Notes under the pieces: model-generated
The model's database searches: none
The model's input: only the letters and a program-made list of their open reading frames with translations
What the model was told of the DNA's origin: nothing
Source of the DNA: Collinsella aerofaciens
GTDB lineage: Bacteria > Actinomycetota > Coriobacteriia > Coriobacteriales > Coriobacteriaceae
Assembly: GCF_901212495.1 (NCBI RefSeq)
Contig: NZ_CAAKNY010000082.1
Coordinates: 20,632 to 63,241 of the forward strand
Reading direction: 5' to 3'
Length of the DNA: 42,610 nt
Program-made: the position numbers and the translations under genes
In this document: piece by piece, positions 1 through 42,610 of the stretch
Layout: every line of letters begins with the position of its first letter
How positions within the stretch are numbered: the first letter of the stretch is position 1

Positions 1-240
1 CTATAGGAAGGTTGTCCGGATGTGGCATCGAGGCCCATCCAGGCCCGGTTGAGGCGGTCGCCAAGACTGTTTGGGCAACTGTGGGCTTGGTTGGGTTTGC
101 TGCGGCGGTATCGAGACGGCTTGGGCCCGGTTGGAATGGTTGCCAGAGGTGCGGGGGCGGCATCGGTCTTGTCTGGGATGGTTATTGGGGCTGTTGAGGT
201 GGTTTTGGGTGCCGCGGCGTCCTTTTGGCTGGGCGGTATA
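1..240. other. Left edge, no gene assigned
   Basis: G-rich stretch at the window edge. Short open frames exist on both strands, for example a plus frame closing near 197, but none has a ribosome binding site, a recognisable domain or a convincing start. It could be the tail of a gene entering from the left or simple intergenic sequence. Nothing more can be supported. Confidence 0.4.
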
Positions 241-275
241 AAACAAAACAGCTCAGAGGCGAAGCCTCTGAGCTG
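241..275 (-). terminator. Rho-independent terminator of tRNA-Val
   Basis: A perfect 12-bp stem (249-260 with 264-275) and a 3-nt loop. On the minus strand it is followed by a T-rich run (TTTTGTTTT). It lies 9 nt beyond the tRNA 3' end, so it ends the tRNA transcript. Confidence 0.9.
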
Positions 276-283
276 CGAACATT

Positions 284-358
284 TGGTGGGCGTTAGAAGA
301 TTTGAACTTCTGACCTCTTCCGTGTCAGGGAAGCGCTCTCCCCCTGAGCTAAACGCCC
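284..358 (-). tRNA. tRNA-Val (GAC)
   Basis: Read on the minus strand, a full cloverleaf forms. The acceptor GGGCGTT pairs with AACGCCC, the D stem is GCTC/GAGC, and the anticodon stem CTTCC/GGAAG encloses the loop CTGACAC, giving anticodon GAC (valine). The T stem AGAAG/CTTCT closes a TTCAAAT loop. The 3' CCA is encoded in the DNA (284-286). It has its own promoter and terminator. Confidence 0.97.
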
Positions 359-387
359 GATCAAGGGTGCGCGAGTGCGCAGGAAAT

Positions 388-416
388 AATATAACGGAGC
401 TCCCACCCAGTGGCAA
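388..416 (-). promoter_or_regulatory. Promoter of tRNA-Val
   Basis: On the minus strand, TTGCCA (411-416) and TATATT (388-393) are separated by exactly 17 nt, close to the sigma-70/SigA consensus, about 30 nt upstream of the tRNA 5' end. Confidence 0.75.
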
Positions 417-588
417 GAACTATTTTTTAAAATGCGCCGATTTGCGATCCTATCCGCTCCGATGCAGCGCGAACAGCACGCGGAAAGTCGCGTTTGTACC
501 CCCGATGAACTGCGCGTTCGCGTAAAATGGTTCCATTATGGGCAAGTCGTGCCCAGGCAGTTTACAACGCGGCAAATGGGGGAGGGGC
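417..588. other. Intergenic region upstream of the exported-protein cluster
   Basis: Non-coding on inspection. It should hold the promoter of the gene cluster starting at 589. A TAAAAT hexamer at 523-528 could be a -10 box but no well-spaced -35 is visible, so I do not call a promoter. A purine-rich ribosome binding site (GGGGGAGGGG, about 578-587) lies just before the ATG at 589. Confidence 0.5.
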
Positions 589-1473
589 ATGTCGGACGCG
601 CGCTCGCTGCGAAAACAGTTCAATCGCATGCTCGCCACGTTGCTGGTGGCGCTTGCTGCTGCCGGAGCCGTAACGTATGCCTGGTACATCTACAACGCCA
701 ACCGCCATATCACCGACGTCAAGATGGCCGCGGGCACGGGCGTGACCTTCCTCATCTCCAACGAGTACGACGGTGAGTACAAGACCAACGCCGGTCTGAG
801 CTTTGCGGGCCTGCTCGATCCCGTCTCGACCGATAACGTGCTCAACGGGTTCCAAAAGGTAACGGGCTTTACCGGTGGAACCACGCAGGACTCCCTGTTC
901 GCCAACATGTTTGGCGCGGCCAAGCATTCCGACTACACCAAGACCTCCCTGTACCTGGCCACCAACTCGGCCGCAACCGACGTGTACCTGTCGGGCATCG
1001 ACTTTACCGAGCAGGATCCGGCAAACCCCATCTCCACCGCCCTGCGCGTGGGGCTGGTCGCCTATGCTCCGGGCAAAAGCGATACCGTTACCGGCCAGTA
1101 CGTCTTTGAGGTCTCGGGCGAGCACAACCCCCAGGCGCGCTACAACACACTCGACGGCAAGGACGCCGGCGAAAACGAGCAGAACCACTTGGTGCTCGAC
1201 AGTACCCGCTCCGATGGTTCCACGATCCATTTTGACCAGCTGACCAGCGCAAACTTCTGCGACTACAACGAAAACACCGGCGTGGTTGGTCTCAAGGAGG
1301 CCACGACCAAGATCTGCAGCCTGCCCGTCGCTGCCAAGGGCGCCAACCGTAGCACGCCCGTGCGTGTGGATGTATACGTGTGGCTGGAAGGCTGCGACCC
1401 CGATTGCACCAACAACCTGGCCGCCACCAGCTTGCAATCGCTGGCGCTGCGCTTTGCCGGCAAGCGTTCGTAA
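589..1473 (+). CDS. Exported SipW-substrate-like surface protein, paralog 1
   Basis: 294 aa. The N-terminus has a basic stretch (RSLRKQFNR), a hydrophobic helix at about residues 14-30 and the boundary motif TYAWY. That layout matches signal peptides cut by SipW-type peptidases (TasA/camelysin-like proteins), and a SipW-type peptidase is encoded four genes downstream. The rest is Thr/Asn/Asp-rich and looks extracellular. Motifs shared with the next three genes are DPVST near residue 80, a beta-strand-like LRVGLV, and WLEGCDPDC at residues 265-273 near the C-terminus. I recognise no named domain. ATG 589 is chosen over an in-frame upstream ATG because a strong purine-rich ribosome binding site precedes it and the signal anchor then starts near the N-terminus. 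First gene of a likely operon. A structural fibre or coat subunit is an inference. Confidence 0.8.
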   Translation: MSDARSLRKQFNRMLATLLVALAAAGAVTYAWYIYNANRHITDVKMAAGTGVTFLISNEYDGEYKTNAGLSFAGLLDPVSTDNVLNGFQKVTGFTGGTTQDSLFANMFGAAKHSDYTKTSLYLATNSAATDVYLSGIDFTEQDPANPISTALRVGLVAYAPGKSDTVTGQYVFEVSGEHNPQARYNTLDGKDAGENEQNHLVLDSTRSDGSTIHFDQLTSANFCDYNENTGVVGLKEATTKICSLPVAAKGANRSTPVRVDVYVWLEGCDPDCTNNLAATSLQSLALRFAGKRS

Positions 1474-1484
1474 GGGGGCCAGGG

Positions 1485-2321
1485 ATGAGTACGTCGAACA
1501 TCAGAGACATCCTAAGCTCGCGTCGCCGCATGGCGGCTGCCGCTGCATGGATGTTCGTGCTGGTGACCGTCCTGAGCGCCGCCACCTACGCCTGGTTTAG
1601 CAACTCGCGTTACACCAACGTGACACCCGTGGCGCGCACGGTAAGCGACGAGGGCTCCGACCTGCAGATTGGCCTTTCGGCCAACGGACCATGGGACACA
1701 ACGGCAACGCTTGCCGCCGCCGACAAAACGCTCTATCCCATCTCGACGGCCGATCTTTCCCGTTTTTGGCGCGGCACGTTCCAAAATGCCGCGGGCATTA
1801 CGACCGACTACTCCGATTGCACCGCGCAGCTGGACGACTATGCCCTCACTGGCACGCTGTACCTTAAAGGCAGTGACAGCGCCCTCAACGTGTACCTGTA
1901 TCAGGGCCAGATGAGCGTGACGAGTGATCCACAGCTGCTGGCCGCGCTGCGCCTGGGCCTGGTCATCACGACCCAGTCGGGTACGCAGACGCATATCTTT
2001 ACCTGCGACGACCTAGGCAATACCGCGGGTGCCACCAGCAGGCGCACCACGGCGCAAGACGGCGTGGTCGTAGCGGGCGGCGCCTCGGGCTGGAGCTACG
2101 CTGCCGACCCTGCGCACGCCATAAGCGCCTACAGCATGGACGGCACCGGTGACACGCCCGCAGCGCGCGCGGGCGCCACGCCCATCTGCACGCTGGCCGC
2201 CAACGAGGTGGCAAGCGTTCGCTACGTTGTGTACATGGAAGGCTGCGATGCCAATTGCATCGATGAGGCTCAGGCCCGCGATGTGGTACTGCAGCTTGCC
2301 TTTGCCGCGGCCAAGGCATAA
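1485..2321 (+). CDS. Exported SipW-substrate-like surface protein, paralog 2
   Basis: 278 aa. Basic N-terminus (SSRRR), hydrophobic helix at about residues 16-35, then ATYAWF at the predicted membrane boundary. LYPISTADL lies near residue 85, a LRLGLV strand follows in the middle, and YMEGCDANC sits near residue 250. These match paralogs 1, 3 and 4 in the same order, so the four arose by duplication. It starts 11 bp after paralog 1, with AAGGGGGCCAGGG as ribosome binding site. An in-frame start farther upstream would lie inside paralog 1 and is rejected. No enzymatic motif is seen. The likely role is secreted or surface-exposed, processed by the peptidase at 4188; the function itself is unknown. 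Confidence 0.8.
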   Translation: MSTSNIRDILSSRRRMAAAAAWMFVLVTVLSAATYAWFSNSRYTNVTPVARTVSDEGSDLQIGLSANGPWDTTATLAAADKTLYPISTADLSRFWRGTFQNAAGITTDYSDCTAQLDDYALTGTLYLKGSDSALNVYLYQGQMSVTSDPQLLAALRLGLVITTQSGTQTHIFTCDDLGNTAGATSRRTTAQDGVVVAGGASGWSYAADPAHAISAYSMDGTGDTPAARAGATPICTLAANEVASVRYVVYMEGCDANCIDEAQARDVVLQLAFAAAKA

Positions 2322-2334
2322 GGGGGCGAGCGAC

Positions 2335-3321
2335 ATGGAAGACCAGAAGCATATGCCAGCAGATAACCGCAAGGCCAAAACCCAGAGCACGGGCCCCGCA
2401 GCCCCCTCCAGCGCGTCCGCCGAGCGTGCACGCCTCGAGGGTGTCGCCGCCCGCCGCCACGCCCGCCGCGCGCGTGCCTACATCGCGCTCGTCATGGTGG
2501 CGCTCGCCGCCACGCTGAGTGCCGCAACCTATGCCTGGTTCACCAGCAACATGAAGGTCAACACCAACTCGGTGAGCGTGCACAGCGACACGTCCAAGCT
2601 GGTATTGGAGCTGGGCGACGCCGATGCCGGCAGCTGGTCGCAGCAAGGCGATGCATCTCTGGCCTCCACCGCGAGCGGGGCCGCGACGCTCTATCCGGTC
2701 TCGACCTTCGACCTCAACGGCTTTGCTGCCTGCGCGCAGAACAATTCCAACGGTGATGCCACGGTATTTGAGCAGGCAAAAGACAACGGCTCCGCGTTTT
2801 ATCACGGCTGGATCGACCTGCGTCCCACCATCACGGGCACGGGCGCCAACAAGGTTAAGGGCAAGGTGAGCCTGTATCTGGCCGAGTCGCTGGTTCCACA
2901 GGGTGCCGACGCCGAGCTGCTGCGCGCGGCCCGCGTGGGCATCAAGATCTCGAGCGGCAGCCAGGTGCTCGCCACCAACATCTTTGAGCTCGACAGTTCC
3001 GACAGCGGCCATCGCGGCGAGCATCCCATGACCGTCCCGGCTGGCCTTGCCGGCTACACCGAGGGCATGCTCCTGGGCTGGCAAAACGGCCAACTTGCCT
3101 GCGGTGCCAACGTGACACAGGACCCGGCCACCTTTACGCTGGACACGAGCGAGACGGCCGAGCGCCCGCAAAACTCGCTCGCCACGCTGGCGCTGGGCCA
3201 GACCTATCGTCTGGATATCTATTACTACATCGAGGGCACCGACCCCGATAGCGCCGACTACCTGCACCAAGACCCGGGAACCCTGCACCTGGCCCTCTTT
3301 GCGACCTTGGATGGTGAGTAG
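2335..3321 (+). CDS. Exported SipW-substrate-like surface protein, paralog 3
   Basis: 328 aa, the longest of the four. It differs by a hydrophilic, basic N-terminal extension of about 45 residues rich in Ala, Arg and Lys, which would stay in the cytoplasm before the hydrophobic helix at about residues 49-65 and the ATYAWF boundary (residues 64-69). LYPVSTFDLNGF lies near residue 121 and IEGTDPDS near residue 300, where paralogs 1 and 2 have a Cys pair; this copy has Thr and Ser instead. The start is 13 bp after paralog 2, with AAGGGGGCGAG upstream. The long cytoplasmic tail might contact a cytosolic partner such as the ATPase at 4924, but that is speculation. Confidence 0.78.
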   Translation: MEDQKHMPADNRKAKTQSTGPAAPSSASAERARLEGVAARRHARRARAYIALVMVALAATLSAATYAWFTSNMKVNTNSVSVHSDTSKLVLELGDADAGSWSQQGDASLASTASGAATLYPVSTFDLNGFAACAQNNSNGDATVFEQAKDNGSAFYHGWIDLRPTITGTGANKVKGKVSLYLAESLVPQGADAELLRAARVGIKISSGSQVLATNIFELDSSDSGHRGEHPMTVPAGLAGYTEGMLLGWQNGQLACGANVTQDPATFTLDTSETAERPQNSLATLALGQTYRLDIYYYIEGTDPDSADYLHQDPGTLHLALFATLDGE

Positions 3322-3323
3322 CC

Positions 3324-4127
3324 ATGACGTGTGAGCAACCCGCCGCCAACTGCACGCCCGCCACCGGCAAGCCCAACGCCGCTGTACCCACCGATACCGA
3401 CCTGCGCCGCAAGCTCACCACCACCGTGGTGCTGGTCCTGTTTGCCCTGGTGGCGATAGCCATGGCAACCTTTGCCTGGTTCTCCATCGCCGATAGCGCC
3501 AAAACCCGCATGCTCATGATCGACGCCAACGCTGACGGTTCGCTGCGCTTTGACCTGGACGAGCATGCCACCTTCGACGAATACATCCACAGCCTGGGCT
3601 TCGACCAGATCTCGGCGCGCATCGCCAGCGAAAAGGGCGTGGACATCGACGCATCCAAGCTCAAACCCGTCACCACGAGCGACTACCAGACCTTTACCTT
3701 CGAGGATGGTTCCACCGCCGATCCCGCCACCGGCGCCTACCTGGAGTTTACGCTGCACTTTATGAGCAGCACGGACCTGCGCGTGCGCCTGACCGGCCAG
3801 GACGGCGACAACGGCGCATCCGGCACGCGGTTTGGCTCCGATACGCAGGGCATGGCCAGCGCCATGCGCATGAGCTTTACCGCCGACGGCCACACCTGGG
3901 TCTATAACCCCAACGGGGGCGGGGGCTCATCGGGTTCTGTCACGGTCTTTGGGCTCGACTCGGGCGCTGCCACCGCGGCCAGCGATATGTTCGACCTGAT
4001 AAAAGATACGGATAAGCCGGTGACCGTTCGCATATGGCTCGAGGGAACGGACCCAAATTGCACTAATATGCTAAAGGGAGCTAACTATTCGGTTTCGATG
4101 CGCTTTGAGGGCATCGAGGAACAGTAG
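3324..4127 (+). CDS. Exported SipW-substrate-like surface protein, paralog 4
   Basis: 267 aa. A 28-residue polar N-terminus, a hydrophobic helix at residues 31-48, then ATFAWFSIAD. It is the most diverged copy: the LYPVST motif is reduced to KPVTTSDY, and a Gly/Ser-rich loop (NGGGGSSGS) interrupts the middle. The C-terminal WLEGTDPNC motif (residues 238-246) is kept. It starts 2 bp after the stop of paralog 3, so the two are translationally coupled. A Gly-rich linker and loss of some motifs could mean an accessory or capping subunit rather than the main subunit, as in other fibre systems; this is inference only. Confidence 0.77.
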   Translation: MTCEQPAANCTPATGKPNAAVPTDTDLRRKLTTTVVLVLFALVAIAMATFAWFSIADSAKTRMLMIDANADGSLRFDLDEHATFDEYIHSLGFDQISARIASEKGVDIDASKLKPVTTSDYQTFTFEDGSTADPATGAYLEFTLHFMSSTDLRVRLTGQDGDNGASGTRFGSDTQGMASAMRMSFTADGHTWVYNPNGGGGSSGSVTVFGLDSGAATAASDMFDLIKDTDKPVTVRIWLEGTDPNCTNMLKGANYSVSMRFEGIEEQ

Positions 4128-4134
4128 ATACGCA

Positions 4135-4154
4135 CGGCGGCCACCGGGCCGCGC
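4135..4154 (+). promoter_or_regulatory. Hairpin between the surface proteins and the first peptidase
   Basis: GCGGCC (4137-4142) pairs with GGCCGC (4147-4152) around a 4-nt loop, in the 60-bp gap between paralog 4 and the signal peptidase. There is no T-run, so it is not a classical terminator. It may protect the upstream mRNA or reduce read-through so that substrates are made in excess of the peptidase. Confidence 0.45.
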
Positions 4155-4187
4155 ACGACCTAGTCAGACACGGTAGTAAGGGACATC

Positions 4188-4931
4188 ATGCAATCTGTTA
4201 AAAAAGTCGCATCCATCGCGCTGAGTGTCGTCATGTGGATCATCATCCTGGTGGCGGCCTTGTATGCGTTTACCACGCTCGCCACGCACGAGGACGGCAG
4301 CGTCTCCGACATCGCTGGCTTCACCCCGCTCGCCGTGCAGTCCGACTCCATGGCGCCCACGTTTAACAAGGGCGACCTCATCATCATCCAAAAGTGCGAC
4401 ACCTCAAAGCTCGAGGTGGGCGACATCGTGACGTTCCACACCATCATCGACAACGAGTACGCGCTCAACACGCACCGTATCGCCGCGATCGACGAGGTCA
4501 ACGGCATGCGCAGCTTTACCACCAAGGGCGACAACAACGACGTGGCCGATACGCACATCATCAGCGACGGCGACATCGTGGGCAAGTACGTGTTCGCGTT
4601 GCCGCAGATGGGCAAGGTCATGGACTTCCTGTCCAGCTCCATGGGCTTCCTTGTTGTGATCGTGCTGCCCATGCTGCTGTTCTTTATCTACCAGGTGTAT
4701 CACCTCATCGTGGTGGGCATGAACCTCAAGCGCGCTATGGCCGAGGAGGATCGCCTGGCCGCCGCGGCTGCCATCGTGGACGCCGAGGGCAAGGGCACTA
4801 CTGTCACCGCCGATAATGCCGCCGAGCAGCTCGCCCAGGCCGAGGCCAAGCTCGCGGAAGCCCGTCGTCTGAAGGCCGAGGCCGAGGCGGCGATGAACGC
4901 GACCAAGCAGGAGGGTACCGACGGTGAGTGA
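4188..4931 (+). CDS. sipW-like: SipW/ER-type signal peptidase I
   Basis: 247 aa membrane protease of the SipW (MEROPS S26B, ER/archaeal-type) signal peptidase group. An N-terminal membrane helix (about residues 8-28) is followed by the catalytic serine motif QSDSMAP (Ser54) and GDIVTFH. The NTHRI motif supplies His96 where bacterial type I enzymes have lysine. The acidic motif TKGDNNDVAD (about residues 112-121) follows. A second membrane segment spans about residues 150-178, and a highly charged Ala/Glu/Lys tail (about 185-240) likely forms a cytoplasmic coiled coil, which ordinary SipW lacks. It follows four genes with SipW-type signal anchors, so it probably processes them. It overlaps the next gene by 8 nt. 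Assignment to the group is firm; substrate pairing is inferred from position. Confidence 0.9.
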   Translation: MQSVKKVASIALSVVMWIIILVAALYAFTTLATHEDGSVSDIAGFTPLAVQSDSMAPTFNKGDLIIIQKCDTSKLEVGDIVTFHTIIDNEYALNTHRIAAIDEVNGMRSFTTKGDNNDVADTHIISDGDIVGKYVFALPQMGKVMDFLSSSMGFLVVIVLPMLLFFIYQVYHLIVVGMNLKRAMAEEDRLAAAAAIVDAEGKGTTVTADNAAEQLAQAEAKLAEARRLKAEAEAAMNATKQEGTDGE

Positions 4932-6615
4932 GTTTCTGGGATTTGCCTGGGAGCTGCTGGCAAAGGTCGTCTACAACGTCGTTGCCGTCGTGAGCTCTAT
5001 CCTTAACCTGCTGGTGTTTGGCTGGGTTGAGTACTTCAACATCTTTATGACCTACTTCACCACGTTCGACCTGGTGGGCAAGATTGGCGCGGTCATTCTG
5101 TTTGCCATGCTCATCGCGGTTCCCGTGCTGATCGTGGCCATTCTGGTCCACCGTTACCGTATCAACCGCCGCCTGCATCGCGACGATACGTCCAACAAGG
5201 CGCTCTACCGCGAGATCGGCCGCCTGAACAAGCAGGTGCTCGACCTGATGGACGAGAAGAATAAGCTGCTGGCGCTTAAGGTCAATGCCATGGGCGGCAC
5301 CAAGCAGATTCCGTACGTGGGTGCCTCGGCTCTTGCCGACGACCATCTGCCCACGGTGGGCAACGTGGTGGGCGCCGCTACGGGTGTGCCCGCGGGCGAG
5401 GGCGCCACGGCTGCCGTGGTGTCGGGCAACGCGTCGCTCGCGCTCGATGGCGAGGGCGTCAAGGATGCCGCGGCCGCCATGGCCAAGGCTACCGTCGAGG
5501 CCAAGACCCTTGCCGAGGAAAAAGAGATCGCCCAGGCCAACCGCTTCCCCAAGCTGTCCCTTGTGGACCTTAAGTACCGCGACTGGGAATCGCCGGTCTA
5601 CGACGATGCCATCTCGCTGGAGGACTTTGTCGAAAGCTTCCGCGCGTTCGCCTGCAGCCAGATGAAGCTCTACTACACACCCGAGATCATCCGCCGCTTT
5701 GTGGCCGGCATGGCCGCCTCCAAGCTGCTGATCCTGGAGGGCATCTCGGGTACCGGTAAGACGTCGCTGCCCTACAGCTTTAGCCGCTACCTGGACAACC
5801 CCGCGACCATCGTGTCGGTGCAGCCGAGCTTCCGCGACCGCACCGAGGTGCTCGGCTACTTTAACGAGTTCTCCAAGCGCTTTAACGAGACCGAGTTCCT
5901 CCGCGCCGTGTACGAGGCGGGCCTGCGCCAGGACCCGTCCATGATCGTGCTTGACGAGATGAACCTCGCCCGCGTGGAGTACTACTTTGCCGAGATCCTG
6001 TCGGTGCTCGAGATGCCCAGCCACGACGAGTGGGTACTCGATCTGGTCCCCACCCAGTGGGCCGCCGACCCCAAGGGCCTGCACGACGGCAAGCTCACCA
6101 TTCCCGACAGCCTGTGGTTCATTGGCACCGCCAACAACGACGACTCCACCTTTACCATCACGGACAAGGTGTACGACCGCGCGATCCCCATCGAGCTCAA
6201 CGAGCGCGCCGACGCGTTTGAGTGCGAGCCGCACGAGCGCGTGCACGTGACGGCCGACCACCTGCAGTATCTGTTCCAGAAGGCCAAGGTCGAGTACGTG
6301 ATCGACGACGAGCTGCTCCAGAAGATGCACAAGCTGGACCAGTACCTGCAGACCCGCTTTAAGCTGGCCTTTGGCAACCGTATCATCAAGCAGATGTACG
6401 ACTTTATCCCCGTGTACGTGGCGTGCGGCGGCACCGAGCTGGGCGGCATGGACTACATCATTGCCCGCAAGGTGCTCAAGAAGTTTGAGTCCATGAACGT
6501 GAGCTTTGTGCGCGACGAGATGAAGGGCCTGATCGAGTACATCGAGAAGACCTTTGGCGAGGGCGGCCTGCCCGATTCCGTCATGTACCTGCAGCGGATC
6601 CAGAACTTCTACTAA
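4924..6615 (+). CDS. Membrane-anchored McrB-like AAA+ ATPase
   Basis: 563 aa. Two membrane helices at about residues 10-35 and 50-77 are followed by a basic stretch, a short coiled coil (about 88-118) and an Ala/Gly-rich linker. The AAA+ core of the McrB group begins near residue 225. It has Walker A GISGTGKT (273-280), Walker B MIVLDEMN (340-347), and a sensor segment beginning WFIGTANNDD (from 398) that ends in KVYDRA with a candidate arginine finger. No DNA-recognition domain like that of McrB is visible; the membrane anchor takes its place. The GTG start at 4924 overlaps the peptidase stop. The downstream DUF2357 gene is the expected McrC-like partner. I infer a membrane-bound motor acting with the peptidases on surface-protein assembly; an anti-phage role is the main alternative. 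Confidence 0.85.
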   Translation: MSEFLGFAWELLAKVVYNVVAVVSSILNLLVFGWVEYFNIFMTYFTTFDLVGKIGAVILFAMLIAVPVLIVAILVHRYRINRRLHRDDTSNKALYREIGRLNKQVLDLMDEKNKLLALKVNAMGGTKQIPYVGASALADDHLPTVGNVVGAATGVPAGEGATAAVVSGNASLALDGEGVKDAAAAMAKATVEAKTLAEEKEIAQANRFPKLSLVDLKYRDWESPVYDDAISLEDFVESFRAFACSQMKLYYTPEIIRRFVAGMAASKLLILEGISGTGKTSLPYSFSRYLDNPATIVSVQPSFRDRTEVLGYFNEFSKRFNETEFLRAVYEAGLRQDPSMIVLDEMNLARVEYYFAEILSVLEMPSHDEWVLDLVPTQWAADPKGLHDGKLTIPDSLWFIGTANNDDSTFTITDKVYDRAIPIELNERADAFECEPHERVHVTADHLQYLFQKAKVEYVIDDELLQKMHKLDQYLQTRFKLAFGNRIIKQMYDFIPVYVACGGTELGGMDYIIARKVLKKFESMNVSFVRDEMKGLIEYIEKTFGEGGLPDSVMYLQRIQNFY

Positions 6616-6626
6616 TGGCGTAAGTG

Positions 6627-6649
6627 CGGGGGGCGTGACGTCGCCCCCG
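6627..6649 (+). promoter_or_regulatory. GC-rich hairpin between the ATPase and DUF2357 genes
   Basis: CGGGGGGCG (6627-6635) can pair with CGCCCCCG (6642-6649) around a 6-nt loop, inside the 69-bp gap. No run of T follows, so it is a pause or mRNA-stability element rather than a clear terminator. A weak ribosome binding site (GGAG, about 6674) lies before ATG 6685. Confidence 0.45.
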
Positions 6650-6684
6650 CCCCTTTCCGATCGATCCAACCTATGGAGTAACCC

Positions 6685-8745
6685 ATGTCCGAGACCATTC
6701 AGGACCTCTATACCAGCTTCTCCGAGCAGATGGAGCCCATCCAGGAGGACAGCCGCTACTTCCACTATCTGTTCGAGATGGCGCAGGCCTCGGGCACCAC
6801 GATCGAGCAGCAGCGCGAGGAGCTCGTCAAGGTGGTGGACGAGGAATGGATCAGCATGATCGAGGACTCGCTCGACGCCATCAACACCATTATCGAAAAG
6901 CCGCGCCGCTTCATCACCACCGAGGAAGAGGTGGTGCCGGTCTCGCTCGCCAAAAAGATCAGCGCCGACAGTGTCCGTCACCTGAGCCAGAACACGCAGT
7001 TCCTGGCGCCGAGCGACGATGGCGGCGTCCACCCTACGCGCATCCTCAACGTCAATACCGTCGAGACGTACGACCTGTATGAGAATCGCTTTATCTACCA
7101 CCTGATTCAGCGCCTGCTGACGTTTGTGGACAAGCGTACCGACGTGATCTTTTGGTCGACGGGCAACGAGATCCGCAACCGCTTTAAGATGCACAGCAAG
7201 ATCGACGACGCGTACGAGGAGATCGAGTACAACGTCGAGATGACGGTCAAGAACCGCCAGAGCTTTGCCGAGAACGACGCCGACAACATGGACGTCTTTA
7301 TGCGCATCGACCGCGTGCGCCGCCTGGTCATGGCGCTGCGCGGTGCGTCGTTCTGCCAGATCATGAACGGGTGCAGCGCGGTCCGCAGCCCCATTCAGCG
7401 CACCAACCTCATCATGAAAGATCCCAACTATCGCAAGTGTTACCAGCTGTGGCAGTTTATGGAGCGCTACGACAAGGTGGGCTACAACATCGACGTGCAG
7501 CAGCAGGCGCTGGCGTTCGATGACGAGTACATGGTGCAGATGTACACCAACCTTATCAACAACTACACCGTCTTTAAGAGCCTGACCGACGACGAGCGCA
7601 ACCTGCAGGAGCTCGAGAGCGTGCAACACGCGCCGGTGGCGCCCAAGTTTATCAAGGAGATTCAGGAGGTGCAGGTCGATAGCCCCGACCTGCCCGATGT
7701 CGAGGTCCGTCGCGTGTTTGTGGAGGAGGTCACGCAGGCCCAGCTCGATGCCGAGCAGGCGCTGGCCGAGGCCCGCGAGCATATTGAGGAGCTGCAGGGG
7801 CAGCTTAAGTCTTGGAAGGTTCAGGCCCATGCGCTGACCGATGAGCGCGATGATCTGGCCGACGAGCTGGACGAGGCAAAGACGCGTGAGCTGGCGTTGA
7901 CGCAGCGCGCTCAGATGGCCGAGGCTGATGTTGAGGAGCTGCGCGCTTCGCTGGAGGATGTCGAGGCGGGCAAGAAAGCCGCCGAGGCCGACGCTGTCGA
8001 GGCGCGTGAGACCGCGGCGGCCCAGCTGGCGCAGATGCGTGCCGAGGCCGATGCCGAGGTCACGGCCGCTCGCGCCGATGCCGATGCCAAGATTGCTGCC
8101 GCCAAGCTGCAGGTCGAGGAGGTACAGCTGACGGCAGAGCGCGATGCCCGCGCCGCGCAGGAAGCGGCCGACGCCGCCGCTGCTGTAGCGGAGCAGAAGC
8201 TCGCCGACACCGTCGCCGCGGCCGAGGCGAAGGTTTCCGCCGCCCAGCAGGCCGCCGATGCCGCGATCGATGCTGCCCGCGCCGCCGCCGACTCTGCCGT
8301 TGAGCAGGCTGCGGTGGATGCCAACGAAAAGGTCGCCACCGCTGCCGCCGAGCGCGACGCCGCCGCGCGTGCCGCCGAGGAAGCTCGTGCCGATGCCGAT
8401 GCGCGCATTGCCGCCGCCGGGCTCGAGGCCGGGGAGCGCATCGAGCAGGAGGTCGCCGCCGTTCGCGCCGCTTGCGAGCGCGAAGTCGAAGCCGCTCGCG
8501 CGGAGATGCAGCGGCGCCTGGATGCACTGGCGCAAGAGCTGGAGCAAGCCGAGCGCAATCGCGAGCGTGCCGAGCGCCGTGCCGAGGGCAACAGCCTGTC
8601 GCGCTACCTGCTGGCTCGCCTGCGCGGCGAGGCTGGCGAGGGCGTGGCCGCCGCGCCTGACGAGGATGGCGCTTCTGCGACGGATGCCACCGGGGCCGAG
8701 GTCGCTGCCGACCCCGAGACTTCCGCAAAGGACGCCGACAAGTGA
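6685..8745 (+). CDS. DUF2357 (McrC-like) protein with long coiled coil
   Basis: 686 aa. Residues 1-320 match the DUF2357 pattern by eye: an alpha-helical start, then ETYDLYENRFIYHLIQRL (about 130-147) and the later SPIQRTNLIMKDPNYRKCYQ segment (about 236-255). Proteins of this family usually carry a PD-(D/E)XK nuclease domain after this region. Here I see none. Instead residues about 345-635 are an almost uninterrupted Ala/Glu/Asp/Arg-rich coiled coil, ending in a short basic patch and an acidic Ala/Asp tail. It is therefore probably not a nuclease. It follows an McrB-like ATPase, so it likely plays the McrC role of ATPase activator, with the coil as a spacer or scaffold. Its stop overlaps the next start by one base. 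The function is unknown. Confidence 0.8.
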   Translation: MSETIQDLYTSFSEQMEPIQEDSRYFHYLFEMAQASGTTIEQQREELVKVVDEEWISMIEDSLDAINTIIEKPRRFITTEEEVVPVSLAKKISADSVRHLSQNTQFLAPSDDGGVHPTRILNVNTVETYDLYENRFIYHLIQRLLTFVDKRTDVIFWSTGNEIRNRFKMHSKIDDAYEEIEYNVEMTVKNRQSFAENDADNMDVFMRIDRVRRLVMALRGASFCQIMNGCSAVRSPIQRTNLIMKDPNYRKCYQLWQFMERYDKVGYNIDVQQQALAFDDEYMVQMYTNLINNYTVFKSLTDDERNLQELESVQHAPVAPKFIKEIQEVQVDSPDLPDVEVRRVFVEEVTQAQLDAEQALAEAREHIEELQGQLKSWKVQAHALTDERDDLADELDEAKTRELALTQRAQMAEADVEELRASLEDVEAGKKAAEADAVEARETAAAQLAQMRAEADAEVTAARADADAKIAAAKLQVEEVQLTAERDARAAQEAADAAAAVAEQKLADTVAAAEAKVSAAQQAADAAIDAARAAADSAVEQAAVDANEKVATAAAERDAAARAAEEARADADARIAAAGLEAGERIEQEVAAVRAACEREVEAARAEMQRRLDALAQELEQAERNRERAERRAEGNSLSRYLLARLRGEAGEGVAAAPDEDGASATDATGAEVAADPETSAKDADK

Positions 8746-9449
8746 TGAAGCACGTGCTCCGCGTGATCAACGTGCTGGCGACCGTGGTGATCCTGGCCGC
8801 CTTTGTGGTGCTGCTGCGCACGGTGTTCACGCCCGCCGGCGAGATCCCCACCATCATGGGCTATGGCTTTATGCGTACGCTGACCGGCTCGATGGAGCCG
8901 GCGATTCCCGTGCATTCGTTTATCGTCGTCGATACCGACAACAGCCGGGTCTACCAAGCGGGCGATATCATCACCTTCCATTCGTCTGATGACGCGCTGG
9001 AGGGTTCGCTCAACACGCACCGTATCGTATCCGTGGAGGCCGCGTCCGACGGCTCGCTGGTCTATCACACTAAGGGCGATGCCAATCCGGTCGAGGACGC
9101 CGCGCCCGTGCCCGCCGCCGATGTGGTGGGCCGCGTGGTCTTTGTCTCGGCAGGCCTGGGCGTGGTGGTGTCGCTGTTCACCAACCCGCTGCTGTTCTTT
9201 CCGTGTATCGTGGTGCCGTTGATTGTGCTGCTGGTGCTCGAGATTCGCCATATGGTTAAAGCCACGCAAGAGGTGGCGCGTGCCGAGGACGAGGCCGCCC
9301 TGCGTGCTGCCGTGGAGCAGATTCGCGAAAAGCGCCGTCGCGAGCAGGAAGGCCAGGACAGCGACAAGGAGCAGGGCGACGGTGGGCATGCTGAGGGAAG
9401 TGCGGAAGCCGACCCCGGTGCCCTCGACGATTCCAACCGCTCGGCATAG
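8745..9449 (+). CDS. sipW-like: Second SipW/ER-type signal peptidase
   Basis: 234 aa from ATG 8745 (a GTG lies one codon upstream). N-terminal membrane helix at about residues 5-27, catalytic TGSMEP (Ser49), GDIITFHS, NTHRI with His92, acidic TKGDANPVED (Asp112), a C-terminal membrane segment at about 135-170, then a charged tail rich in Glu, Arg and Lys. It is clearly related to the enzyme at 4188 but diverged, so this is not a recent duplication. The TGATG junction couples it to the DUF2357 gene. Two such peptidases in one cluster suggest different substrates or successive steps. No further exported protein follows, so its substrate is either one of the four paralogs or encoded elsewhere. 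Confidence 0.9.
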   Translation: MKHVLRVINVLATVVILAAFVVLLRTVFTPAGEIPTIMGYGFMRTLTGSMEPAIPVHSFIVVDTDNSRVYQAGDIITFHSSDDALEGSLNTHRIVSVEAASDGSLVYHTKGDANPVEDAAPVPAADVVGRVVFVSAGLGVVVSLFTNPLLFFPCIVVPLIVLLVLEIRHMVKATQEVARAEDEAALRAAVEQIREKRRREQEGQDSDKEQGDGGHAEGSAEADPGALDDSNRSA

Positions 9450-9574
9450 CTCATCGGCGTCTTTCATCCCCACCATTTGGACGCTCGTAGATGTTCCGAA
9501 TCGTCTACTTTTCCATACCAATATTCGTGCTACAGTTTGAGCGCTTTGTTGCCAATTGATTTCGGGGGAGTGGA
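9450..9574 (+). other. Intergenic gap before the exporter gene
   Basis: 125 bp without a gene. No clear terminator for the upstream cluster is visible. A purine-rich ribosome binding site (GGGGGAG, about 9564-9570) precedes ATG 9575. AT-rich sequence around 9500-9540 probably contains the promoter; TACAGT at about 9530 is a possible -10 but a matching -35 is unclear. Confidence 0.4.
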
Positions 9575-10597
9575 ATGGAACAGGAGCGCTCGGCGCAGCG
9601 TGCATGCGAAAAGGCTTCGGTGCCGATGACGGCGGCGTCCGATTTTGTCGTGCCCGAGGGGACTGACGAGCTCAGCCGCAGCACCCGCCGTGCATGGCGC
9701 GACCGCCTCAACGATGCGTCGTCGCGCAAGATGGCCCTGGGTGTGCTCGCCGCGGCTGCCGGCGGAACGTTTTGGGGCTTTTCTGGCACCAGCGCCAGCT
9801 ACCTCTTTGACGTGTGTCATATCGAGACGTTTTGGCTCATGAGCGTGCGCCAGGTTTGCGCCGGCCTGCTCTTTATGCTCGTCGTGCTCAAAAAGGATCG
9901 CGACCGCTTGGTTAAACTGTGGACCACCCCCGCCGACCGCAAGCAGCTCATCCTGTTTACGATTTTTGGCTTGCTGTTCAACCAGATTTGCTATCTGTCG
10001 GCCGTGCGCCTAACCAACGCGGGCACGGCGACGGTGTTCCAGTGCCTGCAGCTGGTGGTCGTCATGGGGTATGCCTGTGTTACCACGCATCGACTTCCGC
10101 GCACGCGCGAGACGCTTGGTGTTTTGCTCGCCTTGGGCGGAACGTTTCTTATCGCCACGGGCGGCGACCCCAGTACACTGAGCATTTCGCCGATGGGCCT
10201 GCTCGCGGGCCTTCTGTGCGCCGTGGGTGGTGCCTGCATGGCAATTATCCCGGCCGGAATCCTCAAGGAATACGGCAGCCCGGTCGTCACGGGTTCGGCC
10301 ATGCTCTCTGCCGGAATCGTGCTGAGCATCTTCACCCAGCCGTGGGTCCACGTACCGGCGCTCGAGCCCTCGGGCGTCGTCGCGCTTGCGGTGTTCATCG
10401 TGGTCGGATCGTTCTTTGCCTATATGTTCTATATGCAGGGTGTTAAGGAGATCGGCTCGGTGCGCGCGAGTCTCATTGGAACCATGGAGCCGGTTTCGGC
10501 TACCATCACCAGCGCCCTCATGCTGGGAACGGTGTTTCTGCCCACCGACCTGGCGGGTTTTGCCATGATTATCGCGATGGTGTTTTTAACGGTGTAG
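9575..10597 (+). CDS. DMT superfamily (EamA) transporter
   Basis: 340 aa integral membrane protein of the drug/metabolite transporter superfamily. After a hydrophilic N-terminus of about 45 residues come two EamA repeats of about five helices each. The first begins GGTFWGFSGTSASYLF and contains LTNAGTATVFQCLQ. The second contains the typical GSVRASLIGTMEPVSATITS motif near the C-terminus. Such proteins export amino acids, nucleotides or other small metabolites; the substrate cannot be read from sequence. The gene appears to stand alone, with spacers of 125 bp upstream and 139 bp downstream. ATG 9575 is supported by its ribosome binding site. Confidence 0.88.
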   Translation: MEQERSAQRACEKASVPMTAASDFVVPEGTDELSRSTRRAWRDRLNDASSRKMALGVLAAAAGGTFWGFSGTSASYLFDVCHIETFWLMSVRQVCAGLLFMLVVLKKDRDRLVKLWTTPADRKQLILFTIFGLLFNQICYLSAVRLTNAGTATVFQCLQLVVVMGYACVTTHRLPRTRETLGVLLALGGTFLIATGGDPSTLSISPMGLLAGLLCAVGGACMAIIPAGILKEYGSPVVTGSAMLSAGIVLSIFTQPWVHVPALEPSGVVALAVFIVVGSFFAYMFYMQGVKEIGSVRASLIGTMEPVSATITSALMLGTVFLPTDLAGFAMIIAMVFLTV

Positions 10598-10611
10598 CGC
10601 ACGCCGCTGCC

Positions 10612-10672
10612 TAGACGGACGCGGTGTTGCACCACAATTCTGGGAATTGGTGCCTGCGTCTGGAGTTTAACT
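10612..10672 (+). terminator. Possible stem-loop after the exporter gene
   Basis: An imperfect inverted repeat: the AGACG arm at the left pairs with CGTCT at the right, and an inner CAATTC/GAATTG stem surrounds a TGG loop. It lacks a T-run, so it is only a weak terminator candidate. Low confidence. Confidence 0.3.
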
Positions 10673-10736
10673 GACGATGCCAAATATGTCATAAACTAAT
10701 AGCGTAATTGACTTTTAGTATTGCGAGGATTCCTCT

Positions 10737-13094
10737 ATGGCTGGTAACCACTTTAAGAACGGCGACGACGAGCGCTCTGCAGTTCCGCCGCGTTCAAATG
10801 GGATTGGAAACGCTGGCGTACCGAGTGGATCCATCCAAAACGGCGCTGGCAACCGTACGTCTCCGGGCGAAACGGCGATGTTTGCCGCTCTGTACGAACA
10901 GTCTCAAAAGGCAAAACAGGCTGGTCGCGTAGGCAGGCAGGCATTTCCGGGTGGGGCGGGCTCTGCGGCGTCGTCGGCTGGGGTCCGTCCGGCGCCAACG
11001 GGCGGTGCGAATGTCGCCGGTCCCACTGGCCCCGCTAACAACGCTCATCGCGCCCGCAACACCAGCCCCATCAACTCTGCCAATCCCGCCAAGAGTGCTT
11101 CTTCTTCTGGAGACGCAGGGCTTACGGGTAACCTGGGCACTATCTATACGGGCGCCTCCGAGACTGGCACGTTCGCCCGCCTGGATGATAACGGTGCCGA
11201 GTTTAAGGGCTCGGGCTCTAAAGAAGAATATTACGATTTTGGCTTGAACTACGGCGGCGATTCTTCGTCGAGCTCGACCTCGAACGGCCTGGTTCGCCAT
11301 CGCCATCGCAAGGGCGAGCGCAAGAATCGCCGCATTGCAGCCGTCGTCGCCGCTATCGTCGCGGTGGTTCTTGTCGCGTTTGGCGTGAATGGTTTCATGC
11401 TGCTTAACTCGGCAAAAACCGTGAAGAGCCAGGCAAAGGAAACCGTCGAGATCGTCGGTGGCCTTAAGGACAAGGTCACGTCGGGCGATTTTTCGACGCT
11501 GCCTGACGAAGCGAAGAAGATCGATGAGCTCTGCGGCAGCATGAAGAAGGAGACCGCGAGCCCGGTGTGGACGATGGCTTCGTTCATTCCAGTGTATGGC
11601 AGCGACATTAACGCCGTCCGCACCATGGTCGATGCTCTGTCCGATGTTTCGAGCGGCGCGCTGGTCCCCATGGCCGATAATCTCGCTCAGGCAACGCCCG
11701 GCAAGCTGTTCCAGGACGGGACAATCAATGTGTCCGCGCTGCAGGCGGTCGCCGATTCGCTCTCCGATAGCTCGAAGGTGTTCAAGAGCGCCAACGAGAA
11801 GATCCAGAGCATTGGCGATACTCATATTTCCCAGGTGACCGAGCTGGTCGATAAAGCAAAGGACGGCTTTGCCACCCTCAACGGCGCGGTTGACGCGGCG
11901 GAGAAGGTCGCCCCCGTCCTTCCCCAGATGCTCGGCGCCAACGGCCAGACGCGTCATTATCTTGTGCTCGCGATGAGCAATGTCGAGATCCGTGCCTGCG
12001 GCGGTTTCCCCGGTTCTCGCGGCGTGATGTCGGTGACTGACGGTAAGCTCGAACTGGGCGATTTTGTCAAAGTCGACATGATGAAAGAGCCTTTGAGCCC
12101 GCTTCCAATCACGGATGAAGAGGCAAACTTGTTCACGACCGGATGGGGCCTGACCGGATTCAACACGCTCGGATACACGATGGGCGACGTTACGATGACA
12201 CCCGATTATCCGCGTGCGGCTCAGCTTGCCAGCGATATGCAGAAGGCCATTGTCGGAGATGACATCGACGGCGTATTTGCGGTTGATCCGGTATTTTTGC
12301 AGTATATGCTCAGCATTGTGGGCGGCACGCAGCTTCCCGACGGCACCGTTGTCGATGGAAGCAACGCCGCAAAGGTGCTGCTGCACGATATTTATTGGAA
12401 TTACCCGGTAGAGGAACAGGACGCCATTTTTGCGGCCGTCGCTGGATCGGCTTTTAACAAAATTGTGAACGAACTGGGGTCCAGCGATATTACTAAGATC
12501 GCTGCCGCCATCGAAAAGGGTGCTTCCGAGGGTCGCATCCTCATGTATTCGAGAAATGATGACGAGGAAAAGGCCGCGAAGGCTCTTGGAATATCGGGCG
12601 CCCTCCAAACCGATACGTCGGAGGCTCCGATCTTGGGCGTCTATGTGAACAACTACAGCTATTCAAAGATGGATTGGTTCCTCGATAAGCGAGTCACCAT
12701 CGATTCTTCGGTTGAAAATGCCGATGGCTCGACGACGTATCGAGTGACCACCACGCTCAAGAACACGATGACCCCCCAGGAGAAGGCCGAGATGCCTGGT
12801 TATTTCCAGGGCCATAACGGCATTAGCCAGGATATTGATGATGAGGTGCTGAGGCTTTATCTCTATGCTCCTGCGGGAGGCAGCATTTCGGACATTAAGA
12901 CTTCGGGCTCCGGTTCTATCGAGATGAACGAAGCGACGCACGATGGCCTGAAGGTTGCATGGGGCGGTGTCCACATGCTTCTTGGACAGGACATAAAGGT
13001 CGAGTACACGGTCACGACTTCGAAGGACTCTGGGCACAAAGAGCTTAAGGTTCGCACCACGCCAACCGCTCAAACGTTCGAACAGGATAAGTAA
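10737..13094 (+). CDS. DUF4012 membrane-anchored envelope protein
   Basis: 785 aa. Residues 1-190 are low-complexity (Gly, Ala, Asn, Ser, Pro) and probably cytoplasmic. A basic stretch (HRHRKGERKNRR) leads into one membrane helix at about 197-222, so the large C-terminal part is outside. Residues about 400-540 fit DUF4012: RHYLVLAMSNVEIRACGGFP, then SRGVMSVTDGKLELGDF. This domain is found in actinobacterial and Gram-positive proteins, often near envelope polysaccharide genes. Its stop lies 3 bp before glmM, which makes an amino-sugar nucleotide precursor, supporting an envelope role. The enzymatic activity, if any, is unknown. ATG 10737 follows GAGGATT. Confidence 0.85.
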   Translation: MAGNHFKNGDDERSAVPPRSNGIGNAGVPSGSIQNGAGNRTSPGETAMFAALYEQSQKAKQAGRVGRQAFPGGAGSAASSAGVRPAPTGGANVAGPTGPANNAHRARNTSPINSANPAKSASSSGDAGLTGNLGTIYTGASETGTFARLDDNGAEFKGSGSKEEYYDFGLNYGGDSSSSSTSNGLVRHRHRKGERKNRRIAAVVAAIVAVVLVAFGVNGFMLLNSAKTVKSQAKETVEIVGGLKDKVTSGDFSTLPDEAKKIDELCGSMKKETASPVWTMASFIPVYGSDINAVRTMVDALSDVSSGALVPMADNLAQATPGKLFQDGTINVSALQAVADSLSDSSKVFKSANEKIQSIGDTHISQVTELVDKAKDGFATLNGAVDAAEKVAPVLPQMLGANGQTRHYLVLAMSNVEIRACGGFPGSRGVMSVTDGKLELGDFVKVDMMKEPLSPLPITDEEANLFTTGWGLTGFNTLGYTMGDVTMTPDYPRAAQLASDMQKAIVGDDIDGVFAVDPVFLQYMLSIVGGTQLPDGTVVDGSNAAKVLLHDIYWNYPVEEQDAIFAAVAGSAFNKIVNELGSSDITKIAAAIEKGASEGRILMYSRNDDEEKAAKALGISGALQTDTSEAPILGVYVNNYSYSKMDWFLDKRVTIDSSVENADGSTTYRVTTTLKNTMTPQEKAEMPGYFQGHNGISQDIDDEVLRLYLYAPAGGSISDIKTSGSGSIEMNEATHDGLKVAWGGVHMLLGQDIKVEYTVTTSKDSGHKELKVRTTPTAQTFEQDK

Positions 13095-13097
13095 GAT

Positions 13098-14429
13098 ATG
13101 AAGTACTTTGGCACCGACGGTTTTCGCGGTGAGGCCAACGTTGGGCTGACGGTAGAACACGCTTATAAGATTGGCCGTTTTGTGGGCTGGTATTACGGTG
13201 CCAACCGCGAGCGCAAGGCGCGCGTCATCGTGGGCAAGGACACGCGTCGCTCGAGCTATATGTTCGAGGCGGCGCTGGTGAGCGGCCTGGTCGCGAGCGG
13301 TGCGGACGCATATATGCTGCATGTGATCCCAACGCCGGGCGTGGCGCATCAGACTGTGGAGGGCTGCTTCGATTGCGGCATCATGATCAGCGCGAGCCAC
13401 AACCCGTTTTGCGATAACGGCATTAAGCTCGTCAACAGCGACGGCTTTAAGATGGACGAGGACGTGCTGGAACTCATCGAGGATTACATCGATGGCAAGA
13501 GCGAGGTGCCGCTGGCCACGGGCAACCACATTGGCGCCACGGTCGATTACATGCAGGGCCGCAACCGCTATATTGCCTCGCTCATCGCGAGCGCGAACTT
13601 TTCGCTGCAGGGCGTCAAGATCGGCATCGACTGCGCCAACGGCTCGGCGTCTTCGGTGGCCAAGCCGGTGTTCGACGCACTGGGCGCCGACGTGCGCGTG
13701 ATTAACGCCGCGCCTGATGGCTTTAACATCAACGTCGACTGCGGCTCCACGCATATGGAGCGCCTACAGCGCCACGTGGTGGAGCAGGGCCTGGACGTGG
13801 GCTTTGCCTACGACGGCGACGCCGATCGCTGCTTGGCCGTGGACGAGCGCGGTCGCGTGGTCGATGGCGACCAGATCCTGTACGTGTGCGGTGTGTACCT
13901 GAACAAGCACGGTCGCCTTTCGGGCGGTACCGTGGTGCCGACGATCGCCAGCAACTTTGGCCTGGTCAAGTCGTTGGAGCTTGCCGGTCTGAGTGCCGTG
14001 ACCAGCGGCGTGGGCGACCGTCATGTGTATGCCAAGATGCGCGAGGGCGGCTACAGCCTGGGCGGCGAGCAGACGGGCCATACGATCTTTGGCGATATCG
14101 AGCGCACGGGTGACGGCATTATGACCTCGCTGCGCGTGATGGAAGTGATTCGCGCCGAGCGCGAGACGCTCTCGCAGCTCACGGTTCCGTGCAAGCTGCT
14201 GCCGCAAGCGCAGGTTGCCGTGCGCGTGGCCGACAAGGACGCCGCATTGGGCAACATGGGCGTGCAGGCTGCCATCGCCGAGGCTGAGGCCGCGCTGGCG
14301 GGCGAGGGCCGCGTGCTCGTGCGCAAGAGCGGAACCGAGTCGGTGATTCGCGTGCTGGCTGAGGCTCCGGACCAATCGGCCGCCGACGCCGCCATGAAGC
14401 GCATCGCCAACGCACTCGAGGCTCTGTAG
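13098..14429 (+). CDS. glmM: Phosphoglucosamine mutase
   Basis: 443 aa, normal length for GlmM. Converts glucosamine-6-phosphate to glucosamine-1-phosphate on the way to UDP-N-acetylglucosamine, the precursor of peptidoglycan. It has the N-terminal MKYFGTDGFRG signature, the phosphoserine loop SASHNP (Ser100), the metal-binding loop DGDADR (239-244), the sugar-binding GGEQTGH motif and the C-terminal phosphate-binding RKSGTES motif. The GlmM subgroup is indicated by FGTDGFRG and overall length rather than the longer phosphomannomutase form. Cotranscribed with the DUF4012 gene 3 bp upstream and followed by a hairpin. Confidence 0.96.
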   Translation: MKYFGTDGFRGEANVGLTVEHAYKIGRFVGWYYGANRERKARVIVGKDTRRSSYMFEAALVSGLVASGADAYMLHVIPTPGVAHQTVEGCFDCGIMISASHNPFCDNGIKLVNSDGFKMDEDVLELIEDYIDGKSEVPLATGNHIGATVDYMQGRNRYIASLIASANFSLQGVKIGIDCANGSASSVAKPVFDALGADVRVINAAPDGFNINVDCGSTHMERLQRHVVEQGLDVGFAYDGDADRCLAVDERGRVVDGDQILYVCGVYLNKHGRLSGGTVVPTIASNFGLVKSLELAGLSAVTSGVGDRHVYAKMREGGYSLGGEQTGHTIFGDIERTGDGIMTSLRVMEVIRAERETLSQLTVPCKLLPQAQVAVRVADKDAALGNMGVQAAIAEAEAALAGEGRVLVRKSGTESVIRVLAEAPDQSAADAAMKRIANALEAL

Positions 14430-14456
14430 TTACGCGGTTTTACCAAACCGCGTAAC
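14429..14456 (+). terminator. Hairpin after glmM
   Basis: A perfect 12-bp stem (14429-14440 with 14445-14456) and TACC loop start at the last base of the glmM stop codon. No T-run follows, so termination efficiency is uncertain. Confidence 0.6.
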
Positions 14457-14627
14457 TGCTCGACGCTGCAAACGGACCCAAGCGGCAATCTGACGTTCAA
14501 TTTCAAGGGCGCGACCAGAAGGTCAGCGCTCTTTCATTTCACGTCACCTTGCTCGCTTGGGGCCGTTTTCGCTGACGTTGCCAGGACATCGGCGTCAACA
14601 TGGTTGACGTTCAAAGAGTAGTCATTT
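14457..14627. other. Intergenic region after glmM
   Basis: Between the glmM hairpin and the tandem repeat. It contains the palindrome CGTCAAC-ATG-GTTGACG (14593-14609). No gene, ribosome binding site or promoter is evident. Confidence 0.5.
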
Positions 14628-14667
14628 AAGAACGTCCCCAATGACTAAAGAACGTCCCCAATGACTA
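14628..14667. repeat. Perfect 20-bp tandem duplication
   Basis: AAGAACGTCCCCAATGACTA occurs twice back to back (14628-14647 and 14648-14667), between two convergent genes. Only these two copies are seen in the window. Confidence 0.9.
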
Positions 14668-14674
14668 GGTGGAA

Positions 14675-14712
14675 AAAGGGGCGCCGCGGGATAGATCCTG
14701 CGGCGCCCCTTT
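14675..14712 (-). terminator. Terminator of the M32 peptidase gene
   Basis: An 18-bp stem with one G-U pair (14675-14692 with 14695-14712). Read on the minus strand it is followed by TTTTTCC, and it lies about 20 nt after the peptidase stop. The stem is symmetric enough to act from the other side too. Confidence 0.85.
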
Positions 14713-14733
14713 GCGTTGCGTGTTGCTTAAGCT

Positions 14734-16311
14734 TTACAGTTGGTACAGCGTGGTGAACTTGTCCTGCAGGTAGCTGCAGTAGTAATGGGCGTCAAAGGCC
14801 ATGCCGCAGGCGCCCTTGATGAGCTCCGGCGCGTCCTTGGCGCGGCCCCACTGCCAAATGTGCTCGCCCAGCCAGGCACGGACGGGCGCCAGATCGCCGT
14901 CCGCGCAGGCACCGGTAAGGTCGACGCCGTCGCGGCACATGGCCGGCACGAACATGGCGTCGTAGGCGCTGCCCAGCGCATAGGTGGGGAAGTAGCCAAA
15001 CGAACCGCCGCTCCAGTGCGTATCCTGCAGGCAGCCGTGCGTGTCGTCGGGAACGGGAATGCCCAGGTACTCATCCATGAAGCGGTTCCAAAGCGCGGGG
15101 ATGTCCTCGGCCGTGGCCTCGCCGGCAAACAACATGCGCTCAATCTGGTAGCGCACCATAATGTGCAGCGGATAGGTGAGTTCGTCGGCCTCGGTGCGGA
15201 TCAGTGAAGGCTGCGCGATGTTCACGGCGCGGTAGAGTGTGTCCTCGTCGACGTCGCCGTAGATCTCGGGTGCGTGGCGGCGCAGCACCTCGAGCAGCGG
15301 TCCCATAAAGGCGCGACTGCGGCCCACGGTGTTTTCGAAAAAGCGGCTCTGGCTCTCGTGGATGCCCATGGAGGTTCCACCCTCAAGACAGGTGCGCGCA
15401 TAGGCGGGATTGACGCCCAGCTCGTACATGGCGTGGCCTGCCTCGTGGATGATGCTGTAGACGTTGGAGATGCAATCGTCCTCGTAGATGTGCGTCGCGA
15501 CGCGCGCGTCACCCACAGCAAAGCCCTCGCTAAACGGGTGCTCGGTAAAGGCAAGCGTGGTGTCGTCCAGGTCCAGGCCGACAAGCTTCATCAGGTCGAA
15601 GCTCACGGCACGCTGGGCAGCCTCGGGCACGCGGGCGTGCAAAAAGTCGGCAGCCGGCTGCTGGCCGCGCTCGCCGATGGCGTGCACGAGCGGCACGACC
15701 GTGGCCTTGACCTCGTCGCAAAACGCATCGAAACTCTTGGCGGAAAGGCCGCGCTCGTACTGGTCGAGCCAAACATCGTATGGGTCGCGCTTGGGGTCCA
15801 TGAGCTCGGCCTGATGCTTAAGCTGGGTGATGATTCTATCCACATAGGGCTCAAAGCTCGCCCAGTCATTGGCCGTCTTGGCCTTGTGCCACACGGCGTC
15901 GGCCTCGCAGGTGAGCCTGGTCCAGGTCTCGGCCTCCTCGGTGGGAATGACGCTGGCCTCGTGCTGGTCGCGGCCGAGCACGCGGATTTCATCGAGCAGC
16001 TGCGGGTCGTCGATCTTGCCGCCGGCAACGGTCTCGCGTGCCAGCGAGTGCACAAGTTCGACAGACTTTTTGCTGGTCAGCAGCTTGTGATGCTCGCCGG
16101 CAAGGGTGCCCATGGCGTCGGCGCGCGCCGCAGCGCCGTTGGCGGGAGCAATGGTCGCGCCGTCAAACTCGGCAATCTTGAGCAGGTATTCGCGGGTCCA
16201 CAGCTTGCCCTCGAGCTTGCGGAATTTTTTGACGGCTTTGTTGACTTTAGCGGCGCCCTTGGCGGCCTTTGCCACGGCGCCCTTGGCCTTCTTATCGAGT
16301 TTCTTTCCCAT
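14734..16311 (-). CDS. M32-family metallocarboxypeptidase
   Basis: 525 aa cytosolic zinc carboxypeptidase of the M32 (Taq carboxypeptidase) family, which removes C-terminal residues from peptides. The zinc site is HEAGH (His289, Glu290, His293), followed by the family motif HESQSRFFEN near residue 318 and IRTEADELTYPLH near 372. The TEHPFS motif upstream (about 256-261) is also typical. Length fits the family. The first 30 residues are an unusual Lys/Ala-rich tail absent from most members. It is transcribed on its own toward a strong terminator and diverges from the pheST leader. Function call is firm; physiological substrate unknown. Confidence 0.94.
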   Translation of the reverse strand: MGKKLDKKAKGAVAKAAKGAAKVNKAVKKFRKLEGKLWTREYLLKIAEFDGATIAPANGAAARADAMGTLAGEHHKLLTSKKSVELVHSLARETVAGGKIDDPQLLDEIRVLGRDQHEASVIPTEEAETWTRLTCEADAVWHKAKTANDWASFEPYVDRIITQLKHQAELMDPKRDPYDVWLDQYERGLSAKSFDAFCDEVKATVVPLVHAIGERGQQPAADFLHARVPEAAQRAVSFDLMKLVGLDLDDTTLAFTEHPFSEGFAVGDARVATHIYEDDCISNVYSIIHEAGHAMYELGVNPAYARTCLEGGTSMGIHESQSRFFENTVGRSRAFMGPLLEVLRRHAPEIYGDVDEDTLYRAVNIAQPSLIRTEADELTYPLHIMVRYQIERMLFAGEATAEDIPALWNRFMDEYLGIPVPDDTHGCLQDTHWSGGSFGYFPTYALGSAYDAMFVPAMCRDGVDLTGACADGDLAPVRAWLGEHIWQWGRAKDAPELIKGACGMAFDAHYYCSYLQDKFTTLYQL

Positions 16312-16449
16312 ACTGTATCCTTAATCTCGCAGGCCGAGCGCCGCAGGCGGGCGCACGGCCAGTTTGCACAGCTACCTGCTTTGTACCCAGCACAAACAAA
16401 ACGGAACGCGGCGATACGCCCACACAATGTGGTATCCTATAGCCCAATG
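16312..16449. other. Divergent promoter region between the peptidase and the T-box leader
   Basis: 138 bp that should carry the minus promoter of the peptidase and the plus promoter of pheST. A TATCCT hexamer at 16434-16439 is a plausible plus-strand -10, placing the transcript start at about 16446, just before the T-box. No convincing -35 was found on either strand. Confidence 0.45.
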
Positions 16450-16733
16450 CGTTGACGGAGAGGGTTTTGCCCGCCGCGTCGCCGGCAAGAGAGGGAAGGT
16501 CATGGGCTGCAAGCCTTCCTGCGGTGACAAGGGCCAAGCGTTCACTCCCGAGCAGCGACCTCAACGGGCGCGCGGCCAGCGGCGGCGATGTCCCCAGTAG
16601 GGAAGCCGTGAGCCTCGCGACAAGGGGCAAAGAGTGGGCGCGGCGGGCCAGACATCCGTCGGGTCAAACAAGGTGGTACCGCGGAATTCAACCGTCCTTG
16701 GGCAATGCACATGCCCGAGGGCGGTTTTTTGTT
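16446..16733 (+). promoter_or_regulatory. T-box leader of pheS-pheT
   Basis: Contains the T-box consensus AAACAAGGTGGTACCGCG (16666-16683), the side of the antiterminator that binds the uncharged tRNA acceptor end. It is followed by a terminator stem (about 16691-16725) and a T-run (16725-16730). Upstream is an extended stem I region. A TTC triplet at 16541-16543 is the likeliest specifier, matching phenylalanine; its identity is inferred, not proven. Uncharged tRNA-Phe would promote read-through into pheS. A GAA-anticodon tRNA-Phe gene lies at the far end of this window. Confidence 0.92.
16691..16730 (+). terminator. T-box regulated terminator
   Basis: A stem of about 14 bp (with G-U pairs) around a short loop, followed by six T. 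It overlaps the antiterminator side of the T-box, the standard arrangement for transcription attenuation. Confidence 0.88.
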
Positions 16734-16816
16734 ACCGAACCGGGCCGCGTTTTCGCAACGTCAGACGGCGGCAGCCGCCTCGGCAAGCGGGGAGCGCGAG
16801 AGACGAAAGGGAAGAC

Positions 16817-17893
16817 ATGAGTCTGATTGATGACCTGGTCAAACTCGAGGAAGAGGCCAAGGAGCTCGTCGCAGGCGCCGACGACGCCGCCAAGCTCGAG
16901 GCCGCGCGCGTTGAGCTGCTCGGCCGCAAGGGCCGCATCACCGGCCTGATGCGCATGATGGGCAAGCTCGCCCCCGAGGATCGTCCCGTGATGGGCAAGC
17001 GCGCCAACGAGATGCGCCAGCTGATCGAGGGCATGCTCGACGAGCGCACGACCGAGATGAAGGCCGCCGCCCTCAAGCACGCACTCGAGCACGAGGCCGT
17101 CGACATCACGCTGCCGGGCATCCGTCCGCAGATCGGTCACCAGCACCTGATCAAGCAGATTATCGAGGAGGCCGAGGACATCTTCTGCGGTATCGGCTAC
17201 ACCGTCGAGTCCGGCCCCATGGTCGACACCTCCTATTACAACTTCACTGCGCTCAACGCCCCCATGGATCACCCGAGCCGCTCGGCCCGCGATACCTTCT
17301 ACGTGGTCGACAACAACCCCGGCAGCGTCGCGCACCCCGAGGCTCACGCCCACGGCGAGTCCGACGTGCTGCTGCGCACCCAGACTTCGGGCGTGCAGAT
17401 CCACACCATGGAGTCGCAAAAGCCGCCCATCTACATGATCTGCCCGGGCACCGTCTACCGTCCCGACACGGCCGACGCCTGCCATCTGCCGCAGTTCAAC
17501 CAGATCGAGGGCCTGGTCGTCGACGAGGGTATCACCTTTGGCGACCTGAAGGGCACGCTCGACTACTTCGTCAAGTGCATGTTTGGCGAGGACCGCAAGA
17601 CGCGCTACCGTCCGCACTTCTTCCCCTTCACCGAGCCTTCCTGCGAGGTGGACGTGAGCTGCCACGTGTGCGGCGGCAAGGGCTGCAACTTCTGCAAGCA
17701 TAGCGGCTGGATCGAGATCCTGGGCTGCGGCATGGTTGACCCCAACGTCCTGATCAACTGCGGCATCGACCCCGAGAAGTACACCGGCTTCGCCTTTGGT
17801 ATTGGCGCCGAGCGCGTCGCAGCCCTGCGCTACGACTTGCCCGACCTCAGAACGCTGATGACGGGCGATATGCGTTTCCTGAATCAGTTCTAG
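16817..17893 (+). CDS. pheS: Phenylalanyl-tRNA synthetase alpha subunit
   Basis: 358 aa, class II aminoacyl-tRNA synthetase alpha chain; with PheT it forms the heterotetramer charging tRNA-Phe. An N-terminal coiled coil (about residues 1-90) binds tRNA. The catalytic core shows motif 2 (FPFTEPSCEVDVSC, about 274-287) and motif 3 (GIGAERVAALRYDLPDLR, near the end). The insertion CGGKGCNFCKHSGW carries Cys residues. ATG 16817 is chosen because GAAAGGGAAG precedes it and it gives the family's usual N-terminus; a longer in-frame extension would run back into the T-box. Expression is controlled by the leader upstream. Confidence 0.97.
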   Translation: MSLIDDLVKLEEEAKELVAGADDAAKLEAARVELLGRKGRITGLMRMMGKLAPEDRPVMGKRANEMRQLIEGMLDERTTEMKAAALKHALEHEAVDITLPGIRPQIGHQHLIKQIIEEAEDIFCGIGYTVESGPMVDTSYYNFTALNAPMDHPSRSARDTFYVVDNNPGSVAHPEAHAHGESDVLLRTQTSGVQIHTMESQKPPIYMICPGTVYRPDTADACHLPQFNQIEGLVVDEGITFGDLKGTLDYFVKCMFGEDRKTRYRPHFFPFTEPSCEVDVSCHVCGGKGCNFCKHSGWIEILGCGMVDPNVLINCGIDPEKYTGFAFGIGAERVAALRYDLPDLRTLMTGDMRFLNQF

Positions 17894-17903
17894 GCTGCGG
17901 CTT

Positions 17904-17992
17904 GCCCAAGCACGGCACCTCGGCGCTCATTCGTCGCTTGCGTACCAAAGTACGCGGCGCTCCTCTTTCGGGCCGATCTGCCGCACTTGGAC
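17904..17992. repeat. Long imperfect inverted repeat between pheS and pheT
   Basis: Two arms of about 42 nt around a CAAA loop at 17946-17949. The core is GCGTAC/GTACGC, and the outer blocks GCCCAAG/CTTGGAC, CGGCA/TGCCG and TCGGC/GCCGA also match. It resembles a REP-type or processing hairpin. It separates two genes that are normally coupled. Confidence 0.7.
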
Positions 17993-18077
17993 AACCCTCG
18001 CTTTGTAAGGAATGTTCACAAAGTTGAAGTTTCCACCTGCATCTCTTCGCAGGCTTTCAGTATGAAAGGAGAGCTAG

Positions 18078-20531
18078 ATGCGTGTTTCTTACGACTGGCT
18101 CAAGACCATGATCGATATTCCGGAGGATCCCAAGACCCTTTCGGACGAATATATCCGTACCGGCACCGAGGTCGAGGCGATCGACACCGTGGGCGAGTCC
18201 TTTGACCACGTGGTGACTGCCAAGGTGCTCACCAAGACCCCGCACCCCGATAGCGACCATATGTATGTGTGCTCGGTCGACGTGGGTGACAAGAACCTCG
18301 ACGCTGACGGCAATCCCGCTCCGCTGCAGATCGTCTGCGGCGCGCAGAACTTCGAGGCCGGCGATCACATCGTCACGGCCATGATCGGCGCTGTCCTGCC
18401 CGGCGACGTCAAGATCAAGAAGAGCAAGCTTCGCGGCGTCGTGTCCATGGGCATGAACTGTTCCGCGCGCGAGCTCGGTCTGGGCGGTGACCACTCCGGC
18501 ATCATGATCCTGCCCGAGGACACGCCCTGCGGCATGCCGTTTGCCGAGTACGTGGGCTCGAGCGACACCGTGCTCGACTGCGAGATCACGCCCAACCGTC
18601 CCGATTGCCTGTCCATGATCGGCATGGCCCGCGAGACCGGCGCCATCTTCGATCGCGATTTCCACGTTGAGCTGCCCGCCATCAAGGCCGAGACCGGCCG
18701 CGCGACCGACGACGAGCTTTCGGTCGAGATTGCCGACGAGGGCCTGTGCGACCGCTACGTTGCCCGCATCGTGCGCAATGTGAAGGTCGGTCCGTCGCCC
18801 GACTGGATGGTCAAGCGCCTCAACGCCCTGGGCGTGCGCCCGCACAACAACATCGTCGACATCACCAACTATGTGATGATGCTCACCGGTCAGCCGCTGC
18901 ACGCCTTTGATCTGGACACCTTTGCCGCGCGCGATGGCCATCGCCGCGTGGTGGTTCGCGCCGCCCAGCAGGATGAGAAGTTCACGACGCTCGACGGCGA
19001 GGAGCGCGTGCTCGACGCCGGCATGGGCCTGATTACCGACGGCGAGCGCCCCGTGGCGCTGGCCGGCGTTATGGGCGGCATGGATTCCGAGATCGAGGAC
19101 GATACCGTCGACGTGATGGTTGAGAGCGCCTGCTTCAACGCCGGCCGCACCTCGCACACCAGCCGCGACCTGTCACTGATCTCCGACGCCTCCATTCGCT
19201 TTGAGCGCCAGGTTGACGAAACCGGCTGCGTGGACGTCGCCAACGTCACGTGCGCGCTTATCGAGGAGATCGCCGGCGGCGAGGTCGCTCCCGGCTATGT
19301 CGACGTTTTCCCCGCGCCCAAGATCATCGACAGCATTAAGCTGCGCCTGGCCCGCGTGCGCGCCATCTGCGGTGCCGACATCGAGCCCGACTTTATCGAG
19401 CGTTCGCTCACCCGTCTGGGCTGCACCGTCGAGCGCGACGGCGAGGACTTCATGGTCACCCCGCCGAGCTTCCGTCCCGACCTGCCGCGCGAGATCGACC
19501 TGATCGAGGAGGTCCTGCGCCTGTGGGGCATGGGCCGCGTGACGGCAACCATCCCGGCTGCCAAGAACCACATCGGCGGCCTGACCCGCGAGCAGAAGCT
19601 CACCCGTAAGGTCGGCGAGATCCTGCGCGCCTGCGGCCTCAACGAGACCACGACTTTTGGCTTTGCCGCCCCGGGCGACCTGGAGAAGATCGGTATGTCC
19701 ACCGAGGGCCGCGGTTGCCCCGTGGTGCTCATGAACCCGCTGGTGGCCGAGCAGACCGAGATGCGTCGTTCGCTGCTGCCGGGCCTGCTGCAGTCCGTGG
19801 CCTACAACGAGGCCCACGGTACGCCCAACGTGCACCTGTATGAGGTCGGGAGCCTGTTCCACGGCCGCGCGAACGCCAGCCTGCCCAAGGAGACCAAGTC
19901 CGTGGCGGGCGTGCTCTCGGGCCAGTGGAGCGATCAGTCCTGGAATATGAAGTACCGCAAGCTGCGCTTCTTCTTTGGCAAGGGCATTGTCGAGGAGCTG
20001 CTCGCCCAGCTGCGCATCGAGAAGGTTCGCTTCCGTCCCGTCGAGGGCGAGGGCTACGCTTTCTTGCAGCCGGGTCGTGCCGCCGAGGTTCTGTCCGGCG
20101 GCACCGTGCTGGGCTGGGTCGGCGAGATCCACCCCGAGGCGCGCGAGGCCTGCGGCATCGATGAGGTCGTCGTTGCCTTTGAGCTCGATCTGGACAAGCT
20201 GATCAAGGGCGCCCGCAACCAGGAGAACTACCGCGAGTTCTCGCAGTACCCGGCTGTTGAGCACGACCTGGCTATCGTGGTCGATAATTCCGTGACCTGC
20301 GAGGATCTTGAGCGCCGTATTACCAGCGCCGGCGGCAAGCTGCTCGAGGGCGTGCGCCTGTTCGACGTCTACCGCGATCCGGTCCGCGTGGGCGTGGGCA
20401 AAAAGTCCATGGCCTTCGCGCTTACGTATCGCTCCGATGACCATACGCTCACCAGCGAGGAGGTCGAGAAGGCGCACCAGAAGATCGTCACCAAGGTGTG
20501 CAAGGGCGTAAACGGCGAGGTCCGCGGCTAG
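18078..20531 (+). CDS. pheT: Phenylalanyl-tRNA synthetase beta subunit
   Basis: 817 aa, typical bacterial length. Domain order: an EMAP/OB tRNA-binding domain (about residues 40-155, with VVTAKVLTKTPHPDSDHMYV), the B3/B4 editing domain (about 210-385), B5 (about 405-475), the catalytic-like core, and the C-terminal anticodon-binding FDX-ACB domain (about 725-815, with YPAVEHDLAIVV). Pairs with PheS; the B3/B4 domain hydrolyses mischarged Tyr-tRNA-Phe. ATG 18078 follows a strong AAAGGAGAG. The 184-bp gap from pheS, holding the inverted repeat above, is long for this pair. Confidence 0.97.
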   Translation: MRVSYDWLKTMIDIPEDPKTLSDEYIRTGTEVEAIDTVGESFDHVVTAKVLTKTPHPDSDHMYVCSVDVGDKNLDADGNPAPLQIVCGAQNFEAGDHIVTAMIGAVLPGDVKIKKSKLRGVVSMGMNCSARELGLGGDHSGIMILPEDTPCGMPFAEYVGSSDTVLDCEITPNRPDCLSMIGMARETGAIFDRDFHVELPAIKAETGRATDDELSVEIADEGLCDRYVARIVRNVKVGPSPDWMVKRLNALGVRPHNNIVDITNYVMMLTGQPLHAFDLDTFAARDGHRRVVVRAAQQDEKFTTLDGEERVLDAGMGLITDGERPVALAGVMGGMDSEIEDDTVDVMVESACFNAGRTSHTSRDLSLISDASIRFERQVDETGCVDVANVTCALIEEIAGGEVAPGYVDVFPAPKIIDSIKLRLARVRAICGADIEPDFIERSLTRLGCTVERDGEDFMVTPPSFRPDLPREIDLIEEVLRLWGMGRVTATIPAAKNHIGGLTREQKLTRKVGEILRACGLNETTTFGFAAPGDLEKIGMSTEGRGCPVVLMNPLVAEQTEMRRSLLPGLLQSVAYNEAHGTPNVHLYEVGSLFHGRANASLPKETKSVAGVLSGQWSDQSWNMKYRKLRFFFGKGIVEELLAQLRIEKVRFRPVEGEGYAFLQPGRAAEVLSGGTVLGWVGEIHPEAREACGIDEVVVAFELDLDKLIKGARNQENYREFSQYPAVEHDLAIVVDNSVTCEDLERRITSAGGKLLEGVRLFDVYRDPVRVGVGKKSMAFALTYRSDDHTLTSEEVEKAHQKIVTKVCKGVNGEVRG

Positions 20532-20655
20532 AGCTTGCGCCGGGAGCGCAGGGCCTAGTGGCGGTTGCTGTGGGCTCTGCGTGACCGCGGTGTTCGGAAT
20601 AAGGCACCGTTGATCCTGCATATATGACACGCGCATTACAAAACGGCGTGCTGCT
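20532..20655. other. Intergenic region after pheT
   Basis: No gene is supported. A weak GC-rich inverted repeat near 20550-20585 has no T-run. The promoter of the metal-transport operon begins just to the right. Confidence 0.5.
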
Positions 20656-20684
20656 TTGTCGGCAGCGCGCCGGTTTGCTATGAT
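20656..20684 (+). promoter_or_regulatory. Promoter of the ECF metal transporter operon
   Basis: TTGTCG (20656-20661) and TATGAT (20679-20684) with a 17-nt spacer, a good SigA-type promoter. The transcript would start near 20691, immediately before the palindromic operator. Confidence 0.8.
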
Positions 20685-20694
20685 AGCCCGCGGC

Positions 20695-20722
20695 GTGTTA
20701 CGAATATGATATTACGTAACAC
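20695..20722 (+). promoter_or_regulatory. NikR-like palindromic operator
   Basis: GTGTTAC-N14-GTAACAC, a perfect 7-bp inverted repeat starting a few bases after the predicted transcript start; the pairing can extend inward with one offset base. From memory, this half-site and spacing match a predicted NikR signal of some bacterial groups, and NikR is the nickel-responsive repressor. Binding here would block transcription when nickel is plentiful. No nikR gene is in the window. Confidence 0.65.
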
Positions 20723-20779
20723 TGGCAAGGTGATTCAAGCGGCGTTGCAATTCCGTGCGCCGATAACCGGGAGGCGTAT

Positions 20780-21838
20780 ATGCACATTCCAGACAACTAC
20801 CTGTCCCCACAGACCGATGCCGTTATGGCGGTGGCGATGGTGCCCGTATGGGTCCACTGCATCAAGAAGGTGCGTGCCACGCTCGATCGCGAGCACATGG
20901 CGTTCTTGGGCATTTGCGCCGCATTCTCCTTTTTGCTCATGATGTTCAACGTGCCGCTACCTGGCGGCACCACTGGTCACGCTGTTGGCGGCTCGCTCAT
21001 CGCGCTGCTGCTGGGCCCCGAGGCTGCTGCCATTGCAGTCTCGGTTGCACTCGCGCTGCAGGCGCTGCTGTTTGGCGATGGCGGCGTTCTGTCCTTTGGC
21101 GCCAACTGCTTTAACATGGCCTTTGTGCTGCCGTTTGTCGCTGCTATCGTGTTCCGTGCGCTCAACAGCCGTCTGCACGACAAGAGCTGGGGCACCTCGG
21201 TTTCTGCCATCGTGAGCGGTTGGGTCGGCCTGTGCCTGGCGGCCCTGTGCGCGGCGATCGAGTTTGGCATTCAGCCGATGCTCTTCACCAACGCCTCGGG
21301 TGCTCCGCTTTACTGCCCCTTCCCGCTGTCCGTGGCTATTCCGGCCATGTTGATCCCGCATATGCTGGTTGCCGGCGTAGTCGAGGGCGTGGCGACGGCC
21401 GCCATCTTCGGTTTCATTAAGAAGACGGCGCCGAGCATTATCGTCGGGCCTGAGGCCGTCGATGGCCAGCTTGCTGCCGAGGGCGCAACCGCCAAGAAGA
21501 CTTCTCTGGTTCCCACGCTCATCTTGGTTGCCGTGCTTGTCGTGGCCACGCCGCTGGGCCTGCTGGCCACGGGTGACGCTTGGGGTGAGTGGGACGCCGA
21601 GGGCGCCGCGACCGCCGTTCAGGAGGCTGGCGACAACAGCCTGCAGGCTTCGGTCGGCCTCGATACCCCGACCTTTGCCGACGCTCTGCCTACGGGCGAT
21701 TATCTGCAGGCCTATTCCGAGGAGCAGGGCCTTGGCTTTGCCGGCCAGGCTGCCATGTATATCCTTTCCGGTGTGATTGGCGTGGCGGTGCTCACCATCG
21801 CATTCCGTCTGATTTCGTTGACGGTTAAGGAAAACTGA
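20780..21838 (+). CDS. nikM/cbiM: ECF nickel/cobalt transporter S component, fused NikM/CbiM type
   Basis: 352 aa membrane protein that binds the metal ion. It starts MHIPD; in this family the N-terminal Met-His pair is part of the metal site, which fixes ATG 20780 as the start (ribosome binding site GGGAGG). Residues about 1-215 form the multi-helix CbiM core. Residues about 240-352 add a membrane helix containing TPLGLLATGDAWGEW, an extracytoplasmic loop and a last helix, replacing the separate CbiN/NikN protein, which is absent here. The following genes supply the T component and ATPase. Cobalt and nickel members look alike; the NikR-like operator favours nickel. No cobalamin biosynthesis gene is near. 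Confidence 0.9.
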   Translation: MHIPDNYLSPQTDAVMAVAMVPVWVHCIKKVRATLDREHMAFLGICAAFSFLLMMFNVPLPGGTTGHAVGGSLIALLLGPEAAAIAVSVALALQALLFGDGGVLSFGANCFNMAFVLPFVAAIVFRALNSRLHDKSWGTSVSAIVSGWVGLCLAALCAAIEFGIQPMLFTNASGAPLYCPFPLSVAIPAMLIPHMLVAGVVEGVATAAIFGFIKKTAPSIIVGPEAVDGQLAAEGATAKKTSLVPTLILVAVLVVATPLGLLATGDAWGEWDAEGAATAVQEAGDNSLQASVGLDTPTFADALPTGDYLQAYSEEQGLGFAGQAAMYILSGVIGVAVLTIAFRLISLTVKEN

Positions 21839-21842
21839 GCGC

Positions 21843-22679
21843 ATGCAGATGGTCGAGCTGCCTAGCTGGCTTGCGGTCGAGCAGCGATACGAGCCCGCGG
21901 GGGCTCGGCATCGTGTGATGCAAAAGAACGTCCTGCACCTGGCGAGCCTGCTTGAGCGGGTTCGCCTGGGCGGAGGCGCTCACGAGGGCGGGTCGATAAT
22001 CGACCGCGCCCTTTCTTCCGTTTCGGCTCCGGTACGTTTGGTGGGGATGTTCGTCTGCGTTCTGTGCGTGTGTCTGACGCAAAGCCCGCTGTATCTGATG
22101 TTGATGGCGGCGATCGCGTTGGTGCTGGTTGCGGTGCGCCCCGCACGCGGGCTGCGCGCGACCTTTGTACCGGCGCTCGGCGCCATGGGGCTTGCGGTGG
22201 TTCTGGCGCTGCCTGCCCTGCTGCTGGGCGCGTCTGCCACGGGTGCCATGCTCAAGATCGCGCTCAAGACGTTCATTAATGTGTCGCTGGTGCTGGGCGT
22301 TTCGTGGACCCTCACGTGGAGCCGCATGTCGGCGGCACTCAAGATGCTGCATCTACCCGACGAGGTCATCTTTACGTTTGATATGGCACTCAAGCATATC
22401 GAGGTGCTGGGCCGCACGGCGCATGATCTGTGCGAATCGGTCATGCTGCGCAGCGTCGGTTCCGCGCCTGCGGGTTTTTCGCGCACTGACTCGCTGGCGG
22501 GTATCATGGGCATGACGTTTATCAAGGCGATGGAATGCAGCCACGCGATGGACGAGGCCATGCTGTGCCGCGGCTTTGCCGGCGTGTATCCGGCGCCTGC
22601 ACGGAGCGGCTTTGGCTGGCGCGACGCGGTCTATACGGCCGCCGTGGCGCTGTTTGCGGTGCTGTGCGCTGTGCTGTAG
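21843..22679 (+). CDS. nikQ/cbiQ: ECF transporter T component
   Basis: 278 aa transmembrane coupling protein of the CbiQ/EcfT family. It links the metal-binding S component to the ATPase. About five membrane helices lie between residues 60 and 275. The cytoplasmic coupling region ends in the conserved MLCRGFAG (around residue 240), the Arg-Gly motif that contacts the ATPase. It starts 4 bp after the S component. A charged N-terminus of about 60 residues is somewhat long but common. Confidence 0.88.
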   Translation: MQMVELPSWLAVEQRYEPAGARHRVMQKNVLHLASLLERVRLGGGAHEGGSIIDRALSSVSAPVRLVGMFVCVLCVCLTQSPLYLMLMAAIALVLVAVRPARGLRATFVPALGAMGLAVVLALPALLLGASATGAMLKIALKTFINVSLVLGVSWTLTWSRMSAALKMLHLPDEVIFTFDMALKHIEVLGRTAHDLCESVMLRSVGSAPAGFSRTDSLAGIMGMTFIKAMECSHAMDEAMLCRGFAGVYPAPARSGFGWRDAVYTAAVALFAVLCAVL

Positions 22680-22723
22680 TGCGGGCGGTCGGACCGTCGA
22701 TATGAATAGGGAAGGGCGACGTT

Positions 22724-23494
22724 TTGGCAAGGGATACGAATGGCGCGATGGGCGTGTGCGGTGCTGCTAGCGCCGAGGCCACGCCGCTCATCGAGCTGCG
22801 CGACGTGGTGTTTTCCTATGCGGGGCATACGGTTGTCGATGGCGTGTCGCTGCAGGTCGATCGTGGGGAGCTCGTTGCCCTGCTCGGTCCCAACGGCTGC
22901 GGTAAGACGACGATTATGCGCCTTATTAATGGCCTTGAACTCGCGGATGCAGGGGCATACCTGTTTGACGGGCACGTGATCGATGCGGCGTTTCTAAAGG
23001 ATGCCGCGGCCGCTCAGCGTTTTCATCAGCGCGTGGGCTTTGTGTTCCAGAATGCCGACGCCCAGCTGTTCTGCGCTACGGTGGGCGAGGAAGTTGCTTT
23101 TGGTCCCGGGCAGATGGGGTTGCCGGCAGACGAGCTCGAGCGCCGCGTGCGCGATGCCATGGGGCTGTTCCAGGTTGCCGACCTTGCCGACGCCTCTCCC
23201 TATCAGCTCTCGGGCGGGCAAAAGAAGCGCGTTGCACTCGCTGCGGTGGTGTCGATGAACCCGGATATCTTGGTCCTCGACGAGCCTACCAATGGGCTCG
23301 ATGAGGATTCATGCGACATCGTGGTCAACTTCTTGCTGGCCTACGTCGCGGCGGGTAAGACGGTCTTGATGAGCACACATCACCAGGATTTGGTGCGACG
23401 TCTGGGTGCCCGTGCAATCTATATCGATCGATATCACCATGTGGTCGAGGTGCCTTCACCGTCGTATGGAACCGAAAGCGGTGCTACGGACTAG
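22724..23494 (+). CDS. nikO/cbiO: ECF transporter ATPase
   Basis: 256 aa ABC ATPase that powers metal uptake. Walker A GPNGCGKT (55-62), Q-loop in VFQNADAQLF, signature LSGGQKKRVALAA, Walker B ILVLDEPTNGLDE and the H-loop in MSTHHQD are all present, so it should be active. The start is a TTG at 22724 with GAAGGG about 8 nt upstream; an in-frame ATG at 22748 is the alternative. Last gene of the transporter operon; only one ATPase is encoded, so it acts as a homodimer. Confidence 0.92.
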   Translation: MARDTNGAMGVCGAASAEATPLIELRDVVFSYAGHTVVDGVSLQVDRGELVALLGPNGCGKTTIMRLINGLELADAGAYLFDGHVIDAAFLKDAAAAQRFHQRVGFVFQNADAQLFCATVGEEVAFGPGQMGLPADELERRVRDAMGLFQVADLADASPYQLSGGQKKRVALAAVVSMNPDILVLDEPTNGLDEDSCDIVVNFLLAYVAAGKTVLMSTHHQDLVRRLGARAIYIDRYHHVVEVPSPSYGTESGATD

Positions 23495-23573
23495 TTGCTG
23501 CGTAGAGCGTGCGTAGCCGCCCGCGCGGCTTTGCCGTGATGGTATAGTTATCCAGGTTTTTATGGGGGTGGCT

Positions 23574-24422
23574 ATGCCAAGCTGGAACATTCATATCGCT
23601 CAGACGGAGCGTTTGCTGGAGCGCACCGGAGCGCTTGCCAATAGCGTGCGCGACCGCAATGCCTTTTTGTTTGGCTGCGTGGTTCCGGATATCTTCGTGG
23701 GCTATATGGTCCCTGGCATCGCCGATCCCATCCCGTACCGCATTACACACTTTGCCAAGCCTGAGCCCATCCCAAAGCCTCGTGAGCATGAGTTCTGGGA
23801 TACCTATGTGGCACCGTTGCTTAAAGGTTCGCCCACCGGTGCGCCGGCCGCGGCGACCTCGATTATCGAGGAACGCGAGCGATTGAACCGCGTGCACTAT
23901 CCCCAGCGCTACAAGGATGCCGAGCCGGTTGCCGGTCCCGGCGCCTGTGAGTTCTCGCTTGCGTCCGAAGATGTGGCGCAGTCGCTGCTCGATTTAACGC
24001 TGGGCGTCTGGTCACATCTGGTGGCCGACACGGTATGGAACACGCGTGTGAACCAGTATCTGGAGGCGCACGGCGGCAAGCCGTGTGAGGAGTTCCGCAT
24101 TAAAAAGCAAGGCGACTTTGACTGGTTTGGTAAGACGCTGGGCATTGTTTCCATCCCGCGTGCGACTGATCGCCTGTATACCGCTGCGACGCGTTTTGGG
24201 CAGTATCCCATCCATAAGGAGTATGTTCTCAAGACCATCGGCGTCATGCACGAGATTGTACGCGAAAACCCCGGCGAGCCCGATCATCCGCCGTATCGCC
24301 TACTGACCAAGGAGTTCTTCGACGCAACATTTACCGAGGTCATCGAGCTGACCGAGGCAGGATATGCGGCTCGCGTCGCCGCTCCTGACGTTCCCGCAGT
24401 CCCCCTGATCGCTATCTGCTAG
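23574..24422 (+). CDS. Putative zinc-dependent phospholipase C-like protein
   Basis: 282 aa, no signal peptide. It begins MPSWNIHIAQTERLL and continues NAFLFGCVVPDIFVGY; this combination, with WSHLVADTVWNT near residue 150, recalls bacterial proteins annotated as zinc-dependent phospholipase C family, in which His and Asp residues bind metal. The match is by eye and I cannot confirm the metal ligands; a general metal-dependent hydrolase-like protein is a safer reading. ATG 23574 is preferred over an in-frame ATG at 23562 because GGGGGTGG sits in front of it. The gene stands alone and its stop overlaps the stop of the convergent gene. Confidence 0.6.
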   Translation: MPSWNIHIAQTERLLERTGALANSVRDRNAFLFGCVVPDIFVGYMVPGIADPIPYRITHFAKPEPIPKPREHEFWDTYVAPLLKGSPTGAPAAATSIIEERERLNRVHYPQRYKDAEPVAGPGACEFSLASEDVAQSLLDLTLGVWSHLVADTVWNTRVNQYLEAHGGKPCEEFRIKKQGDFDWFGKTLGIVSIPRATDRLYTAATRFGQYPIHKEYVLKTIGVMHEIVRENPGEPDHPPYRLLTKEFFDATFTEVIELTEAGYAARVAAPDVPAVPLIAIC

Positions 24423-25492
24423 CCGGTTGGCTTAACGGTGAACAATTCATCCCAATTGACCAACAGCTCCCGTCGCAGGGCATCTTCGCTGGCGCGTTCC
24501 TGATCGGTCTTTGGGATGTAGGGGAGCCCCGCCTTTTTATGAATGAGCTCGGCGATGTTGTTAAAGCTCTTCGTGTCTTTGATTTGCTCATAGGTTATCT
24601 GGATAACGTCATAGCCCATGCTGGTGAGGGCGGTGGTGCGCTCGGCATCGGAGAGGCTTGCGGCTTCGCCATTGTGGGCGGAACGGCCTTGGCATTCCAA
24701 GATGACGCCCATGCTGTCGGTGTTGCTCTCGATGAGGATATCGGCGTAGCAGCAGGTTTTATCATACAGTGAGCGCGCGGCGTCGCTGAGTGGGATGCGC
24801 ACGTTGTTTGCGATGTTGATGCCCATGCCGCCCTCGTTGCGGGGGAGCGAGACAAGCATGGAGGTCTGTACTTCGAAGGGCGAGGCGGTCTGCCCCGTCA
24901 TGTGCTCGGCCGCCCAGCGCAGTTGTTTAACGCCGCGCAGGCCTGCGGCCTGCTTGGCGAACGCGGAGATATCCGCTGCGGAAAGAAGCGGCGTGCGCTT
25001 CCACAAATTGGTGTCATTGCCGTTGTTGTCGACAACGCGTTTCCAACCACAGTCAGGCGGAATGAACTTAAGCGAAATAGCTTCATCAAGTTGTTGTTGC
25101 GTTCGCTCGCAGGGCCTAAACACTGCAAAGGAGCCGCACATCTCGTAGCAAGCCATGAGTAGCTGGTTGCGTGAGACCTGCGTAGAAAGGTTGAGCAGTG
25201 TGAACTCCGGGGATGTGACATCAAACCCATGCTCAGTCTGCCTAAACGACCCGGGAGGCGGCTCTTGGGTCAGGAGGTGCGATTTAAACAGGCTTCGCGA
25301 CCCAGATTGTGCCCGAGTAAATACAAGCCTGTGAAGCGGTGCGTGAAGCAGGTCTTTTACAAATGCATGACTTCCGAGGCCGCAACATCTGCGATCCATA
25401 TTGCCAAGGCTAATGGCGGGGTAAAGGCCTAATACCTGCGGCGGGATACGGTGATAGCAAAAAGCGGATTGACCGCATAGCGTCAGGTCCAT
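24419..25492 (-). CDS. DUF559/Vsr-like nuclease-fold protein
   Basis: 357 aa. Residues 1-190 have patterns common in Coriobacteriia hypothetical proteins: MDLTLCGQSAFCYHR, and VTSPEFTLLNLS followed by ACYEMCGSFAVF, which resemble the AbiEi-type antitoxin family. Residues 200-305 look like a small PD-(D/E)XK nuclease fold: Glu207 (ASPFEVQ), Asp251 (YADILIE), Glu266-Cys-Gln268 (ILECQG) and a final DVIQITYEQI strand, as in DUF559/Vsr-like enzymes. The usual Lys of the E-X-K motif is Gln. The start at 25492 has AGGAGG about 6 nt upstream; a longer form from 25612 would cover one arm of the palindrome. Possibly a defence or toxin-antitoxin-like gene; the role is unknown. Confidence 0.65.
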   Translation of the reverse strand: MDLTLCGQSAFCYHRIPPQVLGLYPAISLGNMDRRCCGLGSHAFVKDLLHAPLHRLVFTRAQSGSRSLFKSHLLTQEPPPGSFRQTEHGFDVTSPEFTLLNLSTQVSRNQLLMACYEMCGSFAVFRPCERTQQQLDEAISLKFIPPDCGWKRVVDNNGNDTNLWKRTPLLSAADISAFAKQAAGLRGVKQLRWAAEHMTGQTASPFEVQTSMLVSLPRNEGGMGINIANNVRIPLSDAARSLYDKTCCYADILIESNTDSMGVILECQGRSAHNGEAASLSDAERTTALTSMGYDVIQITYEQIKDTKSFNNIAELIHKKAGLPYIPKTDQERASEDALRRELLVNWDELFTVKPTG

Positions 25493-25544
25493 GACGTCCT
25501 CCTGGTCGAAATGTGCTTTTGGGCCGTGCGATGCCAGTGTCAAT

Positions 25545-25672
25545 TCGGAAGTATGCGGCAAAATCTGAATCCTGTGAGCAGACCTGGCTTTTGAGGCCAG
25601 TTTATCAGGCATTTTGTTGCGAAAAAACGGGGTGTGCTCGGAGGTCTCAGAATTTGCCGCATACTTCCGAAA
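25545..25672. repeat. 25-bp inverted repeat upstream of the nuclease-like gene
   Basis: Arms 25545-25569 and 25648-25672 match at 24 of 25 positions, including the 19-bp block TTCGGAAGTATGCGGCAAA. The 78-nt spacer contains a smaller CTGGC/GCCAG stem. It lies just upstream of the minus-strand gene and presumably covers its promoter or leader. Confidence 0.9.
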
Positions 25673-25829
25673 ACACGGTCGATCCGGCTCTTGCTAAAAC
25701 GATTTAGCGGCGTCGGTTAAAGTGTGGGTTTGCCACCGGGCGAACACTTTTAGCGTTTGGGACTTTATTTTTGGGGCCTCGAAGGGTGGATTTCGCGCTT
25801 TTGGTAAAGAAATGAGTGCGTGTTTTGCC
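25673..25829. other. Intergenic region with no gene assigned
   Basis: Between the palindrome and the pyk terminator. Short AT-richer stretches around 25690-25770 could hold the minus promoter of the nuclease-like gene. Nothing else can be supported. Confidence 0.45.
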
Positions 25830-25886
25830 GTGTGCCGGCATTGGCACAGAAAAAGGGCTCGGAAGGCATTGCCTTCCGAGCCCTTT
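25830..25886 (-). terminator. Terminator of pyk
   Basis: A perfect 16-bp stem (25852-25867 with 25871-25886) with a 3-nt loop, about 28 nt after the pyk stop, followed on the minus strand by TTTTTC. A small second hairpin TGTGCC/GGCACA (25831-25848) lies just beyond. Confidence 0.9.
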
Positions 25887-25914
25887 ACAATGCAAATCTG
25901 CTTGCAAGTACGAC

Positions 25915-27375
25915 TTAGCGCACCTGAGCGACGTAAGCGACGTTGGTCGAGGAGACTTTGTCCTCGAGCTGGACACTCATGCGGGGATCGCCGGCGGTGG
26001 CGACGGTCAGATCGCCGGTCTCGACGTAGCCGAGCTCCTTAGCGGTCTCGATTGCCTTGACGATCGTGCCATTGACGGTGCCCTGCGTGATGGCAGCCTG
26101 ATGCGGGATAACGCCCCAGTACATGATCATCTGCTGAACGGCCCACTCGTGGCGGGAGAATGCGCAGATCGGCATGTTGGGACGGAAGTGCGAGATCAGG
26201 CGAGCGGTACGACCGGTGGTCGTCGGCACGGTGATGCACTTGGCGCCAACGGTGGTGGCCATGTTCACAGCGGACAGGCCCACAACGTTGTTAACGACAC
26301 GGGTGCCGTGAGCATCAGCCGGAACCTCGAGCGGAGCGTGGGCCGGGAGGTACTTCTCGGTCTCGAGAGCAATGCAGGCCTGCATCTTAACAGCCTCGAC
26401 CGGGTACTTACCGGCAGCGGACTCGCCAGAGAGCATAACGGCGTCGGTGCCGTCGTAGATGGCGTTAGCAACGTCGGCAACCTCGGCGCGCGTCGGGCGC
26501 GGGTTCTGCTGCATGGAGTCGAGCATCTGCGTAGCGGTGATGACGGGCTTGTAGGCCGCGTTGCACTTGGCGATGATCTCCTTCTGGATGTGGGGAACGA
26601 GCTCGGGCTTGATCTCGATGCCCAGGTCGCCACGGGCGACCATGATGCCGTCGGAAGCCTCGAGGATATCGTCGAAGTTCTCGACGCCCAGGGCGCACTC
26701 GATCTTCGGGAAGATCGTCACGTGCTCGCCACCGTTCTCGCGGCAAAGCTCGCGGATGCCGCGGACGGACTCGCCGTCACGGATGAAGGAAGCCGCGATG
26801 TAGTCGATGTTCTCGGTCAGGCCGAAGAGGATGTCCTGACGATCGCGCTCGGTGATGGCGGGCAGTGAGATGTTGACGTTGGGCATGTTGACGCCCTTGC
26901 GCTCGCCGATCAGGCCGTCGTTCTTAACGACGCAGGTCATGTCCTGGCCGCTGACGGACTCGACCTCGAGGGCAACCAGGCCGTCATCGATCAGGATGAG
27001 GGAGCCCTTCTCGACCTCGGAGGGCAGAGCCAGGTAGTCGAGGGAGATGTGCTCAGCGGTGCCGTGGAAATCCTCGGACGTGGGCTGAGCGGTGACGACG
27101 ATCTTGTCGCCGGTCTTGACGGCAACCTTCTTGCCGTCGACCAAAAGGCCGGTGCGGACCTCGGGGCCCTTGGTGTCGAGCAGGATGCCGACGGGCATGC
27201 CGAGCTCCTTGGAAATACGGCGGACGCGCTCGATGCGATCGTGGTGCTCGTCGTAGGAGCCGTGCGAGAAGTTAAAACGGGCGACGTTCATGCCCGCCTT
27301 GATCATCTCGCGGATGGTCTCGTCGCTATCGCAGGCGGGACCCATGGTGCATACAATCTTGGTGCGCTTGTACAT
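25915..27375 (-). CDS. pyk: Pyruvate kinase
   Basis: 486 aa glycolytic enzyme converting phosphoenolpyruvate and ADP to pyruvate and ATP. It begins MYKRTKIVCTMGPA; ARFNFSHGSYDEH, the Lys/Glu metal site region (FPKIEC), MVARGDLGIE and TATQMLDSM are the standard active-site motifs. The C-terminal allosteric domain (about residues 350-486) ends normally; no extra PEP-utilising domain is fused. It is monocistronic, with its own promoter (TATAAT at 27439-27444 on the minus strand) and terminator, and an AGGTCTGAATG ribosome-binding context. Confidence 0.97.
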   Translation of the reverse strand: MYKRTKIVCTMGPACDSDETIREMIKAGMNVARFNFSHGSYDEHHDRIERVRRISKELGMPVGILLDTKGPEVRTGLLVDGKKVAVKTGDKIVVTAQPTSEDFHGTAEHISLDYLALPSEVEKGSLILIDDGLVALEVESVSGQDMTCVVKNDGLIGERKGVNMPNVNISLPAITERDRQDILFGLTENIDYIAASFIRDGESVRGIRELCRENGGEHVTIFPKIECALGVENFDDILEASDGIMVARGDLGIEIKPELVPHIQKEIIAKCNAAYKPVITATQMLDSMQQNPRPTRAEVADVANAIYDGTDAVMLSGESAAGKYPVEAVKMQACIALETEKYLPAHAPLEVPADAHGTRVVNNVVGLSAVNMATTVGAKCITVPTTTGRTARLISHFRPNMPICAFSRHEWAVQQMIMYWGVIPHQAAITQGTVNGTIVKAIETAKELGYVETGDLTVATAGDPRMSVQLEDKVSSTNVAYVAQVR

Positions 27376-27438
27376 TCAGACCTCCATCTGACATCGTCTT
27401 GCGCTGATAGATAAACCATAAGAAATAAAACCGAGATG

Positions 27439-27444
27439 ATTATA
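27439..27444 (-). promoter_or_regulatory. -10 box of pyk
   Basis: A perfect TATAAT on the minus strand, about 65 nt upstream of the pyk start codon. The -35 is unclear (TTGGGG about 19 nt upstream is the best match). Confidence 0.6.
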
Positions 27445-27449
27445 ACGAA

Positions 27450-27668
27450 ATGCCGACCGAATACCCCAAAAAATCGCCCGCATGCCGAATTAGAAGTTCA
27501 TTTTTTGCAGGAAAACGGTATATGAAAAATCTTTATCAACCGTTCTAACCGCTGCTATCTGGGCGATATTTCAGTTTGACGATGCGCTGAAGAAAAAGCG
27601 TTTTATCAATGTCGAACATCACACGGTCTGCGCCGTTGCTTACAGTCCGTATTTCCAAATGGATTGTT
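27450..27668. other. AT-rich intergenic region between pyk and the ATPase gene
   Basis: Noticeably lower GC than its surroundings. No open frame with a ribosome binding site and no RNA gene was recognised. It likely holds upstream promoter elements for both flanking genes. Confidence 0.5.
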
Positions 27669-27698
27669 TTGGCTAGACGCGCTGCTTTGGGGTACCAT
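27669..27698 (+). promoter_or_regulatory. Candidate promoter of the Ca2+ ATPase gene
   Basis: TTGGCT (27669-27674) and TACCAT (27693-27698), 18-nt spacer. Transcription would begin near 27705, just before the structured leader. Moderate match only. Confidence 0.5.
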
Positions 27699-27714
27699 AG
27701 CTCCACTATCAACT

Positions 27715-27816
27715 GCCGCTCAGCACGGCAGCCTTGATGAGCCCTTGCCCTTCTCCTGGGAATTATGATCGGGCATCAATCTGCTGAGTGGCCCGAATCC
27801 CAGGAGGGGACTCTAT
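27715..27816 (+). promoter_or_regulatory. Structured leader with sequestered ribosome binding site
   Basis: An 11-bp stem P1 (27715-27725 with 27782-27792) encloses P2 (27734-27738/27741-27744 with 27771-27774/27775-27779). The P2 loop carries CTCCTGGGA (27753-27761), exactly complementary to TCCCAGGAG (27798-27806), which contains the Shine-Dalgarno AGGAGG of the ATPase gene. Pairing gives an H-type pseudoknot that would hide the ribosome binding site. It looks like a translational riboswitch or ion-sensing leader. I do not recognise it as yybP-ykoY or another named class. Confidence 0.65.
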
Positions 27817-30498
27817 ATGCAAAAGGAATACCTGTCCGCCGCGGCGGAGGTGCTCAGCGACCAAGGTGTCGATGAGGACCTCGGCTTGAGCACCGGCGAG
27901 GCTTCATCGCGTCTTGCCAAGACAGGCCCTAACAAGCTTGAGGAAGCCGAGAAGACACCGCTGTGGAAGCGGTTCTTTGAGCAGATGGCAGACCCCATGG
28001 TCATCATGTTGATCGCGGCCGCGGTTATCAGCGCGCTCACGGGCATGGTCAAGGGCGAGCCCGATTTTGCCGACGTCGCCATCATCATGTTCGTCGTTAT
28101 CGTCAACTCGGTGCTGGGCGTGGTCCAGGAGGCTAAAAGCGAGGAGGCCCTCGAGGCGCTGCAGGAGATGAGCGCAGCGCAGTCCAAGGTGCTGCGCGAC
28201 GGCAAGCTCGTGCACCTGCCGAGCTCCGAGCTCGTGCCCGGCGACGTGATCATGCTCGAGGCTGGCGATTCCGTCCCGGCCGACTGCCGCGTCCTCGAGA
28301 GCGCCACGATGAAGATCGAGGAGGCCGCACTCACCGGCGAGTCCGTGCCGGTCGAGAAGCACGCCAACGTGATCGAGCTCGCCGCGGGCACCGACGACGT
28401 GCCGCTCGGCGACCGCAAGAACATGTGCTACATGGGTTCCACCGTGGTGTACGGCCGTGGTCGCGCCGTCGTGGTCGGCACCGGTATGAACACCGAGATG
28501 GGCAAGATTGCCGGCGCCCTGGCCGAGGCCAAGGAAGAGCTCACGCCGCTGCAGGTGAAGCTTGCCGAGCTCAGCCGCATCCTCACCATTATGGTGCTTG
28601 TCATCTGCGTCGTGATCTTTGGCGTTGACATCCTCCGCCACGGCGTGGGCAACGTCCTTACCGACCCGACTGCCCTGCTCGACACCTTTATGGTTGCCGT
28701 CTCGCTCGCCGTCGCCGCCATCCCCGAGGGCCTGGTCGCCGTCGTGACCATCGTGCTTTCGCTCGGCGTGACCAAGATGGCCAAGCGCCAGGCGATCATC
28801 CGCAAACTCTCTGCCGTCGAGACGCTCGGCTGCACGCAGACCATCTGCTCGGACAAGACCGGCACGCTTACCCAGAACAAAATGACCGTCGTCAAGCACG
28901 AGCTCGCTGCGCCCAAGGAGAAGTTCCTGGCCGGCATGGCGCTGTGCTCCGATGCCCAGTGGGACGAGGAGCTGGGCGAGGCCGTGGGCGAGCCGACCGA
29001 GTGCGCACTCGTCAATGATGCCGGCAAGGCTGGTCTTACTGGTCTGACTGCCGAGCACCCGCGCGTGGGCGAGGCGCCGTTCGACTCGGGCCGTAAGATG
29101 ATGTCCGTGGTCGTCGAGACCCTGGACGGCGAGTACGAGCAGTACACCAAGGGCGCGCCCGACGTGGTGATCGGCCTGTGCACCCACATCTATGACGGTG
29201 AGAAGGTCGTTCCGCTGACTGAGGAGCGCCGCGCCGAGCTCGTGGCAGCCAACAAGGCCATGGCCGACGAGGCCCTGCGCGTGCTGGCGCTGGCGAGCCG
29301 CACCTACGCCGAGGTTCCCGCCGACTGCAGCCCCGCTGCGCTCGAGCACGACCTGGTCTTCTGCGGCCTGTCCGGCATGATCGACCCGGTCCGTCCCGAG
29401 GTGGCCGACGCCATCCGCGAGGCGCACGACGCCGGTATCCGCACCGTCATGATCACGGGCGACCATATCGACACCGCCGTGGCCATCGCCAAGCAGCTGG
29501 GCATCGTCGCCAATCGCAGCCAGGCCATCACCGGTGCCGACCTCGATCGCATGAGTGACGAGGAGCTCGATGCACACATCGAGGACTACGGCGTGTACGC
29601 CCGTGTCCAGCCCGAGCACAAGACCCGTATCGTCGAGGCTTGGAAGTCGCGTGACCAGATCGTCGCCATGACGGGCGACGGCGTCAACGACGCCCCGTCC
29701 ATCAAGCGCGCCGACATCGGCGTGGGTATGGGCATCACCGGCACCGACGTTACCAAGAACGTCTCCGACATGGTGCTTGCCGACGACAACTTCGCCACCA
29801 TCATCGGTGCCTGCGAAGAGGGTCGCCGTATCTACGACAACATCCGCAAGGTCATCCAGTTCCTGCTTTCGGCCAACCTTGCCGAGGTGTTCTCGGTGTT
29901 TATCGCCACGCTCATCGGCTTTACCATCTTCCAGCCGGTGCAGCTGCTGTGGGTGAACCTGGTCACCGACTGCTTCCCTGCGCTTGCACTGGGCATGGAG
30001 GACGCCGAGGGCGACATCATGAAGCGCAAGCCGCGCAACGCCAAGGACGGCGTCTTTGCCGGCAACATGGGTCTGGACTGCGTGGTCCAGGGCCTGATCA
30101 TCACCGTGCTGGTGCTGGCGAGCTTCTTTGTGGGCGTGTACTTTGACATGGGCTACATCCACATCGCCGATATGATCGCCGGCAATGCCGACGAGGAAGG
30201 CGTGATGATGGCCTTCATCACGCTCAACATGGTCGAGATCTTCCACTGCTTCAATATGCGCAGCCGTCGCACGTCGCTGTTTAAGATGAAGAAGCAGAAC
30301 AAGTGGCTGTGGGCATCGGCCGCGCTGGCGCTGGTGCTGACGGTGATCGTGACCGTGCAGCCGACGCTTGCCGAGATGTTCTTTGGCCCCGTGACGCTTG
30401 AACTCAAGGGCGTTATCGCCGCGCTGGGACTTGCCTTCCTGATCATTCCGCTGATGGAGATTTACAAGGCGATCATGCGCGCGGTCGAAAAAGAGTAA
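27817..30498 (+). CDS. P2-type calcium-transporting ATPase
   Basis: 893 aa P-type ATPase of the SERCA/PMR1 (P2A) group, which moves Ca2+ (possibly Mn2+) out of the cell. It carries an N-terminal cation-ATPase domain, the actuator motif LTGES, the M4 motif VAAIPEGL, the phosphorylation site DKTGTLT (Asp346), a nucleotide-binding domain and hinge TGDGVNDAP. In M6, NLVTDCFPALALGME resembles the calcium-site NLVTD motif of bacterial Ca2+ pumps. No N-terminal heavy-metal domain. Its translation is probably controlled by the leader just upstream. The gene is followed by a large inverted repeat and an intrinsic terminator. Ca2+ is favoured by motif; Mn2+ cannot be excluded. Confidence 0.93.
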   Translation: MQKEYLSAAAEVLSDQGVDEDLGLSTGEASSRLAKTGPNKLEEAEKTPLWKRFFEQMADPMVIMLIAAAVISALTGMVKGEPDFADVAIIMFVVIVNSVLGVVQEAKSEEALEALQEMSAAQSKVLRDGKLVHLPSSELVPGDVIMLEAGDSVPADCRVLESATMKIEEAALTGESVPVEKHANVIELAAGTDDVPLGDRKNMCYMGSTVVYGRGRAVVVGTGMNTEMGKIAGALAEAKEELTPLQVKLAELSRILTIMVLVICVVIFGVDILRHGVGNVLTDPTALLDTFMVAVSLAVAAIPEGLVAVVTIVLSLGVTKMAKRQAIIRKLSAVETLGCTQTICSDKTGTLTQNKMTVVKHELAAPKEKFLAGMALCSDAQWDEELGEAVGEPTECALVNDAGKAGLTGLTAEHPRVGEAPFDSGRKMMSVVVETLDGEYEQYTKGAPDVVIGLCTHIYDGEKVVPLTEERRAELVAANKAMADEALRVLALASRTYAEVPADCSPAALEHDLVFCGLSGMIDPVRPEVADAIREAHDAGIRTVMITGDHIDTAVAIAKQLGIVANRSQAITGADLDRMSDEELDAHIEDYGVYARVQPEHKTRIVEAWKSRDQIVAMTGDGVNDAPSIKRADIGVGMGITGTDVTKNVSDMVLADDNFATIIGACEEGRRIYDNIRKVIQFLLSANLAEVFSVFIATLIGFTIFQPVQLLWVNLVTDCFPALALGMEDAEGDIMKRKPRNAKDGVFAGNMGLDCVVQGLIITVLVLASFFVGVYFDMGYIHIADMIAGNADEEGVMMAFITLNMVEIFHCFNMRSRRTSLFKMKKQNKWLWASAALALVLTVIVTVQPTLAEMFFGPVTLELKGVIAALGLAFLIIPLMEIYKAIMRAVEKE

Positions 30499-30509
30499 CG
30501 TTCCTGTCC

Positions 30510-30604
30510 GGGCCCGACCGCCTGCGGGGTTTCCACGGGCACGTCCTCGCCGCTTTGCGGCTGCGGGATGTGCCCTTAGGAAACCCCTCCCGGCGGGCGG
30601 GCCC
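30510..30604. repeat. Long imperfect inverted repeat after the ATPase gene
   Basis: Two arms of about 44-48 nt around a TTT loop (30554-30556). GGGCCCG, GGGGTTTCC, GGGCAC and the inner GCCGC blocks of the left arm find complements in the right arm. It starts 12 nt after the ATPase stop. Its build resembles the pheS-pheT element, but the sequence differs. Confidence 0.75.
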
Positions 30605-30663
30605 TGCGGTATCCTTGCTGGCTTTTCTCCCGTGCGGATGAAAAGGGCTGAGGGAAAGTTTGT

Positions 30664-30697
30664 GAGCTGGTCGGGCTTTGCCCGGCCGGCTCTTTTT
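30664..30697 (+). terminator. Rho-independent terminator before rsgA
   Basis: A 12-bp stem with two G-T pairs (30664-30675 with 3081-30692 counted within 30681-30692), a 5-nt loop and five T (30693-30697). It should end transcription from the ATPase side. Confidence 0.75.
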
Positions 30698-30745
30698 GAT
30701 TTAAAATACCTGCTCAGTTGTGATTTTGGGTGCTGGGAGGCGTTT

Positions 30746-31930
30746 GTGGCTAAGGCTAAGGCTAAGGCGAAGAAAAAGACAACGGGGGCGCGGGCTAAGC
30801 GTGACCGTCGTCGGAAGCTCGCGACCGAGGCCCCCGCATCTGCTGAGGAGTTGCTGGCAAGCGTACCGGGGCTTGACGCACTGCAGGATATTCCGGCGTT
30901 CGACGATCTGCCGGTCGATGCGGCTCAGCAGGCTGCCTTCGATGATTTTTGCACTCATGCTGAGAAATCCGAGCAGATGCAGCTGGGTGCCGTGGTGCGC
31001 CTCGACCGCGGTTTTCCGCTGGTGGCGACTGCCGGTGATACCTTCCGTGCCGAGCATGCCGTGGGGTTTGCCAAGTCGCGTGGCGAGGACGAAGTTCTGC
31101 TGCCCGCCGTGGGCGACCGCGTGGCGGTGCGTCGTGCGCCCGGGCATGACATGGGCGTAATCGAGTGCGTGCTGCCACGCCGTACGAGTTTTGAGCGTTG
31201 GCGCGGACGCGCTCGCGGCGAACGTCAGGTGCTTTGCTCCAATGTGGATAGCGTGCTGATCGTGCAGGCGCTCGGCGCCGGCGAGGTGCTGCTCGATCGC
31301 GTGGCGCGCTCACTGGTGTTGGCGCTCGATTGCGATGCCGAGCCGGTGGTGGTGCTCACCAAGGCCGACCGCTGCGACGCCGATGAGCTCGAGCGCGATC
31401 TGGACCGCGTGCGCCGTCTGGTGGGTCCGGACGCGCGCGTGATCGTGACGTCTTCTGCCGAGGGCCTCGGCCTGGACGAGGTGCGCGCCTGCGTGCCGGC
31501 TGGGAGCTGTGCCATGATCTTGGGCGAGTCGGGTGCCGGCAAGTCAACGCTGCTCAATGCGTTGCTGGGCCACGATGCGCTGGCCACCGGCGGCGTGCGC
31601 GAGCGTGATGACCAAGGTCGCCACACCACGGTTGCGCGCGTGATGGTGGCGCTGCCGGGCGACGCCGGCGTGATCGCCGATGCCCCGGGCCTGCGCAGCC
31701 TGCCGCTCGTGGGTCACGAGCGGGGTCTGGCGCGCGCCTTCCCCGAGATCGTCGAGGCGTCGCGTGCGTGCCGGTTTGGCGATTGCACGCACACCCATGA
31801 GCCGGGTTGTGCCGTTCGCGAGGCCGAGGACGCGGGGCAGATCGACAGCCTGCGTCTGGAGACGTTCCAAAACCTGGCGTCATCCATGCGCGTGAGTGCC
31901 CAAATACTCGACCCCGATGTCCATCTGTAA
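30746..31930 (+). CDS. rsgA: Ribosome small-subunit GTPase RsgA
   Basis: 394 aa circularly permuted GTPase that helps mature the 30S subunit. G motifs occur in the permuted order: TKAD (G4), then GESGAGKST (G1, Lys266), then DAPG (G3). Residues about 75-180 form the OB-like domain; the C-terminal zinc-binding segment is CRFGDCTHTHEPGC. The N-terminus has a Lys/Ala-rich tail (AKAKAKAKKK), as in other actinobacterial members. The GTG start at 30746 is chosen because GGGAGG precedes it; a longer frame from 30632 would span the upstream terminator. A TAAAAT at 30702-30707 may be its -10 box. Confidence 0.93.
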   Translation: MAKAKAKAKKKTTGARAKRDRRRKLATEAPASAEELLASVPGLDALQDIPAFDDLPVDAAQQAAFDDFCTHAEKSEQMQLGAVVRLDRGFPLVATAGDTFRAEHAVGFAKSRGEDEVLLPAVGDRVAVRRAPGHDMGVIECVLPRRTSFERWRGRARGERQVLCSNVDSVLIVQALGAGEVLLDRVARSLVLALDCDAEPVVVLTKADRCDADELERDLDRVRRLVGPDARVIVTSSAEGLGLDEVRACVPAGSCAMILGESGAGKSTLLNALLGHDALATGGVRERDDQGRHTTVARVMVALPGDAGVIADAPGLRSLPLVGHERGLARAFPEIVEASRACRFGDCTHTHEPGCAVREAEDAGQIDSLRLETFQNLASSMRVSAQILDPDVHL

Positions 31931-31948
31931 TTGATTTTTCCTATGACA

Positions 31949-31982
31949 GCCGCCTCCCAACTGCTTGGGAGGCGGCTTTTTT
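31949..31982 (+). terminator. Terminator of rsgA
   Basis: A perfect 12-bp stem (31949-31960 with 31965-31976), CTGC loop and six T. Confidence 0.95.
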
Positions 31983-32182
31983 GCTGCCAAAGCGCCTTGA
32001 AATATGCGTTTTGCCGACGTTCTGACCAAAACCTTGCCACGAGCTTGACGGGCTGGTCAGCTTTTGGTCAGCAATTGGTTTGACATCGAAAACCAAGATT
32101 GCGATTGCGCCGCTTTGCGTCCTGGTCGCCCAGACAATGGTGGTACGGGCATTTGCCCGGCACCGCCATGAGAGGAGCGGCC
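31983..32182 (+). promoter_or_regulatory. Upstream region of the Tad pilus operon
   Basis: 200 bp without a gene. It contains a repeated TGGTCAGC, a hairpin TTGGTTT/AAACCAA around 32075-32096, a consensus-like TTGACA at 32080-32085 without a good -10, a direct repeat GATTGCG, and a GGGC/GCCC hairpin just before the ribosome binding site AGAGGAG (32170-32176). These look like regulator or leader elements for the pilus operon. Confidence 0.45.
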
Positions 32183-32842
32183 GTGAACAAGAGCAAGCGC
32201 ATCGCTATCAGTCTGGTCGCGGGCGTGCTTGCCGCGGCGCTCTGCATGGTCTACAGCTCGTCGATCCGCTCGCAAGCCGAGCAGGCCCAGGCCGAGACGT
32301 TGGCAAAATACGGCGGCGACCGCGTTGAGGTGTGCGTCGCGGCGCGCGATATCGATGCCGGCGAGACCCTTGACGAGACGAATGTCATAACTCAGGAATG
32401 GCTGGCGAGCCTGTTGCCGCGTGATGCGGCGACCGAGCTGCGTCAGGTGCGCGGCGACGTGACGACCTCGTGCATTCCCAAAAACGCCGTGATTTGCAAC
32501 GTCTACACCAAGGCCGAGAGCCGCAAGCTCGAGGTGCCTAAAGGCAAGGTCGCCGTTTCGGTGGCGGTCGATGCCGAGCACTCGGTCGGCGGCGCCACGG
32601 GCGTGGGCAGCTATGTGGACGTGTACGTGCAAAAAGATGGCGTAACCGATCGTTTGTGCGGCGCGTACGTGATCGATACCAGCGAGGATGCCGGCACCAC
32701 GCGTGAAGGCAAGATCGAGTGGGTGACGCTGGCGGCAGATCCCGAAGATGTCAAGGAATTGCTGGGAGCCTCGGGAAAGGGAACGGTCAGCTTGACGATT
32801 CCCGCCACGGCGCGCGGCAAAAAGAGCGGAGGCGACGAGTGA
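32183..32842 (+). CDS. cpaB-like: CpaB/RcpC-like SAF-domain pilus assembly protein
   Basis: 219 aa. A membrane anchor at about residues 6-25 is followed by an SAF domain (about 43-100, with ARDIDAGETLDETNV), as in CpaB/RcpC of Tad pilus systems. It is exported and anchored. The GTG at 32183 is preferred over an ATG at 32168 because AGAGGAG lies at the right distance. First gene of the pilus operon; its stop overlaps the next start (TGATG). In diderms CpaB works with the outer-membrane secretin; here there is no secretin, so it probably acts at the cell wall. Confidence 0.8.
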   Translation: MNKSKRIAISLVAGVLAAALCMVYSSSIRSQAEQAQAETLAKYGGDRVEVCVAARDIDAGETLDETNVITQEWLASLLPRDAATELRQVRGDVTTSCIPKNAVICNVYTKAESRKLEVPKGKVAVSVAVDAEHSVGGATGVGSYVDVYVQKDGVTDRLCGAYVIDTSEDAGTTREGKIEWVTLAADPEDVKELLGASGKGTVSLTIPATARGKKSGGDE

Positions 32843-34491
32843 TGAAGGCGATCTGGCTTGCGTGCTGCGCGTGCGGCGATTACGGGCTGCTACAGCAGGA
32901 AGTCGAGGGTCGCGATGTGGGCGCGCAGGTGCTTCGCGTGGGCGACCTGGACGGGCTGGTCTCCATGGCGCGGGCGTTTCCGTCGCGCCGCGGTGCCGCC
33001 ATCATCGCGGCGTCTCTGTTCGATACCGAAGACGTGCGGAAGACCGTTGCGCGCCTGACGGCCGAGGGCCGTGTGAGTCGCGTCGTCGTGTTGATCGAGA
33101 CACTCGACCCGTCGGATATCGAAGGGCTGTTTCGCGCGGGGGCGACCGAGGTCATCGCTGCGCACAGTTTGTGCGGCAACGGGCGCGCGGGTGAGGGAGC
33201 GGTTGATTCCGATCGGCGCATGACGAATGAGCCCGATGCTTTTGTTGATAGGGAACCAGGGGCGCCTCGCGCTACAAGAGGCCCGCGTGTTGATGAATAT
33301 GGAAAAGCGGAAGCCGAGCATGGTCGGCGCCCCCGGGATCCCCTTGCATACGATGACGCTGGAGGGCCGGTACCGTATGGCGATGACGTTCTGGCTGAAG
33401 AAATGGGATACGTGCACGGCGTAAATCTGGCTGATGAGCTCGACGAGGTCGAGGGTTTTGCCGGGGCTGACGAGCCGTGTGCCGTTGCGTCTTTGGCTTC
33501 GGAACCGCAGCCCGGGCAGCCTGCCATGCCGGCTTGGGCTCGGCGCGTGACCGCGGCGGGGGAGACGGGGATGTTGTCGCCCGCGTCCGTGTCGCCGGTT
33601 CCTGCACCGTCAGCTCCCGCGCCGTCGGCGGGCGCTTCGATTCCGTCGCGTCGGGCACCGGTTGTCTGCGCCGTTTCGGGTTCGGGCGGTTGCGGCAAGT
33701 CGACGATCGTTGCCACCATGGCGCATGCGGCGTCGCTGTTGGGTTTGCGTGCCGCTGTGCTCGACTTGGACCTCATGTTTGGAAACCTATACGATCTGCT
33801 GGGTGTCGATGCCCCGCACGATATGGCGATGCTTATCGAGCCGTCGGCGGCGGGCGCACTTGCCGAGCCGGATATCGTGGCCGCATCGATGCGCGTCGCC
33901 CCGGGCCTCACGCTCTGGGGACCTGTCGCGGCCCCCGAGAAGGCCGAGCTCATGGCACGTCCGGTGGAGTTATTGCTCGATGTTTTGTGTCGCGAATCCG
34001 ACGTGGTCTTTGTCGACACCTCGGTCTTTTGGGGTGATGCCGTGGCCGCCGCGGTGGCGGCGAGCGACCGTTGCCTGGTCGTAGGCGATGCAGCGGTATC
34101 GTCCGCGACATCCGCTTCGCGCGTCATTGAGCTGGCGAGCCGTGTGGGCGTGCCACGCACGCGCATGAGCGCCGTGTTCAACCGGTTTGGTGCGCGCGGT
34201 GCCGACGAGGACGTCGCCATGCGCTTCGAGATCGCCTGCGCACTGAGCTCCAAGATCCGCATTGCCGATGGCGGTCAGGACTTGGCCGCGCTCATGGCAT
34301 TCGGTCGCGCCGACGAGGCGGTGGGTCAGACGAGCGCTTTTGCGACCAGCGTGCGCGAGGCCACGCGCGAGATGCTCGTGGAGCTGGGCTGCGCCGTCGG
34401 TCCCTGGAGCGATATGGTCGCCGACCGCGCGACCCGCACCGAGCGCCCGCGCATTCGTCTTCCCTGGTCGCGTGAGGGTGATTCGCGATGA
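32842..34491 (+). CDS. tadZ: TadZ/CpaE-like ATPase
   Basis: 549 aa. Residues 1-110 resemble an atypical receiver domain, followed by a long Pro/Ala/Asp-rich linker (about 115-270). The C-terminal half is a ParA/MinD-type ATPase: Walker A SGSGGCGKST (279-288, Lys286) and VLDLDLMFGN. The signature lysine of deviant Walker A motifs is Ser281 here. TadZ/CpaE proteins place the pilus machine at the pole. Coupled to both neighbours by overlapping stop and start codons. Confidence 0.85.
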   Translation: MKAIWLACCACGDYGLLQQEVEGRDVGAQVLRVGDLDGLVSMARAFPSRRGAAIIAASLFDTEDVRKTVARLTAEGRVSRVVVLIETLDPSDIEGLFRAGATEVIAAHSLCGNGRAGEGAVDSDRRMTNEPDAFVDREPGAPRATRGPRVDEYGKAEAEHGRRPRDPLAYDDAGGPVPYGDDVLAEEMGYVHGVNLADELDEVEGFAGADEPCAVASLASEPQPGQPAMPAWARRVTAAGETGMLSPASVSPVPAPSAPAPSAGASIPSRRAPVVCAVSGSGGCGKSTIVATMAHAASLLGLRAAVLDLDLMFGNLYDLLGVDAPHDMAMLIEPSAAGALAEPDIVAASMRVAPGLTLWGPVAAPEKAELMARPVELLLDVLCRESDVVFVDTSVFWGDAVAAAVAASDRCLVVGDAAVSSATSASRVIELASRVGVPRTRMSAVFNRFGARGADEDVAMRFEIACALSSKIRIADGGQDLAALMAFGRADEAVGQTSAFATSVREATREMLVELGCAVGPWSDMVADRATRTERPRIRLPWSREGDSR

Positions 34492-35816
34492 GTCTGCAGA
34501 CGAGGATTAAAGCCGCTGGCGCGGTCGCCGCGGCTGCCCCCGTTGATGCGGGACGCCACCGTGCCGTTAAACGCCGCACCAAGCGTGCGGTGATGGACCG
34601 CATGGGCTACGACGAGGTGGCGCGCATCAGTGCCTACGTCGATCCGGCCCTTGCCCGCTCTGAGCTACGTCCGGCGGTGGAAGCGGCGCTCAACGTGGAA
34701 GAGCCGACCGACTTGGCGACGCCTGAGCGTGAGACCATCATCGACGAGATCCTAGATGACGTGGTGGGCCTGGGACCGCTGCAGCCGCTCATCGAGGACG
34801 ACACCGTTACCGAAATCATGATCAACGGCTGTCGCTCTGCCTTTTTTGAGCGCAGCGGCGTTTTGTATCCCATCGAGCATGCGTTTGAGGACGACGAGCA
34901 GATCCGTGTGCTCATCGACCGCATCATCTCGCCGCTCGGCCGTCGTATCGACGAGCGTAGCCCCATCGTCAACGCCCGCCTCAAGACGGGTTATCGCGTC
35001 AACGCGGTGATTCCACCCGTGGCGATCGACGGGCCAATCCTCACCATCCGTAAGTTCTCGGACCGTATCTGTTCGTTGGACGAGCTTGTGGGGTTGGGGT
35101 CACTGCCGCTTTGGTATGCGCAGCTGCTGTCGTGCGCGGTGTCGTTGCGGCAGGACTTGGCGGTTGCGGGAGGCACGGGGTCGGGCAAGACCACGCTGCT
35201 CAACGCGCTGTCGTGCGAGATTTCCACCGGCGAGCGCATCGTGACGATCGAGGATTCCGCCGAGCTCAAGTTTGCACATCACCCACACGTTGTTCGTCTG
35301 GAGGCGCGTGAGGCGTCAATCGAGGGCGAGGGTGCGGTGACGATTCGCGACCTGGTGACCAATGCTCTGCGCATGCGCCCCGACCGCATCGTCGTGGGCG
35401 AGGTGCGCGGTGCCGAGTGCTGCGACATGCTGCAAGCCATGAACACGGGCCACGACGGCTCGCTCACCACGCTCCATGCGGGTACCGAGCAGGAGACCGT
35501 GGTTCGCCTGACGCTGCTTGCGCGCTACGGCATCGATTTGCCGAGTGAGCTTATCGAAGAGCAGATCGCCATGGCGCTCGACGGCATCGTGATGTCCGCG
35601 CGTCATGCAGATGGCAGGCGCTTTGTGGCTTCATATTCGGGGGTTCGCCGCGGCGTGTCGGGCGGTGTTGAGCTCGAACGCTATGTGACGTTCGATGCCG
35701 CCGAACGCACCTGGACGCTCGACCGCGAGCCGCCGTTTATTGCGGAGGGCTTGCGGTCGGGAACGCTCACACAAGAGGAGGTGGACGAATGGAGATCGCT
35801 ATGTCCCTCGTCGTAG
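34488..35816 (+). CDS. tadA: Tad pilus assembly ATPase TadA/CpaF
   Basis: 442 aa hexameric secretion ATPase that drives pilus assembly and possibly retraction. N-terminal domain at about 1-190; Walker A GGTGSGKT (228-235, Lys234); then the His/Asp boxes [16 protein letters not shown] and [15 protein letters not shown], diagnostic of the CpaF branch of type II/IV secretion ATPases. ATG 34488 overlaps the tadZ stop. Confidence 0.96.
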
Positions 35817-36715
35817 GGGGTTTGGCGGGGCTTTCTGTCGCGACGGCGTGTGGGGTAGAACCTCGTGTGCCGCGGATGCCGCCGGCGGAGCTGGCGCGCC
35901 AGACGCTCGAATCGATGGCGGAGAAGCTGCCGCGTGAGGTGGCGGAAAACGACCTGCTGACAAAGATTGCCCGCTCGTGGGTGTCGCTGATCCCCACAGA
36001 TCGCCTTGGGCTTGCTATTGAGGATAACGCGTCTCGTCTGTCATTTCTGCTGCTGTCGAGCGGTATCTGCAGCGTTTTGCTGGCCGTTGCGTCGTTGTCG
36101 CTCATCGGCTTTGTCTTGGGGCTGGCGACGCCGTTTGGCGTGGGCGCCGCGCGTGACACCTTCGATCGCCGACGCGAACAGCATGATGTAGAAGAGGCCA
36201 TGCCCGAGGCATTCACAGCGTTGTCCATGTCGCTTGCCTCGGGGCATTCGCTGGCACAGGGCATGCGCTTTGTGGGCGCCCATGCGCAAGAGCCGGTGCA
36301 TACCGAGTTTTTGCGGGTGGCGGCGGCAATCGATTGCGGTATCTCGGCGACCGACGCACTCGATGACCTACTCGTTCGCATCGATGCCCCCGGCCTCTCG
36401 CTTGTCACCTTGGCACTCAAAGTATCGCAGCGTACCGGGGCTCCGCTTGCCGGCTTGCTGTCCGAGGCGTCGAGCATGGTGGGTGAGCGCATTGAGCTCA
36501 AACGCCGTCTGGACGTTAAGACGTCACAGGCGCGTATGTCGGCACACATGGTCGCGGCGATGCCGGCAGGCATGTGTGCGGTACTGGCCTTGCTTTCGGC
36601 AGACTTTCGTCGCGGTCTTGCGACGCCGGCTGGTGCGGGCGCCGTGGTGCTGGGACTTGCCCTCAACGTCGTTGCCCTGGTAGTTATCCGGCGCATTATG
36701 CGGGTGGAGTTATGA
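35789..36715 (+). CDS. tadB: Tad pilus inner-membrane platform protein TadB
   Basis: 308 aa with a membrane helix near the N-terminus, a pair of helices near residues 83-120, and a GspF-type (T2SSF) cytoplasmic domain containing EEAMPEAFTALSMSLASGHS at about 133-152; two further helices close the protein. It forms the platform with TadC and binds TadA. GAGGAGGTGG precedes ATG 35789; the gene overlaps tadA by 28 nt. Confidence 0.88.
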   Translation: MEIAMSLVVGGLAGLSVATACGVEPRVPRMPPAELARQTLESMAEKLPREVAENDLLTKIARSWVSLIPTDRLGLAIEDNASRLSFLLLSSGICSVLLAVASLSLIGFVLGLATPFGVGAARDTFDRRREQHDVEEAMPEAFTALSMSLASGHSLAQGMRFVGAHAQEPVHTEFLRVAAAIDCGISATDALDDLLVRIDAPGLSLVTLALKVSQRTGAPLAGLLSEASSMVGERIELKRRLDVKTSQARMSAHMVAAMPAGMCAVLALLSADFRRGLATPAGAGAVVLGLALNVVALVVIRRIMRVEL

Positions 36716-37353
36716 GCGCCCTGGTCGGGGTCGCGGCTTGTCTGTGTGCCCTGAGCGTATTTGCCGCGACAGGTTTGGAGCGAGCGGATGCTCGCAAGAT
36801 TGTAGAGACGTGCAAGCGTGAGGCGGTACTGGTCATTGCTGTGGGCTGCTCGGTGATTGATGCCCTGACCGCGCGAATGAAGAGCGTGATTGGGGCGGGC
36901 GGCCCGGCGCGGGTGTCGCTCGGTGAGGTGTCCGAGATGATCGACGTGGTGCGCCTGGGGCTTTCTGCCGGCCTTTCGTTTGACGCGGCGCTCGAGATTT
37001 TCTGTGCCAATCGTCGGTCGGCGCTGGCCGTCCGTCTTGAGCGAGCCTGCATGGCGTGGCAGGTGGGCGTGGGGACGCGCGAGGCCGAGCTGTTGGCTGC
37101 CGCGCGTGATTTGGACGTGAGGGCGCTCGAGACCTTTGCCATCACGGTGGGGCAGGCGCTTGCCCTAGGCGCTCCGCTGGCCGAGACGCTGGCTGCTCAA
37201 AGTCGCGAGATCCGTGCGGCCCATCGCGCCGCAGTCGAGCGCGAGATCGAGCGTGCGCCGGTCAAGTTGCTGATTCCCACCGGCACGCTCATTTTACCGG
37301 CGTTGCTTCTGTCCATATTGGGCCCGCTGCTGGGAGCAGGCGGGATGATGTAG
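36712..37353 (+). CDS. tadC: Tad pilus inner-membrane platform protein TadC
   Basis: 213 aa, shorter than TadB but with the same GspF-type domain: EMIDVVRLGLSAGLSFDAALEIF at about 77-99 and a later LALGAPLAETLA. Hydrophobic helices lie at both ends. ATGA overlap with tadB. A longer frame from 36574 is rejected because it would run inside tadB. Confidence 0.86.
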   Translation: MSALVGVAACLCALSVFAATGLERADARKIVETCKREAVLVIAVGCSVIDALTARMKSVIGAGGPARVSLGEVSEMIDVVRLGLSAGLSFDAALEIFCANRRSALAVRLERACMAWQVGVGTREAELLAAARDLDVRALETFAITVGQALALGAPLAETLAAQSREIRAAHRAAVEREIERAPVKLLIPTGTLILPALLLSILGPLLGAGGMM

Positions 37354-37363
37354 GGAGGAATAC

Positions 37364-37597
37364 ATGAATACGATGACCGACATGGCGGGCAAGGCTTGGA
37401 GCTGGGCTTTTTGCCGGGCAATCCGCGCTCGCCAGCGTGCCAAGGCGCTGTTGCGGGAGGAGAGCGCGCAGGGCACGACCGAATACGCCATCTTGGTCGG
37501 CGTGCTCGTAGTGATCGCGATTATCGCCATCGTCGCGTTTAAGAGCAAAGTCGAAGAACTATGGAACGCGATCAAAGACGGCATCAACAGCCTGTAG
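37364..37597 (+). CDS. flp: Flp-type major pilin
   Basis: 77 aa prepilin. A basic leader of 35 residues ends in EESAQGTTEYAILVG, followed by one hydrophobic helix (about 40-60) and a short hydrophilic tail. Glu and Tyr at the expected spacing mark a class III/Flp-type prepilin cut, probably between Ala and Gln. It is the likely main subunit of the pilus. The prepilin peptidase that would cut it is not in this window. GGGAGGAAT precedes the ATG. Confidence 0.9.
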   Translation: MNTMTDMAGKAWSWAFCRAIRARQRAKALLREESAQGTTEYAILVGVLVVIAIIAIVAFKSKVEELWNAIKDGINSL

Positions 37598-38121
37598 GAG
37601 GCAGGCGGCCTGTTGGTTCGCCGCTGGTGCTCGTCTGTTTGCTCGTGGCGATAGCGGTGACGCTTTGGGGGCTGGGTGTTGCGCGGCAGCAGCGTCCAGG
37701 TGCTCCTGCCGATTTGGGATCGGGCTCGGCAGCGGTGTCACAAGCGGAAGACGCGGGAGATATGGGCGGTCAGAATGCCGCCGTCACGGCTCGGACCTTT
37801 TTGCAGACACTCGACGAGCGGGCGGCCAGCGCGGAGTCGTCTGCAGACAACACGATCGCGGTTCGACTCGCATGGTCCGAGGACCGGCCGATGACCGAGG
37901 CGGCGGCAGACCTGTTGCGCGCCTACCGCGAGGTGCCCACGGCCCAGCTCGCCCTGAGCGGCTATCTCGATATTAAAGGCAACGTATGGGGCGCCATCGT
38001 GCGCGATGGGCGGGGCTGGGTCGATATGGTGACGGTTGCTGCGGATGCCGGCGATGCCTCGTGCCGCCTGCGTGCCGTGCGTCTGGTTCCGCAAGCAACG
38101 GAGTCAAAGGAGGGGTCGTGA
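37561..38121 (+). CDS. Single-pass membrane protein of the Tad locus
   Basis: 186 aa of unknown family. A basic start, one membrane helix at about residues 20-42 and an Ala/Gln-rich extracellular part. It overlaps the pilin gene by 37 nt. ATG 37561 is the only good in-frame start but has a weak ribosome binding site; translation may be coupled to flp. Position suggests a minor assembly factor. Confidence 0.6.
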   Translation: MERDQRRHQQPVGGRRPVGSPLVLVCLLVAIAVTLWGLGVARQQRPGAPADLGSGSAAVSQAEDAGDMGGQNAAVTARTFLQTLDERAASAESSADNTIAVRLAWSEDRPMTEAAADLLRAYREVPTAQLALSGYLDIKGNVWGAIVRDGRGWVDMVTVAADAGDASCRLRAVRLVPQATESKEGS

Positions 38122-38122
38122 A

Positions 38123-38341
38123 ATGCCTAATGTCCTGCGTGAGGAATCTGCTCAGTCGACCGTCGAATACGCCATCGTCACCGTGGCGTTGTTATCGATT
38201 GTGTTGGCGATTGCGGGGCTTTGGCGCGCTGGCGCCGATGGGCGCTTGGCGGCACTGGTCGAGCGGGCAGCGTCTCATGGCGTCGCCCCATCGTCGGTTA
38301 TCGATGCCGCGACGGGTGCCAAGGACATCGCTCTGTATTGA
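38123..38341 (+). CDS. Small Flp-like pseudopilin
   Basis: 72 aa. MPNVLREESAQSTVEYAIVT carries the same Ala-Gln-Ser-Thr-Val-Glu-Tyr motif as the main pilin, followed by a hydrophobic helix (about 17-37) and a short tail. A second pilin or minor tip pilin. AAAGGAGGGG lies upstream. Confidence 0.82.
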   Translation: MPNVLREESAQSTVEYAIVTVALLSIVLAIAGLWRAGADGRLAALVERAASHGVAPSSVIDAATGAKDIALY

Positions 38342-38816
38342 TATCGCGTGCGAGGATCGGGCGCAGTCTACGGTCGAGGCCGCCTTTTTGCTGCCGATGT
38401 TTTTGACGCTTATCTTGCTCGCGTTGCAGCCGGTGTGCCTGCTCTATACGCGCGCGGTCATGGAGTCTGCCGCCGCCGAGACCGCGCGGCTTATGACCAC
38501 GACGACGGTGGAGGACGACGATGGCCTTAAGGAGTTCACTCGCCGCAGACTTGCCGCGGTGCCCAACGTCTCGATTTTTCATGCCGGCGGGCCGCTGTCG
38601 TGGGATATCGAGTTGGGGCGGGCCGGTACCGGTGGCGTTTCGTCCGTGTCTGTTGCCGGCGAGGTTAAGCCGCTGCCCGTGATCGGTGCATTTGTGCAGG
38701 CCATGGGCAGTGCGGGTGAGGGCGGCTATGTCGAGCTCAAGGTTGACGTCTCGTATCGATCGCGTCCCGAATGGCTGGAGGGAGATTATGATTCATGGAT
38801 TGCTGCGTGGGATTAG
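38304..38816 (+). CDS. tadE-like: TadE-like pseudopilin
   Basis: 170 aa. After a short leader comes CEDRAQSTVEAAFLLPMF and a hydrophobic helix (about residues 24-45), then TRAVMESAAAETARLM, typical of TadE-like minor pilins; the remainder is a beta-rich extracellular domain. Start uncertain: ATG 38304 or GTG 38316, neither with a clear ribosome binding site; it overlaps the preceding gene. Confidence 0.75.
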   Translation: MPRRVPRTSLCIDIACEDRAQSTVEAAFLLPMFLTLILLALQPVCLLYTRAVMESAAAETARLMTTTTVEDDDGLKEFTRRRLAAVPNVSIFHAGGPLSWDIELGRAGTGGVSSVSVAGEVKPLPVIGAFVQAMGSAGEGGYVELKVDVSYRSRPEWLEGDYDSWIAAWD

Positions 38817-40953
38817 GCGCTGCCTGCTGCGGGTGACGCAAGGGTTTGCGGCCCGCCGTCGACCAGGCACTCGCCGCAAGCGGGGCGGCTTTATGGGCCG
38901 TGCCGGTATCGACTTGTTTATCGAAGACGGTGCCTATACCACGCTCTCCTCTGCGGTCGTCATTCTGGTGGTGCTTACGCTGCTGTTTTCGTCGACCGCG
39001 GCGATATGGAGCATGTCGCGCGCTGGAGACACCCAGGTGGCGGCCGATAGCGGTGCACTGGCGGGCGCCAACGTGGTGTCGTCCTATCACACAGCCGCCA
39101 CGGTGGTGGATGCGAGCATTTTGAGTTTGGGCCTGGCGGGGTTTGCCACGATCGGCACCGGCTTGGTTGCCATTCTCATTCCGGGCGCCGAGGTTGTCGG
39201 CAGCGATATCATCGATACGGGAACCCAGATCATTAAAATGCGTAACAAGTTTGCCAAAAGCGCGGCAAAGGGCCTGCAAAAGATCGAGACTGCCTTGCCG
39301 TACCTGGTTGCCGCGCGCGCCATGCAGGCAGTGTCGGCGCAGGATACCGATGGCGTGACCTATACCGGTACGGCGCTTGCCGTGCCCAGAACATCCGAGT
39401 CGGATTTTGTTGCGCTCGAAGGATCCGAAATCTCGACTGATGCCATTAAAGATGCGTCGGAAGATCTGGAGCGCGCGGCCGAGGAGCTACAAAAAGCATC
39501 GGAGGAGACGGCAAAGGCTAAAGAGCGCGCCTGGCTAGCGGATTGCGGTGGATCGGATAAAGGTTCGGTCGGCAGCTGTTCGTGTATGTGGGAGCGCGCA
39601 AAAAGTCTAACGGATCTCTCCGGTGTTCAAAATCCGCATTATTCATCGAGCGTTACATGGGAGCCTCAAGTTGCCCTTGATCGCGCGAAGGACTACTACC
39701 ATTGGCGTCTGACAAATGAGAAGCCCCAAGGCCCGAGTGTCGAGATGAAGGCGGAGTCTGCGGCGCGTAAGGCGTTTTATACCTATGCGAGCGCGGAGGT
39801 CGATCGGGCATTTATAACCGAGAACGGAGACAGGGTCTCCTCCTATATTCCGTTGCTGCCGCGCAACTCTGATGAGGTTCGGGCGACGGAACTCTATACC
39901 GATGCGGTGTGGCCGACTAGCGTGAACGATGGCAAAACGTACCTGCATTACGGAACAAGTTGCCCTAACTATAAGAAAGGAACGCCGAGCGGATTTGCTT
40001 CGGTTGCCGATTACGATGGACAGGACAAATGCAGCAAATGCCATTTTGGCGTTTCGTCGCTTGGTGCTGTTGCGGCGCCTTCAACCTCTATCGAAAACGG
40101 CTTCGAGTATCACTTTGACAAGTTTAAAGACGCCCTGGAGGACTATGTCGACTGTCGTAACAAGGAGCTCGAACTCGAGCGCCAGACCGAGGATGAAGCC
40201 GACCGTGCGGGCAATGCGTTCGATACCGCCATCAAAGAACTTTCCGGTGAGCGCCCGCGCATCGCCCCGCCCGGCCGCAACGGCGTGGTCGCCTTTGCGG
40301 TCTCGGGCGCCATCTCCAGTCCCGACGAGCTCAACTCTTCGTTTAACACGGCAGTTGAGCTTGGCGATCGTGGTGCAATTTCTGCTGCAGTGCTCGCGCC
40401 CGATGATGCGACGGCACAAAATAACGTTCTCTCGCGGTTTTTCTCGACGCTGGAGGAGCGTTCGGGCGGCGTTGCCGGCGTGCTCGACGGCGTTATGGAT
40501 GTTTGGGGCCGCCTGCTCGTGGGGTACGGAGACATCCAGGGTGCGGCCGACGAGCTTATGGGAGAGCTGATCGGTGGCTTGGGAGGGGGTAGCGGCGCGT
40601 TGGGCTCCATCGCGTCCTGGCTCGGTGATACCGTCTCGTCCTCCGTGGCGGCGCTGGGACTCGAACCGTGCGATTTGCGTCTGCGAAAACCGGTGCTGAC
40701 CGATACCGCCAATGTCATCAAAAGTCCGGGATCCGATATCGCAGGCATCTCCAAAACTCAAGATACCCTGCGAAAAATCCCCTTGGGCGTGACTGACCCC
40801 AAGGCACTTTGCGAGGCCTTGGAATATCACGTCGAGCGCACCATCAGCGGCGCGGTGTTCACACTTGCGGAGATCCCGCTGCCCGGCGGCGGCTCCATCC
40901 CACTCACGGTCGATGTTGCCACGCTGGTGGGAGCTTTTGGCGGTGGGTCGTAA
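38788..40953 (+). CDS. tadG-like: TadG-like surface protein
   Basis: 721 aa. A basic N-terminus, one membrane helix at about residues 55-75 and the segment DTQVAADSGALAGANVV (about 81-97), typical of TadG/TadE-like proteins with an Asp-Ala-Ala-rich start. A large extracellular part follows: an Ala/Glu helical stretch (about 210-250), a middle region (about 252-430) with six cysteines (253, 264, 266, 392, 415, 418), and a C-terminal helical part. The middle has lower GC and rarer codons than its neighbours, hinting at variation or import. Strong GGAGGGAG precedes ATG 38788. Confidence 0.78.
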   Translation: MIHGLLRGIRRCLLRVTQGFAARRRPGTRRKRGGFMGRAGIDLFIEDGAYTTLSSAVVILVVLTLLFSSTAAIWSMSRAGDTQVAADSGALAGANVVSSYHTAATVVDASILSLGLAGFATIGTGLVAILIPGAEVVGSDIIDTGTQIIKMRNKFAKSAAKGLQKIETALPYLVAARAMQAVSAQDTDGVTYTGTALAVPRTSESDFVALEGSEISTDAIKDASEDLERAAEELQKASEETAKAKERAWLADCGGSDKGSVGSCSCMWERAKSLTDLSGVQNPHYSSSVTWEPQVALDRAKDYYHWRLTNEKPQGPSVEMKAESAARKAFYTYASAEVDRAFITENGDRVSSYIPLLPRNSDEVRATELYTDAVWPTSVNDGKTYLHYGTSCPNYKKGTPSGFASVADYDGQDKCSKCHFGVSSLGAVAAPSTSIENGFEYHFDKFKDALEDYVDCRNKELELERQTEDEADRAGNAFDTAIKELSGERPRIAPPGRNGVVAFAVSGAISSPDELNSSFNTAVELGDRGAISAAVLAPDDATAQNNVLSRFFSTLEERSGGVAGVLDGVMDVWGRLLVGYGDIQGAADELMGELIGGLGGGSGALGSIASWLGDTVSSSVAALGLEPCDLRLRKPVLTDTANVIKSPGSDIAGISKTQDTLRKIPLGVTDPKALCEALEYHVERTISGAVFTLAEIPLPGGGSIPLTVDVATLVGAFGGGS

Positions 40954-41429
40954 TGGGCATTCGCACGGGCTTGCGCGAGGAGCGTGCCCAGGCGACGGTC
41001 GAGATGGCCGTGGTCACGCCTGTCCTGCTCGTGCTGGCTCTCATCGCGTACAACGTCATGATCTTTGCCGGCGCGGTCGCGCGCTTCGACCGCGTGGTGC
41101 CCGACATCGTGCTGGCGCACGCTGTGGCGCCGGGCGGGGAGGGTGACGAGAGCTCCATTGACGCTTCCGCGACCGTTCAAGTTCAGATTCAGGATGCCAT
41201 GGAGGGATATGACCTACAGGTCGAGGTCTCGAGCGAGCAAGGCACGACGTCATCGGATGGTGGTCTGCTCTCTCTTTCTGGCACGTTTAGGACCTATACC
41301 TGCACCATGCACTACGAGCCGTGGCCGAGTTCGCTGAGCATCGCCGGCGTTTCTCTGGGGGCGCCGGCCGTGCTCACGCATGAACGCGCGGTGATGGTCG
41401 ATCCATGGCGTCCGGGGGTGGTCATGTGA
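40953..41429 (+). CDS. tadE-like: TadE-like pseudopilin
   Basis: 158 aa. REERAQATVEMAVVTPVLLVLALIAYN style N-terminus (described in parts: Ala-Gln-Ala-Thr-Val-Glu at residues 12-17, then a helix at 18-38) and a beta-rich outer domain. TAATG junction with the TadG-like gene. The last pilin-like gene of the operon. Confidence 0.78.
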   Translation: MGIRTGLREERAQATVEMAVVTPVLLVLALIAYNVMIFAGAVARFDRVVPDIVLAHAVAPGGEGDESSIDASATVQVQIQDAMEGYDLQVEVSSEQGTTSSDGGLLSLSGTFRTYTCTMHYEPWPSSLSIAGVSLGAPAVLTHERAVMVDPWRPGVVM

Positions 41430-41785
41430 CCGCGGTCTCGTCCTATATCGCCTACGCGCGGGCGCTCAATAGGTTGGGCTGGACGCCGGCCGAGTTTGTG
41501 GTGGCGGAGTCGTTTACCGTACGTCTGCGCGGCATGCTGGGACGGCGGCCGATTGCCGCCAGCGGACTGCCGCTTGTCATGGCGTTTCCGCGCTGTTCCT
41601 CGGTTCACACCTGCTTTATGGCCTATCCCATCGATATCGCCTTTATCGATCGCAATGGCAATGTCCTTGCTTGCTGCGAAAACGTTCGCCCATGGCGCAT
41701 GTGCTCCCACCCATGCGCCTGGGCCACGCTGGAGCGCCCCTCAATTCTCACCGCGCCCCCTGCCTTTCAACAAGTGCCGGCGTAA
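41426..41785 (+). CDS. DUF192 protein
   Basis: 119 aa. Contains RGMLGRRPI, then HTCFMAYPIDIAFIDRNGNVL and VRPWRMC, the core of the DUF192 family (small, mostly extracellular or cytoplasmic beta proteins of unknown function). GTG 41426 overlaps the previous stop and has GGGGGTGG upstream; ATG 41405 is the alternative. It often accompanies pilus loci in this class (recollection, not checked). Confidence 0.75.
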   Translation: MTAVSSYIAYARALNRLGWTPAEFVVAESFTVRLRGMLGRRPIAASGLPLVMAFPRCSSVHTCFMAYPIDIAFIDRNGNVLACCENVRPWRMCSHPCAWATLERPSILTAPPAFQQVPA

Positions 41786-41798
41786 GAATTGGCGACAG

Positions 41799-41836
41799 AT
41801 GACTTTCGTCATACGAAATTGGGTAAGATGGAGGAG
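41799..41836 (+). promoter_or_regulatory. Candidate operator and promoter of the toxin-antitoxin pair
   Basis: Overlapping inverted repeats ATGAC-TTTC-GTCAT (41799-41812) and TTTCG-TCATA-CGAAA (41804-41818) just before a possible -10 TAAGAT (41824-41829) and the toxin ribosome binding site. Suits autorepression by the ribbon-helix-helix protein. Confidence 0.5.
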
Positions 41837-41840
41837 ATAC

Positions 41841-42106
41841 ATGGATGTTGAGATCCATCCCAACGCCAAAAAGCACCTGACGGAAAACAGGTGCTTGGTG
41901 CCTGGCTCGCGGTTTCTGAGTGTATTTGCCGCGAGGCGGAAGACGAGCCGCCGAGATGGCTTGCCATTGGATGGCTTCCTGATGGTCGAAGTGTGGAACT
42001 TGTTGCGGTCGAACTTATTCGTGGATGGCTCATTATTCATGCCTTGTCTCCGGTTCAGAAGAAATTCTGGCAAGAGATCGAGCGAGCTCGGCAAAGGGGT
42101 CGATGA
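41841..42106 (+). pseudogene. Frameshifted toxin-like gene of a toxin-antitoxin pair
   Basis: It starts MDVEIHPNAKKHLTE from ATG 41841 (ribosome binding site GGAGGAG) and then falls out of frame. The sequence resumes one frame over as QVLGAWLAVSECICREAEDEP, then RWLAIGWLPDGRSVELVAVE, and ends at 42106. The two halves together form one protein of about 88 aa resembling toxins partnered with ribbon-helix-helix antitoxins. The break lies at a run of four A (41884-41887); one added A would restore the frame. It is either a real inactivation, an assembly error or, less likely, programmed frameshifting. Confidence 0.7.
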
Positions 42107-42390
42107 TGGGCAAGACATATACGACCGCCAATGGTCAGGTTGTAACGGATGAAATGATTGACGCGTGGTGTGAGTCGTACGAGCGCGGAGAGTTTCCGGA
42201 TGGCGAACACACCGTTGGTGGGCTCGTGCATGGACGGCCCCCACTCTCGGGTGAGGGAACGGCAACGTTATCGGTCAAGATTCCTCTGGGAATGAAGGAA
42301 GCTATTCGTCGACGGGCGGCTGCCGAGGGGATGACGCCAAGTGAGTTTGCCCGTGCGGCCCTGAGTGAAAAACTTCTTGCGGCGGGTTGA
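42103..42390 (+). CDS. Ribbon-helix-helix antitoxin-like protein
   Basis: 95 aa. The C-terminal part has ATLSVKIPLGMKEAIRRRAA followed by TPSEFARAALSEKL, a ribbon-helix-helix (CopG-type) DNA-binding pattern. The N-terminal half (MIDAWCESYERGEFPDG) would bind the toxin. ATG 42103 overlaps the toxin stop (ATGA); a second ATG follows at 42106. It remains intact although the toxin is broken. Autoregulation is likely, with palindromes near 41799-41818. Confidence 0.8.
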   Translation: MMGKTYTTANGQVVTDEMIDAWCESYERGEFPDGEHTVGGLVHGRPPLSGEGTATLSVKIPLGMKEAIRRRAAAEGMTPSEFARAALSEKLLAAG

Positions 42391-42465
42391 TGCCTCTGAC
42401 GTGCCGCTCTATAGGATCGAGGTCGTGGCCGATGGCGCGCTCAAAAACTTTTTTAAAATTCTCGG

Positions 42466-42493
42466 TTGACCGGAGCACGTCCTTGGTTATACT
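42466..42493 (+). promoter_or_regulatory. Promoter of tRNA-Phe
   Basis: TTGACC (42466-42471) and TATACT (42488-42493) with a 16-nt spacer, about 33 nt upstream of the tRNA. Confidence 0.8.
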
Positions 42494-42525
42494 AATCAAG
42501 CCTTGAAACAAGGCACGCCTCAAAT

Positions 42526-42598
<73 letters not shown>

Positions 42599-42610
42599 CC
42601 TTGAATTGAC

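What the first reader, a model, noticed from the sequence alone, without database searches (positions are those of the whole stretch)
589..9449. Candidate new surface-assembly system: SipW-type substrates and peptidases joined to an McrB/DUF2357 ATPase module
Eight tightly packed genes combine four SipW-type exported paralogs, two SipW-type signal peptidases, a membrane-anchored McrB-like AAA+ ATPase and a DUF2357 protein lacking a visible nuclease. McrB/McrC-like pairs are known from restriction and other defence systems, SipW from TasA-like fibre biogenesis. I know of no described system that uses both. The gene order (substrates, peptidase, ATPase, DUF2357, peptidase) and coding overlaps argue for one function.
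Basis: partly seen in the sequence, partly recalled or inferred. Interest (0 to 1): 0.85.

Follow-up and report, generated by a model that had tools for sequence, protein, structure and literature searches.

The report
Surface-fibre operon with McrB-like NTPase
A gut-type bacterium carries a block of eight genes that probably builds protein fibres on the cell surface with help from a relative of a DNA-restriction motor; the family was briefly named in 2024, and here its parts and likely working are laid out.

Summary
Window 589-9449 holds eight same-strand genes: four SipW-type exported paralogs (S1-S4), SP1 peptidase, membrane-anchored McrB-like NTPase, nuclease-less DUF2357 protein, SP2 peptidase. 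They keep this order in Collinsella and Clostridia: 16 of 28 loci complete, 11 more agree as far as readable, one unclear. So it is one system, but not undescribed: Bell et al. 2024 (PMC11090510) named NxD McrB loci with signal peptidases 'CoCoPALM' in one passage; the window fits.

Best reading: c-di-GMP-regulated assembly of a TasA-like donor-strand fibre, paced by the NTPase, whose task is inferred.

The parts
284..358 (-). tRNA-Val (gac), left edge of the inserted block
   Evidence: ARAGORN, Rfam; the same tRNA lies close to the EamA gene in relatives without the operon
589..1473 (+). S1: SipW-type exported TasA-like subunit; mature part from about 682; C-terminal WLEGCDPDC motif
1485..2321 (+). 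S2: SipW-type exported subunit
   Evidence: one group across phyla in the tree
2335..3321 (+). S3: SipW-type exported subunit
   Evidence: (TIGR04088 below cut-off); profile match to S2, probability 99.9
3324..4127 (+). S4: SipW-type exported TasA-like subunit
4188..4931 (+). SP1: SipW-type signal peptidase I with a charged, coiled-coil-like C-terminal tail (tail judged by eye)
   Evidence: TIGR02228 112.4 bits; conserved S54-M55 and N94-T-H-R97
4924..6615 (+). McrB-like AAA+ NTPase of the NxD type: N-terminal membrane segment(s), heptad-like stretch, AAA domain (GTG start)
   Evidence: G278-K279-T280, D344-E345, N404-x-D406 invariant in 15 rows; E. coli McrB 6hz4/6ut6, E about 1e-6; hydrophobic segments
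6685..8745 (+). DUF2357 (McrC N-terminal-like) protein, long coiled-coil-like C-terminus, no nuclease found
   Evidence: PF09823 E 1.1e-11; no [DE]xK among the invariant columns of a 12-row alignment
8742..9449 (+). SP2: second SipW-type signal peptidase I
   Evidence: TIGR02228 82.6 bits; conserved S50-M51 and N91-T-H-R94 (numbering of the ORF that starts at 8742)
9487..9508 (+). terminator-like hairpin with a T run just after SP2
   Evidence: consensus match only (15 such sites in 200-9800 on both strands, 6.1 expected)
9575..10597 (+). EamA-like transporter gene, right neighbour of the insertion; not part of the system
   Evidence: name EamA is recalled, not from a call; match in 42 of 42 genus genomes, strong (E below 1e-100) in 40; lies near tRNA-Val in relatives lacking the operon

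Best explanation
The operon is a CoCoPALM-type system that builds a TasA-like protein fibre on the cell surface. Steps, with status. (1) S1-S4 are exported with SipW-type signal peptides; SP1 and SP2 cut them after the A in 'YA|WF' (inferred from motifs and gene linkage). (2) Cutting frees 10-20 loosely folded residues that act as a donor strand, so subunits join head to tail by donor-strand exchange as in TasA (inferred from models). (3) The fibre base is ANCH, a subunit of the same superfamily that keeps its membrane anchor and a cytosolic tail (architecture and co-occurrence shown; role inferred). (4) On the inner face of the membrane the McrB-like NTPase, held by its N-terminal segments and stimulated by the DUF2357 protein, paces or orders subunit delivery through contacts with peptidase tails or the ANCH tail (inferred, weakest step). 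(5) A PilZ protein encoded beside ANCH switches the system with cyclic di-GMP (linkage and motifs shown for the window's branch; control inferred). In Collinsella the block was gained horizontally at tRNA-Val (empty site shown).
For: Eight-gene order kept: 16 of 28 loci complete, 10 cut by contig ends, L065 with N inside S3, L060 unclear. S1-S4 form four separate groups in an 88-row tree, so the positions are old and distinct. TasA fibre 8aur is the top VIA-align row for both models, followed by Sulfolobus 0406 filament 7pnb; FimA-type pilins and Pyrobaculum pili are also listed. Low-confidence N-terminus: first two ten-residue blocks of S1 at pLDDT 41 and 43, first block of S4 at 49. ANCH is in exactly the 17 of 250 Clostridial-family genomes that have the NTPase at 52% or more over its core, and exactly the 3 of 297 order genomes with the operon. 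ANCH is related to S4 (probability 97.1) and less surely to S1 (86.5). PilZ is in 5 of 297 order genomes, among them all 3 carriers, and next to ANCH in those 3; RxxxR and DxSxGG are invariant in 12 of 12. Empty site.
Confidence: 0.65

Rival explanations
1. Anti-phage defence: a membrane-bound McrBC relative that senses infection, with the exported proteins as a surface barrier or receptor mask.
For: McrB family membership; candidate-defence model PDC-M26A matches the NTPase at E 3.1e-37; patchy presence (2 of 43 genus genomes) and insertion beside a tRNA.
Against: No nuclease or other known effector domain was found in the eight genes; the strict partner is a TasA-like anchored subunit; the neighbouring PilZ gene points to a life-style switch; the PADLOC hit may be what many McrB relatives would give (not tested).
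Confidence: 0.12
2. Envelope remodelling without a fibre: the S proteins are single cell-wall or membrane-surface proteins and the NTPase is a quality-control or extraction machine for them.
For: AAA+ machines commonly unfold or extract membrane proteins (general knowledge); the TasA match is weak by Z.
Against: Four fixed subunit positions plus an anchored relative look like a multi-part fibre with a base and minor parts; two different subunits both rank the TasA fibre first, with other pilus and filament subunits near it.
Confidence: 0.18
3. The NTPase pair is an unrelated neighbour, kept by chance next to secretion genes.
For: More distant McrB/DUF2357 loci do exist in which no peptidase was detected.
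Against: Same order in Collinsella and Clostridia; ANCH and this NTPase clade mark the same 20 genomes among 547 searched.
Confidence: 0.02

Closest known systems
CoCoPALM systems (Bell et al. 2024, eLife, PMC11090510; passages read)
   Same: NxD McrB NTPase fused to membrane and coil helices, coiled-coil McrC relative, signal peptidase neighbours, predicted pilus link
   Different: The passages give no substrate fold, no ANCH, no PilZ and no fixed eight-gene order; its supplement could not be read here
Bacillus TasA-TapA-SipW fibre operon (recalled, plus listings)
   Same: SipW-type signal peptidase beside its exported substrates; TasA-like fold suggested for S1 and S4
   Different: No NTPase module in tapA-sipW-tasA (recalled); here four or more subunits, two peptidases and an uncut anchor; no sequence match to TasA seen
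CoCoNuT and classical McrBC type IV restriction (passages of PMC11090510)
   Same: McrB-like NTPase with a DUF2357 partner
   Different: Classical McrBC has a nuclease and NxxD; CoCoNuTs come with nucleases; here no nuclease was found and the NTPase is membrane-anchored
Sulfolobus 0406 filament and Pyrobaculum bundling pili (7pnb, 7ueg)
   Same: Close structural neighbours of the S models; donor-strand filaments (recalled)

Membership tests
CoCoPALM | McrB-like NTPase with NxD instead of NxxD motif | tested here: met
   GTANNDDST in the window; N404 and D406 invariant in 15 rows, of which three (two of L142, one of L148) lie outside the clade
CoCoPALM | NTPase fused to a membrane and coiled-coil region (FtsB-like) | tested here: inconclusive
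   Hydrophobic segments at 5-23 and 57-75 and a conserved heptad-like stretch after them; no FtsB chain among PDB profile hits up to E 10
CoCoPALM | Signal peptidase family genes next to the pair | tested here: met
   SP1 and SP2 pass TIGR02228; synteny
CoCoPALM | Coiled coils on both the McrB and the McrC relative ('usually') | tested here: inconclusive
   Judged by eye and from weak SMC-like or CENP-F-like matches of the DUF2357 protein; no coiled-coil predictor was run; six of the seven sister-tier DUF2357 proteins aligned lack the long tail
CoCoPALM | Place inside the published CoCoPALM branch of the McrB tree | not testable with these tools
McrBC restriction (type IV) | Active PD-(D/E)xK nuclease on the McrC protein | tested here: not met
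   No nuclease family hit and no [DE]xK among invariant columns of 12 homologs
TasA/camelysin fibre proteins | Sequence match to a TasA or camelysin model or structure | tested here: inconclusive
   No TasA or camelysin model among Pfam or NCBIfam hits up to E 1 for S1-S4 apart from TIGR04088 (signal peptide only) below cut-off on S3; none for the S4 or ANCH profile in PDB sequences; an absence does not exclude distant kinship
TasA/camelysin fibre proteins | TasA-like fold | tested here: inconclusive
SipW-type secretion | SipW-like peptidase beside substrates with SipW-type signal | tested here: met
   Conserved SM and NTHR motifs; YAWF/FAWF-type junction in the window's S1-S4 and in nearly all S1-S3 orthologs, with many S4 orthologs reading for example SVAWF, TAAWF or TVAWM. 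The SipW model NF046067 itself is below cut-off; cleavage not tested
c-di-GMP receptor (PilZ) | RxxxR and (D/N)xSxxG motifs in the PilZ protein beside ANCH | tested here: met
   Invariant in 12 of 12; Pfam PilZ hit in 12 of 12. The protein is not in the window itself

The most novel reading that the evidence does not exclude
A restriction-type NTPase pair (McrB/McrC) has been turned into the engine of a c-di-GMP-switched, donor-strand surface fibre: a Gram-positive fibre pathway with its own NTPase, several dedicated subunits, an uncut anchor subunit and two dedicated signal peptidases, spread between Clostridia and Coriobacteriia by horizontal transfer.
Probability: 0.4. Interest if true: 0.85.

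Novelty: new member of a known kind. Interest (0 to 1): 0.6.

Why it matters
In the literature searched, CoCoPALM is a name with almost no anatomy. This locus and its relatives give a parts list, a probable product (TasA-like fibre), a strict partner (ANCH) that marks the system in genomes, and a probable switch (PilZ). If right, an NTPase family known for restricting foreign DNA also builds cell-surface fibres, and Lachnospiraceae and Collinsella carry an unstudied adhesion or biofilm apparatus. Each step can be tested with single gene removals.

Tried and rejected
Defence as main function: considered because PADLOC PDC-M26A matches; not adopted for lack of a known effector and because of the ANCH and PilZ linkage. 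Nuclease remnant in the DUF2357 protein: no family hit, no conserved motif. McrC by PDB profile search: no McrC chain, only a coiled-coil hit at E 0.056, so the DUF2357 label rests on Pfam. FtsB homology: not seen. TasA by sequence: not seen. The first count with the whole DUF2357 protein (2 of 58 genomes) was loaded with coiled-coil candidates of which at most 20 a genome were scored, so later counts used the NTPase core. Direct repeats at the insertion edges: only 8-9 base matches, so no att site is claimed. Base composition of the operon (0.59-0.70 G+C) does not stand out clearly from its flanks; horizontal gain rests on the empty site and patchy presence. Promoter scan: no more than chance. 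Large or unnamed Clostridial neighbours (one protein each of families F8-F11 and one unclustered neighbour) had no Pfam hit at 0.01 and were left.

Papers: searched (DUF2357; 5 listed of 5; SipW+McrB; 1 of 1; SipW, TasA, Clostridia and others; 30 of 824; SipW-like, CalY, camelysin; 40 of 27,580; CoCoPALM; 10 of 10; TasA+PilZ; 12 of 126; McrB+signal peptidase+pilus; 12 of 13). Going by titles and starts of abstracts, only PMC11090510 and its preprint PMC10542128 bear on the joined system. Of PMC11090510 I saw passages, of PMC13082335 the abstract and outline, of all others the listing only. TasA operon details are recalled.

Full report
Observation. The eight genes are real and tightly packed on the + strand (spacers 11, 13, 2, 60, -8, 69, -4 bases). 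S1 589-1473, S2 1485-2321, S3 2335-3321, S4 3324-4127, SP1 4188-4931, NTPase 4924-6615 (GTG start; M-S-E/D-F-L is shared by the close orthologs), DUF2357 protein 6685-8745, SP2 8742-9449. Pfam recognises SP1 and the DUF2357 protein over its cut-offs (PF10502, PF09823), SP2 and the NTPase only below them, and S1-S4 not at all. Both peptidases pass TIGR02228. The NTPase as a 15-row profile finds E. coli McrB structures at about 1e-6 and, apart from one weak Hsp104 hit, nothing else at 0.01.

Conservation. A scan of named species genomes with the NTPase gave 28 loci: two Collinsella at 98% and 26 with Lachnospiraceae, Clostridia or other Bacillota titles at 56-69%. In 16 of 28 all eight genes stand in the same order. 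Ten of 28 are cut by contig ends but agree as far as they go. L065 has N bases inside S3. L060 has a run of N between ANCH and the NTPase and shows no S1-S4 or SP1, so it is unclear. An 88-row tree keeps S1, S2, S3 and S4 as four groups (support 93/88, 99/98, 100/99, 100/100; S1 is the weakest, and the program warns of long branches). I infer that the four positions were distinct before the spread between phyla.

Limits of the family. Identities in this paragraph are over the 306-residue NTPase core. In a sample of 250 genomes from one Clostridial family (that of L048's genome, whose record is titled Lachnospiraceae) 53 have some NTPase hit: 2 at 77-78%, 15 at 52-56%, 2 at 42-46% and the other 34 weaker. 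I read 10 of the 15 middle loci: a signal peptidase in 10 of 10, a SipW-type subunit gene in 9 of 10 (L136 none detected), ANCH in 8 of 10 within the stretch (L136's genome has ANCH further along the same contig; L135 ends at a contig edge). Their gene order differs (ANCH, S, one or two peptidases, NTPase, DUF2357). The 42-46% tier (2 of 2 read) has NTPase-DUF2357-NTPase with no peptidase or subunit detected, and none of 8 weaker loci read (L143-L150, three of them from the window's phylum) showed a peptidase with my queries. Two of those distant DUF2357 proteins (L148, L149) also showed no nuclease model at E 0.01, so loss of a recognisable nuclease is not special to this clade. In the window's phylum 27 of 396 genomes have some hit but only G001 has the close NTPase, the next being at 37-38%.

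A ninth part. In 10 of 28 loci there is, behind SP2 or ahead of S1, a protein with a cytosolic tail, one membrane segment and an outer part ending in the W-hEG-x-DP motif of the S proteins, but without the YAWF cut site. I call it ANCH. Profile comparison relates it to S4 (probability 97.1, E 5e-11) and less surely to S1 (86.5). Searched genome-wide, ANCH occurs in 17 of 250 genomes of that family, exactly the 17 with the NTPase at 52% or more, and in 3 of 297 genomes of the window's order, exactly the 3 with the operon, while 9 further genomes with weak McrB-like hits have none. Nine of the 17 genomes had supplied rows of the ANCH query alignment; the other 8 had not. G671's ANCH match is only partial. 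The chance figure for identical sets (1e-26) ignores kinship among genomes and is only descriptive.

A switch. In the same 10 of 28 loci ANCH is preceded by a PilZ-domain gene. In the order sample PilZ occurs in 5 of 297 genomes: the 3 carriers and 2 incomplete genomes with larger proteins. In the three carriers PilZ is next to ANCH and further SipW-type subunit genes lie beside them: in G001 this locus ends about 6 kb upstream of the operon, in G030 it is on another contig, in G633 about 200 kb away. RxxxR and DxSxGG are invariant in 12 of 12 aligned PilZ proteins. PilZ was not detected in the ten sister-tier stretches. GGDEF domains are present in all six genomes searched: 9, 8 and 3 matches in the carriers, 5, 3 and 3 in non-carriers, so they say only that c-di-GMP can probably be made. 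The window's own genome is not held; its PilZ-ANCH locus is presumed, not seen.

Gain by Collinsella. Only 2 of 43 genomes of the genus sample carry the close NTPase. The EamA gene to the right has a match in 42 of 42, strong in 40. Of 30 loci fetched around it, ARAGORN reports tRNA-Val close to EamA in 15, of which 14 are sure (L104 was read across its ends); the window's stretch up to 433 and that from about 9560 align there about 200 bases apart, without the operon. In G001 the same tRNA precedes the operon. No direct repeats or integrase were established.

Known or new. Bell et al. [quoted passage not shown] The window NTPase has the NxD motif followed by D, as that paper says is usual. 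A full-text search found the name in 10 papers: that paper, its preprint, and eight that are off-topic by title. So the system class is named; the parts list, the subunit fold, ANCH and PilZ were not found in print by the seven searches told under Tried and rejected, and the paper's supplement was not readable.

Mechanism and its weak point. Export, cutting and fibre formation follow from the parts. The step for the NTPase is the least certain: it may order subunit release, power a gate, or recycle the peptidases. Its DUF2357 partner would stimulate it as McrC does McrB (passages of PMC11090510). The defence rival is kept at 0.12.

Noticed in passing
L141 9007-13301 (-), L142 5397-9785 (+): A related module NTPase-DUF2357-NTPase (42-46% core identity) in two genomes of the Clostridial family sample, without peptidase or SipW-type genes detected within the stretch; one NTPase has a weak membrane-protein (tetraspanin) match.
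   Followed up: partly
L085 7628-12352 (G001), L088 6709-11290 (G633): PilZ-ANCH locus with two more SipW-type subunit genes, near or far from the main operon; possibly the main fibre subunits.
   Followed up: partly
L056 2-5332, L059 1-5094, L041 16943-21629, L062 13649-18259: Very large proteins beside the Clostridial operons; the one of L056 and the one of L062 were scanned and had no Pfam match; possible adhesins.
   Followed up: no
L044 2511-5317 and similar places in L045, L047, L050, L053, L061: argS and a gene with an A24-peptidase N-terminal domain lie upstream of the operon in 6 of 28 loci (clusters F5 and F6; names from L044's copies).
   Followed up: no
window 4804-8547 (-): A 1247-codon open frame on the strand opposite SP1 to DUF2357, most likely a by-product of high G+C coding.
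   Followed up: no
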